64,000 bases of DNA from Dacryopinax spathularia (Eukaryota > Basidiomycota > Dacrymycetes > Dacrymycetales > Dacrymycetaceae): positions 186,001 to 250,000 of the forward strand of contig JBBPFI010000001.1 in NCBI GenBank assembly GCA_037974965.1, given 5' to 3'. Shown here in pieces: positions 1 to 64,000 of this stretch. A model generated the notes under the pieces. It searched no databases and had not been told where the DNA came from. It worked only from the letters and a program-made list of their open reading frames with translations. Both the position numbers and the translations under genes were made by a program. Positions within the stretch are counted from its first letter, which is position 1, and each line of letters begins with the position of its first letter.

Positions 1-2501
1 CAAGACTGTTCTCCTTGGTCCCAATACCACTTCCCGCGAGCTGATCCGCCAGGCTGTACAGCGCTTCCGATTGCCGGAGGACGATACCGACCCTTCGCCT
101 ATGGATCATCCAGGCGCCGAAGGCGAGCTGCACGGCGAGTACTTCCTTACTGTCAAGCAAGCCGACGGAGGGCAAGAAGCCGTCCTGATGCCCGATGAGA
201 AACCGCTCCAGGTGTTCGAAGAGCTCTCAGCTGCTGGACCTGCTCCGCCGAGCGTGAGCAAGCGCGCGAGCTTTGGGAGTATCAACAGTATGATGAGCAA
301 CCTTAGTACTTTGCCTGCTATTGCCAGGCTGCCGATGAGCGACTTCACGGACGACTCGAGGGTCAAGTTCTATCTCCAGAGGAGGAAACGACAAGCTGAG
401 AACTCCTCGGGGGTGCCGACCCTCAGCGGGAAGGGCCTGACAATGGACGGCAGTATGATCCGCGACGAGAGCGGGATCATGAGCGCTTCCTCCTCCGGCC
501 TGGTCTCAGAAGACCTGATGCACAACAATTCGCTCGAGACGAGCTTCTCGTTCTCGTCCAACTCAACCGTGGGCCAAAAACGACTTTCGGCGGACAGGTT
601 CTCGGGCAGCTCGGCGAGGTTCGCGTTGCAGACTGTTATCCATCCGTCGGATTTGCCGGATGGGATGGTGTTCGATCCTCATACGGAGGCGATCGTTCCT
701 CGGTCTGCGCTCCTACACAGGTCCGGGACGGCCAGTGCGAGTGCAAGCCCCGGCGTCAGCCAAACGGAGCGGAAGAAGGTCTTCATCTTCGCCCGGAACG
801 CTACCGTCGCCGAAGTTATCGAGACCAGCCTGGATCGGTTCGGCATCGCTGAAGGTGTCGTGGACGGCGGTGATGATGTCGAAGACCGCATCGTCAAACG
901 TCGATCTATGACCCGAGTACGCTATGGCCTTTCAGTGGAGATTGACGGGCAGGAGCATATGCTGTCTCCGAGCAGCAAGATCATCGACGCTTTCCCGCGC
1001 CAGCCGGCGTTCAAGGTGCTCGATTTCCGACGGTCGATCGACTCGAAGCGCCGGTCGACGGATGAGCCGTCTGTGTTGGGCTCGATGGAGGATATCCAAC
1101 CGGACGATCCGGTGTTTATCCTCCGCCGTGCGCCTGGGAATAGCTCGATGCGCAATTCTGGCTCGTCTAGGCATTCCCGCCATTCTGTACCGCTGGATGA
1201 TGTTGCGCTGGCCAAGCTGCATGCGGAACGCCGTGCGAGCGCGAGCATGCTTAGCATGTCTTCCGACAGGGCGAGCAATATCACCGATTCGGATACGGCC
1301 ACGCTTTCGAGGCAAGAGATCATCCGCGAGCAACGGGCTCAGTCTCGTGCTAGGCAGCACGGTCTGCTCAGCGCGCAAACGAGCGATCAGGGCACAAACC
1401 TCGTCCTTCCTGATCGTTCTCAGCTGCGGAGTACGAAGAGCACAAGCTCATCGAAAGTGCGGTACTCGTACATCCATCCAGACGGCGAGACGTACGACAT
1501 TAGCGACATCATCGAGGACGAGCTTGGCGTGTCTACGTCGGAGAACGACACGATCCGCTTTTCGGCTGCAATGGATATTGGCAACCTGAGCGGAACGGAA
1601 GACCTGCTCGGAGAAGTACTTGCGAAAGCCAGTCAAGGCCGTGATCCTCAGAGCGGGGTTGAAACACGTCTCGAGCGTGTTCTTAATCGCGTTCAGGAGA
1701 AGCGCATGTCTTCGACCCTGGCCCTACCTAATGCCGGTATCACGAAGCGCCTGTCCGGCAGCTCTGCCCATTCTGGCTCGTTCTATTCCGAAGACACGCA
1801 GCGAAGTCCGCGCTTGGACACCTCGTTCGCCGACGCGCAGGAATCCCACTATAGGCAGCAGCCTCAAGCGCAGGCTTCCCCGCCTTCAACTCCACCATCA
1901 CCGACTGTGCCCAGCTCGCCCATAAGCGGTCGATCCTCCACTCCTTCACCCAAGCCTCATGGACCCCGCAATCCTCATCAGGTACATGCACGCCAGCAAC
2001 CATCTATCGCCTCGGTCTTATCGGACTTGTCGATGTATGATGCTGGCTCCAGCGCGCCGGGATCGCCCAGGTCACCAGGGTCGATGCCATCGCCCACCAT
2101 GCCTCTTACGACCACACCGACGAACATGACCTCAAGCAGCCAGAACAGCTCAAGCACGGCAGCCACGTCGGCTGGCATACATTCCGCTAACCGGAAGCCG
2201 CTGGTCATCAAGAGCGACTTCGCTGGCTTAAGCCGGATGATGGCGCTCGTCCAGCTGAAAGCGGATATGGAACGACCACCAAAGAGGAAAGAAGACCACG
2301 AGGTGGATAAAATGTTGTTCGGTCCTAGGCTCGACCTCGAGGGTCTGCACCCGAGCGTGCGGGAGCTATATGAACCGCATTTCAAACAAATAGAAGAGTA
2401 CGATCAGGTATGTTCACTTCTCTTTCACTCGAGCGGCCCCGAGACTGACTGCTACTCAGCGGCTGGACCGTCTGTTCATGAATACCGTTCGAGCACAATA
2501 A
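1..2501 (+). CDS. RA-domain (Ras-association) signalling protein, 5' truncated by the window
   Basis: The reading frame is open from base 2, so the N-terminus lies outside the window. Exons are 2-2407 and 2460-2501, joined across a GTATGT...CTCAG intron, and end at TAA. Two stretches look like Ras-association (RalGDS/AF-6) ubiquitin folds. One is at the very start (KTVLLGPNTTSRELIRQAV, then YFLTVKQADGG). The other is around residues 235-350 of the visible part (KKVFIFARNATVAEVIETSL to DDPVFILRRA). The rest is Ser/Pro-rich and probably disordered. It ends with a short conserved-looking tail (FKQIEEYDQ, then RLDRLFMNTVRAQ). A role as an effector of a Ras-type GTPase is inferred from the domains. 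I cannot assign an ortholog name. Confidence 0.75.
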
Positions 2502-2878
2502 CCACATTCGCTTACATGTTTTTCCCTCCACCTCCTGACAACGCTCATTCGTCTTTTCGGTCTTTCTCGAGTTGACGTACCTTACGTTTTGTTTTTGGCT
2601 TTCTTTGCCTGCAACTTCCTTGTTCCGTACCAGTGTACTATAGTATCGTAGCTTGAATATATCCTCTTGCGCTACATTGAAAATTGCGGCGATCGGACAT
2701 CTTAGTCTTTGTCTTACCCTCGGATTTGACGCGGAGGTAAAGCTCAATGCACGTGCCGAGCGATTCTTTGTCGCCACCGTCGTTGTCGCGTCAAAGTCCC
2801 TGAATCTCATCGGACTGTTCGTGAGCGCCTAGAGCAGACCAGGCCAACAACAACCGCATACACTCCTGTACGACTGTC
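2502..2878. other. Intergenic region upstream of CTR9
   Basis: Non-coding stretch of 377 bp between two same-strand genes. It must hold the 3' end of the RA-domain gene and the CTR9 promoter. I see no clear TATA box or other element. Confidence 0.4.
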
Positions 2879-5800
2879 ATGCCTCCCCCTCGCACTTTTC
2901 TGGTTCACCTCGATGGTGATGAAATCAATGTCGACCTTGATGATCTCGATGACGACCCCGAGGAGGTTTACGTCGTGCTGGAAGATTCCAACTCGCCGGC
3001 ATGGATGTGGAGAACTATAGCGGTCGAGTACTGGAGAAAGGGAGACATGGAACGAGCGGAGACTACGATCCGACGAGCAATCAACCGTGCGCATGGACAT
3101 CGCTCTGCATGATGGAACTAGTGTGCTAACCGTTGTGCAGGCTTCGAGCAGCAAGGCGAAGCCGGCATCGAGAACTGGCAAGCAATGCAGTCGTTACAGG
3201 CAAACTTTCTGCTTGCCAAGGCTCGATCAGCTCCCAAGCTCATTCTGTACACGGCGAAGCAGGACAAGCTCGGTCCAGACACGAAGGAGAAGGCCTTCTA
3301 CATCAACCAAGCAGCGATGAGCATGGCGCAGATGGACGCAGCAGTGCGCAACAAGACCATCCTGCAGTTGCTCTCGAAGGGTGCGTCTTCTCCATCAGAT
3401 ATCGGTGTAGCCGCTGATGTCGTGCGTCAGCCGCCGCTCAGCTAGCTGAGAATGCTATCGATGCTGCTGGACGAACGTTTGAAGAAATCTTGGAGCGCCA
3501 ACCAAACAATGTTGTTGCTCTGATGGGAAAGGGGCGCATACAGTATGCACGACGAGGCTATCGGGAAGCAGTCAAGACGTTCCAACGCGCCCTCGCCCTC
3601 GCACCATCAATGCTCCCTGACCCACGAGTAGGCATCGGCCTCTGTGCATGGTCGCTAGGTGACCAAGAAAGGGCGAAGCATGCCTGGCAACGGTCGCTGG
3701 AGGTTCACCCGGAACTAGAAGCACCGCATATCCTGCTCAGCCTCAGTCTATTGAACGATGCCAAAGACAAGAGACGAAGCCCAAAAGAGCGGGCAAAAGC
3801 ATATAGCGAGGGTATCAAAGGTCTGGCTGGGATTTTCAGGGATAAGGGTAGGCATTGCGCCATCGTGGCTGATGCATTGAGCGCATATTTCATTGAGAGG
3901 AAGGAGTGGGACAAGGTGCGCATCCCAGCTGATGATCTGAGATCCTCCTGACCGGTATATCAGGCAGTAAAAGCTGCGGAGCGAGCCATACAATATGCGG
4001 ATCTACGGTCGGTCGTGTCTGATGGGTTCATGCGCCTCGGGCGTATTGCACATCTGCGGGGCGACCTGCCAGAAGCAGTCAGTCAGTACAGTGCTTCTTT
4101 AGACCGACAGGAGAAGAATCAGCTGGCAAGGGCTGGGCTGGGTCAAGCGCATATACTCACCAGTATGATCCACTATCAACTGCAGTTGAACTGTCCTGAT
4201 CATCTCTAGACGAGATACCCGCTGCCATCCATGATTTCGAACTCCTGCTGGGCGACAACCCGAATTCCCTGCAGGCACTCCTTCCCCTCGCATCCCTGCA
4301 AGCCTCAGGCTGGCCAGGCGCCAGTCCGATAGAGCAAGGATCTGGCCAAAAACGAGCGCGCGATCTCTACGAGCGAGCAGCCCGTATTATCAAGGGCACC
4401 GAGGTTGATACCGAAGGTATGGAGGAGCCTGAGATGTGGGTGGAGATTGCGAAGCTCTGGCAAACGGAAGACGCCAACAAGGCTCGTGATGCGTACACTC
4501 GCGCTGTCGAGCTCGCGCGGGAAACGGCAGACCCGGAGAAGGGCGTTGACCCGAAGTTGCTGAATGCACTTGCTGTCATCCGACACATACATGGCGGCGA
4601 GGAAGGCCGGAAACAGGCTCGAGACCTGTACCAGGAAGCTCTGGTCAACGTGGCCAAGGCTGGTGACAACGACGAAGCGGAGATGGTGAAGACAGCGACG
4701 CTGTACAATCTTGCCAGGTGTTGGGAGGCTCTGAACGAGCAGGATCAGGCACAGGAGGCGTATCAGACGCTGCTAAGCAGACATCCGGAATACGTCGATG
4801 GTACGTGACTTATTTCCTATGTTTTCAAGCTGTCTCTAATGTCCATAACAGCAAAGGCGCGCTTGGCGCATATATACCAGCAACAGCACCGCGTCGATGA
4901 AGCACACACGCTGCTAAAAGACGCCCTCGAATCCCAAACAGACAACCTCGACCTCCGGGCCTACTACACCTATTTCCTCGCCTCGAACAAGCAGTCCCGG
5001 CCCGCATCAAAATTCGCCCAGCTCACCCTCTCTACCTACGACAAGCACGACATCTACTCACTATGCGCTGTGGCTGCCGACTTGTATACCAGCGCTAGGG
5101 AGAACAGGGACACCGGGAGCGAAGCAATCAAGCTCCGCCGCAAGCATTTCCAGAACTGCGCGATGGCGTACGACAAAGTCCTGAGCCTTGACCCGACATG
5201 TGCGTACGCCGCCCAGGGACTGGCGATCGTCATTGCCGAGGACGCACTTGGTGGGCTCGCAGGCGCTCCCGTGCCTGGGGCGGACGAAGCGAGGGAAAGG
5301 GAACGGAACGCTGCTGAGGCGCTGAGCGTGTTTGGACGGGTGAGGGAGAGCATCAATAATGGGAGCGTGTTCGTCAATATGGGGCATTGTTATTACACGC
5401 TGGAGCAGTTCCAGAAGGCGATCGAGAGCGTAAGCCTGCTTCCTCTCGTTTCTTTTCTGAGTACAGTAGCTGACGTGAAATCGTAGTACGAGCTCGCATC
5501 GCGCTACTATGGCGGGAAAGACTTTGCCGTCCTCCTCCATCTCTGCCGGGCCTGGTATGCCAAAGCCAACATGGAGCAAAGCCCCGAAGGGATGGAGACC
5601 GCGCTCGACTACGCAAAACAAGCGCTCGCCCTTGCACCGGAGGACAAAGCGACATTGTACGACATCGCCGTTATCCAGCAGAAATTTGCGGAGCTCTTGT
5701 TCTCGCTGCCTTCGGATCGGCGGACGCTCGCGAAGCTGGAAGAGGCCATCGCGCAGGCTACTAAGGCTCAGACGACTTTTGCCGCTTTGGTGGAGGACAA

Positions 5801-6578
5801 GTCGCCGATGTTGCCGTTTGCGAGAGATCTGCCGGATCAGAGAAGACGATATGGGGAGACGGTGCTTAGGAAGTCAACCGACCATATTGAGGCTCAGAAG
5901 GCTTACGAGGCCGAGGTAGCCGCTAAGGCCGAAGCTGCCCGGCAGATGCGGGAGGAAGAGCGTCGCCGAAAACAAGAGGAGGAGGAAGCGCGTATTGCCG
6001 AGATCCAGCGACAGGCTGCGGAGTTGTCTGAGCAGCGCAGGTTAGCGAGAGAGCAGGCGATGCAGTGGAGCGCTGCTGTTCGTGCGGAGAAGGAGGAGGA
6101 GGAGGAAGCGGAGCGTGCTCGGGCGCAGAGAGGGAGCAGGAGACGGAAGAGCGCTGCGAATGGAGGGAGTGGGAGCGGGACGGCGAATGGGTCGGGGGCG
6201 AATAGCGAGACTGATGGGCCTGCGCCTGAGGACGGTGGGAGAAGAAGGAAGAAGAAGTTGCGCAAGTCTCGGCTTGGCACTACGGGCCGGGGTGCGAGTC
6301 AGAGCATGGACGACTCCTCGGAGCATGAGGCGCTCTTTACTGACAACGAGGACGACTCTGCGCCTGCTGGAGAACACCCAGCGCCTGCAGACGACGACTT
6401 GGACGGCGAAGGCCCGACTGAACGGGTGCGAGAACGAGAGCGGGATCGGGAACCAAAGCCTAGACCTAAGAGGGTGGTGAGGGAAGACGACGAGGACAAC
6501 GAGCCGACGAGCAAGAGACGGAAGAAGATTAAGAGCAAGGCGACGATCTCCGATTCGGATGAGGAGATGAGCGATTAG
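2879..6578 (+). CDS. CTR9: CTR9, TPR subunit of the Paf1 RNA polymerase II elongation complex
   Basis: Seven exons: 2879-3086, 3141-3380, 3446-3915, 3964-4162, 4210-4800, 4852-5429, 5487-6578. They give about 1,125 aa, close to the family length. The N-terminus (VDLDDLDDDPEEVYVVLED, then PAWMWRTIAVEYWRKGD) and long arrays of tetratricopeptide repeats are typical of Ctr9. The C-terminal third has a charged coiled coil (EARIAEIQRQAAELSEQRR) and a basic/acidic tail with RKKKLRKSR and ending SDSDEEMSD. In the family this protein scaffolds Paf1C on transcribing polymerase II in the nucleus and supports H2B ubiquitination and H3K4 methylation. Every junction keeps frame with GT-AG borders, and some introns show CTAAC branch points. 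Confidence 0.93.
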
Positions 6579-6784
6579 CTACCTTGGGAGAGGTATTCGC
6601 TCCTTGTTGCTGCTGATGGTGGAAGATGTGCTTTTGTCTTGTAGTCTTATCTCTTCTTCCAAATAATGCATTTCCGTGCCTGCTACGTGGATGCGCCCTA
6701 GCCCGCTGCTTTACTGGGAGCGACCTGGCTCCAGTTGTCTTCCACGTAACGTATCCGATTAAGTACATCGCGTCGCGTCCCTAA

Positions 6785-6836
6785 CTCTGAGATACGGAAG
6801 CCGTTTGTGGACAGCTACGTGGTATTGCACCCGTAG
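6785..6836 (+). repeat. Left inverted repeat of the 8.8-kb island
   Basis: Imperfect inverted partner of 15580-15628. The best part is 6793-6816, where 20 of 24 bases pair with the right copy. The inner CTACGG (read on the minus strand, ending at 6836) is also shared. Confidence 0.6.
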
Positions 6837-7157
6837 GCTGTGCATCGGCTTTACGGGACCCGCGACAGGACCCTTTTCCAAAAAGGGCCTAAGAGAATCT
6901 GCCTCCACAGGACGGAGGCATCGGGCCATGGGCGTTAGAAGACCCTTGCCGAGCCTCATGGCTGCCTGCTGGCAACCGTTATCTCCTGGCTGCTGGCGAC
7001 CCATCCCCTGGCGAACAGCCAGTCTTTCGGCGACGAGCTCCCCCTCCCCTCTCTTGCTCCCCTCGACTTAGCACTGGGCTATAGCCAGTACTTGCTGGCG
7101 CTCTCGACTTCTTTCTCTGGCAGCCAGCTCTCGATTCTCCAGCACCTGCGAATAAGA

Positions 7158-9419
7158 ATGGCCGGCTTCACGATCCCTGGCATGCCATATGCTCATGCCC
7201 GCGAGCTCAGACTGGACAAGAATGCGGATCGCCCACCTCTTTCGACTGGCGTTGCTCCCCCTCTACAAGACCAGCGGTATTGGCCCTACTGGTTCGCCCT
7301 GCAGGGCGCAGTTTGGGATGGACCACTCGACATCTGTTTCCACTTCCGGCGGGTCAACATCCAGTACTTTCCGGACGTGACAGGGAGGGGTGGCAAGAAG
7401 AACCGCAAGCGTTATGGTGAGTCAGTTGCTTCTCCAGCATTCACTGGCTCACGTTCACCAGTGTGCGCGTATGCAAACACAGTCACTGGCCTGCTTGACT
7501 GCGGCTACGCAGGTGCGCCAGTATTACTCGCTGGCCAAGCATACTTTACTGACCCAGCATGTAGAATGGCACTGGGAACGGGTGATGCGCCGTCACAGCC
7601 GCATACCCATGCGCTTGCCGTATCTGCAAGTGATACGATTCCTTGCCGGGCATTCGCCGCACTATCCACCTCCCACTCGACTCATAGCCCGTGAGGGCTT
7701 AATCAACCCGCAAATGAGTGAGGCGTCTTTCCTCACGTTCCTTCGCTCGCATGGGCTGGAGCCCCTGGCCCCCAAGCGTTCGCTTGAAGTCCAGCCGGTC
7801 TCATTCCCTGAACAACGTCCGGATGAAGAGCTGGAAGATCAAGGCTACGAGTGGCTCATGAACGTCGAGCCTATCGGTGTTCCGCTCCTTCCCGACAACC
7901 ATGCCCCGCTCGAATCTGCTGCTCCGTCACTTCCCCCCCCGGTACTGCTCAACACGGACCAGCACGGTGGAGCAGGACCAAGCCAGCAAGCTGGTGCAAG
8001 GTCGAGCCAGCGAGCTGGCTCAGGACCAAGCCAGCGAGCTGGCTCAAGCCAGTATACGGCGGCGAGCGTGCTGGCTGGCTCAAGTCAAGCCACGTCTACA
8101 AGCTCGCAACTCCCTGCGCCCACTGGTCATCGACGTGGACAGCCACGACCAGATCCTCAAGCCGCCACAGTCAACCTCCCCTCTGGCGTCAGGTTCCCCT
8201 GGCAGCACTCGCCTCGCCCAGCTACGCCAGTAGGCTCACCTGCTGGATCATTTGCTGGTCCGACGCCAGCTGAGTTCTCAACTCCTGGAAGCGGCTCACC
8301 TGGGGCTCCGTTCACACCACGATCGGTCCTCCTGGACAAATGGGAACAGCACCAGCAAAAGATGCAAGCGCAGGCAGGAACGTCGACTTCTGGCGCCCCC
8401 CTTACTCCCACACCTGCAACTCGGACGCGCTCAAGCCAGCCACAGGGAGGAAGCTCTGGCCAGCAAGGACAGCCGGGCCAGCAGGTGCGTACTTATAACT
8501 TACTGGCGTATGATTGTCTACTGACTCTGGAGCAGACGCGAACACAGTCGCTGGCAAGTGCACCTCCCCCGGCAACACACTGGTGGGCGTATCCCCCCAA
8601 TCCCCTTCCAGCTACCAAGATCGACGACCGGAACTACGATGCAGAGGATTGGGAGATCCGGTCGAACAAGCTCAAGCGTTGGTTCGCGGAGCCGCAGGGC
8701 ATGCCGTTCGCCATCTACTTTATTCGCGAGTTGCTGGAGAACACAAATATAATGGCGGATGCGGGGGACTTTTGCTTGCTGGGGATTCGCGAGCTGGTGC
8801 GTCATTTGCTCCAGTATTTGCTGGCTCAAACTAACCAGCATATTCACAGGGTGTTTTGCCAGATGGTGTCGATTCTGCCCGTCCAAAAGGCTGGGCCCCG
8901 TCAAAGGAAACACGGATGAACGACATGTACGCGTTCGTGACCGGGGTCCCCGAGGATGGCTACGACGAGCAGGCACTGCTTCTGGGGAAGATCGAGTTCA
9001 TCCGCGACCTTATCGCCTTGCCGGAGCTGGCGAAATTATACCCTTCGAGACCATGGAAGGACATGGTCGAAGCGTGCGATATCCAGCTCGAAACCATGCG
9101 GGCTGGTCTCGACGGCACGCAAATGGATACCTCTCGCATTCCGCCTTGGGAGAAGGAGGATTTAATCGAGAGAATGAACCGGACACTGCCAGGTTCAGCT
9201 TGGCCGCTGGCGCCCAAGCAGCTTCCCCCCCCACCGGCGGGCAAGGGCCAGTGGGGAACAGTAACCCAGCAGCTGGCAAGCGGGGCCGAGTCTTTCGACA
9301 TGACCGAATCGTCCGAATCGGGACCATCAACTGGGCGAGGTCGGGGTCGGGGTCGGGGGCGAGCTCGAGGACAACGAAGCAAGTCTGTGGATCGGAAGGG
9401 CAAGAAGCGGCCGGTGTAA
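7158..9419 (+). CDS. Unrecognised element-encoded protein with Ser/Gln/Gly-rich middle and RG-rich tail
   Basis: I do not recognise this protein. The first exon, from ATG 7158 to about 7416, encodes MAGFTIPGMPYAHARELRLD and an aromatic-rich segment (YWPYWFALQGAVWDGPLDI). One or more introns follow. The second frame runs to 8484 (for example VEWHWERVMRRHSRIP), continuing into a low-complexity stretch (repeats of SQRAGS). The next exon is about 8536-8795 (WWAYPPNPLPATKIDDRNYD, WEIRSNKLKRWF, MPFAIYFIRELLE). The last exon is 8849-9419 (GVPEDGYDEQALLLGKIEFI) with a GRGRGRGRGRARGQRSKS tail that looks nucleic-acid binding. The exact junctions between 7416 and about 7565 are unresolved because several CAG acceptors lie close together. 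Its place between an element end and the integrase gene suggests an accessory or regulatory role in the element. Confidence 0.5.
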
Positions 9420-10071
9420 TCCTCTATATTATAGTTGGCTGGTCTATAGAATGCATCGTGTTTGGTCTTCCCTGTTGCATGGCGGAAAATGGCTGGTCAA
9501 CTCCTTAGCCAGCAGGTCATCTAGTTTCTGGGCCAGTAACTTAGTCTCTTGCTTGGCCAGACCGTCAGTCAATTACTGGTTGGGCAAGCTAATAACGTGC
9601 TGGCTGGGCAAGCTAATAATATGCTGGCAAGTTATGCTGTTCGCCCGCTAATGAAGCACATTATCCATATTCATAGCCAGGAAGTGTATCATTTCGTGCG
9701 CCAGCAAATAGCTTTGTTGCTTCACCAGCGAGCGAGTCATTCACTATGCCAGCAAATCATTTCTTTGCTGGACCAGAATAGCTCTGGTTTATGAGTTCAT
9801 TCCGCCAAGCCGCACAAGCCATGTTTGCTGGCCGAACAGGAGCTTCCTTCTTTGGTCAGATATGTTACGGGTGTGCTGAGCCAGCAAGTAGAATCATTGT
9901 CAACCAAGTTTTTAACTGATTCGTTCAACCAGCACATACTCCAGTTGCTATCAACCCAACACACTTATTTACTGGCAAGGCAACTGGATCGTTTCTGCAA
10001 CCAGCTGCTTGCCTGTTTGCTGCACCAGCGACTCACTCCGGGCAAGTATCCGAATATTGTGTTGCCTTTAG
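9420..10071. other. Convergent intergenic stretch packed with TGCTGG/CCAGCA motifs
   Basis: No convincing gene. It lies tail to tail between the unknown gene and the integrase gene. By hand I count ten exact GCTGG/CCAGC pentamers in 9481-9840, where about 0.7 would be expected by chance at even composition, plus many CCAG/CTGG near-matches. Copies occur in both orientations, typically 15-50 bp apart, often as TTGCTGGC or GCCAGCAA. Confidence 0.7.
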
Positions 10072-11921
10072 CTATGAATATGTTTCGGTCATCGTAAATA
10101 CTGGTATATCAGACTCATCCCCACCCGATGAGTACCCATCCTCATCTAGTAGTTCACCACTTCGCTCGTACATCCATCTAGCGTCTGATACATTTGCTCC
10201 ACCAACATTAGCTGGACCACGCGGCTCGAGTCCTGGCAGGACATCCATACGTTCTTGCTGGATGGCTTCTTCCTGGAGCGCGTTTGCCGAGAGGTCAGCA
10301 AGCAGTTGTTCTCCAGCAGGGACAGGCACTTCCGTTAGACCAGCTAGCATATCAGCATAAACATGCCAGAGCGACTCTCTGGTAACCACTGGTGAACCTA
10401 GTGCTGGCACGCCAGCAAACATTAGTACTGGGTGTATAACACTGGATGCAAAGGATGCTTACCGGCATATACCGATCGTGCATGCATCTCGAAGGACTGG
10501 GGAACCAGCTGGAAGACTTGGTGCTCGGGCGGAGCAAAGATCGCGGCAACCTGATCCAGTTGACTACTGGGAACCAGGATCTGCAGGGAATGTTAGTGGA
10601 CCAGTGGTTAATAAGCGAAGCTACACCCCTTGTAATCCAGGAATGGGCCGAAGCGGTTTGGGTGCTCCAGGAGAACATTAGGAATCTCAGCTGGCATCCG
10701 CTTTTTTCGGTCTCTTCGAGGTTTGCTGGAGTTGTGGATCTGAGCAAAGCGATCAAGATCCTGCTGGAGTAGTGGGATAGATAGCCAGCGAAACAGCAAC
10801 CTATCAGGGGCTGGTTTAGCAAGTTCTTCCAGATTAGCGCGTATGATTTCGGACGTACAGCTCAACAGCGACCCCTGGGTGATACCACCCTTCGTCTAGC
10901 CCCTCCTGAAACAGAAGCTCCCACCCTTGTGAAAACTGCCGACGAAGCTTGGACCAGAATATCTCCGGCTTGATGTTGCGATGGCCAGGACCACGCATCC
11001 ATCTATGCTGGAGGGTGCCTGCCAGTGAGGGATCCAGCTGCTGGCGAAGTGTCGTCTGGGCATTAGCGATCCCATTATTTTCTGTTCCTGGATCGCTTTG
11101 CGTAAGAAGGGGGATACCTGGATGTAAATGACTAACCAGTCTGACATGCTGGGAGACAACTCACCTCCTAAGCGGCGGGCAGCTTCAAAGTAGTAGCTGG
11201 CTATCAAACGAGGGTTTGAGTTCGTCCACCAGACTTTGAGCCAGAGTACTGCGTTTGAGAAGTTTTCAATGCCGACATGTAAGCGTAGACCGAATCGTTG
11301 CCATTTGTCATGCTGATCAGCAGCCCATGACTCGTGCAAGCCAGCTGACCAATGCACCTGGTGCCGAAGTCGGCCCGCCAGCCGCTGACGATTCCCCAGT
11401 GGATCATGTCGCTGCTGGTATTCCTGAACGAGCTGCCTGATTTGCTGGTAAGCAGCCATGGAGTACAACAAGGCCAGCACGTACCGAGATACCAGAATAT
11501 TATCGTGTCGCAAGTGGTCACGAAGTGACTTGGCCCCCAGCCGATTTGCAGTATGAATTCGTGCTTTCTCGACAAAAGGAGCGATGCTTTCCAGAGAATG
11601 GTTTTGCTGCTTCACGGAAGGCAGTCCCCATTCTTTTCGACGCCGCTGGATGGTTTTGGTACTAGTAACTGGGGTCAGTATAAGGGCGAGCCAGCAGTCA
11701 ACCTACACACGAAAGTGTCCACTGATTCGCACGGAGATCAATGTCCCTCTTGATTGCCGCCAGTATCTTCTTATCGCCGTACGCATACTTATAGTACTTC
11801 TCAACCAGAGGACGCAATATAGCATCTGGGACTGGTGCTGGTCAACAGTCTGCTGGCCAGCGGAGCTGGCAAACATACCAGCTTGGTCATGTTGGTTGCC
11901 ATGCCGTGGTGATAGATCCAT
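10072..11921 (-). CDS. Integrase-core (rve/DDE superfamily) protein of the island
   Basis: Spliced minus-strand gene from an ATG at 11921 (MDLSPRHGNQHDQA) to a stop at 10072. The order is: an N-terminal helical region (EKYYKYAYGDKKILAAIKRD, then TIQRRRKEWGLPS); the catalytic core with D in ADQHDKWQRFGLRLH, the strand NAVLWLKVWWTNSNPRLIA, D in SDPGTENNGIANAQ and E in NIKPEIFWSKLRRQF; then a C-terminal region (EHQVFQLVPQSFEMHARSVY, ESLWHVYADMLAGL). This is the integrase-core family widely scattered in Agaricomycetes. It looks whole, and the three expected acidic residues are visible. It runs opposite to both other element genes and shares their TGCTGG-rich composition. It is the best candidate for the enzyme that moved the element. 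Confidence 0.75.
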
Positions 11922-12401
11922 CTCAAACAAACGGAATAAGTAGATGCTGGCAAAGATGAGGAACAATGATATCCGATCTTGGGCCCAATCCTATGGTATC
12001 AGCACTGCTGATTAAGTAAGATAGCAACACGGGGATACACGTTGGTCTTCCAAGGGTCTGAATGTGATTTCAGTGTGTTTTTGCGTCTAATGACACGTGG
12101 GAATAGATACGGCAGAAGCATGAGCTGTCCCGCTCACCGTGTACACCGCATTGGACAGCCCATGATGCCGCAAAAACAGGCCTCCCATAAACACGGGCTC
12201 TGGCTGGACTCCTCCCAATCCGGCAATCACTGGCACACCTAATATGCAGGAAAATTCTGGCCCGCGACCAGTATCTGCTTGGCCAGTAGAGGCTGGCCAA
12301 ATAACCCCGCCAGTTTACCTTTCAACCTACCGCTCAACCTCCAACGGCTTTCCCTGCTCCTCCAGCATTGGCGATTCACCAGCACCTTGTCGTCCATCCT
12401 G
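11922..12401. other. Divergent region between integrase and alpha-kinase genes
   Basis: About 480 bp that should hold both promoters. It is less dense in CCAGC than 9420-10071 but still shows copies near 12230-12320. No TATA box is evident. Confidence 0.4.
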
Positions 12402-15151
12402 ATGGACATCGACCCAATTATAACAGCTTGGGAAGGCGGTAATTGCAGTCGGCGTGCCTGTGGGAAAGCTATCGGCCCGAACGATGAATGGAGGTTGATT
12501 GCTGGACGATCTGCAAGCACTGGGTTACCGCTTCCAGCACAGATTTACTGCTTAGCGTGCTTTGAGCATTACAACAGTAAAGAAGGGACACTTATCCGCC
12601 CAGGCACTCGGACACGGACCACGCCAGCCGTTCAAGTTGATATAGAGGATGTGAGACGCCTCAATGCTAGCGCACAACGATCATCATCCACTGGTACGTC
12701 TGTCTGAACTGGGAATTCACAAGACTTACCCCCCATAGATCGACCATCATATGTCCGGGCAGTCGGCCTTCAATTCAACCAAGGCATTCCTGGTCCAGGA
12801 GCCTTTGCCGAATCGCCAGTCTCTGGCGGCTATCCAAGCCTACCAGCTGGCTTCCCTCCAACACACCATGGCACGCTTGCTGGAGCATTGCCACGTACAG
12901 CATTTGCGCATCATCCAGCTGCTCAGCAAGCATTCGGCTACAGCGCAAACCATCCGCACTATACCCATGCTCGCCTGGCAGTTAAGAAGTATATCAATAC
13001 ACCGCCCGCTGAGACGATACGTGTAGAGGCTTCCGTTCAGTATCTGAAGGATGGAAAGAAAGGATCATTTCTGGTTGGGGTACGCCTGGTAGCTTTACTC
13101 CTGCATTACAGCCAGCTAATGAATCTCCAGAACACGGCTGAGCGTCTGCTCGATGTCCCTGCTTTGCTAAAGCCGCTGGCGCTTAAGTCCCATATCTTTG
13201 CCTCGCTTCAGGCCAAACTGGCTCAAGATACTCGGGATTACCACTTTTCCCTTGACGATTTCGACTTATGTGGGCAGGGGCTGGCCAATCTTGAGCGGAA
13301 CCTTGATTCTACGCCATTGTATGCCCATTGCTTCAAGCAGGCACCCCGAGCTCCCAAGCCAGTGTGGAATCCAAACGCGGTTGTTGAAATTTTCCTGGTC
13401 ATCAAGAAAGGTGTGTGGAAGCGGGTTGAGGAGTGGAAGATTGCTGGAGAGGATGCCAGTGTATGTTCCGGTTTGAGGCACTCTCTGCTGGCGTTATAGC
13501 TGACTTCCCCGCAGGCAGAACGCTCCCTACAACCCCTTGCAGTCCCATCCTACATCCCTCGGTATCCAACAAGTGCTTCTGTGCCAGTAGACAGGCCGCG
13601 CAAGACACCAGTGGCTGGCTCATGTACCAGCAACTCTCCTGGCTCACGGACACCAGCTTCTCAACCTGCTGCTCCCCGAGGCACATCCTTGAAGCGTGCT
13701 CATGAGCAAGATGATGAGGCAGACCGTGATGGAGGAGATATTAGGCGGGCGATCATGTTTTCAGAGCACAGCAAGGTTCTTCATACCAGTGGTGCGCCTC
13801 AGCTTGCTCTTTCGCAATAGCCAGAATCTGATGCTCGGCCAGCAACGTCATTCACCAGTCGTGGATTCTTTCTCCCCATACCCATTGTTACATGGCAGGA
13901 GCTCTTCAAAGACCAGCGACGACTCAAGATTGATTATGAAGGGCTGGGGAGCGATGCCATTCTTCGAATTGAGGAATCCCATCGCCATATGCTGGGCAAG
14001 CCTGGTTCCTTCAAGACCGCTCATCCAGCATCTTTGACGCTGAATGAGATCCCAGCCCAGTGGGATAATCTGGAAAAGTTGCCGTTCCCCATTTGTCAAC
14101 GTACCTCAGTTGCTGGCAAGCGATACTTCCGGAGACTTGCCAAGCAAGGCGGCAAGCGAGTTCCAGCCTCCATTCCAGACCAGGCGCGGTTCCTGGAGAA
14201 TGAAGGGAATGTGCTGTATTGGGCAACGGCCTTACACAATGAGACGAACAACTTCATCCGTGACAAGCTGGCCGCCAACCCCGACCATCCGGCCAAGCTG
14301 CTGGAGCTCCCTCAGACGCGTATGGTTCGAGCTGGTCTGTTCATCAACAGCGGATCAACCAGCCAGGATGAACGCCAGGGACTGGTGACATTGATCGAAG
14401 AGTTGATACCCCAAATTCCAGTCATGGAGGGCGAGTCCTCGTTTGTCAAGTTTATCAATAACGGCTCGCCACAACCGCGGTTCACAGAAGGCAAAGCTGG
14501 TGTACTGGCCCGGTTTCTGGCATTCTGCCAGCACGTTCAATTTCTGCTGACAGATGGACTGGCCTTCGTGACCGACTACCAGGGTAAGTGAGCTCAATTC
14601 ATTTGACGGTCTCAGCTGGCTAATGGTACGCTAGGGTCTTTAACTCTGCTGAGCGACCCACAGATAGTAACTCATCCGTACGCATGCCTTCTCACTGGTT
14701 GCCAGCAACTTGACGCTAACAGAGATATAGGGACCTTGGTCGGCTCTTCGGGGAAGGCAATCTCGATACATCCTTCTACGACTTCAAGTCAGCCCATCCT
14801 TGCAACGAGTATTGCTCTGCATTTGGTCTGAAACCGCTTGCTGGCACGACAATCAACTTGCCGGATGGCAAGGATGTCAATGAAGGGACAACCAACAATG
14901 CGGTGGATGCACGATCACCAGCTGCTGGACAAGTTCCGGAGGGCCCAGTAGCTGGTGAGGCGGGTGAAGGCTTGCCGATGAACCAGGAGGGAATGAGTGG
15001 TCGAACACTCCGTGACGCTGAGCCAGCAAATGACATGAACGCATGCACGCCAGCTGGCTCTGCTGGTCAATCACTACGGATCCGAATCCGCCTCAATGGG
15101 AAGACAAAGATGACTGGAAGCGGGGATCCAGGACCTGACTCGCGTGCTTGA
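12402..15151 (+). CDS. Alpha-type (atypical) protein kinase, fungal expanded family
   Basis: ATG 12402 opens an N-terminal Cys motif (NCSRRACGKAIGP ... YCLACFEHY) like the zinc-ribbon head of many basidiomycete alpha-kinases. The first intron is 12694-12738. A long central region follows (VPALLKPLALKSHIFASLQ, WNPNAVVEIFLVIKKGVW), then a Ser/Pro linker. The kinase core is at about 13850-14840: GKPGSFKTAHPASLT, GLAFVTDYQG, LTLLSDPQIVTHP, and the zinc-binding signature FGEGNLDTSFYDFKSAHPCN followed by EYCSAFGL. The signature keeps the His-x-Cys...Cys residues of eEF2-kinase-like enzymes. The tail after about 14850 is low-complexity and ends at TGA 15151. Family members phosphorylate Ser/Thr in helical substrates; the substrate here is unknown. 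Exon borders between 13480 and 13830 and around 14590-14740 are approximate. Confidence 0.75.
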
Positions 15152-15577
15152 ATGCCCATAGCAGTAATATAGAAGAGTCAGCCATCTGCTGAGCTCAGAC
15201 CGGACTCTTGTGTTTTCTTTCTTCTCGTCCAACTCCCATCATTCGTTCCAGTCTCGCCTTTAGTAGCTAGTCCGAGATGTCCAACTCATGTCATTCGTTC
15301 CTATGAGCCTCCTCATTGTGCGATATTAGACTGCCAGTAAGTGCTGGCTCAGCAATCATGACTGTAAGCGCTGGCCCAGCAACGACAACTGTAGGCGCTG
15401 GCCCGCAGACAACAACCGTAAGCGCTCAGTTCTCCCCCTCTGGGGCAGTGCCAGTGGAGGCAACCAGTTTGAGCTCCGCAAAAATGTTTTTAAAAGGTAC
15501 GCCGGCAAATCCCTATGCGCCTAAGGCCGACGGAGTGGCCATGCAAGCTGTCCAGCTCTGACCATAGTCTTGCTCAC
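15152..15577. other. Non-coding right flank inside the island, with short tandem units
   Basis: Between the alpha-kinase stop and the right inverted repeat. Two copies of a 23-bp segment (GTCCAACTC...TCATTCGTTCC) lie near 15228 and 15280. At 15360-15430 a unit of about 30 bp (ACTGTAAGCGCTGGCCCAGC and variants) repeats about two and a half times. There is no convincing gene; the short open frame across it is compositional. Confidence 0.5.
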
Positions 15578-15579
15578 GT

Positions 15580-15628
15580 CTACGGACAGCACCCTGAGCT
15601 GTCCGCGAACAGCTTCCATACTGAGAAG
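15580..15628 (+). repeat. Right inverted repeat of the 8.8-kb island
   Basis: Partner of 6785-6836; the best-matching core is 15597-15620. It also contains a perfect 7-bp hairpin, GGACAGC at 15584 pairing with GCTGTCC at 15598. Confidence 0.6.
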
Positions 15629-15858
15629 AGGCTAAACCGAAGAAGGAACGCGTGTACGGTGCATATATCGACGTCACTCCCTTTCCGGGTGAACACTTCT
15701 GTGATTCCTTCAACTCCCCTCTTTCGTCGTCGTCGTCGTCAGGCACCTTGTACTCGGCAAGCGGATAAACGCCCTCCTTTCCCCAGCCCCTCTTCCAGCC
15801 TACTACTCCTACGTCCACCTCCACCCACTATACTGCCAACGAAGAGCGTACAGCGACG

Positions 15859-17393
15859 ATGACAACCTCCAAAGTCTTCCAGCTCACAGCGGGCGTACAG
15901 TGTTACGACTGGGGAAAACTGGGCTCGGCGTCTAAGGCTGCTGAGTATGCGGCTGTTACGGGGCTGAAGATCGAGGAGGATAAGCCTTATGCTGAGGTGC
16001 GTCCCTTCCCCCCCTCCATCACTACCTCCCTCTGCTAGGCTGCTCCTGCTCCTGCTGCCATTTCATGATGTTGTAATGTTGTGGAGATGGTATGATGCTA
16101 ACCCTGTTGATCGGTTAACAGCTATGGATGGGCACCCACCCCAACTCCCCTTCCTCGCTCTACCCCTCCGGCCCCCCTCTCCTGACCCACATCCAGTCTC
16201 ACCCCGAGCTCCTCGGTAAAAAAGTTCGCGAGCACTTCGGCACCGACCTGCCGTTCTTGTTCAAGGTGCTTGCCATTCGGAAGGCGCTTTCGATTCAGGC
16301 GCATCCGGATAAGGGGCTCGCGGAGAGGCTGCATAGGGAGAGGCCGGAGTTGTATAAGGATGGGAATCATAAGGTGCGTCCTGTGCCTCTTCCCTTACAT
16401 CTTCTCCCTCTTTCGCCTTCCGCTGCACTACTCCCTGCTCCGTCCTGCTTTCGTATGGCATGAAATAGTGCTGACTGCCATGATGTGCTGCAGCCCGAGA
16501 TGGCCATAGCCATCACAGAATTCTCAGGCTTCTGCGGCTTCCTCCCTCCCTCCGAGATCCAAGCCTACCTCCGCCTCGTCCCCGAATTCGCTGCTCTCAT
16601 CTCCCCCTCGGCGCGGGAAGCGTTCCTCGCCTCCCCAAATCCGGACAAGACCGCCTTGAAATCCGTCTTCTCAAGCCTGATGGAAGCCCCGGACGCTGAG
16701 GTCCACTTGTGGGTCGGAAGGTTGGTGCAGCGGTATTTGGCGGGAGGGGACGATGTCAAGCCTGAGGAGAAGGGCGTGCAGGAGCTGGCTGTCATGCTCG
16801 ACAGCCAGTTCCCGGGTGACGTGGGCGTGATGTGTGTGTTTATGCTTAATGTCGTGCATCTTAAGCCGGGGGAGGCGGTGTTCCTGAAGGCTAATGACCC
16901 TCATGCGTACATTAACGGAGGTGAGCGCTGTTCTATTACTTATGGGTACAGAGGATGCTGATGTGCAAGGCTAGATATCATCGAATGCATGGCCACGTCC
17001 GACAATGTCGTCCGTGCCGGTCTGACACCCAAGATCCGCGACGTACCCACCTTGGTCAACATGCTCACATATGAGACCGCACCCGCCTCGGAGCAGCTCC
17101 TCCCTCCCCAACCCTTCCGAGGCTCGAAGCACAGCCTGCTATACGACCCACCTATCGAAGAGTTCTGCGTCCTATTGACCCAGCTCGGCGAGGGCGAGGA
17201 AGACGCCTACGGTGCGATTGACGGGCCGAGCATCCTGATCGTCACTGAAGGAGAAGGGGAGATCGTAGCGGAGGATGAGACGAAAGAGGTCAAAAAGGGC
17301 CAAGTATGGTTCATTGGCGCGGACGTCGATGCGAGGTTCAAGAGCACCAAGGACGGGTTGGTGCTCTATCGCGCATTTGCGGTTGCGCCTTGA
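15859..17393 (+). CDS. Mannose-6-phosphate isomerase (type I, zinc-dependent)
   Basis: Exons 15859-15996, 16122-16373, 16494-16920 and 16975-17393 give 411 aa, the usual length for type I enzymes. Markers are GVQCYDWGKLGSASKAAEYA at the N-terminus, the WMGTHPNSPS zinc-site region, PFLFKVLAIRKALSIQAHPD with the zinc ligands Q and H, LKANDPHAYINGDIIECMA, and a C-terminal cupin half ending YRAFAVAP. It interconverts fructose-6-phosphate and mannose-6-phosphate in the cytosol, feeding GDP-mannose for glycosylation and cell wall. The right end of the mobile island lies only 230 bp upstream of its ATG, so the element may sit in its promoter. Confidence 0.95.
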
Positions 17394-17414
17394 GGTAAGC
17401 ACATTCCTGGCAAT

Positions 17415-19279
17415 TTACCAGTCTTCCGCAGCGGGCTGATCTGCTTCGTCGTCTTCTTCTTGGTCCTCGCCTGCTTGGTCGTCCAACCCTGCCCACATCC
17501 CCTGTTGCGCCCCTTCGCCGCCCGCAATTTCCTCGAACATGGACTGTGCGACCTCAGCAGCCCGATCAGCAGTCTCCACCAGGCCCTGGCCCATCCCTCC
17601 CAAGACATACACGCCCTCCCCAACTTCCTTTGCTCCATCATCCTCTGCCTCAGACGGACCATCCTCGAACGTGTAATAGAACGTCAAGAGCGCTTCCTGC
17701 TCGGGCTTGCCCGTAAGCTGCAGGAATGCCTGCAGGTAAGGCTGTAGCAGCTCTTTCGCCTCTTTCTTTTCTTCCTCTTTTTGCACCCCTTGCCCCTCTT
17801 CGTTGTCGGTGTTGGCGAAGTCGGAGTCAAGCGGGACGGACAAATAAACAGCATCTATATACCAAGAAAAAGTCATCAATATGATCGAATTGTAGCCCTG
17901 GTATGGCAGAGACTGGAACGAAAGAGAGCGAGACGCACATTTTCCGGACGGAGTTGATCGAGAACCTTCGCCCGACCAGAGACAGGTTACTGCCTTGTCT
18001 GAACCTTGCTCTCCCAATGCGTGAGGAGGGAAGACAAGGAGAGCGGTGTCGAGTTCTTCATCAAGAGCGAGAGTTTGTTCGATGACGGCGAGACATCGTG
18101 CGCTCTTCTTGCCTCTCCGAGCAGTCGGGCTCTGGAGTGTAGACGGCGCAAGATGCGGTTCCATAACGACCTTCTTCGCCCGGAACACTTCATCAATCCC
18201 CTCCAGCTGGATCCTCACCCCCTCACCCGCCTTGCTTGGCAGCTCCAGCCGCTCAATAGAATGACCTAGGATGTATGGTGCACCCCGAACAGCCGCCATA
18301 CGACAGAAGAGCTGGGCGAGCTCGCCAGCGCCGCCGTAGTGCCCTACGAGGTAGGCTGAGGGTCCGTACCTTCCAAAACCTAGGAGATGTTGTCGGATCG
18401 CCTGCAGGCCGGGGAGGGTGGGGTCTGCCGTGTGGTTTGGGTTAGCCAGACCCAGGTAGAAGGAATGGAGGTGAGAGGAGGGACGCACCAGTAGGCCGAA
18501 CACGTTGCGCAACAACATATGTGAGCGCCCTCGCTCCCTCCTCGTCCAAGTCCCACACTTCCCTCAAATAATCCACCAACGGCATCTCCTCCTTTCCCCT
18601 CACTTCTGGAAGGTCCTCGAACGCCGCCCGATGCTGTGGAGGCTGGGAAGTGCTGCCTCCAGCGCACCAGAGGAGGAAGCGCATGAGCTTGCGTTTCGTC
18701 AGGAGGGGGAGGGGGGAGCGGAATATGTCTTCTTTCGAGGAGGGGACTTTGACTGCTTTCCCCTCTCTGGCTTGTGTTGGTGTGGTTTGTGGTTGTTGGT
18801 CCTCAGGTTTTGTTGAGGACTGAGCAGGTGGTGAAGACGGGGAGTAGAGGAAAAGACCTTGCACGAGCTGGAAAGCGCATTGTTTACTCAGCTTGCTCTT
18901 GACGAGCTGGTCGATCAGCGGCGAGTAGCTGCGTATCATCATCGGCTGGAGGGAGAGCGCATATTCCCTTGACTGTTTCTTCAGCTCTGGGAGGGCGAAC
19001 GGCAAGGTCTGCAGTGTCGGATTGTGTAGGTAGGGAGGGGGGGATTGGGGGAGGGAGAGGAGATCGGAGATTGTTAGAGAGGCGGAGGTGCTGCCGTATA
19101 ACGGGGAGGGGTCGACGTGGAGTACGGAGAGGCCATGGACAGATAGGGCGCTGTTTGGAAGTGAGCCATGCTTAGTATTGAAGGACGGTAGAGAAGGAGA
19201 GGGCGTACGCTGCGAGTATGCTTTGAGGGAGTGATGTGCCGAGGAGGAGAACATCGAATTCGTTGGGCAGTGTGTCCAT
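17415..19279 (-). CDS. MRS6: Rab escort protein (Rab geranylgeranyltransferase component A)
   Basis: Minus-strand exons 19279-19209, 19150-18489, 18424-17939 and 17854-17415 give 552 aa. The dinucleotide-fold start (NEFDVLLLGTSLPQSILAA, then SVHGLSVLHVDPSPLYGS) is the GDI/REP signature. FGRYGPSAYLVGHYGGAGEL and GAPYILGH are also conserved. An insert after LVQGLFLYSP and an acidic tail (GLDDQAGEDQEEDDEADQ) fit REP rather than the shorter RabGDI. In the family this protein presents newly made Rab GTPases to the prenyltransferase and delivers them to membranes. The gene is convergent with the isomerase gene; the stops are only 21 bp apart. Confidence 0.85.
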
Positions 19280-19688
19280 CGTTTACTGTCGTGATACAAC
19301 GGCGTTCCGTATCTGCACCTGTCTCAGCTGTTCGTCGCAGAGTCAAAAGACTCGGGATCGTATCAGAAACTGTCTTAGGTAAAAGGTTAAGGTGAAGTGA
19401 GCAACGACAATGATAACGACGATGGATCACTCCTAACGAGCATAGTCCCTTACATTCCTCAACCATGAGACATCGATCGTTCCTCCCATCGAGCACACGA
19501 CCACGATGGGGAGTTGTTATATGCATCTGAGACGTGTCTATGCGAGATAGTTCGCTGGAAAACGCTGCAGAAGTAAGGCATTCCCCCTCTCGATTTGAAT
19601 AGTAATACAGATTGCATTGAGTAGAATACAAATGCGACTCGTCCCCTTCCTACCACTCTCCGCAACGTTCCAAACCACAGATCATCAC
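19280..19688. other. Intergenic region upstream of the Rab escort gene
   Basis: 409 bp between two minus-strand genes. It should contain the Rab escort promoter and the 3' UTR of MED10. Nothing specific is seen. Confidence 0.35.
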
Positions 19689-20709
19689 TTAGGCAGGCGG
19701 AGCTGGTGAATTGCCCACGCCAACCTTGACGTCCACCTCTCCACCTCCGCCGAACACGTCCCCTCCCATAGGCTGCGATGCCTCCTCGCTTACTCCACCA
19801 ATCTCGGGCACCTCATCGACCACAACAGCGGGCACGCCTCCGGCTAGCTTGTCGCCGCCTGGGTCGGGTAGGTCTGAGAGGGGTATTGATGGTGGCGGGA
19901 CGTATTCTGCCATTTGTGGGAACGCTTCTGCCAGCCCGGCGGATAGATGCTGGAGGTATGACTGCATGCCATGTCAGCGAGTGATGAGAAAAGGATAGCA
20001 GAAGGAGGAAAGGAGGACGGGACGTACATGTACCGCGTGGACCTTGCCGTTCGTGAACTGGTTCTCGGCCGCAGTGAGCTCCAGCATAGTCCGCGTATAG
20101 TCGTCCGGGTTTCTCCCCTCGTCCAGATACCTGCAACCAGTCAGAAGGGTCCTCACCTTCCATCGTTCGAAGGACGTAAAGAGAAAAGACGCACTCAAGA
20201 ACCTGTAACGGCACCCACTCTTGCAACGCAGGAGCAGCCTCGTCCAGCTTCTGGAGCTTATCCACCACCTCCCTCACCGTCGCATGGATAATTGGCCCCG
20301 ACTCCTCCCTCGGAGGGGCGTAGACCGCCTCTGCCCGCGTTTGGAGCGTGTTAAGCTCCTCCGCAAGTGTCTCAAGCAGGAGCTCCACCTTCCCTAGCGG
20401 GCCCTCCGGTCTCTTCCTCTCTGCTCCTTTTAAGCCTGTGAACTCCCCCAGCGCTCCGCTGGCGGATGAAGACCCATGTTGGGAAGGCGAGCCAGCGGCG
20501 GAAGGGGAAAGGACGGATGTGCCGTCCGGACCTGGGGTGTACGGGGTGTAAGGTGTGAAAGGCGCTGAGGGCTCGTTGTCTGAGTCTGAGGTGTCTGCTT
20601 CGTCTGCTGAGGATGCGCCGGGTGTTTGGGGTGCTGAGGTTGGTGGGAGGGGGGACAGGGCGTGTTGCGCTGTTGAGTACGCTGACGAGTGCGGGGCGGG
20701 GTTGGACAT
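19689..20709 (-). CDS. MED10: Mediator complex subunit 10
   Basis: Exons 20709-20195, 20130-20028 and 19961-19689 give 296 aa. A Ser/Pro/Thr-rich N-terminus precedes the conserved Med10/Nut2 core: HATVREVVDKLQKLDEAAPA, then LQVLEYLDEGRNPDDYTRTM, LTAAENQFTNGKVHAVH and LAEAFPQM. The core matches Med10 of other fungi, which sits in the Mediator middle module and links activators to polymerase II. An in-frame upstream ATG at 20808 would add 33 residues. I chose 20709 because the added stretch lacks recognisable conservation, but this is uncertain. The Gly/Pro tail is lineage-specific. Confidence 0.9.
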
Positions 20710-20949
20710 CGCGGTGTGGGAGGGAACACGGAGATGGAGGGGGTGTGGTTGGGGAGGTTGAGCGGAGGGATGGCGGTCGAAGGGACTAAGACACGAATCC
20801 TTGCTCACTCGGAGATAGGGGTACCTTATCGCCGAGATTGATCGGAAATTGCCGAATCATCACTTGTCCTAGTAAAATACAATTGTGTTTCCCTCCATCC
20901 ATACATTGTTATAACAATACAACCATCGAAGGCCCCAAGACAGGCAGGA

Positions 20950-22405
20950 CTACAAGCCAGAATTATCCTGCGCCGGATGTTCCCCAAACTGACTCCTATC
21001 ACCCAGCATCCTCCCTCTCCGATCCAGCTCCTCCGCCTGGCTCAACACCCTCGGTTCCCACCACTGCCTCAACTCCCTCTCCACATCCTCCCACCGCTTT
21101 CCTTCTCCCTTTCCTCGGTCAAACACCTCCCAGAGCCCTAGCGCTTGCTCCGCTGCCTGGCTCGTACTAGCCGCAGTGTGTGGTCGGACACCGCAGACCG
21201 CATCGCCAGCTAGAATTACGCGCTGATCGGGAAAGACAGCGCGCGGAGAGCGGACGTCGGTGATGGCTTGGATAAACGGCGCTTTACAGAGATGCCAGAG
21301 TTTTGCGAGCACTGTGGGAAGTCGCTGGTCTGCCAGGGCTGTGATGGCCGCCTTCGTCTGTGGGGCCATGTCTGAAGGAGGCATCGTCCATTTATGCAGC
21401 TTGCCCTACGTGAGAATATCAGCTATCCAGAGAACACGGAGAACAAGGAGGAAGATGAGCAGACGAACGTTCTTGTCGGTAAAAATCTGCCGATGCCAAT
21501 CGCTCCCTTCTTCGGCGTTGTAGTACCAGACAAAGTTCATGCGACGTTTTTGCACTATGCCGCCTTCGCCGGGTATAAGGTAACAGAGGAACTGCAGGCC
21601 TTTGGAGTGAAAGAACTATCGCATGTTAGCTGCCTTCCTGAGACCTGAAGAGATGAGGGAGACACACGGTGAACTTTTCCAACAGGACATCCTTGACGTC
21701 CTCCGGTAGATCCTCCTCCGGCACCCGCCCGCGAAAAGCGACATAGCCCGCGTACGTCCTTTTCACACCTTGTAGATGCGCGTCCCGCCAGCTCGAGCTC
21801 GCACCTTCTGCACATATCACCAGATCTGCCAAGGCCGTCTTCTGCTCGTCCTTTCCATCCTTTGTTGCCTCCGTATACTTCACGACCACCTTGCCTCGCT
21901 CCGCGTCCCAGCGATAGTCCGTGACGTTACATCCGACCTTGTACACCGCCCTCTTCGCCTCCTCTTTTCCTTCCTCGGGTATGGGTGAGTCAAGATACCC
22001 CTCCCTCTCAACGCCATCAAAGTTCGCCCTCAGGACCCAATACAGCTTGTCCCAACTGGTCATCCTCTGCACGTGTTCCTCCTTCTCCCTCACACTCCCA
22101 TCCCGGTTGAGGTACTGCCTCCCGCCTGTATTCTCGACAAACAGGCGCGTGCGGGTGCGGTCGAACGTGCGGAAGAAAGACTGGGTAGAGCTGCCAAAGA
22201 CGATTCCCGCGCCTTGGGCGGAGAGTGAGGGGGATCGCTCGAGGATCTGGACGTGGTAGTGCGAGCGGAGAAGGGTGATACCGTGCATCTGCATATATGC
22301 TGTGCATCAGTCCTAGAACATGAAGATATTATCAGGTCGAGGGCTTACCAGTCCACCTAGAGACCCTCCGACGACGATCGCCTCCCTCTGTGGGACCGAC
22401 GACAT
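20950..22405 (-). CDS. FAD-dependent monooxygenase (2,6-dihydroxypyridine hydroxylase-like)
   Basis: Exons 22405-22349, 22288-21668, 21615-21469 and 21405-20950 give 426 aa. The N-terminus has the FAD Rossmann motif (REAIVVGGSLGGLMHGITLL), followed by QILERSP and GAGIVFG. The middle carries GASSSWRDAHL, YAGYVAFRGRVPEEDLPED and KFTFFHSKGLQFLCYLIPGE. The C-terminal FAD site is VILAGDAVCGVRPHTAASTS. This is the aromatic-ring monooxygenase fold. The LCYLIPGE and NFVWYYN segments place it in the fungal branch annotated as 2,6-dihydroxypyridine-3-monooxygenase-like. The substrate is unknown. The C-terminus retains a Trp/Arg-rich helix. It is not part of a visible biosynthetic cluster. Confidence 0.85.
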
Positions 22406-24764
22406 TGGGAGGATGCGTAATGAGGAATGCAGCTTGATAGTCTTTCGATTATTCCGGAAAGGTCTTGCCTACCCAGCGAAGTGCAAAATAGTCGCTCGAG
22501 GGCGGCCTGGCGATCTGGTGGGAGCTGGGTTATTATGTTGCCCCATCTTCGACGTGTGGCAGGCTGCTGTCCACTTTGATCTGCAAGACGCGTCGGACGT
22601 CATCGCGATGCCGTCTGGATCGCGACCGAGTTACGTAATCCAGACACCCTTCCACAGAGGACACGTCCGGCTGCGAAAGAACTTTGGTTGGAAAGATTAC
22701 GAACCAGAGCGATATATCAGGGCGAGTCATATGTCCTGGCAAGTGAAGCATGGACAATGAAGTCGGGGAGGTTGAGCACATTCGTATTGCCTGGGCATGA
22801 ATTCTAGATATTTCGGCTATCCAGTTACTCGCATGGTACAGTATATGCTGGCAGATGGGCACCAAGTCGTAAGCGGATGCAAGATGAAGGTCTCTGTCAT
22901 GCGTCCGAAAGCTTATGGATAGAGCGTGACGTGATGGCTGAACGCGAGAGATGCATCGGAGATTTTTCCGTTGCGGAGGTTGGACAGGAGCAATCCATAT
23001 CGAGTTTAGGTTTACTATGGATGTCGATGGGTCTGTCTGGCTAGTGCAGAAGTGATCGGGCGAGTACAGTGGTACCCCCGAATAACGATGTCGTTGGTGG
23101 AGGGGAAAAGTGATCGTTAAAAGGGGGGTATCCTTAAGTATGGGTTTGGATAGATTAGACTCCGTACTACTTAATCTCAACTATGGCAGTAAAGTAGCAC
23201 CAGTTAGCGCCTAAACTGAGCGCTTAAGCGCAAAACAGCAGCCACAATGACCCCAAATAAGTTTTTTATGGCCTTGGAAGCAACATATGCGCTGTTAGCA
23301 TCTTATCTCCGACCGGTTAAGGCTTACCTCCGATCGGTTAAGTCGGTTATTAACCCCTTGTTAACGATCTCACATAGGCTGCTCTGCCATACAGAGTGAT
23401 TGCTATCGTTAATGGGTGATCGCTATCCGGTGAGGCCCCTTACTATGTACCAAGTCGGTCACAGCAAATTGCGATCGTTGTTGGGGGGGTATCGCTAATG
23501 TGGCGTATCGTTAGCCAGGGGTACGACTGTAGTAGTTTATGATCGACGATCCTCCCGGTCGATCGTGCGTGATCAGCTCGATCGACGACCGATCAGCGAG
23601 GACGGTTTGCCCACTCAGCGCCACTCCAGGTGGGTCAGGGCAGCCACAGCGCATCGGCAACCCGACCTTCTCTTCCTCTGAGCTCCGGGAGAATGCCACC
23701 GCTCCGCAACTCCGCTCTTCCGTCAACGGTTGCATCCCCCTCCGTTCACGTGTACGGGCAGGAGTAACGTAATGGACGGCCTCTGTCCGGCCCGCAGAGG
23801 GTAACGGTTACGCAAAGAATTGTCAGCAGCTACGGCAGATGGTGTCAGCCGTCACTGCCGTTCGTCGTTGCTGAGTAGATTGATAGGAGAGGCGCGCCGA
23901 GATGGAGACAATGCAGAAGATGTAGCGACAATGGACAATGGGCTTCAGTTGAGAATGAGTGGGAAAACTGAGACCAGGTGTGATCGTGATCGCGATTGTA
24001 CAGATTGAGCTGTTGCGGGTGAGACTTGGGAGCCGTCCGTGCAAGGTTTGAGCTGCTGCAGAGGTGTCATGACTCAAGTGTGTAGGAAGTGGTGGTGCGA
24101 GTGATAAGCTCGAGCCGGATATGGTTTTGTCGATAGAGACGTACGCGTTGGGTGAAGCCGGGGCAGCGTTCAGCGCTTACGTGCAGAGTTTGTCGAGTGT
24201 GTGGCGGGCAGATTGTGAGATTGATTGAGTGTGATTAGGACCCCGTGAATCGTAGCAACGGGAGTGTGTGCCACGCTACTGCCGGCGCGAGGCCTGAAAC
24301 GGCAAAGTGGGTCGCTTCTGCCTTGGAGAGGGCGTGACTACGAAGGAGTGCTTCCTCGTTGTCCTCCTTCCGCTCCCCCCTTCCCCCTCCCGCTGTCGTG
24401 CCTCACCCAGCAGGAACAACCCTCGCCAGCCAACCTCAATTCTCCTGGCACCGGGGCTTCTGCCCCTCTCCTCATCCTCTTCTTGTCATCCATCCTCCGG
24501 GCCCTTTTGAAACGGCTCACGACAGAATCGTAATTTGGAGCAGCACCCACGCCCTGCTTGGCCTCGAACCCCCCTTTACCTCCACGCTCACTGAAAGGAA
24601 CTCGGCTCGCTCCCCTTTCTGCTCTTTTTTACCCACTCTAACTCCGTCCACCACGAGCTACTGACGGCCTCGCCGTCGCTCCTTATTACCCTGCACCTAG
24701 GCAACCCCCCCAACCGGATCAAGCGTGAACTGTCCCTCACTCGGACCCGCACCAGCTCCTTCTC
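22406..24764. other. 2.36-kb intergenic region with a MITE and a GATC-rich patch
   Basis: Separates divergent FAD-monooxygenase and RIC8 genes. It holds the TIR element at 23067-23529 and a patch with six GATC sites in about 60 bp (23539-23597). No open frame has protein-like composition or splice support. The last 400 bp before RIC8 is C/T-rich on the + strand (24355-24660), as expected for a promoter. Confidence 0.5.
23067..23529. mobile_element. Non-autonomous Tc1/mariner (pogo-like) MITE
   Basis: 463-bp element flanked by TA on both sides (23065-23066 and 23530-23531). The ends are inverted: CAGTGGTACCCCCGAATAAC on the left and, read inward on the minus strand, CAGTCGTACCCCTGGCTAAC on the right, matching at about 18 of the first 23 bases. 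Both ends continue with CGAT and reuse TAACGAT and GGGGGTATC motifs further inside. There is no transposase frame. The CAG start with a TA target is the pogo/Tigger habit. The family assignment is inference. Confidence 0.75.
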
Positions 24765-26796
24765 ATGCGCACACCCACAATGACAACCTACGCCTCGTAT
24801 ACCTCGCTCGGACCGAATGACAAGTCAAAGGTCAGCAATGCGCTGCAGTCTATCATCGCTGGCGCCGGGACACGGGACAGGGTCGCACTCATCCAGGTGT
24901 TGCTGGACGATGTTGGAGATGGAAGGGGACGGATAGGGCAGAAAGGTGCGCATATATCTTACTTTGATGAGAGGAGGCAGTGCTGACCGGGAGACAGAAA
25001 CGGCCCAGGCTCTATTAGCTGCGAAAGTCCTTGCTAGGGTACCAGAAGGAGCGCAAATCTTCGGCCAGGCTGGGGTAAATCGCTTTCCTTTCCGGCATGA
25101 GGAAAGGAAGGCTAATCGATGGTGTAGAATCTCCGGACATTCCTGAAGGTCATCAAGTCCGTTTCTCTCCCTGCAGATGCTCAAGCCGAGGCGATGCGAT
25201 GCGTGGCAAACGCTCTTCTGCTGGTTCCATCTGCAAGGGAGGAATGGATCAATCTCGGCGGCGCGGACGCGTGCATAGAGATTCTGGAGGTGCGCTACCC
25301 TTGTCTTTGAGTTACCTTCGGACTCACACTCCTCGCAGAAAGACAATTTTGGACCTGAGACGTATTTTCCTGCAGCACGCATCGTGTACCTAATTACTGT
25401 CGCCCGCACACCATATATCGTAAAGATGGTCGAGCAATACCGGATTATGGATACTCTCTCTCGAGTGCGTTCGCTCACGCACTGAGCCCAATCTTTGCCT
25501 AATTTTGTCTTGCAGCGTCTAGAACATATATTTGACAATTTTGCGGTTTCGGCTCCCTGGACCAAGGAAGCTATGACGGACCTCTTGAAGCTTACGTTCA
25601 ATATGACATTACAATATCCTCGCATAGTCGACGAGACTCCGGGCGGCAGCAACCGGGTGCTCGGAGAGCTCTGGGATGACCAATTTGCAGTGTATGCTAC
25701 TCTCCTCGTCCAAGCTGCATATATGCGCTGATCTCCCGCACTCAGAATTGTCCCCACACTTCTACGGCTGTATCACGGCCTCCCTCAGACTTCTGTCCCA
25801 CTCACCGCTCCTCTCACACATGTCATCCACGTTCTGCTAAATGTCCCTGTTCAACCCTTCATCTCCCTCTTCTTCCCCGCTGGCTCCTCTCCTACCGGCT
25901 CACCAGGGCCAAATGGAGCCTCACATCCGCCGGACTCTTTTGGTCAGCGCGCACTCAATTATCTTCAACGACGCTCCATGTCGAGCGAGAAGAGGCCATT
26001 TATTTCCGGCGGCCGTCGTTCTCCACCCCAGACGAGCACGGACAGCTTCAAGCGTGGCATGGACCTACTGGATAATGCCCTCGCTCACTACTTCCCTTCT
26101 TCCGGTTCGCAGATAACCGAAGCTGACGATCCGCAAGTTCGGCTCATGGCAAAGAAAGAGGATGTGAACGTGGATGAGGCGCTTTCCCCACTGGTGTTGT
26201 TCATCCAGCGACTTGTCGCGGCGAACGACAGCGCAAAGCAAAGGGGGAGATTAATGCTGCTTCCCCCAGATTTGTGCGTCGCTCCTGCAGCAGACTGCCA
26301 GTCTTGCATTGACCGGAGAAACAGGGATAGATCGACGCCGTTGGAGAAACGCCCGGACCTGTTGGGTAGACTTCTGCGGCTGCTCACTTCTGTTCATATG
26401 CCCCGCTTGAAGGACGCTGTTGGGGAATTGTTGTATGCTGTTTGTGACTCTAATGGTCAGGTTCTACCCATACACACTACAGCTGGTGCTGACACGCTTG
26501 CCACAGCCGAGCAACTCGCTGCCGCGTTCGGGTATGGCAATGTCGCTGGCTTCCTCTTCAACAAAGGCATCATGATTCCTCCTCCCGACTCGCTCAACTC
26601 GGATATCAATCCGATAACGGGGACGAGCACCTCGACAGCTCCAGTGGTCGACATGAGTGCGCCAATGACGGAGGAAGAGAAGGAGGCCGAGGCGGAGAGG
26701 CTGTTCGTCCTCTTCGATCGTCTGGAACGCTCCGGGTATGGGGTCAACCCTGTGCGAAAAGCCCAGCAAGAAGGTCGCTTCCAGGATCTGGAATGA
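24765..26796 (+). CDS. RIC8: RIC8/synembryn, G-alpha chaperone and exchange factor
   Basis: Eight exons: 24765-24945, 24998-25074, 25128-25289, 25339-25464, 25516-25691, 25746-26273, 26325-26455, 26507-26796, giving 556 aa. Armadillo-like helices carry Ric8 signatures: AEAMRCVANALLLVPSAREE, FPAARIVYLITVARTP, LLKLTFNMTLQYP, LMLLPPDL joined to DRSTPLEKRPDLLGRLLRLL, and AFGYGNVAGFLFNKGIM. In fungi Ric8 folds and activates heterotrimeric G-alpha subunits acting in nutrient, mating and cAMP signalling. The last two introns are 51 nt each without an in-frame stop, so unspliced reading would insert 17 residues twice. Homology breaks exactly there. Confidence 0.9.
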
Positions 26797-27826
26797 GTAC
26801 AAACGTCCAGCTATCTTCGCGTCATCATCGCCGCCGTACGCAGAATGTACCGCTACCCACGATCTACATACGGAAATCCTCGTCTCTCTCCCTGCTCGCG
26901 TTGGACCAGTCATTCCCCCATGTCACTCTTACCCTTCGTTCTACTTATTGCTACAGTAATCCTTGTGCTGTTTTCTTGCTACCAACCTTTCTTCCTTGCT
27001 TGTTTGCTCTTACCAACCTGAATACCGCAAAATAAGTACTATTGCCGACATACGGGCTAGCCGATGTTCGAATAATCCATGTAGAGCGTTTTGCTGACAT
27101 TACCTACATACATACCGCACCAGGCTGTGAGTAACTAGCTCTAACTTAATTGCAATGCCATATGACTGTCCTATGAATGTTTTATTGTGGGGGCATCAGC
27201 CATACCTTCTGGCTAAGCACACATCTGCCCAGTGGCTGCAGTCATCGCGATTGTTGCAAATTTCTGGCCACCAGGGCAGCTGCCAGTACAGCTGACAAGC
27301 GACCCTTCACGATGGACCAGACGGGAACGGGCCCACTTGGGCATCGCAGTCGCATTTGGATTTTCCGGGGCTCCGCAGAAAGCGGTTATACATTCGCCCT
27401 TCGTCCCTTATTCTTACTCCAAACGGACAATAATCAACATCATGTGTACCAGGTTGCGTCAAGTGCAATTCCTCGAGCACACGCTCTCTTTCAGCCATTG
27501 TGGGGAAACGCGTAATCTAATCTCCGACCCCGGCCGGCCATACCTTCCCCGCATCCACCCTGGCACCCTAAAGAGCATGCCGGCACGGCTCATGCCTGTT
27601 GTCGCGTTGTTAACGTTCATGCGACCTGGGAAGCATGGACCTGAGGGGAGGGTCACACGGGCCTCGAGGAGGGACAATGGTTGGTCCTAGTTGGTGGGCA
27701 TTGCTGGAGGGCAAGAAGGATAAATTGACGCGATTTGGACGATCATATTGTTCGAGCGGGTCTTGCTTCAGCGCACACCTAGTCGACCAGCTGCAGAGAG
27801 AAGTAGCGCAAAGTTCGATTGAAAGC
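26797..27826. other. Intergenic region between RIC8 and the SnoaL-like gene
   Basis: About 1 kb. Short open frames on both strands lack conserved features. It should hold the RIC8 3' UTR and the promoter of the next gene. Confidence 0.35.
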
Positions 27827-28775
27827 ATGTCCAGCACGACCGACGACCGCCTCGCCGCACTTGAAGCGCGTATCGCCCTCCTGGAGGACCACAACGATGT
27901 GCGCAAACTGCAGCACGCATACGGATACTACATCGACAAGTGCCTGTACAACCAGGTCGTCGATCTCTTCGCCGAGGACTGCGAAATCCAGTTCCACGGC
28001 GGTGTGTTCAGGGGCAAAGCAGGCGCAAGGAGACTGTATATTGAGCGTTTCCAAAAGGCGTTCGTGGGCGGTAGGAATGGGCCTGTGTTTGGGTATGTCG
28101 ACTTCCTGTATGCCCATCTCAAAAGACAGGTTGCTAATATGGGAGCGTGTGCCATTGCAGCTTCCTCCTCGACCATCCGGTGATGCAGGACATCATCGAC
28201 GTCTCCCCAGACCGGAAGACGGCCAAGGCACGCATGCGCTGCCTCATGCAGGCCGGGACGCACGACAGTGCGATAGCTCCTAACGCGAACCCGCCCGCGC
28301 TCCGCCAGTGGTGGGAAGGCGGCATTTACGAGAACACTTACTCTCGGGGCGACGATGGCAAGTGGAGGATCAAGATCTTGAACTACCGTGCCCTGTGGCA
28401 TGCCAAGTTTGAGGATGGCTGGGCCCACACCAAGGTGCGTTCCCGGACGAGCGATCAGACAGCTGACTGGGCTGATAAAATGATAGCCCACCTTCGTGCC
28501 ATTCTTGAGCAAGACTGTGGGTGACGGTGACCCTCTCGGGCCAGACGAGCTGTACGAGGACAAATGGGTGCGTCTTTCATTTCTTATAATTGTAATACAG
28601 GGCGTAGAGTGACTGATTGGACCCCTTCCTCCTCTCGCAGCTCTGGCCGGACACGCACACGGTGCCGTTCCACTACCCGCATCCCATTACTGGCCAATGG
28701 GTCACCAAGGACGAGATGCACGCACCACCCAAAGTTGACAACGGCGTTGCGGCGTTCTCTGATGTGAAGAGTTGA
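27827..28775 (+). CDS. SnoaL-like (NTF2-fold) protein
   Basis: Exons 27827-28092, 28161-28434, 28487-28567 and 28641-28775 give 251 aa. An N-terminal helix (DRLAALEARIALLEDHNDVR) precedes the SnoaL-like cone: KLQHAYGYYIDKCLYNQVVD, LFAEDCEIQFHGGVFRGKAG, HPVMQDIIDVSPDRKTAKAR, YSRGDDGKWRIKILNYRALW. The NTF2 fold includes small-molecule dehydratases, cyclases and isomerases; no substrate can be named. The frame is open upstream to 27635, but MSSTTDD at 27827 is the natural start before the coiled helix. The C-terminus (LWPDTHTVPFHYPHPITGQW) recurs in fungal relatives. Confidence 0.8.
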
Positions 28776-29261
28776 ACAACCCTCTAGGCGACATGTTGAC
28801 GAAGGAGGAGTACTGTGAGATTGTAGTGAATGTTATATAGTTGATGGAATATGAATGGGGTGATTTGTAGCTCGTCAGAATTGCAGAAGGATGTCTCCAC
28901 AGCGAGCCCCGAATGAGGCTCTTAGGACTGTTGAGCTTGAAAATGTGAATCTGTTTTTCATCACCCGAGCGTTATTGAAGAGAGAAAAAGAGAGTGGGTC
29001 GGTGGTCACGGTCTTTAATAGTCAAATAGCATCCGCTTCTGAATACGGCGACGCGGCTCATTTGCATCCATTTCCCACTCGAAATTTGTCTGCCGCATTT
29101 CAAAAAAGTCAAAAGATACCGCGCGGCTCACAACACTTTGCTCCATTCGACCCTCTCCTTCTCTCTCTCTCTCATATCCCCCTCTCAACCCTCTCAACCC
29201 TCTCAACCCTCTTACTCTTTTCATCCTTCACTTCTCGCAAACAAACTTAGCTCCATCAACA
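28776..29261 (+). promoter_or_regulatory. NSR1 upstream region with pyrimidine tract and CTCTCAACC repeats
   Basis: The segment 29151-29235 is almost pure C/T on the coding strand, including (CT)n at 29161-29172 and three tandem CTCTCAAC-type units at 29182-29210. Strong pyrimidine tracts just before the ATG are typical of highly expressed basidiomycete genes and probably mark the transcription start. No TATA box is obvious. Confidence 0.55.
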
Positions 29262-31142
29262 ATGGCTAAAGATACTCAGGCTAAGAAGTCGAAGAAGGAG
29301 TCCAAGGCGACCGCTCCCGCTCCGGCTCCCGCAAAGGCAGCCAAGGAGACCAAGACCAAGCCCGCAAAGGAAGGCAAGGCCGCTGCTAAGAGCGCCGCCG
29401 CTCCTGTTCCCATCTCTTCCAAAGAGATTCTCGCAAAAGCAAAGGCTGAGGCCGCTGCCCCTGCTGTATGTCCGCTTTGTGGCACTCTTGAGATATTAGC
29501 TCAGAACCCTTCGTAGAAGGCTGATAAGAAGGACAAGAAGGCAAAGAAGGCTGCTGCTCCTCCTCCCCCGCCGCCTCCGGCCAAAGAGGAATCTTCTGAG
29601 GAGGAGTCATCCGAGGAATCTTCTGAGGAGGAAGCCCCGAAGGCACAGCAGGTCAAGGCTTCCATTCCTGTGGGCAAGAAGACTGCTTCGAGCGACGAGG
29701 ACGAGAGCAGTGAGGAGGAAAGCTCCTCGGAGGACGTTAAGCCTGCCGCCAAGTCGACTCCGGCCAAGGCTGCTGCCGCCGCCAAGCAAGTCGATGACGA
29801 ATCGTCCGAAGAAGACAGCAGTGAGGAAGAGTCTGATGACGAGGGCGCACCTGCTGCTGCTGCCGCTGCTGCGAACACGAACGGCAAAGCTGCCGCTGAT
29901 GATGAGAGCAGCGAGGAGGAAGACAGCGATGAAGAGTCTGAGGAGGAGTCTGAGGAGGCGAAACCGGCTGCTAAGGTCAATGGCAAGGTTGCCGCCCCTG
30001 CTGCAGCGAGCAGCGAAGAAGAAGATAGTGACGAAGAATCTGAGGAAGAATCTGAGGAGGCTAAGCCTGCTGCTAAGTCCAATGGCAAGGCTGCTGCTGC
30101 TGCTGCTGAAGAGAGCAGCGAGGAGGACAGCGACGAAGAGTCGGAGGACGAGTCAGACGAGCCCAAGGCTGATGCTAAGATGGACGTGGATGAGGAGGAG
30201 TCCGATGAAGATGACGAGAGCGATGAGGACGAAGAGGAAGAAGAAGAGGTTCCTGCCCCAAAGACCGGTAAGCGCAAGGCGGAGGATGATGCCGCGCGCC
30301 CGAGCAAGGTCGCCAAGACCAACGCCGACCAAACCGCCAGTGCTGCGGCCGCTGATGCGGATGAGGTCAAGACTATCATCGTCAAGAACTTGTCCTGGAA
30401 CATCGATGACGACTGGCTGAAGAGCGAGTTCGAATCGTGTGGCGAGATCACCGCTGTCCGTGTCCAGCTGGACCGCCAGTCCGGTCGTTCTCGCGGCTTT
30501 GCCTTCATTGATTTCGCTGAACCATCGTCTGTCACGAAGGCTCTTGAGACGATGCAGGGCAAGGAGATTGATGGTCGAGCGATTACGCTTGACAAGTCAG
30601 AGTCGAACCCCCGGAATGTCGCCGGTCGAGCCAACAAATTTGGCGACACGCCTTCCGAGCCCTCCTCCACTATCTTCGTTGGAAATGTACCTTTCTCGTG
30701 TGACGAGGATACTCTGTGGCAAACGTTTGCCGATTTCGGTTCCGTCCGCAGTGTGCGCCTGCCCACTGACCGCGAGACTGGTCAGCCGAAGGGCTTTGCC
30801 TACGTTGAGTTCGAGGACCAAGCCGGCGCGACCGCTGCATTTGAGGCTGGCAAGCAGGGTGTTGAGATTGGTGGCCGGATGGTGCGTCTGGACTATTCCC
30901 AGCCGAGGGACAACTCGGGCGGAGGGTTCGGTGGTCGCGGTGGTCGCGGTGGCCGTGGCGGGTTCGGTGGTGACCGAGGTGGTCGTGGCGGTGGGCGCGG
31001 TGGGTTTGGCGACCGGGGTGGACGTGGTGGACGCGGTGGTTTCCGTGGCGGTGACCGGGGCCGTGGTGCACCAAGGGGCCGTGGCAACCCGAGAACGGGT
31101 GCTGCCGTGCCCGGCGCTGGAAAGAAGATCTCGTTCGACTAA
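29262..31142 (+). CDS. NSR1: Nucleolin/NSR1-like nucleolar RNA-binding protein
   Basis: Exons 29262-29465 and 29517-31142 give 609 aa. A Lys/Ala-rich start is followed by alternating acidic Ser/Glu/Asp blocks and Ala-rich spacers (about residues 90-340), in the nucleolin style. RRM1 is at about 30367-30600 (RNP2 IIVKNLSW, RNP1 RGFAFIDF) and RRM2 at about 30670-30900 (RNP2 IFVGNVPF, RNP1 KGFAYVEF). A Gly/Arg-rich GAR domain follows (FGGRGGRGGRGGFGGDRGG) and the end is GAGKKISFD. In the family it binds pre-rRNA and supports 40S maturation in the nucleolus. The acidic blocks are CK2-like sites by composition. Confidence 0.92.
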
Positions 31143-31732
31143 GCTGTATCCGTCGCTCGTGGAGATGGAAGAGAGGCTTCAGGTCGGTTGATTTTGCGCC
31201 GTGTTCGCTTGATTATGTCCCTGGTTCTGCGCTCCGTCGCTGTGGTTGCTCTTCTCTCTGCGTACCTAAAAGGCCGCATATTTTCCTGGCCAGCTCGTAT
31301 CATGACTTTCTATTGCCTTTTCCATGCTATATGTCCAACTGCTTCTGTCCTCATTTCTACTAGTTGAATAATTGACACATTGCGCACTGGCCCGATTATC
31401 TGTACGAGTAAAAGTCGGTGGAAGTGGCGGCAATCAATGCTGCAAAGCGAACTGTGAAACGGGCGCTCGATTCCGCCGCGACGCGCGTTGGGTGTTTTGA
31501 GAAAAGCTTCCACGTTGAAAGGGCCCTTAAACGCCACCATCCGCTTTCATTACACGTTACCACCCAAATTCCGGTGCAACGGCCATCGCGTTGAAGGAGC
31601 GCATACATCTCACTCTCTCCCCTTCCCCCTCTCCTCCTCCTCCTCCTCCTCATTCTCCTCCTCCTCTTCACCGCTCTTTCTATACTCTCATTCATCTCTT
31701 CTACCATCTGGGTTGCAAGCACTTAGCCCGCC
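31143..31732. other. NSR1-SEC63 intergenic region with CTC microsatellite
   Basis: 590 bp. An imperfect (CTC)n tract at 31629-31667 lies 65-100 bp before the SEC63 ATG, within a pyrimidine-rich leader. Nothing else is seen. Confidence 0.45.
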
Positions 31733-34116
31733 ATGGCACAATACTCTTATGACGAAAATGGGAGCATGGCTTCCTTCCTCGTCCTGACCTTTCTCGCCGT
31801 CCTTCTCATCCCTCTCACGTACTCCTTCGTCCCATCAAAACGCGCGTGGCCATCCTTTCCTCTTCAAGCCGTTGCGATCCTGACCTCTCACCAGGGAAAT
31901 CAAACATAGAATCATGTGCATGCTCTGAATGTCTCGCCAAACGACAAAAGCTTCACAAACGCTATCAACGCTCCTTGCTGAGCTTACGGGTCGGTCCAAA
32001 GTACGATCGCCTGCCTTGAGACCACAGAGCAAGCAGCTGACAGGTTGCGTAGAGCGGCCCTTACCTTAGTCCTCTGGGGGGTGTTTCTCTACACCTTATA
32101 CCGTGTGGCTACAATGGAGATCGAGAATACGATCTACGATCCATTTGCGATACTGGGTCTGAGGACGGGGACGACCGAAAGTGAAATTAGGAGGCATTAC
32201 AGGAGACTATCGCTCAAATTGTGAGTTGTTCAAGGGATGGTGTCATGCTTCTTCTCAAGGGCGTCCTAGTCATCCGGACAAGGTTAAATTGGCTGTGAAC
32301 GAGACGATGGAGATGGTGGAGGAGAAGTTCGTCGAGCTTACCAAAGCGTATAAAGCGCTCACGGACGAGACCGTCCGCCGCAACTTGGAGCTATATGGCC
32401 ATCCGGATGGGAAGCAAGAGTACAGCGTCGGCATCGCCATTCCGCGGTGGATTGTCGAGGGGCAGAACAACATCTGGGTCCTCGGTGCTTACGGAGCAGT
32501 GTTTGGGGTTGGATTGCCGTTCCTAGTCGGACGATGGTGGTTCACTTCACGTCGGTACACCCGGGATCATGTGCAGGGAGCCACTGCAGCCCTTTTTTTC
32601 AAGCACCTGCAGGACAAGACGGATTATGCGTCTCTTATCGAACTTCTGGGTCACAGTTGGGAGCTGGAGAACCCCAAAGGTTCGCGCTCAGCGCAGGCGA
32701 ATGAGGCTTTGGATCAACTGGTTAAGACCGTGAGGAGCAGAGTCCCGGAGTGGACACCGGCTGGCGAGTTCGACCGCGCCAGCACAAGGCGGGCGACCGC
32801 CCTTCTCTGGGCGCATTTACTCCGATTACCCCTGTCCGTCTCTTCCATTCAACAAGGTAAGACATCCAGTCTGAGCTGTCCGGTAGACACTTACCGAGAA
32901 GCCCAGAGCAAGACGATCTATTGCTGCAGACACGGGATCTCCTCAAATCGATGCTATCCATCTCTCTAGCGCATAACTGGCTTGGCCTCTCCGTCCGGAT
33001 AATGCGGCTGCACGCTTTGCTTGCCCAGGCGGTCATGCCGGGCTCCCCTAAGGCCGTGGTCAAGCAGCTCCCGCAGATTAAAGACGGCGAGATCGCGGAC
33101 GATGCGGAAGAAGATCTGGAATCGCGGTTGAAGCAGTGGAAGAAGCTGGAGGATAACAGGTTCGAGGAGGCAAAGAAGGCCTTCAGCAATTGGGGCAGGT
33201 TGGAGGTTGTCGATGCTTATTTTAAGGGTACGCAACTGTCCACTGTTCAGCACCACGCGCGACTCACCCCACAATCCCGCAGTCATCGACGAGAAGGTCG
33301 TCACGCCCGGTGCCATCGTATACCTTGTATTGAAGCTTCGGCTGCAGCCGCTTGAGGTGTTGGAAATCTCGCGGAATAAGCCAACACTACGGGACGGGAC
33401 GGAGGCAGAAAGCACCCATTCAAGCAACGACAGCGAGACTGCGTTCTTGCTCTCCAAGAAGGAAGCTGAAGATTTGCCCAAGGGAGCGATAACGCCTTCT
33501 TGGGCGCATGCGCCTCGATGGCCAGATGTTCGTACTTCAAACCCCGGATGTCATACGAAGCTGATGGAAATACAGGACCGAAGGCCATCTTGGTGGGTGT
33601 TCATCGGCGATCGCAGGACGGATCGCGTGGTTGTCCCTCCCATTCGTATTAGCAACATACCGCTTTCGGATGAGGATCGGCCCTCGCATAACTACCGCAC
33701 ATACAAGTTGCAGTTCCAGGCGCCACCGCAGGTGGCCATATATCCGTTTACGGTGCACATTGTTAGTGACACATATATTGGCGAAGACGCCGCGCGGGAT
33801 CTCAAGGTATGTTTGCTCTTCGTTTGTCGACGGTCGCATCGGTAACTTTGTGCAGCTGCAAGTGGTTGATCCATCAGTGCTCGGAGCAGATGGGGATGCT
33901 GAGGAGGACGAAATTTCCGACCCAGAGGAAGACACCTTGGAGGGGCAGCTTGCCGCCATGAAAGGTGGTCGCGTAAAGCCTTCACCTATCCATGGTAAGA
34001 ATGATGATGGCGTGCATGATGAGGAGGAGGAGGAAGAGGAAGAGGAGGATGACGACGAGGAGAGCGGTACCGATGACGACAGCGATGCTAGTACCAGTGA
34101 TAGCGATAGTGATTAA
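31733..34116 (+). CDS. SEC63: SEC63, J-domain subunit of the ER protein translocon
   Basis: Starts MAQYSYDENGSMASFLVLTF with a first membrane segment, then a Cys-pair loop (ESCACSECLAKRQKLHKRYQ), a second membrane segment (AALTLVLWGVFLYTLYRVA) and a J domain (YDPFAILGLRTGTTESEIRR). Its HPD is formed across the intron at 32221-32269 (exon 4 starts HPDKVKLAV). A third membrane segment follows (NIWVLGAYGAVFGVGLPFLV), then the Sec63/Brl domain (RATALLWAHLLRLP, LRLQPLEV) and an acidic tail ending TSDSDSD. Other exons: 32044-32220, 32270-32856, 32907-33227, 33283-33806, 33856-34116. The junction of exon 1 (near 31840) to the Cys-loop exon (near 31895) has no GT donor in the right phase. In the family it recruits BiP to Sec61 and binds Sec62. 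Confidence 0.9.
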
Positions 34117-34133
34117 TCGGTGTGAATGTTGTA

Positions 34134-35869
34134 CTATCGGATGATTCGCTTCCATCCCATATCTCGTAATGTTGCTGCGTTGAAACTCTGCTCCTCGACA
34201 GGGTTTGCCAGTTCGTCCAAGCCAGCCTCCTCTTCGGTTCGCGTCGGTCTCTGCAATGGTTGCACGACGCAGACGCTATCTTCGACGGAGACTGAAATGA
34301 CAGCGGCGAGGTGCAACATGATCTCGGGACTATAGGTAAGTGGGTTCAGGGCAAGTGCCTAACAGTCCGTGAGCAACCTGCTGAAACTTCAAGGATGCCA
34401 CGGACCTTCCAGCCCACTAAATCGCCGGCAGTGATGTCTATCAATGAAACACTGGGTAAGGAATCCCAGGCCGCTTCAATCTTGTTCCAGCCCAAGTCCT
34501 TTTCGGCGTATTGGTCGTCTGCCTGATACTTGATCATGTCCTCGGGTGGGTGCGTGTCGCGTGAGGAACAATCAACGCTAGTAATAAACATGTTCGCAGG
34601 AATGGCCGTCTTCTCCGAGGGTGGCACGAGCTTCGGGCGGCGAGAAGGGCTCTCGAAGACTGTTTTCTGTGCAGTTTTGCCTTCCATTGCCTTCCTAAAC
34701 CCTTTGCGCTTGTTCTTGTTAGTCAACCCCAGTCCTACTTGAGAGAGTGGATCAACGAGAGCCGTTGCAGGGTCCGGAGGAGGAGTATCATATGGCAGAC
34801 TGGAAGCTGCCTGCTCCTCGTGCGCAACTGCTGTTGTGGGCCACGATGCTTGGCTTATCACTGGGTCAACAGAGCGGGAAGCTCGCTGTGCATCTTTAAG
34901 CAGTGATTTCCGCTTTCGTCGCCTTGCATTTCGAGCATGAGTGGCGGCTTTGCCCTGTCCGGGGGGAACGCACGGAGCAGGATTCTTCGTTGGCTCAGAC
35001 AAGATTGAGCTGTATATATCTGATCAGCGTCCCTTTTGGGCTGTTGATCGCGTGTGGCTTTGCATACCTGTGCAGAGGCCTGCAGGCATTCACTGTCGAC
35101 AGGCTGGGTAGAGTCATGCTCCGCATCTCTCCAACCCCCCCATTGTTCGGTTTGTCCGCCTGTGCTGAAGATGAATCCGTAGAATCTCCAGACTCCGACG
35201 ACTCAGTCTCGCTCTCGGTTTCCGAGTCTTGCTCTTCTGTACTGCCTTCTTCGGTGCTCTCATCGGCCGACAATTCCTCTTCGGAGGACGAAGTGGATGA
35301 GTGGGCGGATGAGCCGCGGGTAACACCGCCTGGCGCTTGTTGGGCGAGCTTCGGGGGAGGAGCCTGTGTTGCAGCTGCCTGGATCACCAGTGACATCGGC
35401 GGTCTTCTTGCAATCTCCTGAGGCCCCTCTACCTTACGACGCTTAGCTGGAGAGGGCAAGGAAGACTCTGCAGGCTATGAGATCCAGGATATCCCCCGCC
35501 TTCGCAGAACGACGCACCATGAATGTCCCGCGCCCTTTTCCCCTCTGTCAGCTTAGTTGTCGGCCGTGGCTTCACACTGGACTTCAGAAGTCAGATGATC
35601 TGAATGAAACAAAGTATATCGCACCTCAAGAGATCTCCGTTCTGTATAACGGAGATTGCACTGACGTCCAGCAGCTCAAAGCCGTCTATTTCCAGAAGAA
35701 TGCTATCCTCTGACAAACCAGCGGCGGCGAACTCTGGAATATCGGTACACAAATTCCACTTGAGGTTCCGCACTGTAGTACTGCTTGCAGCTGCGGGCAC
35801 CACCTCATACAATACCCTCACCACGGGCAGAGGAGCATGGCTGACCACTCGGACACGCATAGAACTCAT
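34134..35869 (-). CDS. Coilin-like protein (Cajal body scaffold)
   Basis: Start MSSMRVRVVS at 35869; MPLAAQ at 35899 is an alternative. Exons: 35869-35625, a 25-nt exon 35542-35518, 35474-35068, 35009 to about 34408, and a last exon ending at the stop 34134. The N-terminal about 80 residues resemble the coilin self-association domain (NLKWNLCTDIPEF, DSILLEIDGFELLDVSAISV, QNGDLLR). A Ser/Glu/Asp-rich middle, an Arg/Lys patch (RNARRRKRKSLLKD) and a Tudor-like C-terminus (SLIDITAGDLVGWKV, then PEIMLHLAAVISV) follow the coilin plan. The last splice junction is not resolved. The assignment rests on domain order and short motifs, so it is moderate. Confidence 0.6.
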
Positions 35870-36045
35870 CTGTCGCAACGTCTGAGCTGCCAACGGCACT
35901 GGACTCTGAGGGTCATATTCAGGGTCAGCATTTAGAAAAATAGCATCGCCACATAAATTACATTGCCCACCCCCAAAGAACTAAGTATTGGACGGAGTGA
36001 GATACTGTATGGGTATACAAGCAACAATCATCTGGATAAAATCAA

Positions 36046-38277
36046 TCAGTCCAAACGGGCCTCCGGCTTGTGGTACCCGTTTGAATAGGAACCCGCGGGT
36101 ACGGCCAGCTCCGACAAGATGAATCGTCGTATCCCCCAGACGAAAGCCATTAAGATCACTATAAGGACGCCACCAGCTTGGAAGGGATGGGAACCGGCCC
36201 AGTGCTTGAGGCGCTGCGTGAATATGTGCTAGCTATGGCTCAGGCAGTTGAAGACTCACCCCTGCAGATTCGAGTCCATGATTCATGCTCTGCAAATCAT
36301 AATGAGAGACACAATTGGTTACATTCGAGGGCCTTACGTACCCGCATAGTTCGCTCGGCGATATTCTCCGAATGCCTCCCGCTCATTGCGCCGCGATCGA
36401 TAGCGTCAAGAGCCGAAAATATACTTCGTTGATTCAAAGTGATCTTATTACCGCTTTCGTCGCGATCGTAATATCGCAGTACCTGGCGCAACATAAGTAG
36501 ATGACAACGGAAAGGACGGGGAGAATCATACACTGTGGTCGGATATCACAACAGCGGGGCTGACCCCTGATTTCACTCCATACATGCTCTTGAGCCACTT
36601 GGACCATTTCGTGCTGTCCATCCAGACAAACACAACGGGACGTCCGAGAACCTTCTCACCCCTTTCTCTCCATGCCCTCGCGATCTGTAGCATTTGGGTT
36701 CGGTCTGTCAATGAGTTGCCATCCAATGCAGCGAGGACAACAATTGGCTTTGACGGGTTACGCATCACCTCATCGAAGTTGTGTGTACTGAGCTCGGCAA
36801 GAGTCGGCAGCTTTTCGGACATAATCCAGGAAGGCAACGCGGAATGCGCTTGCGGACTAGCCAGGTAGAATGTTGCAGCAGCTCGAGGCTCGTGGTCCTT
36901 GATGGCCACCACCGCTGCTCCCCGGCTGGGATCGACGCCAAGGAGATCATATACTTCGGGATCTTGGGTCTTGTAAATGGGTGGTGTGCCTAACAAAGCC
37001 TTCGCTGCGTTCTCTACAGTACTCTGAATGAGTCGTGAGCTGAGCCACGGACAGTAACAAGTCCCTTACGAGATCATCGGGATTCGCAAGAAGAGTCGAC
37101 ATGTACAGGAAGAACACGGGCTCCTTCCCTATTAGTGCCTCCACTTGCCTTAGACCCACGTCGGCCACTCCTCTGGAACCAATGTCAGCGGTTGGCTTGC
37201 AATCGATATGCGATCTTACTTTGACGATGACATGGCCTTCGTTGCCCACTCCTGCATGGCTGACAGGCCTCTTGAACCGCGGTATTCGGTCTTCTCTCCC
37301 GCCTGGTAGCTGAGAAGTTTGTCAGCGTCCGGCTCCATGTGCGTCTGTTACACGCCTACAAGACCAGCTGGGGAAATCCAGGTACACCTTCCCTCTTACA
37401 GGCGCCTTTGTGAGCCTCGCAGTCCATCTCGGCAATTGTTAGGAGGCCCTTCATCTGGTTCGCAAGCTCGGCCCACGCTGTTCAGTTGATTAGACTGGCG
37501 TCAACTATGCCAAAGGACCACGCTCATACTAGGTGCAAGCTTCTTGCAATGCGAACACCTGAAAGAACCGTCAGATAGTGCCCGCCTCATAGATCGAACA
37601 ACCTACCAAGGTGCGTAAAACTTGACGAAGATGGCTCCACCACCTGCCTTTCTCGCTTCCAACATCTCAGGATTGAGCACGAGCACCTCGCCATTCGGAT
37701 TTGCCACTTCGTGTAGTGCAGGCGACTGGATACTGACTTTTCTAGACAGAAGCTCTCTTGTGTTCTGGTCGATGAACTCCGCTACGTTTTCGAAGGAGCG
37801 CTTCCCCGAGAACTTGTTGACCTCTGTTCCGTCGTGGAACAATTTCATAGTCGGATATGCTTCAACACCGTTTGTGTCGCAGAGGTCTGATGCAGATTGG
37901 CATTGGCAGTCATATATTACGCAAAGGACACACCTCCTTGTGCAAGGCAGTTGACCTGCGCCATGAAAAATCCGTAAGGGCCCCACTGCTTTGTCTTCGC
38001 TGCTACCAGCTCCTCCCACGTCGGCGCGAACTTCTTGCAGTGACTGCATTGCGGGCTGAAGAACTCAACGAACCTGTAGGACAGCGTCAGCGGGATGACT
38101 GAGGCCTCAAGGCGTCGGGACATACCAGAGTCCTCGTGAAATTGATGAGGAGAAATTTGAATCTGTGAGTTGTTGCCATTCGGGTTGAGCCGCGATGGGA
38201 ACCGCGGAGACAAGGGAGAGAGTGAGGAGGAGAGCGGCAGAGAGGGGAGATGTGGGCCAGAAGAGCGGCAACTTCAT
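36046..38277 (-). CDS. Membrane-anchored protein disulfide isomerase with two thioredoxin domains (TMX3-like)
   Basis: Starts at 38277 with a clear signal peptide (LSAALLLTLSLVSAVPIAA). Thioredoxin domain 1 has FVEFFSPQCSHCKKFAPTW. Domain 2 has AIFVKFYAPW spliced to CSHCKKLAP, then NQMKGLLTIAEMDCEAH and EYRGSRGLSAMQEWATKA. A long redox-inactive region follows (PVFFLYMSTLLANPDDL, RPVVFVWMDSTKWSKWLKSM), then one C-terminal membrane helix (AGGVLIVILMAFVWGIRRFI) and a short tail ending at 36046. Both active sites are CSHC rather than the usual CGHC. It should act in the ER lumen on disulfides of secretory proteins. The gene has about ten short exons, not all of which I bounded. Confidence 0.85.
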
Positions 38278-38667
38278 GCCTTCTTCAGTACCCTACTGAG
38301 TTCTGTGGAAACTCGTCCGCCCCTATGAAGAACAAGCTGTTGGGGAGGTTATAAGGATTGGACAAGGAGGAGGGGTGTGTGGGTCAAAGGGAGATTGAGG
38401 TTGCTCAGCAATGGCGACGACAAGTGAACCACACAGCCGCCAAAGCGACGCTGATTATTATCCGAAGGTCGCGGTCACGATCAGTCGGTGGGATGATCGA
38501 GCGGAGGCACAACAACCCGTCCCCGACCCTGCTCCCCCACTGCTCACTGTCCAACGAACGTCACCAGCTGCCCGTCCCGTGCTTCATCATCATTCATATA
38601 GGCCATCATTCCCTCTCTTAGCAAATAACGCACTGTCCTCCGATCTATAAACCATCCCGAGATAACT
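38278..38667. promoter_or_regulatory. Divergent promoter region between PDI and COA1-like genes
   Basis: 390 bp between head-to-head genes. CTATAAAC at about 38644 lies 20 bp before the COA1-like ATG and is the only TATA-like string. The two start codons must share regulatory space. Confidence 0.4.
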
Positions 38668-39431
38668 ATGGCTCATACACGTACAACATGCCTCATAACA
38701 CGCCCTTGTACTCGACAATTAAGGCCGCCGCGCTTGGCTAGAACATACGTTCCAACTCACGGCTCTACCCCAGCCTCAACTACGTACGCCCGTCCTCGGA
38801 CAGGTAGACCACAAGAACTCCCAGAGATCAAAGTCAGTCATGTCTTCGCCTTTCATGGTTGCCATTAACGTCGCTGAATATCCTCTAGAGTAAAACACCC
38901 GTCTTCATCGGCCTCGGCGTGCTTGGTCTGTCAGCATGGGGCGCATTCCTGCTCTATGCCATGAACCAGGAACGGCTGTCCAGCTCGGTCGTTCAACAGC
39001 TTATATCCCGCCTCAAGCTCGAACCTAGTTTAGTGCCGGCCCTGGGTTACGGCATCCGTTTTGAACCGCAATGGTGGATGCTTGGCGATCCTTTTATATC
39101 AGGAGCCGTGCGTAGAATGATTGCAATCGCCGCACACTATGGCTGACTTATCCAAGGTTAACCTCCTCCAAGGCAACGTCGATGTCAGCTTTCGGATACA
39201 GGGCTCAAAAGGTAAGGCGCCCGTGTGGTAAATCGTGTACGCTGAAGAGTAAATCACGTCAGGCAAAGGGACCGTATATTTCACAAGCATAAGACAGACA
39301 AAAGGCGCTCCCTTCACCATTTGTGAGCAAACACTTTCATCATGCGGATTAAACTAATCAATCGTTCAGTGCGCTTCAAGGTCATATGTGATGATGGTTC
39401 GGTGGTATCTCTATTGCCAAACGATTCCTAA
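38668..39431 (+). CDS. COA1/TIM21-like mitochondrial cytochrome oxidase assembly factor
   Basis: Exons 38668-38832, 38889-39107, 39157-39211, 39263-39322 and 39370-39431 give 186 aa. The Arg-rich, acid-poor N-terminus (MAHTRTTCLITRPCTRQLRP) is a mitochondrial presequence. One membrane segment follows (VFIGLGVLGLSAWGAFLLYA), then an intermembrane-space domain with the family pattern WW-x-LG (QWWMLGDPFISGA), NLLQGNVDVSFRIQGSKGKG and TVYFTSIRQTKG. In the family Coa1 stabilises newly made Cox1 with Shy1 and Mss51. A close relative, Tim21, shares the fold and cannot be excluded. Confidence 0.7.
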
Positions 39432-39595
39432 AACGCGTACAATGCTACTTTCGCGGATCCCTACTCTATTCCAGCTGAGCAATCTTGTAACTTTACAGCG
39501 AACCGTGCGTGTTGGTGAACTAGCCGATACAATACAAAATTAGCGGAATATGTATGATTAAAAATATATGGAGACCAAGGATCGTGGTCACTCGC

Positions 39596-42500
39596 TTACA
39601 CCGCCTCCACGTAGAGTGCACTGTCGACAGGCGGAGCAGAGAACTGTACTGGAGTCGCGGGTAGCCGTCGAAGATCCAGGCCATAGAGGCCAGTCTGCAA
39701 GCCTTGCAGATCCATGTTATCTGGGATATAGTCGGCGGGCATGGCCTGATTGACGAGCGCCCTTATGCGTGCTTCCACTGCGAGCGGGAAATGTCTGTAG
39801 CCACCGATCAGTGACTACCAGATACACCGAAAGACGGACACTTACCGAGCCTCCATGCGGTGCAGCAAGCTCAACGCACGAGCACGGTCGCCAACCCCCA
39901 TTTCCGCACGTATCATGGCTTCGTAAGTCGACGGCTCTCGGTAGACGGGAGCATCGCTTGATACAGGAACTGACTCGTATGGGTTGGCATTAAGATGGTT
40001 GAAAGACGCTGCGATCCCTTCTGGAGGGTCTGCCATACTTTCAAAGACGGCGCGCGCTTGCTCGATCTGACCGGCAGAAGCATAACCGCGTATAACAACG
40101 TTGGCAATGTATGCCGTCATGTGAACACCGGATTGCCGAAGTTTATTCAGCGTATCCCCCAAGAGGTCGAAACGATGCTGAGTAACAAGAACATTGATAA
40201 GGGCTTCCCAGGTTTGCGCATCAGGTAGCTGCACTGGTGCTCGAGAAGTCGAGGGATGTGTCGGGATAGAGTCGAAGATAGCAAGAGCACGGTCCACATC
40301 TTTGCAAGAACAACCCCATGCCGTAATCAAGGACGCCCAATGCGTTCCTGCGACATGCAGGTCTGAACGAGCCAAGAGCTGATCGAATACGAGTTGAACC
40401 GCATTCATGTCCACGGGTTCAATCATTCCATACGCATCCATGAGGAGCTACGGAGAAAAATCAGATGAGGTTGTGAGCATGAAGGGCAGGTTGTACTTAC
40501 CTTGTAGGTATGAGTGGTTGGTTGCACATTCGAAGCAACCATTAGATTGTAATAATGCAACGCTCGCTCCCTATCTGGCTTCGTATGAACGAAAAACTGA
40601 ATCATGATGTTGAAGGGAGGGGCTTTCGGCCGGAAGTTCGCTTGAGCCGCCATCTCGCTGAACAAGAACACCGCAGTATCAGCATCGCCTACTCGGCAGC
40701 ATGCCGATACGAGAGCACCATAAGTCACCGATGTTGGTCGCAACCCGTTCTTCTTCATCTCTTGGAAGATTTCTAAAGCCTCCTCGGCCTTCCGCGCCTT
40801 GGACAGCTTTGAGATGATGTTGTTGTACAGGAAAACGCTGGGCACGACCCCGAGACCGATTGACTCATTATACAACCCCAAGGCCACACTGCAGTCGTCC
40901 GTGAAGTCATTCACGGTCAGTATGAGGGCGGCGTAGGCTTCCGCGCTGGGTGCCCCACCTTGTTCTATCATCCTGATACGATGTGTGTTCGCTGCGTCGA
41001 TGTCAGAGGCAAACGCATGAGCGCACACCATGGCATCTTCCACCGTAAACCACGCCCGAGATTGGTACTCCTTGTCGCCTTCGAGCGATGCCAGCATATT
41101 TTGGCCAACAGCGTAAAGATCGCGAGCCTCCTCCAGATGGTGTGCACGACCCAGAGCGGAAATGACAACGCCAAGGGCCGACGGCGTAACGTAAACTTCT
41201 CTTTTGGCATCGTCAGAGATTATCCGGTAATAGTTCAGCGGATCGTTCAGACGGTACCGTCGGGCTTCGATTAGGGAGGACAGTTTGAAGTTGATTCGTG
41301 ATGTAGCCTTTCGGCGTCTCTGCCTAGGAGAAGTTTCTGGAGAGTGCGCCTTACTCTCAAGGTCCGATGCCACCGTCGTCGGGAGGGTGTCAACGGTGGT
41401 CACGTCGCTATCGGATACCGCAAGTTCCGAAACGGTGGCCGAGGGGATGCGGTTAAACGTTGTCGAAGTCTCCGCATGCCGCTCGTCGAAGAGCCTGGCA
41501 GTATCTTCACCCAGTGAGCCGAGGTTCTCGAAGCGGGAACCGGCTAGTGAGCGGCCCTGGGTTGCCACGACTGCTTCGAAGATCGGCAATAAATCAGAAG
41601 AAACCACCGGGTTTCGCTCGTCGGAATTGTGCAGAAGGTTTTGGAGGTCATCAAGCAGCACTTGAAGCTCCGGCAGTGGCTCAGTCGGACTGAAGTGCGG
41701 CGCGATGTCCACCCAAAACTCAGACCCACAGTGGGCAGCAGCAGAACGCAAAGCCAGCAGTGCGTCCCTAGCGCCCAGCCACGTGCTGCGATCGATAGTG
41801 GACGGGGTCTGAGCCCTCGCGTCCATGTATGTGCGTAGGAAAGCTGCCCAAAAGCGCGGATCGGGTATGACTTCCGCATCCCGCATGATATCGAGAAGGC
41901 CGACTGCATGTCCAATCGTCGAATGCCCGGTCAATTCTTCGGAGGGACTCGTGAAATAGGAGGCGGCTTCAAGCAGAGAGCGTCTAAGCCCATGGCTCAG
42001 GTAATCAGCGACCTTCGTCTGGCCTGCGGCTGAGATATCTTCTCGTTCCCTAGAAACAAGACCCCGCACTGAGGCCAATGCCTCGGTGAACTCTCCCAGA
42101 CGTATAAGACAGCGAATCAATGTCCAATCGTACCCGTGTATGCGCTGATTCGAGATGTTGGTGATAGCGGGGAGACGGTGTACCAGAGTCTGAAGGGCCC
42201 GAACTAGCTCCACGGACTTTGCTGGATTCCCGAGGGCGCGATCCGACAGTAGATACTCGGTGTTGGCCGCCATAAACTCTGCCACGTCGCTGGCTTGAAG
42301 TGGCCTCTGACCTTCCGGAGCGCCGCTGATCATGGAAGACAGCAAGCCTTGCAAAGTTTCCAGGCGATCGGCTTCGACCAGGCGACGCGAGAGAATCACC
42401 CAAGCTTCCCGATCTGGACGCAATGGGACTTTGGACGCAGCGTAAGGATCGTTTTTGGACGGCGTCGTTTGACTTTCTAACAGTCGCTCAAACCATTTGA

Positions 42501-44238
42501 CAGCGCTATCAAGATCTCCGTTGTCGCAAAATCCTGCTATGATTTCCGTGAAGGTAGAAGTCGACGGTGCAGGAGTGTCACCAGGCCCGAAGATCTCCTT
42601 CGCATCGGCCCCGAGCATCTCCTCCAGCAGCGCCAGTGCGCCTCTTGGTTCAGCGCATTGGAAGTAAGCCGAGATCATCCGGTTGAAAACTTGCATATAC
42701 ACGCGTCGGGATGCGACCTCAGGGTGGCCCCAATCAAGGCCGCTCGATCGAACAGCGCTTCGGAATTCGTTGAAGACGTCTTGAGCGGCATCGATGTCCT
42801 TGGCACGAGCATACACGCTGATGAGATGCCCATAGGTCGCCATTGTCGGGTGAACGTCTGAACGCCGTTCCAGGTGCGAAAAGACACGGATGGCGGCTTC
42901 GGTGTCACCGCGATACCCAGCAGAACGCAGGAGTGCATTATATGTTTCGATGCCGAAATGACTTGCCCGCAGCGCTCGTGCCGCGTTGAAAAGAGCCATA
43001 GCGGAGGCGAAGTTCTCCTCTTTCTGAAGTAATTGGATATGCTCGGAAGCGGTTACATCGCTCCTTCCTTTCGCGAAATTGGGAGAGCTTGCCGACGTGC
43101 TGAGTCCGAAATTTCCTGACGCCAGCATCTCATGGATATCATGATCGCGATCGCAGAGTGCACGAATGACGTTTGAGTACGTCAGGAAATTCGGCGTAAG
43201 GTTTCGTTCCAACATCTCATTATAGAGCTCCAAAATGACGGCGATGGGCATTCCTTTCGTCCGCACGGAGTTAACGGCGAGGAGCGCCATGTTATAGGTG
43301 GCCACAGAGTGCTTCTCTGGAGACTGGCGAAGATCGTGGATTGCTTGCATCACCCGAGGCACGGAACCCGATTGTTTCGCCAGTTTTAGAGCATTGTAGC
43401 GCTCGAGGTCAGAGTCTGTGAGGCCAACGAGATTCTGTGCTTCTCGCTCTGTCCCATTGCCACTCTCGGAGAGATGCGAACGATTCTCCTGGGACGGCGC
43501 AACCATCGATGACGCTGTTTGTGTTACTGCTGGGTCTTCCGCGTCGAGAGCACCAGTCTTGCCAACATGATTGAAATTCGGAGGTACGACGGAATCCGGG
43601 AGCTGCGCCGGGACATCGTGTTCAGTGAAAGATTCAGACGACACCGGAGAGGGCTCATGCTGCAGTGCAGACGTAGAATTGCGGCGTGCTCGTTTCATTC
43701 CAGCGTCAGGCGACCCTTGAATCCCGCCCGTTCCCTCGTTTTCGGTCATGAAGGCATGCTTGGCCTGGGAGTGAATTGCCGAACTGGACGGTGTGCCATG
43801 CGCCTCCGAGGCAGCATGTCGGGGTGCCGCAAGTAGAGTAATACTGCTTCGACGACGACGAAGTACTGGGACGCCTTTCAAAGATTGCGATCGCAGAGCC
43901 TGGTTGCGCTCTTCTGAATCGTCTACCTGACCGTTAGAACCGTCGGCAGCAGGAAGCGAAGTTGCCTGGGTTATCACCCGGCCTGGTCCCTGGGCAAGGT
44001 CATTAGAGTCGCCGGGGACGGCAGCGGGCGGATTGCTTACGGTGTAGCCAGCATAAAAGCGACTGCCTGCATTAAACTTTGCTCCGCCAGCGCCGGTCGA
44101 GCTACCCCAGCTTGAGCTCGAGGAACCGAGGCCCGACCATGGCAAGGAAGAGGAGCTGGTGGATTGTAGGACGTTCCGGATATGGTGAGTGCCATGGGAC
44201 TTGAGTTGCAGCAAATGTGTAGCGAATTTGGGAATCAT
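39596..44238 (-). CDS. Large pentatricopeptide-repeat protein, probably mitochondrial
   Basis: Exons 44238-40501, 40447-39846 and 39794-39596 give 1,512 aa. The first 25 residues (MIPKFATHLLQLKSHGTHHI) look like a mitochondrial presequence. A Ser-rich linker follows, then many PPR motifs between about residue 300 and the end, for example HSVATYNMALLAVNSVRTKG, GIETYNALLRSAGYRGDTEA, SVFLYNNIISKLSKARKAEE and TSVTYGALVSACCRVGDADT. PPR proteins bind organelle RNA one base per repeat to control stability or translation. The architecture resembles fungal translational activators such as Pet309, but the target RNA cannot be named. Introns fall only in the 3' sixth; the 5' 3.7 kb is one exon. Confidence 0.88.
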
Positions 44239-44706
44239 GAGGGAGGGAAGGCTGCGGGCCCTCCTGAGGGCGAAGACGTGTAGTTGGCTACAGTATGACT
44301 TGTCGTGCTAAGGAGCGGCGAGAATTGACGGTGGACGGACCGGCGGTGTTGTTGAGGTAATGAGGGAGGCTCCAGAGGTTATAGGTCGTGAACGTCGCCG
44401 TAAGTCGCTTGTACGCTGCCCGCCGACGCCGACTGAACGCGCAGACCCTCTCACTTTTCACGGTGATCGACGGTGCGTCGGGTGACTCCGCGACATAGCC
44501 ACTATGTTTTCGGGGTACAACGTGCCGGTATGGGCCGACCGATTCTTACCGTCCCTCTTTGTTTGACTACAGCACGTCAAGGATGTCGATGAATGACCAC
44601 CGATCCCATCATACTACATGTAGAGAAGGTGGATAGACCGTAGGTACTACTAAAGCGAAGTGGGTGTGCCAGAGTAACGGCCAAATGGCTCTGCACCAAT
44701 TCCAGC
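44239..44706. other. PPR gene upstream region
   Basis: 468 bp between the PPR start and the 3' end of the uracil phosphoribosyltransferase gene, both minus strand. No element is recognised. Confidence 0.3.
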
Positions 44707-45902
<1,196 letters not shown>

Positions 45903-46059
45903 TGAAATGCAGTAGACTCAGTAACTAATCCATCGCGGGGCCCATAATTATATCTGCGCGGAAGGGCTCAGGGACCCTTTGCCCAGATCGATTATATCTG
46001 CACATGAGACTCGCTATGCGATCACTGATCTTGCTTAGTACACAAGGCACCTGTATTGT

Positions 46060-47300
46060 CTATGGCTTATGCGATCTTTCGTCGTCCTCATTATTCTCTT
46101 TTAGACTCATCTCGATCGCCCTTCTGATAGCCTCCTCTTCATCATCTTCACCTTCCGCAGCGCTTGCCGGTGCTTCTTCACCCATATGGACGTCACCGTC
46201 GCGATCATGGCCTTCATTCTCTTGCTGGGACAAAGCCAGGGCCTGTTGCAACATGGCTTCCTCGTCATCCATAAGCTCCGCAGTGCCCGTTGCTGCAGCC
46301 TGCGCCGTCAATGAGGATCCTTCGGCAGAAGCTACCGCAGCGGCAGCTGCGGCTTCTCGTGCACGCTCCTCGGCGAGTGACAATCGCAGAGCCTGTACAA
46401 GGAGCTCAGACGAATCCTTGGTAAACGCATAGGAAAAGGTACCTCGGCAAGCTCTGGATCCATGTTGGGATCTACCGCAAAATCATCACCGCCTCCATAG
46501 CCAGCTCGAGGAACAGCACCGTCTCCCTCCAACATTGAAGATCCGAAGATGTAGTCAGAGAGAAGATGAGGCCCAGCAGGCACGTTCACAAGATGGCTGG
46601 GTCACTGTGAGCATGGCGGATGTTTGAGGGGCTACCGCACTTACGAGTTATTGCCGCTGTCCGTAGCCTTAACAAACTCCTCCAGCTTAGCCTGATTCTC
46701 TTCCTCTTCGCCGAAGTTTACGATATCGATCGCGATATTGTTCTTCTTCAGCTTCTTCCCAAGTCTAACGAGAGCTTTCTCATCAGCACTGATGGGAGAG
46801 CCTACAAAGACAACGATCCTTTGACGTTGGCTCTTGTTCGGCCGATGTTTTAATGCTAACTATGGTGCCGGTGAGGACGAGTTTGATTGTGACACAGGGA
46901 ATCACACCTGAGCAACTTGAATTCCAGTCGCGATATCCGCCTCTCCACCAATCTTCGTACTGTGTAGTGCGGATAAGATCTTCCCAATGTCCTGCGTTGG
47001 TGTGACAAGAACCTCTGGCCTAATGAGCATGATCTGTAAGCGTGACCAGCTCGGTGAGCAGGAGCCGCACGCTTTGCCAGCCATTGTCATGACACCGACT
47101 GTATTCTCCGGGTTGGAATCTACTTTGGTCTGAAAGATGGAGGAAACAGCGTCGGCTTGGGCAGCGAAGCGAGTTGGCTGGAAGTCCCCATTGCGCATAT
47201 ATTCCGAGTTATCGATGCTATGTGGTCCCGGTCAGAAGACGGAGGCCACTGAACCTCGTGAAGAACGTGCTCACACAATCATGCATGCCTCTAGCACCAT
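46060..47300 (-). CDS. RPN10: 26S proteasome regulatory subunit RPN10 (ubiquitin receptor)
   Basis: Exons 47300-47275 (26 nt), 47217-46908, 46859-46645, 46596-46443 and 46392-46060 give 345 aa. The VWA domain begins MVLEACMIVIDNSEYMRNGD and contains RFAAQADAVSSIF, ENTVGVMTMAGK, LHSTKIGGEADIATGIQVAQ and RQRIVVFVGSPISADEKALV. The C-terminal half has ubiquitin-interacting motifs: LRLSLAEERAREAAAA, EEAMLQQALALSQQENEG and EEAIRRAIEMSLKENNED. Rpn10 sits between proteasome lid and base and captures polyubiquitin. Three UIM-like helices are visible; yeast has one and animals two. Confidence 0.93.
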
Positions 47301-47847
47301 TGCGAGAATAAGGTCTTATTGGTTCTGGTGGTATCAATAGCAAGCTAGAGAAATACAAATGAGCGTTCGATGTATGAAGTATTAGTTCGCGGTTGAGAGG
47401 GCCGGCGGGAATGGCGTACGCGTCCAGAAGGACCACGCGGTTCGACCATGAGTCTGGCCCCACGCGTCAAAAGCCTGCCCTGAAGAAGGTACGGGCAGAC
47501 TCCACGCACAAACGAGTCCGAACCTTCGGCCTCGCTCCGTGTCGTCCCCAACCTGTCCCGTCGTCACTTGCATAACTCCTCTCACTCTCGCTCTACCACC
47601 CGACAATCGTAACTACTAGGTAAGCTACATTCTTGGCCTCTCGCTATCCAGTCGACTCCGCCGTCGAACCCCGCAATGCAGCGCAGCGTGACTTAGCGCT
47701 GCGCCTGAGACAGGAGCGGCACCGCCTTGTCGTCACGGATTATAAGGAAACGGAATCAGCGTGTGGGCTCCACCTTCGCACCGTCCTTTCTCTTTTCTAG
47801 CGTCATATCCATCCCCTCTCATCACTCACTGAACTTGCCAGTCCAAC
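47301..47847 (+). promoter_or_regulatory. Bidirectional promoter region between RPN10 and actin
   Basis: 547 bp between head-to-head genes. A TATAA string at 47741-47745 lies about 105 bp before the actin ATG, followed by a pyrimidine-rich leader (47785-47835) typical of strongly expressed genes. No TATA box is evident on the RPN10 side. Confidence 0.5.
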
Positions 47848-49461
<1,614 letters not shown>

Positions 49462-49686
49462 GCAATCGGGTGGATGTGGTGCTGGACGCAAAGCCGAAAC
49501 GAGCTGAATTGAGATGTTTGTGTTATGATCACCTTTGTCCTCGATAGAGCAATGTCAATAGTGCTGCCATTCTCTGTCCGTTATGTTGCAACCTTTGCCC
49601 ATCAGCCCGCGCGTTAGCCAGTAGAACGCGAAGATTGTAATTACACAGCCACTGATGCGCGTGAAAAATGAGGAACCAAAAGGTAG

Positions 49687-52402
49687 ATGTTGGTTAGCTC
49701 GCGTCCGTTCATTGATCGCCGCCCATCACCTCTCATGACCAAGGTACACTCCTCTCGAGGTGCACTGCTTGCCGCCAATCTGCCTCAACTCCAAAATTTA
49801 ATAAAAAGAGATCCATTGGGATATAAGGACGAGTTTCTACAACAATGGAACCACTATCAGAGCGTCATGCTTATGTTCGAACACCGGCCCGACGAGCATG
49901 CCGATAAGTTCAGAGAGTTAGTCACTTTCATTTCTCAGGTACGAGAACTTGGCTCCCTAGTCACTCTCGAGCTGAAGGCCTTCAGGTTTCGCCTTGCTAT
50001 CCGAAAGAGACAGTCGACTTCCCTTCGCAAATATCAGCACTGCTGCTACGCAGTTTTGCCACTCTTGCTCCGGACACGCGGCGTACACTGGTCCAGAACC
50101 TGGTCATGCTCAGAAACAAAGGTGTACTTGGATCAGTGGAGTATGTCCTCGTGACCCTTGCCTTCATTGCCGAGTGCTCACTATCGCGCCAGCCTCCTTA
50201 AAACGCTCTTTCCCCTCCTAGCGAGGACCACGTCCGCCTCTCTCAGGAGCTTCATTCGGAGGACAATCTTATCCGACATACGCACTGCAAATCAAAAGAG
50301 CCAGAACCACAAGCTCAATCGTGCTGTGCAAGCTATGTTATTCGGTATGATTGAGCGTGGAATGGGCTCGGAGATGGTTGGGGACAAGGGGAAACTGAGG
50401 GAGAAGCCAGAAGAGCTGCCGAAACAATCAACGGATGAAGCCGTGTGGGCGGTCGCTTTGGTAAAGGAGCTATGGAAGAAGGGTGTATGGTGAGTGGTCA
50501 CCTAATGACGCAAGAGCTGCCCTCACTGGCATAGGAATGACGAGAAAGCTGTCTCCATCGCTGCCCTGGGCTGTCTCCATCCTTCTACGAAGGTTCAGAA
50601 AGCAGCCTATTACTTCTTTCTAGGGAACGAGGATGAGGGAGAAACTAGTAGCGATGACGAAGGAGACGAGGTAAGTAGTTACTGCCCCCTCCCTGCTTAC
50701 CCGCCTCACATCTCTGTCACGTAGGTGCCGGACATTAAGCAGCTCAAGCACCAGAGGCTGGTAAAGAAAAAGACCCGTAGTGAAGACCGCAAAATTGCGA
50801 AGGCAGTGAAGGCAGCCAAAAAAAGGGTATGGGTGAACCTCCATATCACGTTTGTTGCATCTTACACCAAGTCAAGACTAAATCCAAGGACGAACGGAAC
50901 ACAAGCGCGAACTACGGAGCCATTCTACTTCTCCGAGATCCTCAAACGTTCGCAGAAAAACTGTTTGATCATCTCCAACGTTATGGTACGACTGCGGGAT
51001 GCCGCTGCCATATTGACTGACCATGGATTACAGACAAGAGGCTTTCGCTCGACCATAAAGTATTGATCATGCAGCTACTTAGTCGCATTATGGGCTATCA
51101 CAAGCTATGCGTGCTCGGCTTCTATGGCTATATCGTGAAGTACAGTGGTTTGGGCAGAGTAGTTTTCTCCTTGCTGATTTGTTTCCCAGGTACTTGACGT
51201 ATCACCAGTTGAAAGTCACCGTTATCCTACTGTCCTTGGCGCAGTCTGTCCACGATCTTACGCCTCCGGACGTCCTATCACCGGTCGTCCGCAAGATCGC
51301 GCAAGAGTTTATTCATCCCGGAGTCGCGTCTGAAGTGATTGCCGCTGGCTTAAATGCTGTACGGGAGATCTGCAGGAGGCAGCCCTGGTGCATGGACGAA
51401 GACCTGCTAGGGGATCTGGTGGAATACAAGAAAAGCCGAGACAAAGGTGTCATGGTAGCTGCCAGGAGTCTGCTGCAGCTTTACAGGGAAGTGAACCCCG
51501 GTCTACTGAAACGTCGTGAACGGGTGCGTCCGCATCTTCCCGACGTGATTGTGAGCTGACGTCTTCCATCAGGGCAAAGAAGCAAGCATGGCGGAGAGCG
51601 CGGTTGTCCCGCTTCCTTACGGCCACGTTCCAAAACCCGCTGTGGGTATTGATGGGCTTGAGGTGCGCTGTTGGATGATCCTGCTTTGGAGCAAGCATAC
51701 TCAGAGCGCCGCGTAGCTTCTTCAGCCTCAAGCTGTTGCCCAGGATCCCGAGGACACGGACGAATGGAAGGGTTGGGACGTCGATTCCGACACCGATGAG
51801 AGCTCTTCGGATGGCTGGATTGCTGTCAGCTCAGAGGACGACGGCGACATCGTAATCAGCGACAGCGAGGACGAAGTGGGCACGGCGCCAGCGATCGAAG
51901 GAGCCCGGGCTATACCTGCCCAAGAATCCAACATCGCCACAACGAAGGTGCGGTCCACTGAAGGTCGCTGTTCAACACTAACACGTTCCGATAGATTCTC
52001 ACGCCCGCGGATTTCGCACTGCTGAACAAATTGAAAGCCGAGCGCGATACAACCGTCGGTCCCGGACCCCGAGGCACTAAGCGCAAGCACGACGGCAACG
52101 GCAGCGCAGCGGAGCAGGGTGCTGCGTTCATCACGGAAGCCGACATCGTTGGTGTTCGTAAACGTGCCAAAGCTGATTACGAGGAGCGAATGGCGTCCGT
52201 ACGAGAAGGCCGCGAAGGCCGCGAGAAGTACGGGTCGAAGAAAGGCAAGAAATCGAAGGACGTACCAAGTAGCACAACGAATCGTCAGAAAGCACGTAAC
52301 AAGCCCATCATGATGATTCTTTCCAGCAATGCGGTGCGCAGCAAGAAGCGTGCATCCCTTCGCGAGAAGCAACAACGTCTGCGCAAGAGCAAGCGTGGCT
52401 GA
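49687..52402 (+). CDS. SDA1: SDA1, ribosome biogenesis and 60S export factor
   Basis: First exons 49687-49938, 49986-50140, 50193-50489, 50535-50670 and 50725-50826, then several short ones and a last exon from about 51995 to 52402. The N-terminus LLAANLPQLQNLIKRDPLGY, then YKDEFLQQWNHYQS, is the Sda1/NUC130 signature. Others are ALVKELWKKGVWNDEKAVSI, KVQKAAYYFFLGNEDEG, YGAILLLRDPQTFAEKLFD, HPGVASEVIAAGLNAVREIC, an acidic stretch (DEWKGWDVDSDTDESSSD) and a basic tail ending KQQRLRKSKRG. Sda1 acts in the nucleolus in late 60S maturation. MTKVHSSRG, 16 codons in, is an alternative start. Confidence 0.92.
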
Positions 52403-53832
52403 TACATATGGAGGTGGAACCGTATACATACTGCTTAATCTCGTCTGTCCCGCATGCTTGCGGGCATTGGTTGTTTAGATACATGCCATGCTATATATAT
52501 ATATGCGCGCTCTAGAGTGCACTGGGGTACACATTTCCAGATGCATACCTCCCCAGTGCTGCGACCATCCTATGGCCTGCCGCTTATATTTACCCAGAGA
52601 CTGTTACAACGGCAGCCCAACGGACAATGACGGGGCAGCTTTTATTCTTTTCTTCGTACAAGTCTCGCACACCGACACATTTTCTAAGTCATGAGTGTGC
52701 ACTGGCAGGTAGAAGATAATGCGGGGAAGCTGTCCATCTTACTGCCCCTTTGGATACCACGGTGGCACAGTACGAATCAAATACAGGATGGATGCACCGG
52801 AGTTTTCTAACAGATCTTCGATGTTTACTAGGCGAGCGGGCGGGAGCTCGGAGGCTGTTGCCCTCTCCCAACACTTTCTTTACGCGGGTCTAAGTATTAA
52901 ACATTGACTCGCGTGAGTATGCATCAAAACTTGGTCCACACTTTCATTTGTTAAATGAAGGTGTTATGTATCCTTCAATCTAAGGTCCCACGACCTCACA
53001 CATTTACTCTAGCAAAAGCCGCTGGTCCTCTCACAGGTAATATTTTGTTTAATGCATGCACAATGCAGCTGACTGCTCTAGTTTGTCTGACATGGAAATC
53101 AATTGGATGGTACATTTTCCCATATACATACATTATATATTACCCATTGTGAGACCCTGGCCTCTCGTTCTCTCTATTTGAGGATGGTAACATGCAACAA
53201 CATGTACGGTACCTATCACCTTAATGCTGACAATTTATTTGCGGGGGTGACACTGGTCGGCGCGCAGATGTCTCACTGCATAGAAGCGCTGCCTTTCGGG
53301 GCAGTGTAGAGCTCGTAGAAACGCAACGTTGATGTGTATGGGAAGAGAAGCACCCAGTGAGAGACAGTGCGCGATGCTTTGTTGGATAGAGTGGGAGTAT
53401 GAAACGCTATCTGACCAGTAGGTCGGCACAGAAGAGTAGGGGTGGTAAACTAACGTTCAGTCGAGCAGAGGGCTGTGCGCCACGCAAGGCGGGTTATGAG
53501 ACAAGGCTGCCGGATTCTCGACCCTGGACAACGGAGAAAATGCGAAGAGCTCTGATAACGTGTGCGAACCCGGGGAGGTAGTGCCGCTGGGCAAAGATAG
53601 CGAACGAAGCATGCGGAAAGTATCGGCAGTTGTGGAGCACGCCCACCGGACGCGCCACAGCCTTTATCCCACTGATGGCGTAGATAGGGTATCCCTATAT
53701 CTCCGGATTTAATGGTAACGATGGAAGGCAATCAGGGGTGTGTAGATGAAGCGTTGTTCTATTATAGACCAGGTGATACAATGGCAACAACCCAGATGTC
53801 CCCCTGTCATTCGTTCGCTTACGCGAAGCATA
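52403..53832. other. 1.4-kb convergent intergenic region
   Basis: Lies between the 3' ends of SDA1 and SEC14. It is AT-richer than its surroundings, with a (TA)n run at 52492-52504 and at 53133-53150. Open frames are short and unremarkable. No RNA gene is recognised. Confidence 0.4.
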
Positions 53833-54821
53833 CTACGCTGCAGGGTCTGCAGAAGCGGGGTTGGCGATGACTCCCGGATTCTTCTCATTCCATGGCCCAG
53901 CATCAGACAGCGAGCAGCCTTCGGGGCATTGGCATAGACCACCGAGATCGGCGGGGAGGTTCTCCGCTGGTATCTGCTGTAGGAGCTCGCTCTTGTAGTT
54001 GTAGCCGAGGATGGAGATCTTCTTGACGGTGACTTCGTCGAGCCAGGGCTTGATTGCCATCCAGACGGTCGAGAATAACCATGGTGCATTGATGATATAG
54101 AACTTGCCCATGCATTCCGGATAACGATCTTGACCGATCCGTGCTGCCTGAGCGATGTAGTCCTTGACTTGATAGAACTGTGATAAGCCGACGTTCTGCA
54201 GGTCCATGATTGTGCAGGATGTCTCGACCCGATGGCCGACAGCCTTGCTGCATGCCGGAAGCCTCTCCGTGAGGAACTTCTCGTATTCGTGCACGAGCCG
54301 CTTGAGAAGACGCTCCGGCGTGGTTACAGTGTATAGCTTCTTCAGATCCAGATTGCCCAACCGTTCAATGTAGATAGGGCGACCATCCTAAGGAGACGCG
54401 TGAACATCATGTGGCCAGATGGGATAGGCTCCGCCTCCTCACCTTGTCCGTCTTATGATAGTATTGAGGATATATCTTGTCGACAGCCTCCTTTTCGGGG
54501 AAGTCAAAGTTCCTGACTCACGGTGTATGAGGACTCTGATATGGCGCATATATACAAGAGCCAATGCACGTACTGGGCTATCTCATCGACTCCGAACTCC
54601 TTCCTCCACTGCTCGCACTCCGTTATCATCTTCAGCGCCTTTGCCAGATCGAACTTCCTTGCACGTAGGAAGCGGAGAAGCGTGGCATCATCGTGCCTTT
54701 CCTCGACAAAGATACCTTGCGACTTGAGCTCTTCGCGAAACTTGTCGAGGATGTGTTGTTGCTCCGGGTTGAGGTGGCCCAGGTGGCCGGACAGGGGATC
54801 TTTGGGCATGTTTGGTGGCAT
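53833..54821 (-). CDS. SEC14: SEC14 phosphatidylinositol/phosphatidylcholine transfer protein
   Basis: Exons 54821-54574, 54512-54443 and 54387-53833 give 290 aa, close to the 304 aa of yeast Sec14. The CRAL-TRIO N domain has LDKFREELKSQGI and DDATLLRFLRARKFDLAKAL. The lipid-binding domain has DGRPIYIERLGNLDLKKLY, ETSCTIMDLQNVGLSQFYQV, MGKFYIINAPWLFSTVWMAI, PWLDEVTVKKISILGYNYKS and LPADLGGLCQCPEGCSLSD. It exchanges PI and PC to stimulate PI4-phosphate synthesis for Golgi export. Start MPPNMPKDPLSGHLGHLNPE matches the usual short head. It runs convergent with SDA1. Confidence 0.95.
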
Positions 54822-55218
54822 GATTGTGAGATGGTGTGCTTTGGGCAAAGAGCGAGGCAAAGTTGTAGAGAGATGGCAAGGAGGAAGCGGGCTGTTGTCA
54901 AGGTTGGGGAGATGGACGAAGGAGATCAGGAGGAAGAGAGAGGTTGGTTGGTTGGGAACGGCAAGCGTGACCGCGGCGCGGTTCCCTGACAGGGCGGGGT
55001 GGAGTCGCGTCAATGCACCGCCCATTAACATCACGTCACACAACGCGCTTAAATGCACCCCTAGTCTCTTCCTTGACACATGCTTGTCTCACCACCGCAC
55101 CCCGCTTGAAAGATTGATGCTTCCCAAGATCTAAGGTTTTGTACAAAATGACAACGCAACTTAGCAACAAAGAGATCCAGAACAAACGAGCAGGTCAGAA
55201 GTCATGATCATACACCAA
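54822..55218. other. SEC14 upstream region
   Basis: 397 bp between two minus-strand genes: the SEC14 promoter and EMG1 3' end. Nothing specific is seen. Confidence 0.3.
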
Positions 55219-56366
55219 TTACACAATATCCCACATCTCCTCTACAGCGCAGCAGAACTTGCCGCAGGCGACCTGAAAATTGCATGAGGCCGTGTAACGT
55301 CGCCCCGAAGGGTCACGACTCACCGAGGCAGACAGAGCATAGTCACTGATAGAAATCTTCTCATCGATAATACCGTCGGCGAAATCGTCCTTCCTGTGTC
55401 GAGCTCAGACTTCCGCATACACAGAAGCAAAGACTGCCGCCTTACCCTCGTGCCATGGCTCCGACGAACACGGCAATGGAATGCGTCTCGGGCAGCGTGG
55501 GCAGATACTTGGATAAACGAACAGTCGGAGCGTCACCAGACAGACCTAGATACACGATTGAGGGTGAGCAAGAATGTTGAAGGAATGAGTAACTTACTGA
55601 TCTTGTATGTATTCACAGGCAAGTGGTCTGTGATTGGGTTCTGACAGCAGGCATCAGAGATACCTGCGTCGTCAATAGAACAGAAAAAGGTCTTTCCCAC
55701 CTTAATTACTCTCAACAACTTCTCATTGCCGTTCACCCCTCGAATGCTCAGCTTATGCAACAGTTGTACTGCAGGCAGCTCTGAGTCAGACAACATTCCT
55801 CGTTCACGTAAGAAACCGCACCCATTAGCCCTGAGAACCGTTTGAACGTTCGGGGAATGCGAACGTGCGGGTTGATCTCTATTAGCGTCCCCTTTGCCGT
55901 GTGAACATACACTTGAAGAAGTCCAGCTTTATTCAAAGGCGAATCCAGGAGAGTGAGGAGGCACTGAACTCTTAAATCAGTGACCCGTAACAAATATTGG
56001 AGGTGAGAAACAAACCTGATGGACTATGTCGGGCCTTGCGTCGGCGATGTCCCGACCAGTTTTGGCCAAGATGCCTTGATGATCGTCACAGTTCAACAGG
56101 GCGTATTTTGCATCCTTCCCATCCTTTCCTCTGGAAGCCGATCCCGAGGAGACTTTGTATGCCTCTAAGCAAGCACGTTCGAGGACGACAATCAAGCGAC
56201 GCTTGTTCTCCTTCTCAGCCGGAGCGCGAGGAACGGTTGCCTGGACTGGAACCATGCTGGGCGCACTGGCCGGTCGTGGTGGATAGGAGGGAGCAGGGAG
56301 GGTGACCGATTCGGGAGATTTGAGAATTGCGTTGGAGACTGCTTGTTGGACACCGATATTGTCCAT
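55219..56366 (-). CDS. EMG1: EMG1/NEP1, 18S rRNA pseudouridine N1-methyltransferase
   Basis: Starts [20 protein letters not shown] at 56366; stop at 55219. The SPOUT methyltransferase signatures run in order through about six exons: [109 protein letters not shown], and the end [15 protein letters not shown]. Emg1 methylates a hypermodified U in the 18S decoding region and is needed for 40S biogenesis in the nucleolus. The Ala/Pro-rich N-terminal extension is not conserved. It is divergent from SCO1. Confidence 0.93.
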
Positions 56367-56862
56367 GATGGATAATTGATTGTGAATCGATATCTTTATG
56401 AGGCGAGAGCGGGATGTAATAAACGTCGAATAGCAAGCAGATGGGTATGGGGAGAAAAAGACGGGTTGGGGCTGAGAAGGGCTTCGTTGGCGCAATGTTA
56501 TGGGAGCCGGCCGTCTTCCTTCCAAAAGCCAGCAGCCAGCTGATTATCGATTTCAGTTCAAGAAGGGAGCGGAGTCGGGGGGAGAATTAATGCGGACGGG
56601 GCACGGCGCTTCCGAGGGATCGGCCGGCGAAAGGGGGAGAAAGGGGCCTCAACTTTTACCTCCGGTTCGCGACCATGAAAACGTGAATTCCTTTTTGGGA
56701 CACTTGGGGAACGATCCCTTTTTGGGCTGAATAAGTGAGACACGTCCCACCCTCCGTTCCCTGCACCTTTAATCCGTCCTCAGCGATCGAAAAGTGAATC
56801 ACTCACCAAGTCATCCGTCTTGGAACTGTTTTACAACTTGACCTCAATCTACCTTACCACGC
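56367..56862. promoter_or_regulatory. Divergent promoter region between EMG1 and SCO1
   Basis: 496 bp between head-to-head genes. It is purine-rich on the + strand (56555-56650). No specific element is recognised. Confidence 0.4.
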
Positions 56863-57910
56863 ATGTTTCGCACGCGCACTGTCTTGCAAGTGGTTCATAA
56901 TGTCGACAGGTCGCGGTTGGTCAGACAAGCCGGATCCGCGCCCCGATCACTTCGTACCTCGGAATATGCAAGTCTCTGTAGACGACGATACAGCTCATCC
57001 CCTTTGGGGGCGGAACCGGAGAGTTCGGAGGAGCACAGAGAGAAATCTGCCGTCGGGGTGCGTGCCTCCCGTTCCTAGCGCTCTCATGACGTGAAGCTGA
57101 TCAAGAGTGGCGTGACACTCCCAGCCCTTCACCTGGAAGGCAGCCCTCCTGTTTATCGGAACAGGAGTAGGATTGTATTGGTATTTTACAAACGAGAAGG
57201 CCAAGCTACAAGAGAAGAAGCGTGAGTCTTTCCAAGCACAGCGATTGCTGCAGGCACTCAGTTTGTTCCACAGAGAAGGAGCTGGCCGACTCGAAGGTCG
57301 GCAAAGCTCGGGTGGGAGGGCCATTCTCTCTCATCACGCACAATGGGCAGCCTTTCACGGAGAAGGATCTGCTGGGGAAGTGGTCGCTGGTGTACTTCGG
57401 TTTCACCAATTGTCCCGACATATGCCCGGATGAGCTTGATAAGATGACCGAAGTAGTGAAAACCATGGGTACGGTCAGCCAGTAGATCAAGACGGCTGAA
57501 GCTCATGTCACCCGCAGACAACGAGTTTGGTCCGGTTGTGCAGCCCATCTTTATTTCCTGTGATCCCGCTAGGGACTCCGTCGAGCAGATGAGGGAATAT
57601 GTCAGCGGTCAGTCTGGTTTTACCGATAGTGACCACGGTCTCTGACCATCAGGTAGATTTCCACCCGCGGATGGTGGGCCTAACCGGACCATATGACTCC
57701 ATCAAGGCGACATGCAAAGCCTATCGCGTGTACTTCTCAACGCCTCCCAATACGAAACCAGGGGATGACTACCTGGTCGACCATTCTATCTTCTTCTATC
57801 TCATGGACCCGGAAGGCGAGTTCGTGGATGCATTCGGGAAGAGCAGTTCGGCGGATGACGTGCGCCAGAGAGTGCGCAAGGCAATACAGGAATGGAAAAC
57901 TAGTTCATGA
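56863..57910 (+). CDS. SCO1: SCO1-type copper chaperone for cytochrome c oxidase
   Basis: The first exon, 56863-57057, encodes a basic presequence (MFRTRTVLQVVHNVDRSRLV). Exon 2 from 57125 has a membrane anchor (WKAALLFIGTGVGLYWYF). The thioredoxin-like domain carries GGPFSLITHNGQPFTEKDLL, VYFGFTNCPDICPDELDKMT with the CxxxC copper site, PIFISCDPARDSVEQMREYV, and the third copper ligand His in YLVDHSIFFYLMDP. The stop is at 57910. Sco1 passes copper to the CuA centre of Cox2 in the mitochondrial intermembrane space. All three metal ligands (two Cys, one His) are present. Confidence 0.93.
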
Positions 57911-58718
57911 CACCAAGGCTAGGCGTTATTTGCCTTCTGCGCCGAGAGTTTCTTCATACGCCTCATGTAACTATACTATGGTATTAGCATCGTACAGCAA
58001 CCGCAAGAAATGAAATACGCACTCCTCATATTGGCATCTCATTGTCCGAGCACGGATTAGAACGTCGTCTTTTCCAGTCTTTCGGAGGTACTCACTTCTC
58101 GTACGAATGTCTGGACCACGACACCTGAGCAGCTTGCTTTTTATCCGCGAAAATACCAGCTCACCTCTCATTCTCACATTCCCACGGCATGTACAATGTT
58201 TTCCGCCGACACTTGTTCAGCGGGATCAACAAACTAAGATAGCAGTTAGACGGGAACGATGATCCATCGCTGACGGACGCTTCACTCACGCAGAACACTG
58301 GTCACGGTATCCGAGAGGGAGATGTGCCGCCCGCATCGCCTCCTCAGAAGCCACAGTTGATGTTGACATTTCGAAGCGGAATATTGCCTGTAGCTTCAGG
58401 TGGGACCTGTTGAAGTGCGACTTGCGTGTGTTCGAGCGCGGACAGTGCGGACAGTGCCCAAAGAAGTGGCAGAACGAGGCTGATCTCTTCGGCCTGCTTG
58501 GGAGGAGCGCAGGGAATAGGTCCCGGGGGGTCCGGAGAGCCCTACATATGGGGGGTTACTTAATGGCGGGTCGACGCGTTCACGCGTACGGGCTCACCGG
58601 TCGCGTTCGAGGAGACCGTCGAGCGCCATACCACCACACTACACTTCCGCCACTGCCGTTTTGCTGCAATTCTTCTCTTGTCCTCTTTCCACAGCCCATT
58701 GCGACCGGAGTGGACGCG
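57911..58718. other. Intergenic region before the MBF gene
   Basis: 808 bp. A short open frame is continuous into the first MBF exon but has no conserved features. It probably holds the 5' UTR and promoter. Confidence 0.35.
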
Positions 58719-61112
58719 ATGCCTGCAGCGGAACATGGCCAGATCTTCAAGGTGCGCTTGCCATTTAGCGGACCCAGCTCCGGGATCGGTCACTGACTGG
58801 GCGTGCTTCGTAGGCTACGTATAGCGGTATTCCTGTCTATGAGATGTGAGCATTGGCGCCGATATCAAGCATGTATCGATGGCGCATACTTATGGTCCAC
58901 AGGATTTGCAAAAACGTCGCTGTGATGCGGAGGAAGTCGGACAAATGGTTAAACGCTACCCAGATTCTCAAGGTAGCGGGGTTTGATAAGCCTCAACGCA
59001 CTCGAGTGCTTGAGAGAGAGGTGCAAAAAGGGCAACATGAGAAAGTTCAAGGGGGGTATGGGAAGTATCAAGGTCTGCCCTAGCCTTTGCTGCGTCTATT
59101 CTTTTGACTAAATCATTGATCTTGTTCTCGGAAAAGGTACTTGGGTACCACCGGACCGCGGCCTTGCTTTGGCTCGACAGTACAACGTCGAGCATCTCCT
59201 GCGGCCAATCATTGATTTTGTCCCTGCAGAATCCAGTCCACCCCTGGCCCCAAAGCACGTTACGGCTGCGCCAAACAAACTCAAGCGTCGAGATATGGGT
59301 GGATCGGCTGGCCTCGGCATTCGCGCGGCAGCAACGAAAGAGGTGTTTGCTCCGCCTACGGATGAGGAGTCAGTGCGTTCGGGTTCTGCTGAGCAGAGTG
59401 ACGACGACTCCAGCACTCCATCCCCTTCCCTACATTCCCAAAGCTCAAGAACTCCATCTCCCATAGCATCAGGTGCCCGTTCGGAAGATTCTGAGGCCGA
59501 TCACGAAATGGACCTTGACGGCGACCTCGGAGGTGATGCAGGTATCGTATCGCCGCATGTATCCTCCTCTGCTCGTCTCTCTCGCAAGCGAAAGAATGGA
59601 CGTACCGACGTCCGTCCAATACAGCACACCGTTGTGGATGAAGGACCGAAAGATTCGTACGAAGAGATCATTCTGGATTATTTCTTGTCAGAGTCGCAAC
59701 AAACACCGGACATCCTCGTAAACCCGCCGCCGGATTTCGACCCGAACGTGATCATCGATGATGAGGGACATACCGCATTGCACTGGGCGTGTGCGCTTGG
59801 TCGCGTGAAAGTCGTCAAACTCCTCCTTACGGCAGGTGCAGATCCCTTCAAAACCAATAAGGATGGCCAGCCGCCTTTGATGAGAGGAGTCATGTTTGCC
59901 AACAACTACGACATGCGCAAGTTTTCCGAGCTTTTCGAAATGCTGCAGCGTTCCGTCCTCCACGTCGACAAGTTTGGACGTACGATTTTTCACCATGTCA
60001 TCGACCTCGCTCTTACGAAACAAAAGACGCACGCGGCACGGTACTACCTAGAGACGTTGATCTCGCGCATGGAATACTTCGCGCAAGATCTGTCAGACCT
60101 CCTCAATCTTCAAGATCTCGAGGGTGATACTCCACTGACTCTAGCTGCTCGGGCGCGCAGCAAACGACTGGTGAAAATGCTCATCGACCATGGAGCGAAT
60201 CCGAAGATACCCAATAACGACGGGAAGTCTGCAGAAGACTATATTCTAGAAGACGAGCGATTCCGCGCCTCACCTCCGATCAACTACGGCTCGAAGACGT
60301 TGTCATCAACTCCGCTTCAGCTGTATTACTCGCGAACAGCGCAGAAGGTTGCTGGCGAAGTCACCCGAGAGATGACAGCTCTTCTCGAAAGCTTAGCCGC
60401 TACGTACGAAGGCGATATGCAAGAAAAAGAGCGCGATCTGCTGCAAGCGAATTCCCTGCTTCAGAATATTCAAGCCGAAATCCTCGAAAGCCAGCGCGCG
60501 GTAACCCAGCTGAAAGAACGCGCGGGTGGTCTGGATGATGCACAGAAGCAGCTAGCAGAGCTGGAGAGCCGGCTTTCGAGAAATATGGGCCGCCAGTACC
60601 GGCTCGGTTTCGAAAAGTGGATGAAAGAAGAGGAAGATAGAGAGAAGGCCTGGTTGGCCTCTCCCGATGGCATGCGTTACCGCTTGGGTATGGGAGAAGC
60701 CGATCCTAAGGGAAAGGGAAAGGCCGAGCTCCTGGAGTTTACTGATTTGCACGCCCTCCATAACGTTCCCGCTGATCCGTTGGATATCCAACGGGAATGT
60801 GATGCGTTGCGAGAGGAGCTCAAGAGACTGCGAAGCCGCCGTGAGGAGTTGATGACCAGCTTCGTGCGGCAGTTGGCGGAAGCGGGTACTGGAGGGCGGA
60901 TGTCCGAGTATAGGAGATTGATAGGCGGCTCCCTGGGTATACCTCCGGACGAGGTAGATGGCATTGTTGACTCTTTACTTGAGGTTCGTGCCAGTGTGGT
61001 TCTATTCTTTCGTTCATGTTGCTGATCCGGTATGTGCTTCTGCTAGGATCTGGAAACGGAAGAACCGATGTTGCCGACATTCTCGGAATCAACGGTATCG
61101 GGGAACCAATGA
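58719..61112 (+). CDS. MBF-type APSES/ankyrin transcription factor (MBP1/RES1 family)
   Basis: Exons 58719-58751, 58814-58845, 58903-59072, 59137-60983 and 61047-61112 give 715 aa. The APSES/KilA-N DNA-binding domain is almost canonical: [15 protein letters not shown], then [40 protein letters not shown] and [21 protein letters not shown] Ser/acidic linker follows, then ankyrin repeats ([40 protein letters not shown]) and a coiled-coil C-terminal region ([20 protein letters not shown]) that in the family binds Swi6-like partners. MBF drives G1/S genes through ACGCGT sites. The frame upstream of 58719 is open, so a longer N-terminus cannot be excluded. Confidence 0.93.
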
Positions 61113-61619
61113 GCGAAGAATGCAGCGAATCGGTTGGCTTGTTACCTACGTTGTGAGTCTTAAGCAGGAGTGGAATATATTACGATCAAGGCCCATACAT
61201 ATCGGCGAATTGGGCCCATGTACCATCATTCTTCCATTATTAATTGCACGTGTCCTTTACATGCTATAGCAGGACCCCCTGCAGAACCCCTTAAGGAGGC
61301 ACGCGAGCAACAACTGCTTCCGCCAACTCTACGATCCGTCGCGTCCCAGGCGCCCTTTCCGCATCAGACACCCATCCATCCCTTCGGTCAACGTCGCGTC
61401 CATCTCCACATCACCCTCCCACCACCCACCACCTTCATAACCACTTGGTCACCCATAGCCGCTCACTATCTTGTTGACCTGCTCGCTATACCCCCGTCGT
61501 TACCATTGCTCACAGCTCGGAGCCGAAAGGAGAAAGGATACCCCGTCGGATGGCATCGACCTGCGAGCCGCTATGCCACTTCGGCGATAGGTTCGTCCAT
61601 AGAGACTATCGTACAATGT
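61113..61619. other. Intergenic region MBF-CDC14
   Basis: About 507 bp, C-rich on the + strand in its second half. It should hold the CDC14 promoter. No element is identified. Confidence 0.3.
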
Positions 61620-63633
61620 ATGGACACTGAGCGCGTAGTGCAGGTTGTACTTCACCACCTTTCCACATCCTGCTCCTCCAGCGCACGTGCTCAACTCGCC
61701 TTCATCCGGGGAATCGCCGCAGCCTCGTCTAAGAGGCACACCTGGCGCACCACCGACGCCAGAGGACGACGCGTCCTACTTCTTCTTCACCTTTGACAGT
61801 GATCTGGTCTACCTGTCGTTCTTTGAGGACTGGGGTCCGCTTAATTTGGCGATGGTGTATCGAGCCTGTATCCAGATTCACGACTATCTTCAGGTGCGCC
61901 TACCCCTGTTCTTCATGCGGTGTTCCCTGTAACCTCTCTGTCAGGATGCTCAGCTAAGCTCGCGAAGGCTCGTTCTTTACACTTCCACGGATCCCCGCCG
62001 CAAGGCAAATGCTGCTCTGCTTATGGCCCTATACGTGGTACGCATCCACTGGTCCTTGAATGCGCTAAGCTCTAATTCCCATCAGATGATTGTACAACGC
62101 AAAGCGCCATGGGAAGCCTTTCACCCTATAGCGGAGATGGAGTTTATGCCATTTCGCGACGCTGGACGTGGAAGGTCGGATTTCAACCTCAGCATCCAAG
62201 ATTGCTTGTGGGGTTTATGGAAGGCTCTGCAAAACGGCCTCTGCGATCTGAACGAGTTCTCGGTGGAAGAGTACGAGTATTATGAGAAGGTGGAGAACGG
62301 CGACTGGAATTGGATCACCCCTAACTTCATCGCTTTCGCCTCTCCTGTTGATCCCGGATTCATAAGGCGGAATGCGGCTGCAGCCGCAAACTCGAAATCT
62401 ACAGCCTCGAAAGTCACGGATGTTGCTTTGCAACGGAAATTGCCGGCGCCATTCCTTAATTGCCTGGATTACTTCAGCAAAAACAATGTGAAACTGGTTG
62501 TCCGCCTTAATAACCCACTATACGACAAATCCGTATTCGAGGAGCGAGGGATTGAGCATCTGGAGCTGTACTTCGACGATGGCACGAATCCGACGGACGA
62601 TATTGTGCGCAAGTTTATCCAAGTATCGGAGGGTATCATCGAAGCCGGCGGGGCTGTCGCGGTCCACTGCAAGGCTGGTCTGGGTCGTACGGGAACCCTG
62701 ATTGGGGGTGCGCTTTTTGCATTTGCCAATGAGCTGGTGTCTTACAATGGCTCTAGCTTACCTGATATACAAGCATGCTTTCACGGCGAATGAGGCAATC
62801 GCATTCATGCGTATTGTTCGTCCAGGTAGCGTTGTTGGGCCGCAGCAGGTAAGCCTGGTTTCACTCAGATCTCAAAACCGATCTTCATCACCTACCAGCA
62901 ATACATGTACCTCAAGCAACTGGACTGGTGCCGGTGGGCTGCATATGACGAGATCACGAAGGCACGGGCACAGACGGTAGGGCTTCCACGGCCCGTAACA
63001 CCTGAGGCTGAGAAACCGTTACCACCGGTGCCCCCGGTGACCCCATCGAGACACGTCGCCGCTGGGACCGCTGCGACAGCCTCCGTCGCGCCACCAGGCC
63101 AACCTCGGAAGACGCCCACGGCCAAGAGGATAGCGGTCGATTCTGCTGATTCGGACGATGAGGCATCCTTAACTACGCGCCGGCGTCCACAGACGAAACA
63201 TGCTCGTACTGAGTCGGCAGCCTGTGTGCGCGATATGGCGCCGTCTCGACTAGCGCGCCCAGCGACCCGAGCGGCGCTCGGGAGCACCACACGCAAGCCG
63301 GTGCCTGCTACAACGTTGAAACCGCCGCCATACAAATTGGGACATCCACCCGCGACTGCTGCCAAAGATGTACTGCCCAGGCCCCAGCTGCGGCGTGCTG
63401 CTCAGCGCGCTGAGTCCCCTACCCCGACTCCATCTCGTCTGCCTCAACTCGTTCCAGGGAAACGAACCGCAGCTCTCACGCCATTGCCCAGCAGCTCTGC
63501 TATCCGAGGACGGAAAAAAACTGAAAAAGACGCCTGGATAACGTCAGCGCCGACCCATTCGATTGGACGGCCTCTTCTCCGAGGTATGCGACGACGCAGA
63601 AGTAGCTTCAGCGCCGCCGATGTAGTTGCCTGA
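61620..63633 (+). CDS. CDC14: CDC14 dual-specificity phosphatase
   Basis: The A domain has SYFFFTFDSDLVYLSFFEDW, GPLNLAMVYRACIQIHDYLQ and LVLYTSTDPRRKANAALLMA. The B domain has NWITPNFIAFASPVD, LDYFSKNNVKLVVRLNNPLY and HLELYFDDGTNPTDDIV. The catalytic P-loop is VAVHCKAGLGRTGTLIG, followed after an intron by AYLIYKHAFTANEAIAFMRI and VRPGSVVGPQQ. The tail from about 62960 is Pro/Ala/Arg-rich, probably regulatory, and ends at 63633. Cdc14 reverses CDK phosphorylation at mitotic exit. The start is uncertain: ATG 61620 with an early intron ending near 61730 gives a short head as in relatives. Active-site Cys and Arg are present. Confidence 0.9.
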
Positions 63634-63784
63634 AACTATGTGACCGTTCTTCTTCTACCCTGTATTATAACTGCATATTCTTGTCGACATATTGATACCC
63701 TCGGCCACATTTCTGCCTTGTAGATCATAGGAGCAGCTTAACATTCCATGGCGCCAGTCATGACACGTTCCATGGGGTAACCTG

Positions 63785-64000
63785 CTACATTTTTTGACTA
63801 GAGTACGTGTGCACGCAAGAGAGGAAGAATCTCATATCTTCCGGATCTACTCCAGGTGTGATACCGTGCCCCAGGTTGGCAATCCATGCCTTCGGCCCCT
63901 CGGTCGTGCTATCCCGGAACCCCTCGCACATCCTTTTCACCTCCCGCTCAATTGCCTCCTTGCCACCGTACAAAATATCAGGGTCAATATTTCCCTGCAG
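63785..64000 (-). CDS. HEM12: Uroporphyrinogen decarboxylase, C-terminal part only
   Basis: Minus-strand frame open from the window edge to a stop at 63785. It reads LQGNIDPDILYGGKEAIERE, then VKRMCEGFRD, GPKAWIANLGHGITPGVDPE and DMRFFLSCVHTYSSQKM. This is the C-terminal signature of URO-D, with the conserved NLGHGI-P substrate-site segment. It catalyses decarboxylation of uroporphyrinogen III in heme synthesis. The N-terminal roughly 300 residues lie beyond the window. Confidence 0.9.
   Translation of the reverse strand: MQGNIDPDILYGGKEAIEREVKRMCEGFRDSTTEGPKAWIANLGHGITPGVDPEDMRFFLSCVHTYSSQKM

Follow-up and report, generated by a model that had tools for sequence, protein, structure and literature searches.

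The DNA between positions 6793 and 15620 of the window (by which the whole analysed stretch of 64,000 nucleotides from Dacryopinax spathularia is meant) is almost certainly a DNA transposon and very probably belongs to the IS3EU type. Its richness in the short word TGCTGG (CCAGCA on the other strand) is its most unusual feature and looks new. The full interpretation, namely that of an IS3EU-type cut-and-paste transposon sitting between two host genes and protected from silencing by a protein that reads this motif, is tentatively proposed here. The features are collected in Table 1.

Table 1. Features of the element and its target-site duplication (positions of the window)
Feature	Positions	Strand	Remarks
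Whole element	6793..15620	.	8828 bp, 65 dispersed TGCTGG/CCAGCA words
Left target-site duplication copy, CTGAGA	6787..6792	.	6 bp
Left terminal inverted repeat, TACGGAAGCCGTTTGTGGACAGCT	6793..6816	+	
Right terminal inverted repeat, TATGGAAGCTGTTCGCGGACAGCT	15597..15620	-	
Right target-site duplication copy, CTGAGA	15621..15626	.	6 bp
Gene X, RG-rich tail, unrecognised	7158..9419	+	Reading frames, models; relatives at C3, C6, C8
Gene X, approximate exons	7158-7416, 7522-8484, 8536-8796, 8850-9419	+	First splice junction uncertain
Transposase gene, DDE integrase core, several short introns	10075..11841	-	PF24764, E 1.4e-8; 5' end not settled
Transposase, approximate exons	11710-11841, 11190-11666, 10900-11115, 10640-10830, 10470-10590, 10075-10422	-	
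Alpha-kinase gene	12402..15151	+	PF02816, E 3.2e-8
Alpha-kinase, approximate exons	12402-12698, 12743-13460, 13516-13775, 13821-14585, 14638-14680, 14733-15151	+	

The inverted-repeat-bounded island placed at 6785..15628 by the initial annotation is real, its exact ends being those of the table. The terminal inverted repeats have 24 bp with 20/24 identity, and no such repeat was found in dinucleotide-preserving shuffles of the window (n=100). On the repeat strand, the four mismatches are without exception C/T transitions, and at each of these positions one of the two copies has a CpG, which confirms the deamination suggested for them earlier and sharpens it to CpG. The termini are TACGG..CCATA, the same as in other copies. 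A target-site duplication, which the initial annotation had proposed to seek at empty junctions and did not report, is present as CTGAGA on both sides of the element. The right neighbour is indeed a phosphomannose isomerase gene (PF20511/PF20512); the name CTR9 for the left one comes from the initial annotation, and what was found there is TPR repeats in ORF 3490-3948, while the last ORF (5571-6575) matched nothing in Pfam.

The cargo was correctly described as an integrase-core gene, an alpha-kinase gene and a gene for an unrecognised RG-tailed protein, called here gene X. Splicing and exon limits were set by eye, and the Pfam matches rest on these models; in the kinase gene, the TAG at 13818-13820 either closes a short intron or acts as a stop codon. 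Relatives of the transposase of the PF24764 type numbered 105, the best 14 all coming from Calocera, and residues D152, D211 and E252, which vary little or not at all among 33 relatives, are probably catalytic. The structure modelled for the closest relative resembles IstA, TnsB and retroviral integrases with low TM-scores by query (0.12-0.29). The spliced by-eye model of the gene X protein has no Pfam match, and neither the whole protein nor its core gave a homologue at E <= 0.01 in the protein database; the whole-protein search was dominated by low-complexity words. Structure prediction for exon 4 alone gave a poor model (mean pLDDT 55.7). Of the three proteins, that of gene X has diverged furthest, with 25-36% versus about 56-62% for the transposase in clean blocks.

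In the 29.2-Mb genome, the element ends gave 43 matches (none in the reversed control), of which 38 can be paired. Each of the 19 pairs is flanked by a perfect duplication, 6 bp long in 15 cases and 7 bp long in four. Two further full copies of 8.7 kb carry the same three genes in unchanged order; they are 99.1% alike mutually and, in the best transposase stretch, share about 66% with the window element. The lack of any second pair of ends, which the initial annotation had named as evidence against its view, thus did not occur. The collinear three-gene set was seen in two families, and a head-to-head alpha-kinase stands beside 11 of the 18 transposase matches in the genome, those of the window and of C8:534k being among the 11. 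The terminal inverted repeats have 24 bp in the window element and in L009/L010, and those of the C8 pair measure about 38 bp. A 47-kb element at C8 was considered as a giant cargo element and disfavoured; 19.5 of the 47 kb were unseen. A nested insertion is favoured because this region contains a Plavaka transposase (PF18759, E 4e-67) and its inner DNA is without the word (densities of 0 and 0.71/kb).

The claim that no described class of DNA transposons has this gene set did not hold. Fungal IS3EU elements, according to the consulted parts of Kojima 2025 (PMC12730594), have 6-bp duplications, TAYGG..CCRTA ends and a transposase with an alpha-kinase in opposite orientation. In IS3EU generally, duplications usually have 6 bp, termini are TA..TA and the DDE integrase-type transposase has no HHCC zinc motif ahead of it; for the transposase, it is the DDE core that is recognised in the window element. 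A new class is not supported, because the ends, 6-bp duplications, DDE transposase and head-to-head alpha-kinase match this already described type. The proposed distant likeness to Ginger came near, as IS3EU is grouped with GingerRoot in the consulted text of PMC10045372. It is highly improbable that a new superfamily of integrase-driven elements or a relative of Polinton or Ginger is represented here: an integrase-type DDE transposase and 6-bp duplications would suit such an origin, but all structural marks agree with published IS3EU, no polymerase or capsid gene was seen among the element's reading frames, and the duplications of Ginger1/2 have 4-5 bp in the same text.

The word TGCTGG occurs in the element in 65 copies, 36 forward and 29 reverse, versus 17.1 expected (z 11.4; the highest z in the controls, 40 overlapping windows of the right flank only, was 6.7). 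Its density is 7.36/kb inside, compared with 0.82/kb elsewhere in the window. The initial annotation had noticed this richness as a boundary mark, but it is more than that. It is also the best word when the noncoding DNA of the element is searched alone. In coding DNA, 39 copies were counted versus 11.7 under synonymous shuffling, with none of 500 shuffles as high, and the coding z is 8.2, whereas no hexamer exceeded 5.2 across 200 shuffles; the excess is found in each of the three genes. The copies are spread across the whole 8.8 kb rather than near the ends, occurring in each of the three genes as well as in introns and between genes, at 5.9-8.1/kb in coding DNA and 9.3-9.4/kb in noncoding DNA and introns. 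They are not tandem (spacing CV 0.94), and their flanks share little. Within the genes, 17 are sense and 22 antisense, and 16 of the 25 words in plus-strand genes are in one codon frame.

The second gene-X family, at C8, has ACTGGTC instead of TGCTGG: 44 copies versus 2.7 expected, with 16 versus 2.8 in coding DNA under synonymous shuffling (0/500) and a coding z of 7.4 versus at most 5.3 in shuffles. There is no cross-over of the two words between the families, and the host DNA flanking both is enriched in neither. In the third gene-X family (C3/C6), CTGATTC has a z of 4.7 when intron-free coding DNA is counted, a value that shuffles also reach (maximum 5.4), and is not the top word in the noncoding DNA of the family; CTGAWTC as the word of this family is only suggestive. 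Other IS3EU stretches checked, without gene X, had no comparable dispersed word (highest hexamer z 5.1); these were 17 partial stretches, including flanking DNA and masked letters, in which a diverged gene X could be missed. Two 7-mers at C15 and C5, whose z of 8.9 and 7.0 exceeded the control, were set aside as tandem arrays, tandem repeats being present near the kinase ends of these two IS3EU families. Genome-wide, same-strand pairs within 30 bp are discriminating for neither word: those of ACTGGTC number 13 versus 14 in the reversed control, and those of TGCTGGC 64 versus 48, with 3 of these 64 located in the window element. When the window and C8 elements were aligned, 11 of 32 window words fell in good alignment and 2 were conserved (18%; background 8.5%), while 2 of 21 C8 words did so and none was conserved; these are too few to prove turnover of sites.

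The observed/expected ratio of CpG is 0.74 in the element and 1.07 and 0.95 in its flanks. Between the two other copies, 38 of 65 mismatches are at CpG, which makes up 10.2% of positions. Such CpG-to-TpG decay indicates probable silencing by the host.

How the word arose and what it does can be explained in several ways. Many non-autonomous copies with window-type ends carry none of the words, so the dispersed word is unnecessary for movement. This is in line with the somewhat unlikely explanation that the element is a plain IS3EU transposon, gene X an accessory transposition factor and the word a by-product left by locally biased mutation, by gene conversion or by an ancient expansion of repeats. 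The repeats at the kinase ends of C5 and C15 show that repeats can yield word enrichment, and the shared codon frame points the same way. However, the non-tandem distribution of the word on both strands and through introns, intergenic DNA and all genes argues against a by-product, as do its excess over synonymous shuffling in each gene and the difference of words between two families whose flanks have neither.

Subterminal binding sites are possible in transposons, and ACTGGTC is also present in a non-autonomous family of 961 bp that shares this type of ends. Nevertheless, an internal site for the transposase or a transposition complex, used for gathering or pairing of ends or for control of transposition, is an unlikely function: the words are not placed near the ends, the ends contain no word and are alike between families with different words, and divergence is lower in the transposase than in gene X. 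Even less can be said for an action in RNA (as a splicing enhancer, or related to RNA stability or RNA interference), which is very improbable; against the many short introns containing the word stand the absence of a sense bias and an equal frequency in intergenic DNA.

In our opinion, a mechanism in which a motif reader opposes silencing, with gene X as the probable reader, is possible on the evidence of the sequences, though far from assured. The DDE transposase, judging from what is known of the family, would bind the 24-bp ends, excise the element and insert it with a 6-bp staggered cut. A protein encoded by the element, most likely that of gene X, would bind the word of its own family at many places throughout the element and oppose host silencing, shielding the CpG-decaying DNA, and the alpha-kinase may contribute through phosphorylation of a chromatin or transposition factor, whether from the host or from the element. 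Sites would arise via point changes element-wide, synonymous positions included, and the word would change as the protein diverges. Gene X is the likeliest reader because it is found where strong words are and is the most diverged protein. The link between gene X and the word rests on two strong families. Still more tentatively, a fungal lineage may possess a dispersed self-recognition code, in which the whole bodies of gene-X families, coding DNA included, are fields of binding sites for their own protein, possibly aided by the alpha-kinase, the word following changes of the protein. Such a code would be an independent counterpart of plant VANC, with sites spread by substitution and not by tandem duplication.

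The rust-fungus IS3EU elements with TET/JBP, in the consulted description, share with the window element 6-bp duplications, TAYGG..CCRTA ends, an opposed transposase and alpha-kinase, and basidiomycete hosts. Their TET/JBP gene sits between transposase and kinase, whereas in the window element this gap of about 0.55 kb contains none, and the scanned pieces gave no further Pfam match. The inverted repeats exceed 30 bp in the described TET-bearing families, compared with 24 bp here. Two further distinctions of the window element from IS3EU as described there are gene X, which the transposase separates from the kinase, and the dispersed family-specific word. In the consulted parts of PMC10045372, GingerRoot, IS481EU and Ginger have integrase-type DDE transposases, as here, and GingerRoot also has 6-bp duplications and mostly TA..TA ends; IS481EU and Ginger1/2 differ in duplication length, and the word "kinase" does not occur in the text consulted, unlike the alpha-kinase-bearing element studied here.

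The consulted accounts of VANC and VANDAL transposons of Arabidopsis (Hosaka 2017, PMC5735166; Sasaki 2023, PMC10398659) likewise describe a short word enriched within one family, different words in related families, a third protein that diverges fast (a candidate here) and host CpG methylation as the likely opponent. VANC motifs, however, are tandem repeats in noncoding DNA, while the words of the window element are single, dispersed and also in coding DNA. Motif binding and demethylation were demonstrated for VANC, whereas in this element a motif reader is proposed. VANDALs belong to another transposon superfamily in another kingdom, and no sequence relation is claimed. A limited search of the open-access literature on fungal transposons found no report of dispersed family-specific words, which does not prove their absence.

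If the anti-silencing explanation fails, a word that fills the coding DNA of one family beyond codon needs will still require explanation. Only in Arabidopsis VANDALs is it known in detail how transposons mark themselves and escape silencing without waking related elements. If true, the proposed mechanism would be a second case, in fungi and with sites inside coding DNA, where co-evolution of protein and word can be tested within one genome. It would, moreover, assign a role in IS3EU elements to the alpha-kinase and to gene X, for neither of which the literature consulted offers an explanation.

The terminal inverted repeats of the window element, TACGGAAGCCGTTTGTGGACAGCT and, on the opposite strand, TATGGAAGCTGTTCGCGGACAGCT, are identical at 20 of 24 positions, and CTGAGA directly flanks the element on both sides. 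The genome (29,246,034 bases in 24 contigs, the window being C1:186001-250000) was searched for this end pattern with up to three mismatches. There were 43 matches (21 forward and 22 reverse) against none for the reversed control, and 38 of them formed 19 inward-facing pairs. All flanks were read, and target-site duplications were perfect in 19 of 19 pairs (6 bp in 15 and 7 bp in 4); therefore, the window element belongs to a family of mobile elements. The five unpaired matches are a lone end at C9:716231, a lone diverged match at C10:763443 and extra ends inside copies, namely two left ends in the copy at C2:461k and one end in the C14 copy. In the former, non-autonomous L014 (C2:461016-461227), the left end is present three times with a 94-bp spacing, and non-autonomous L013 on C14 carries an additional right end.

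The family copies are mostly short (0.6–3.2 kb) and non-autonomous. Two full-length copies on contigs C3 and C6, 99.1% identical to each other, contain the same three genes as the window element in unchanged order and orientation, share with it 66% identity in the best transposase stretch and represent a second, distinct family. A third family was found on contig C8. Its left part contains one gene X, the unrecognised third gene of these elements, and its right part includes a transposase and a kinase, together with another, diverged gene X in opposite orientation. Of the 47 kb, 27.8 kb were read, and the inner DNA covered in this way holds a Plavaka transposase (PF18759, E 4e-67), so one or more nested insertions are the simplest and most likely reading of the stretch.

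Full-length element copies and the bounds of the C8 family
Feature	Location	Extent	Duplication	Stretches
Window element	window 6793-15620	8828 bp		
Full-length copy	C3:1630487-1639182			L009
Full-length copy	C6:1629010-1637713			L010
Third family	C8, ends at 493616 and 540653	47 kb apart	CCATCT (6 bp, perfect)	L027, L028, L081-L084

The window transposase matches PF24764 (E 1.4e-8). A protein database search (E ≤ 0.001) yielded 105 relatives, of which the top 14 belong to Calocera viscosa and C. cornea (43–67% identity) and the next ones to other mushrooms, suggesting that the host is dacrymycete-like. Residues D152, D211 and E252, numbered after the closest database relative P0001, are invariant or almost so across 33 relatives; the window protein has DQHDKW, SDPG and KPEI at these positions. 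For P0001, the AlphaFold model (mean pLDDT 85.7) gave IstA, TnsB and foamy virus integrase as the best Foldseek matches (E 1.6e-5 and weaker). Since whole-length TM-scores were low (0.12–0.29 by query), the likeness suggested by the model concerns the DDE core and not the whole architecture. Genome-wide, 35 matches (exon pieces) to PF24764 were observed, many of which form another group, with a much better fit to the Pfam model than that of the window transposase.

An alpha-kinase gene lies head to head with the transposase at 11 of 18 genomic transposase matches, the window included; the window kinase matches PF02816 (E 3.2e-8). According to the excerpts consulted, IS3EU elements generally have TA..TA ends and duplications of usually 6 bp (PMC10045372), and those of rust fungi have 6-bp duplications, TAYGG..CCRTA ends and oppositely oriented transposase and alpha-kinase genes with a TET/JBP gene in between (Kojima 2025, PMC12730594). 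The window element agrees with this description except that it lacks a TET gene and has shorter repeats, and in these excerpts the TET gene and longer repeats are described for TET-bearing families only. The ends, duplications and gene layout thus mark the element as a real transposon, very probably a new IS3EU member and variant; because of this fit, the new class of integrase-driven elements proposed in the initial annotation is not supported.

Translations inspected by eye contain conserved cysteine pairs (C..C, then CxxC) at the kinase N-termini, in the window (12402-12698), C8 (L082:2240-2560), C5, C2 and C15 genes, and this stretch looks like a small zinc-binding domain. Gene X, which in the window encodes an RG-rich C-terminal tail, had no Pfam match and no homologue in the protein database search. 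Genomic searches found it in the window, C3, C6 and C8, and as a weak fragment on C11 (C11:1123898). Of the three proteins, that of gene X has diverged most, with 25–36% identity between families against 49–54% for the kinase and 56–62% for clean transposase blocks (the 39% between the window and L009 transposases includes a misread intron).

The CpG observed/expected ratio is 0.74 in the window element, 1.07 and 0.95 in its flanks and 0.66 in L009. The 65 mismatches between the C3 and C6 copies include 45 transitions, and 38 of the 65 fall on CpG, against a CpG share of 10.2% of positions; the two ends of the window element likewise differ from each other solely at CpG, in four places. This depletion and concentration of mismatches point to the action of CpG methylation and deamination on the elements. 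The same depletion is seen in the inner DNA of the C8 region (0.60–0.61); hence, such decay is not confined to IS3EU.

The window element has 65 copies of the word TGCTGG/CCAGCA (36 and 29 by strand), with 17.1 expected from an order-2 Markov model (z 11.4); its density of 7.36/kb compares with 0.82/kb in the remainder of the window. As a control, 40 overlapping stretches of 8.8 kb were taken from the right flank, in which the top z among non-simple hexamers was 6.7 (median 4.5). With approximate exon limits, introns and intergenic DNA contain 9.4 and 9.3 words per kb, respectively, and the values are 8.1 for the transposase gene, 6.0 for the kinase gene and 5.9 for gene X. Successive words lie at uneven distances (CV 0.94, median 89 bp), and hence the word is not a tandem repeat. 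Of the words inside the three genes, 17 read in the sense and 22 in the antisense direction. One codon frame accounts for 16 of the 25 words in plus-strand genes, so the positions open to words are influenced by protein coding. A dense TGCTGGC cluster is located at C3:1676348-1676432, distant from every element found.

Discovery in noncoding DNA alone and synonymous-codon shuffling of coding DNA were used as safeguards against chosen words. In noncoding DNA the top 7-mer was TGCTGGC in the window element (17 against 1.8 expected) and ACTGGTC in the C8 family (15 against 0.98). Window coding DNA has 39 words against 11.7 (sd 3.1) after shuffling, and C8 coding DNA without its transposase has 16 ACTGGTC against 2.8; neither count, nor that of any window gene alone, was reached in 500 shuffles. 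Relative to the all-word maximum of 200 shuffles, z was 8.2 against 5.2 (window) and 7.4 against 5.3 (C8), and the top word of host genes stayed within the shuffle range. No excess was found for the window's word in C8 coding DNA (9 against 6.6; 92 of 500 shuffles), for C8's word in window coding DNA (1 against 0.8) or for either in adjoining host genes (3 against 2.8 and 0 against 0.2).

In the C3/C6 family CTGAWTC reaches 3.1/kb against 0.17/kb in the flank, and 15 against 3.9 in coding DNA minus a presumed intron (0 of 500 shuffles). Because CTGAWTC was chosen from the DNA in which it was then counted, because the z of CTGATTC in coding DNA (4.7) lies below the all-word shuffle maximum (5.4) and because CTGATTC is not the top word of the noncoding part, the family-specific word is regarded here as uncertain, though suggestive. 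The window's word is below expectation in this coding DNA (7 against 12.4) and C8's is marginally high (3 against 1.05; 29 of 500). For other IS3EU families, 17 partial stretches surrounding a transposase or kinase match were examined, in which no non-simple hexamer exceeded z 5.1. The C15 and C5 7-mers (z 8.9 and 7.0) were rejected as dispersed words; they sit in tandem arrays. These tandem repeats lie 3' of the alpha-kinase gene (C15:288785-289468 and C5:141431-142116), with word spacings of 19, 38, 76, 95 and 114 bp. No gene X was found in a genome search of other IS3EU families, including C15 and C5, which a diverged one could escape. The non-autonomous L012/L018/L019 family has C8's word at 2.5–3.0/kb over the retrieved stretch; most other non-autonomous copies have none of the words, so the word is dispensable for movement.

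We did not find a dispersed family-specific word, an unusual feature, described in the literature searched. The closest known system in the excerpts consulted is that of Arabidopsis VANDALs, in which the element-encoded protein VANC binds a short word that is overrepresented in its family and removes methylation, word and protein changing together (PMC5735166, PMC10398659). As described there, VANC words are tandem repeats in noncoding DNA, whereas those of the window are single, dispersed and present in coding DNA too. Binding sites for the transposase and a product of mutation bias both remain rival explanations of the word. In our opinion, the gene X protein is the best candidate reader, because gene X is present with strong words, absent elsewhere as far as seen and diverges fastest. 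Judging from family and anatomy, the DDE transposase would move the element by acting at its ends. The gene X protein may read the word of its own family.
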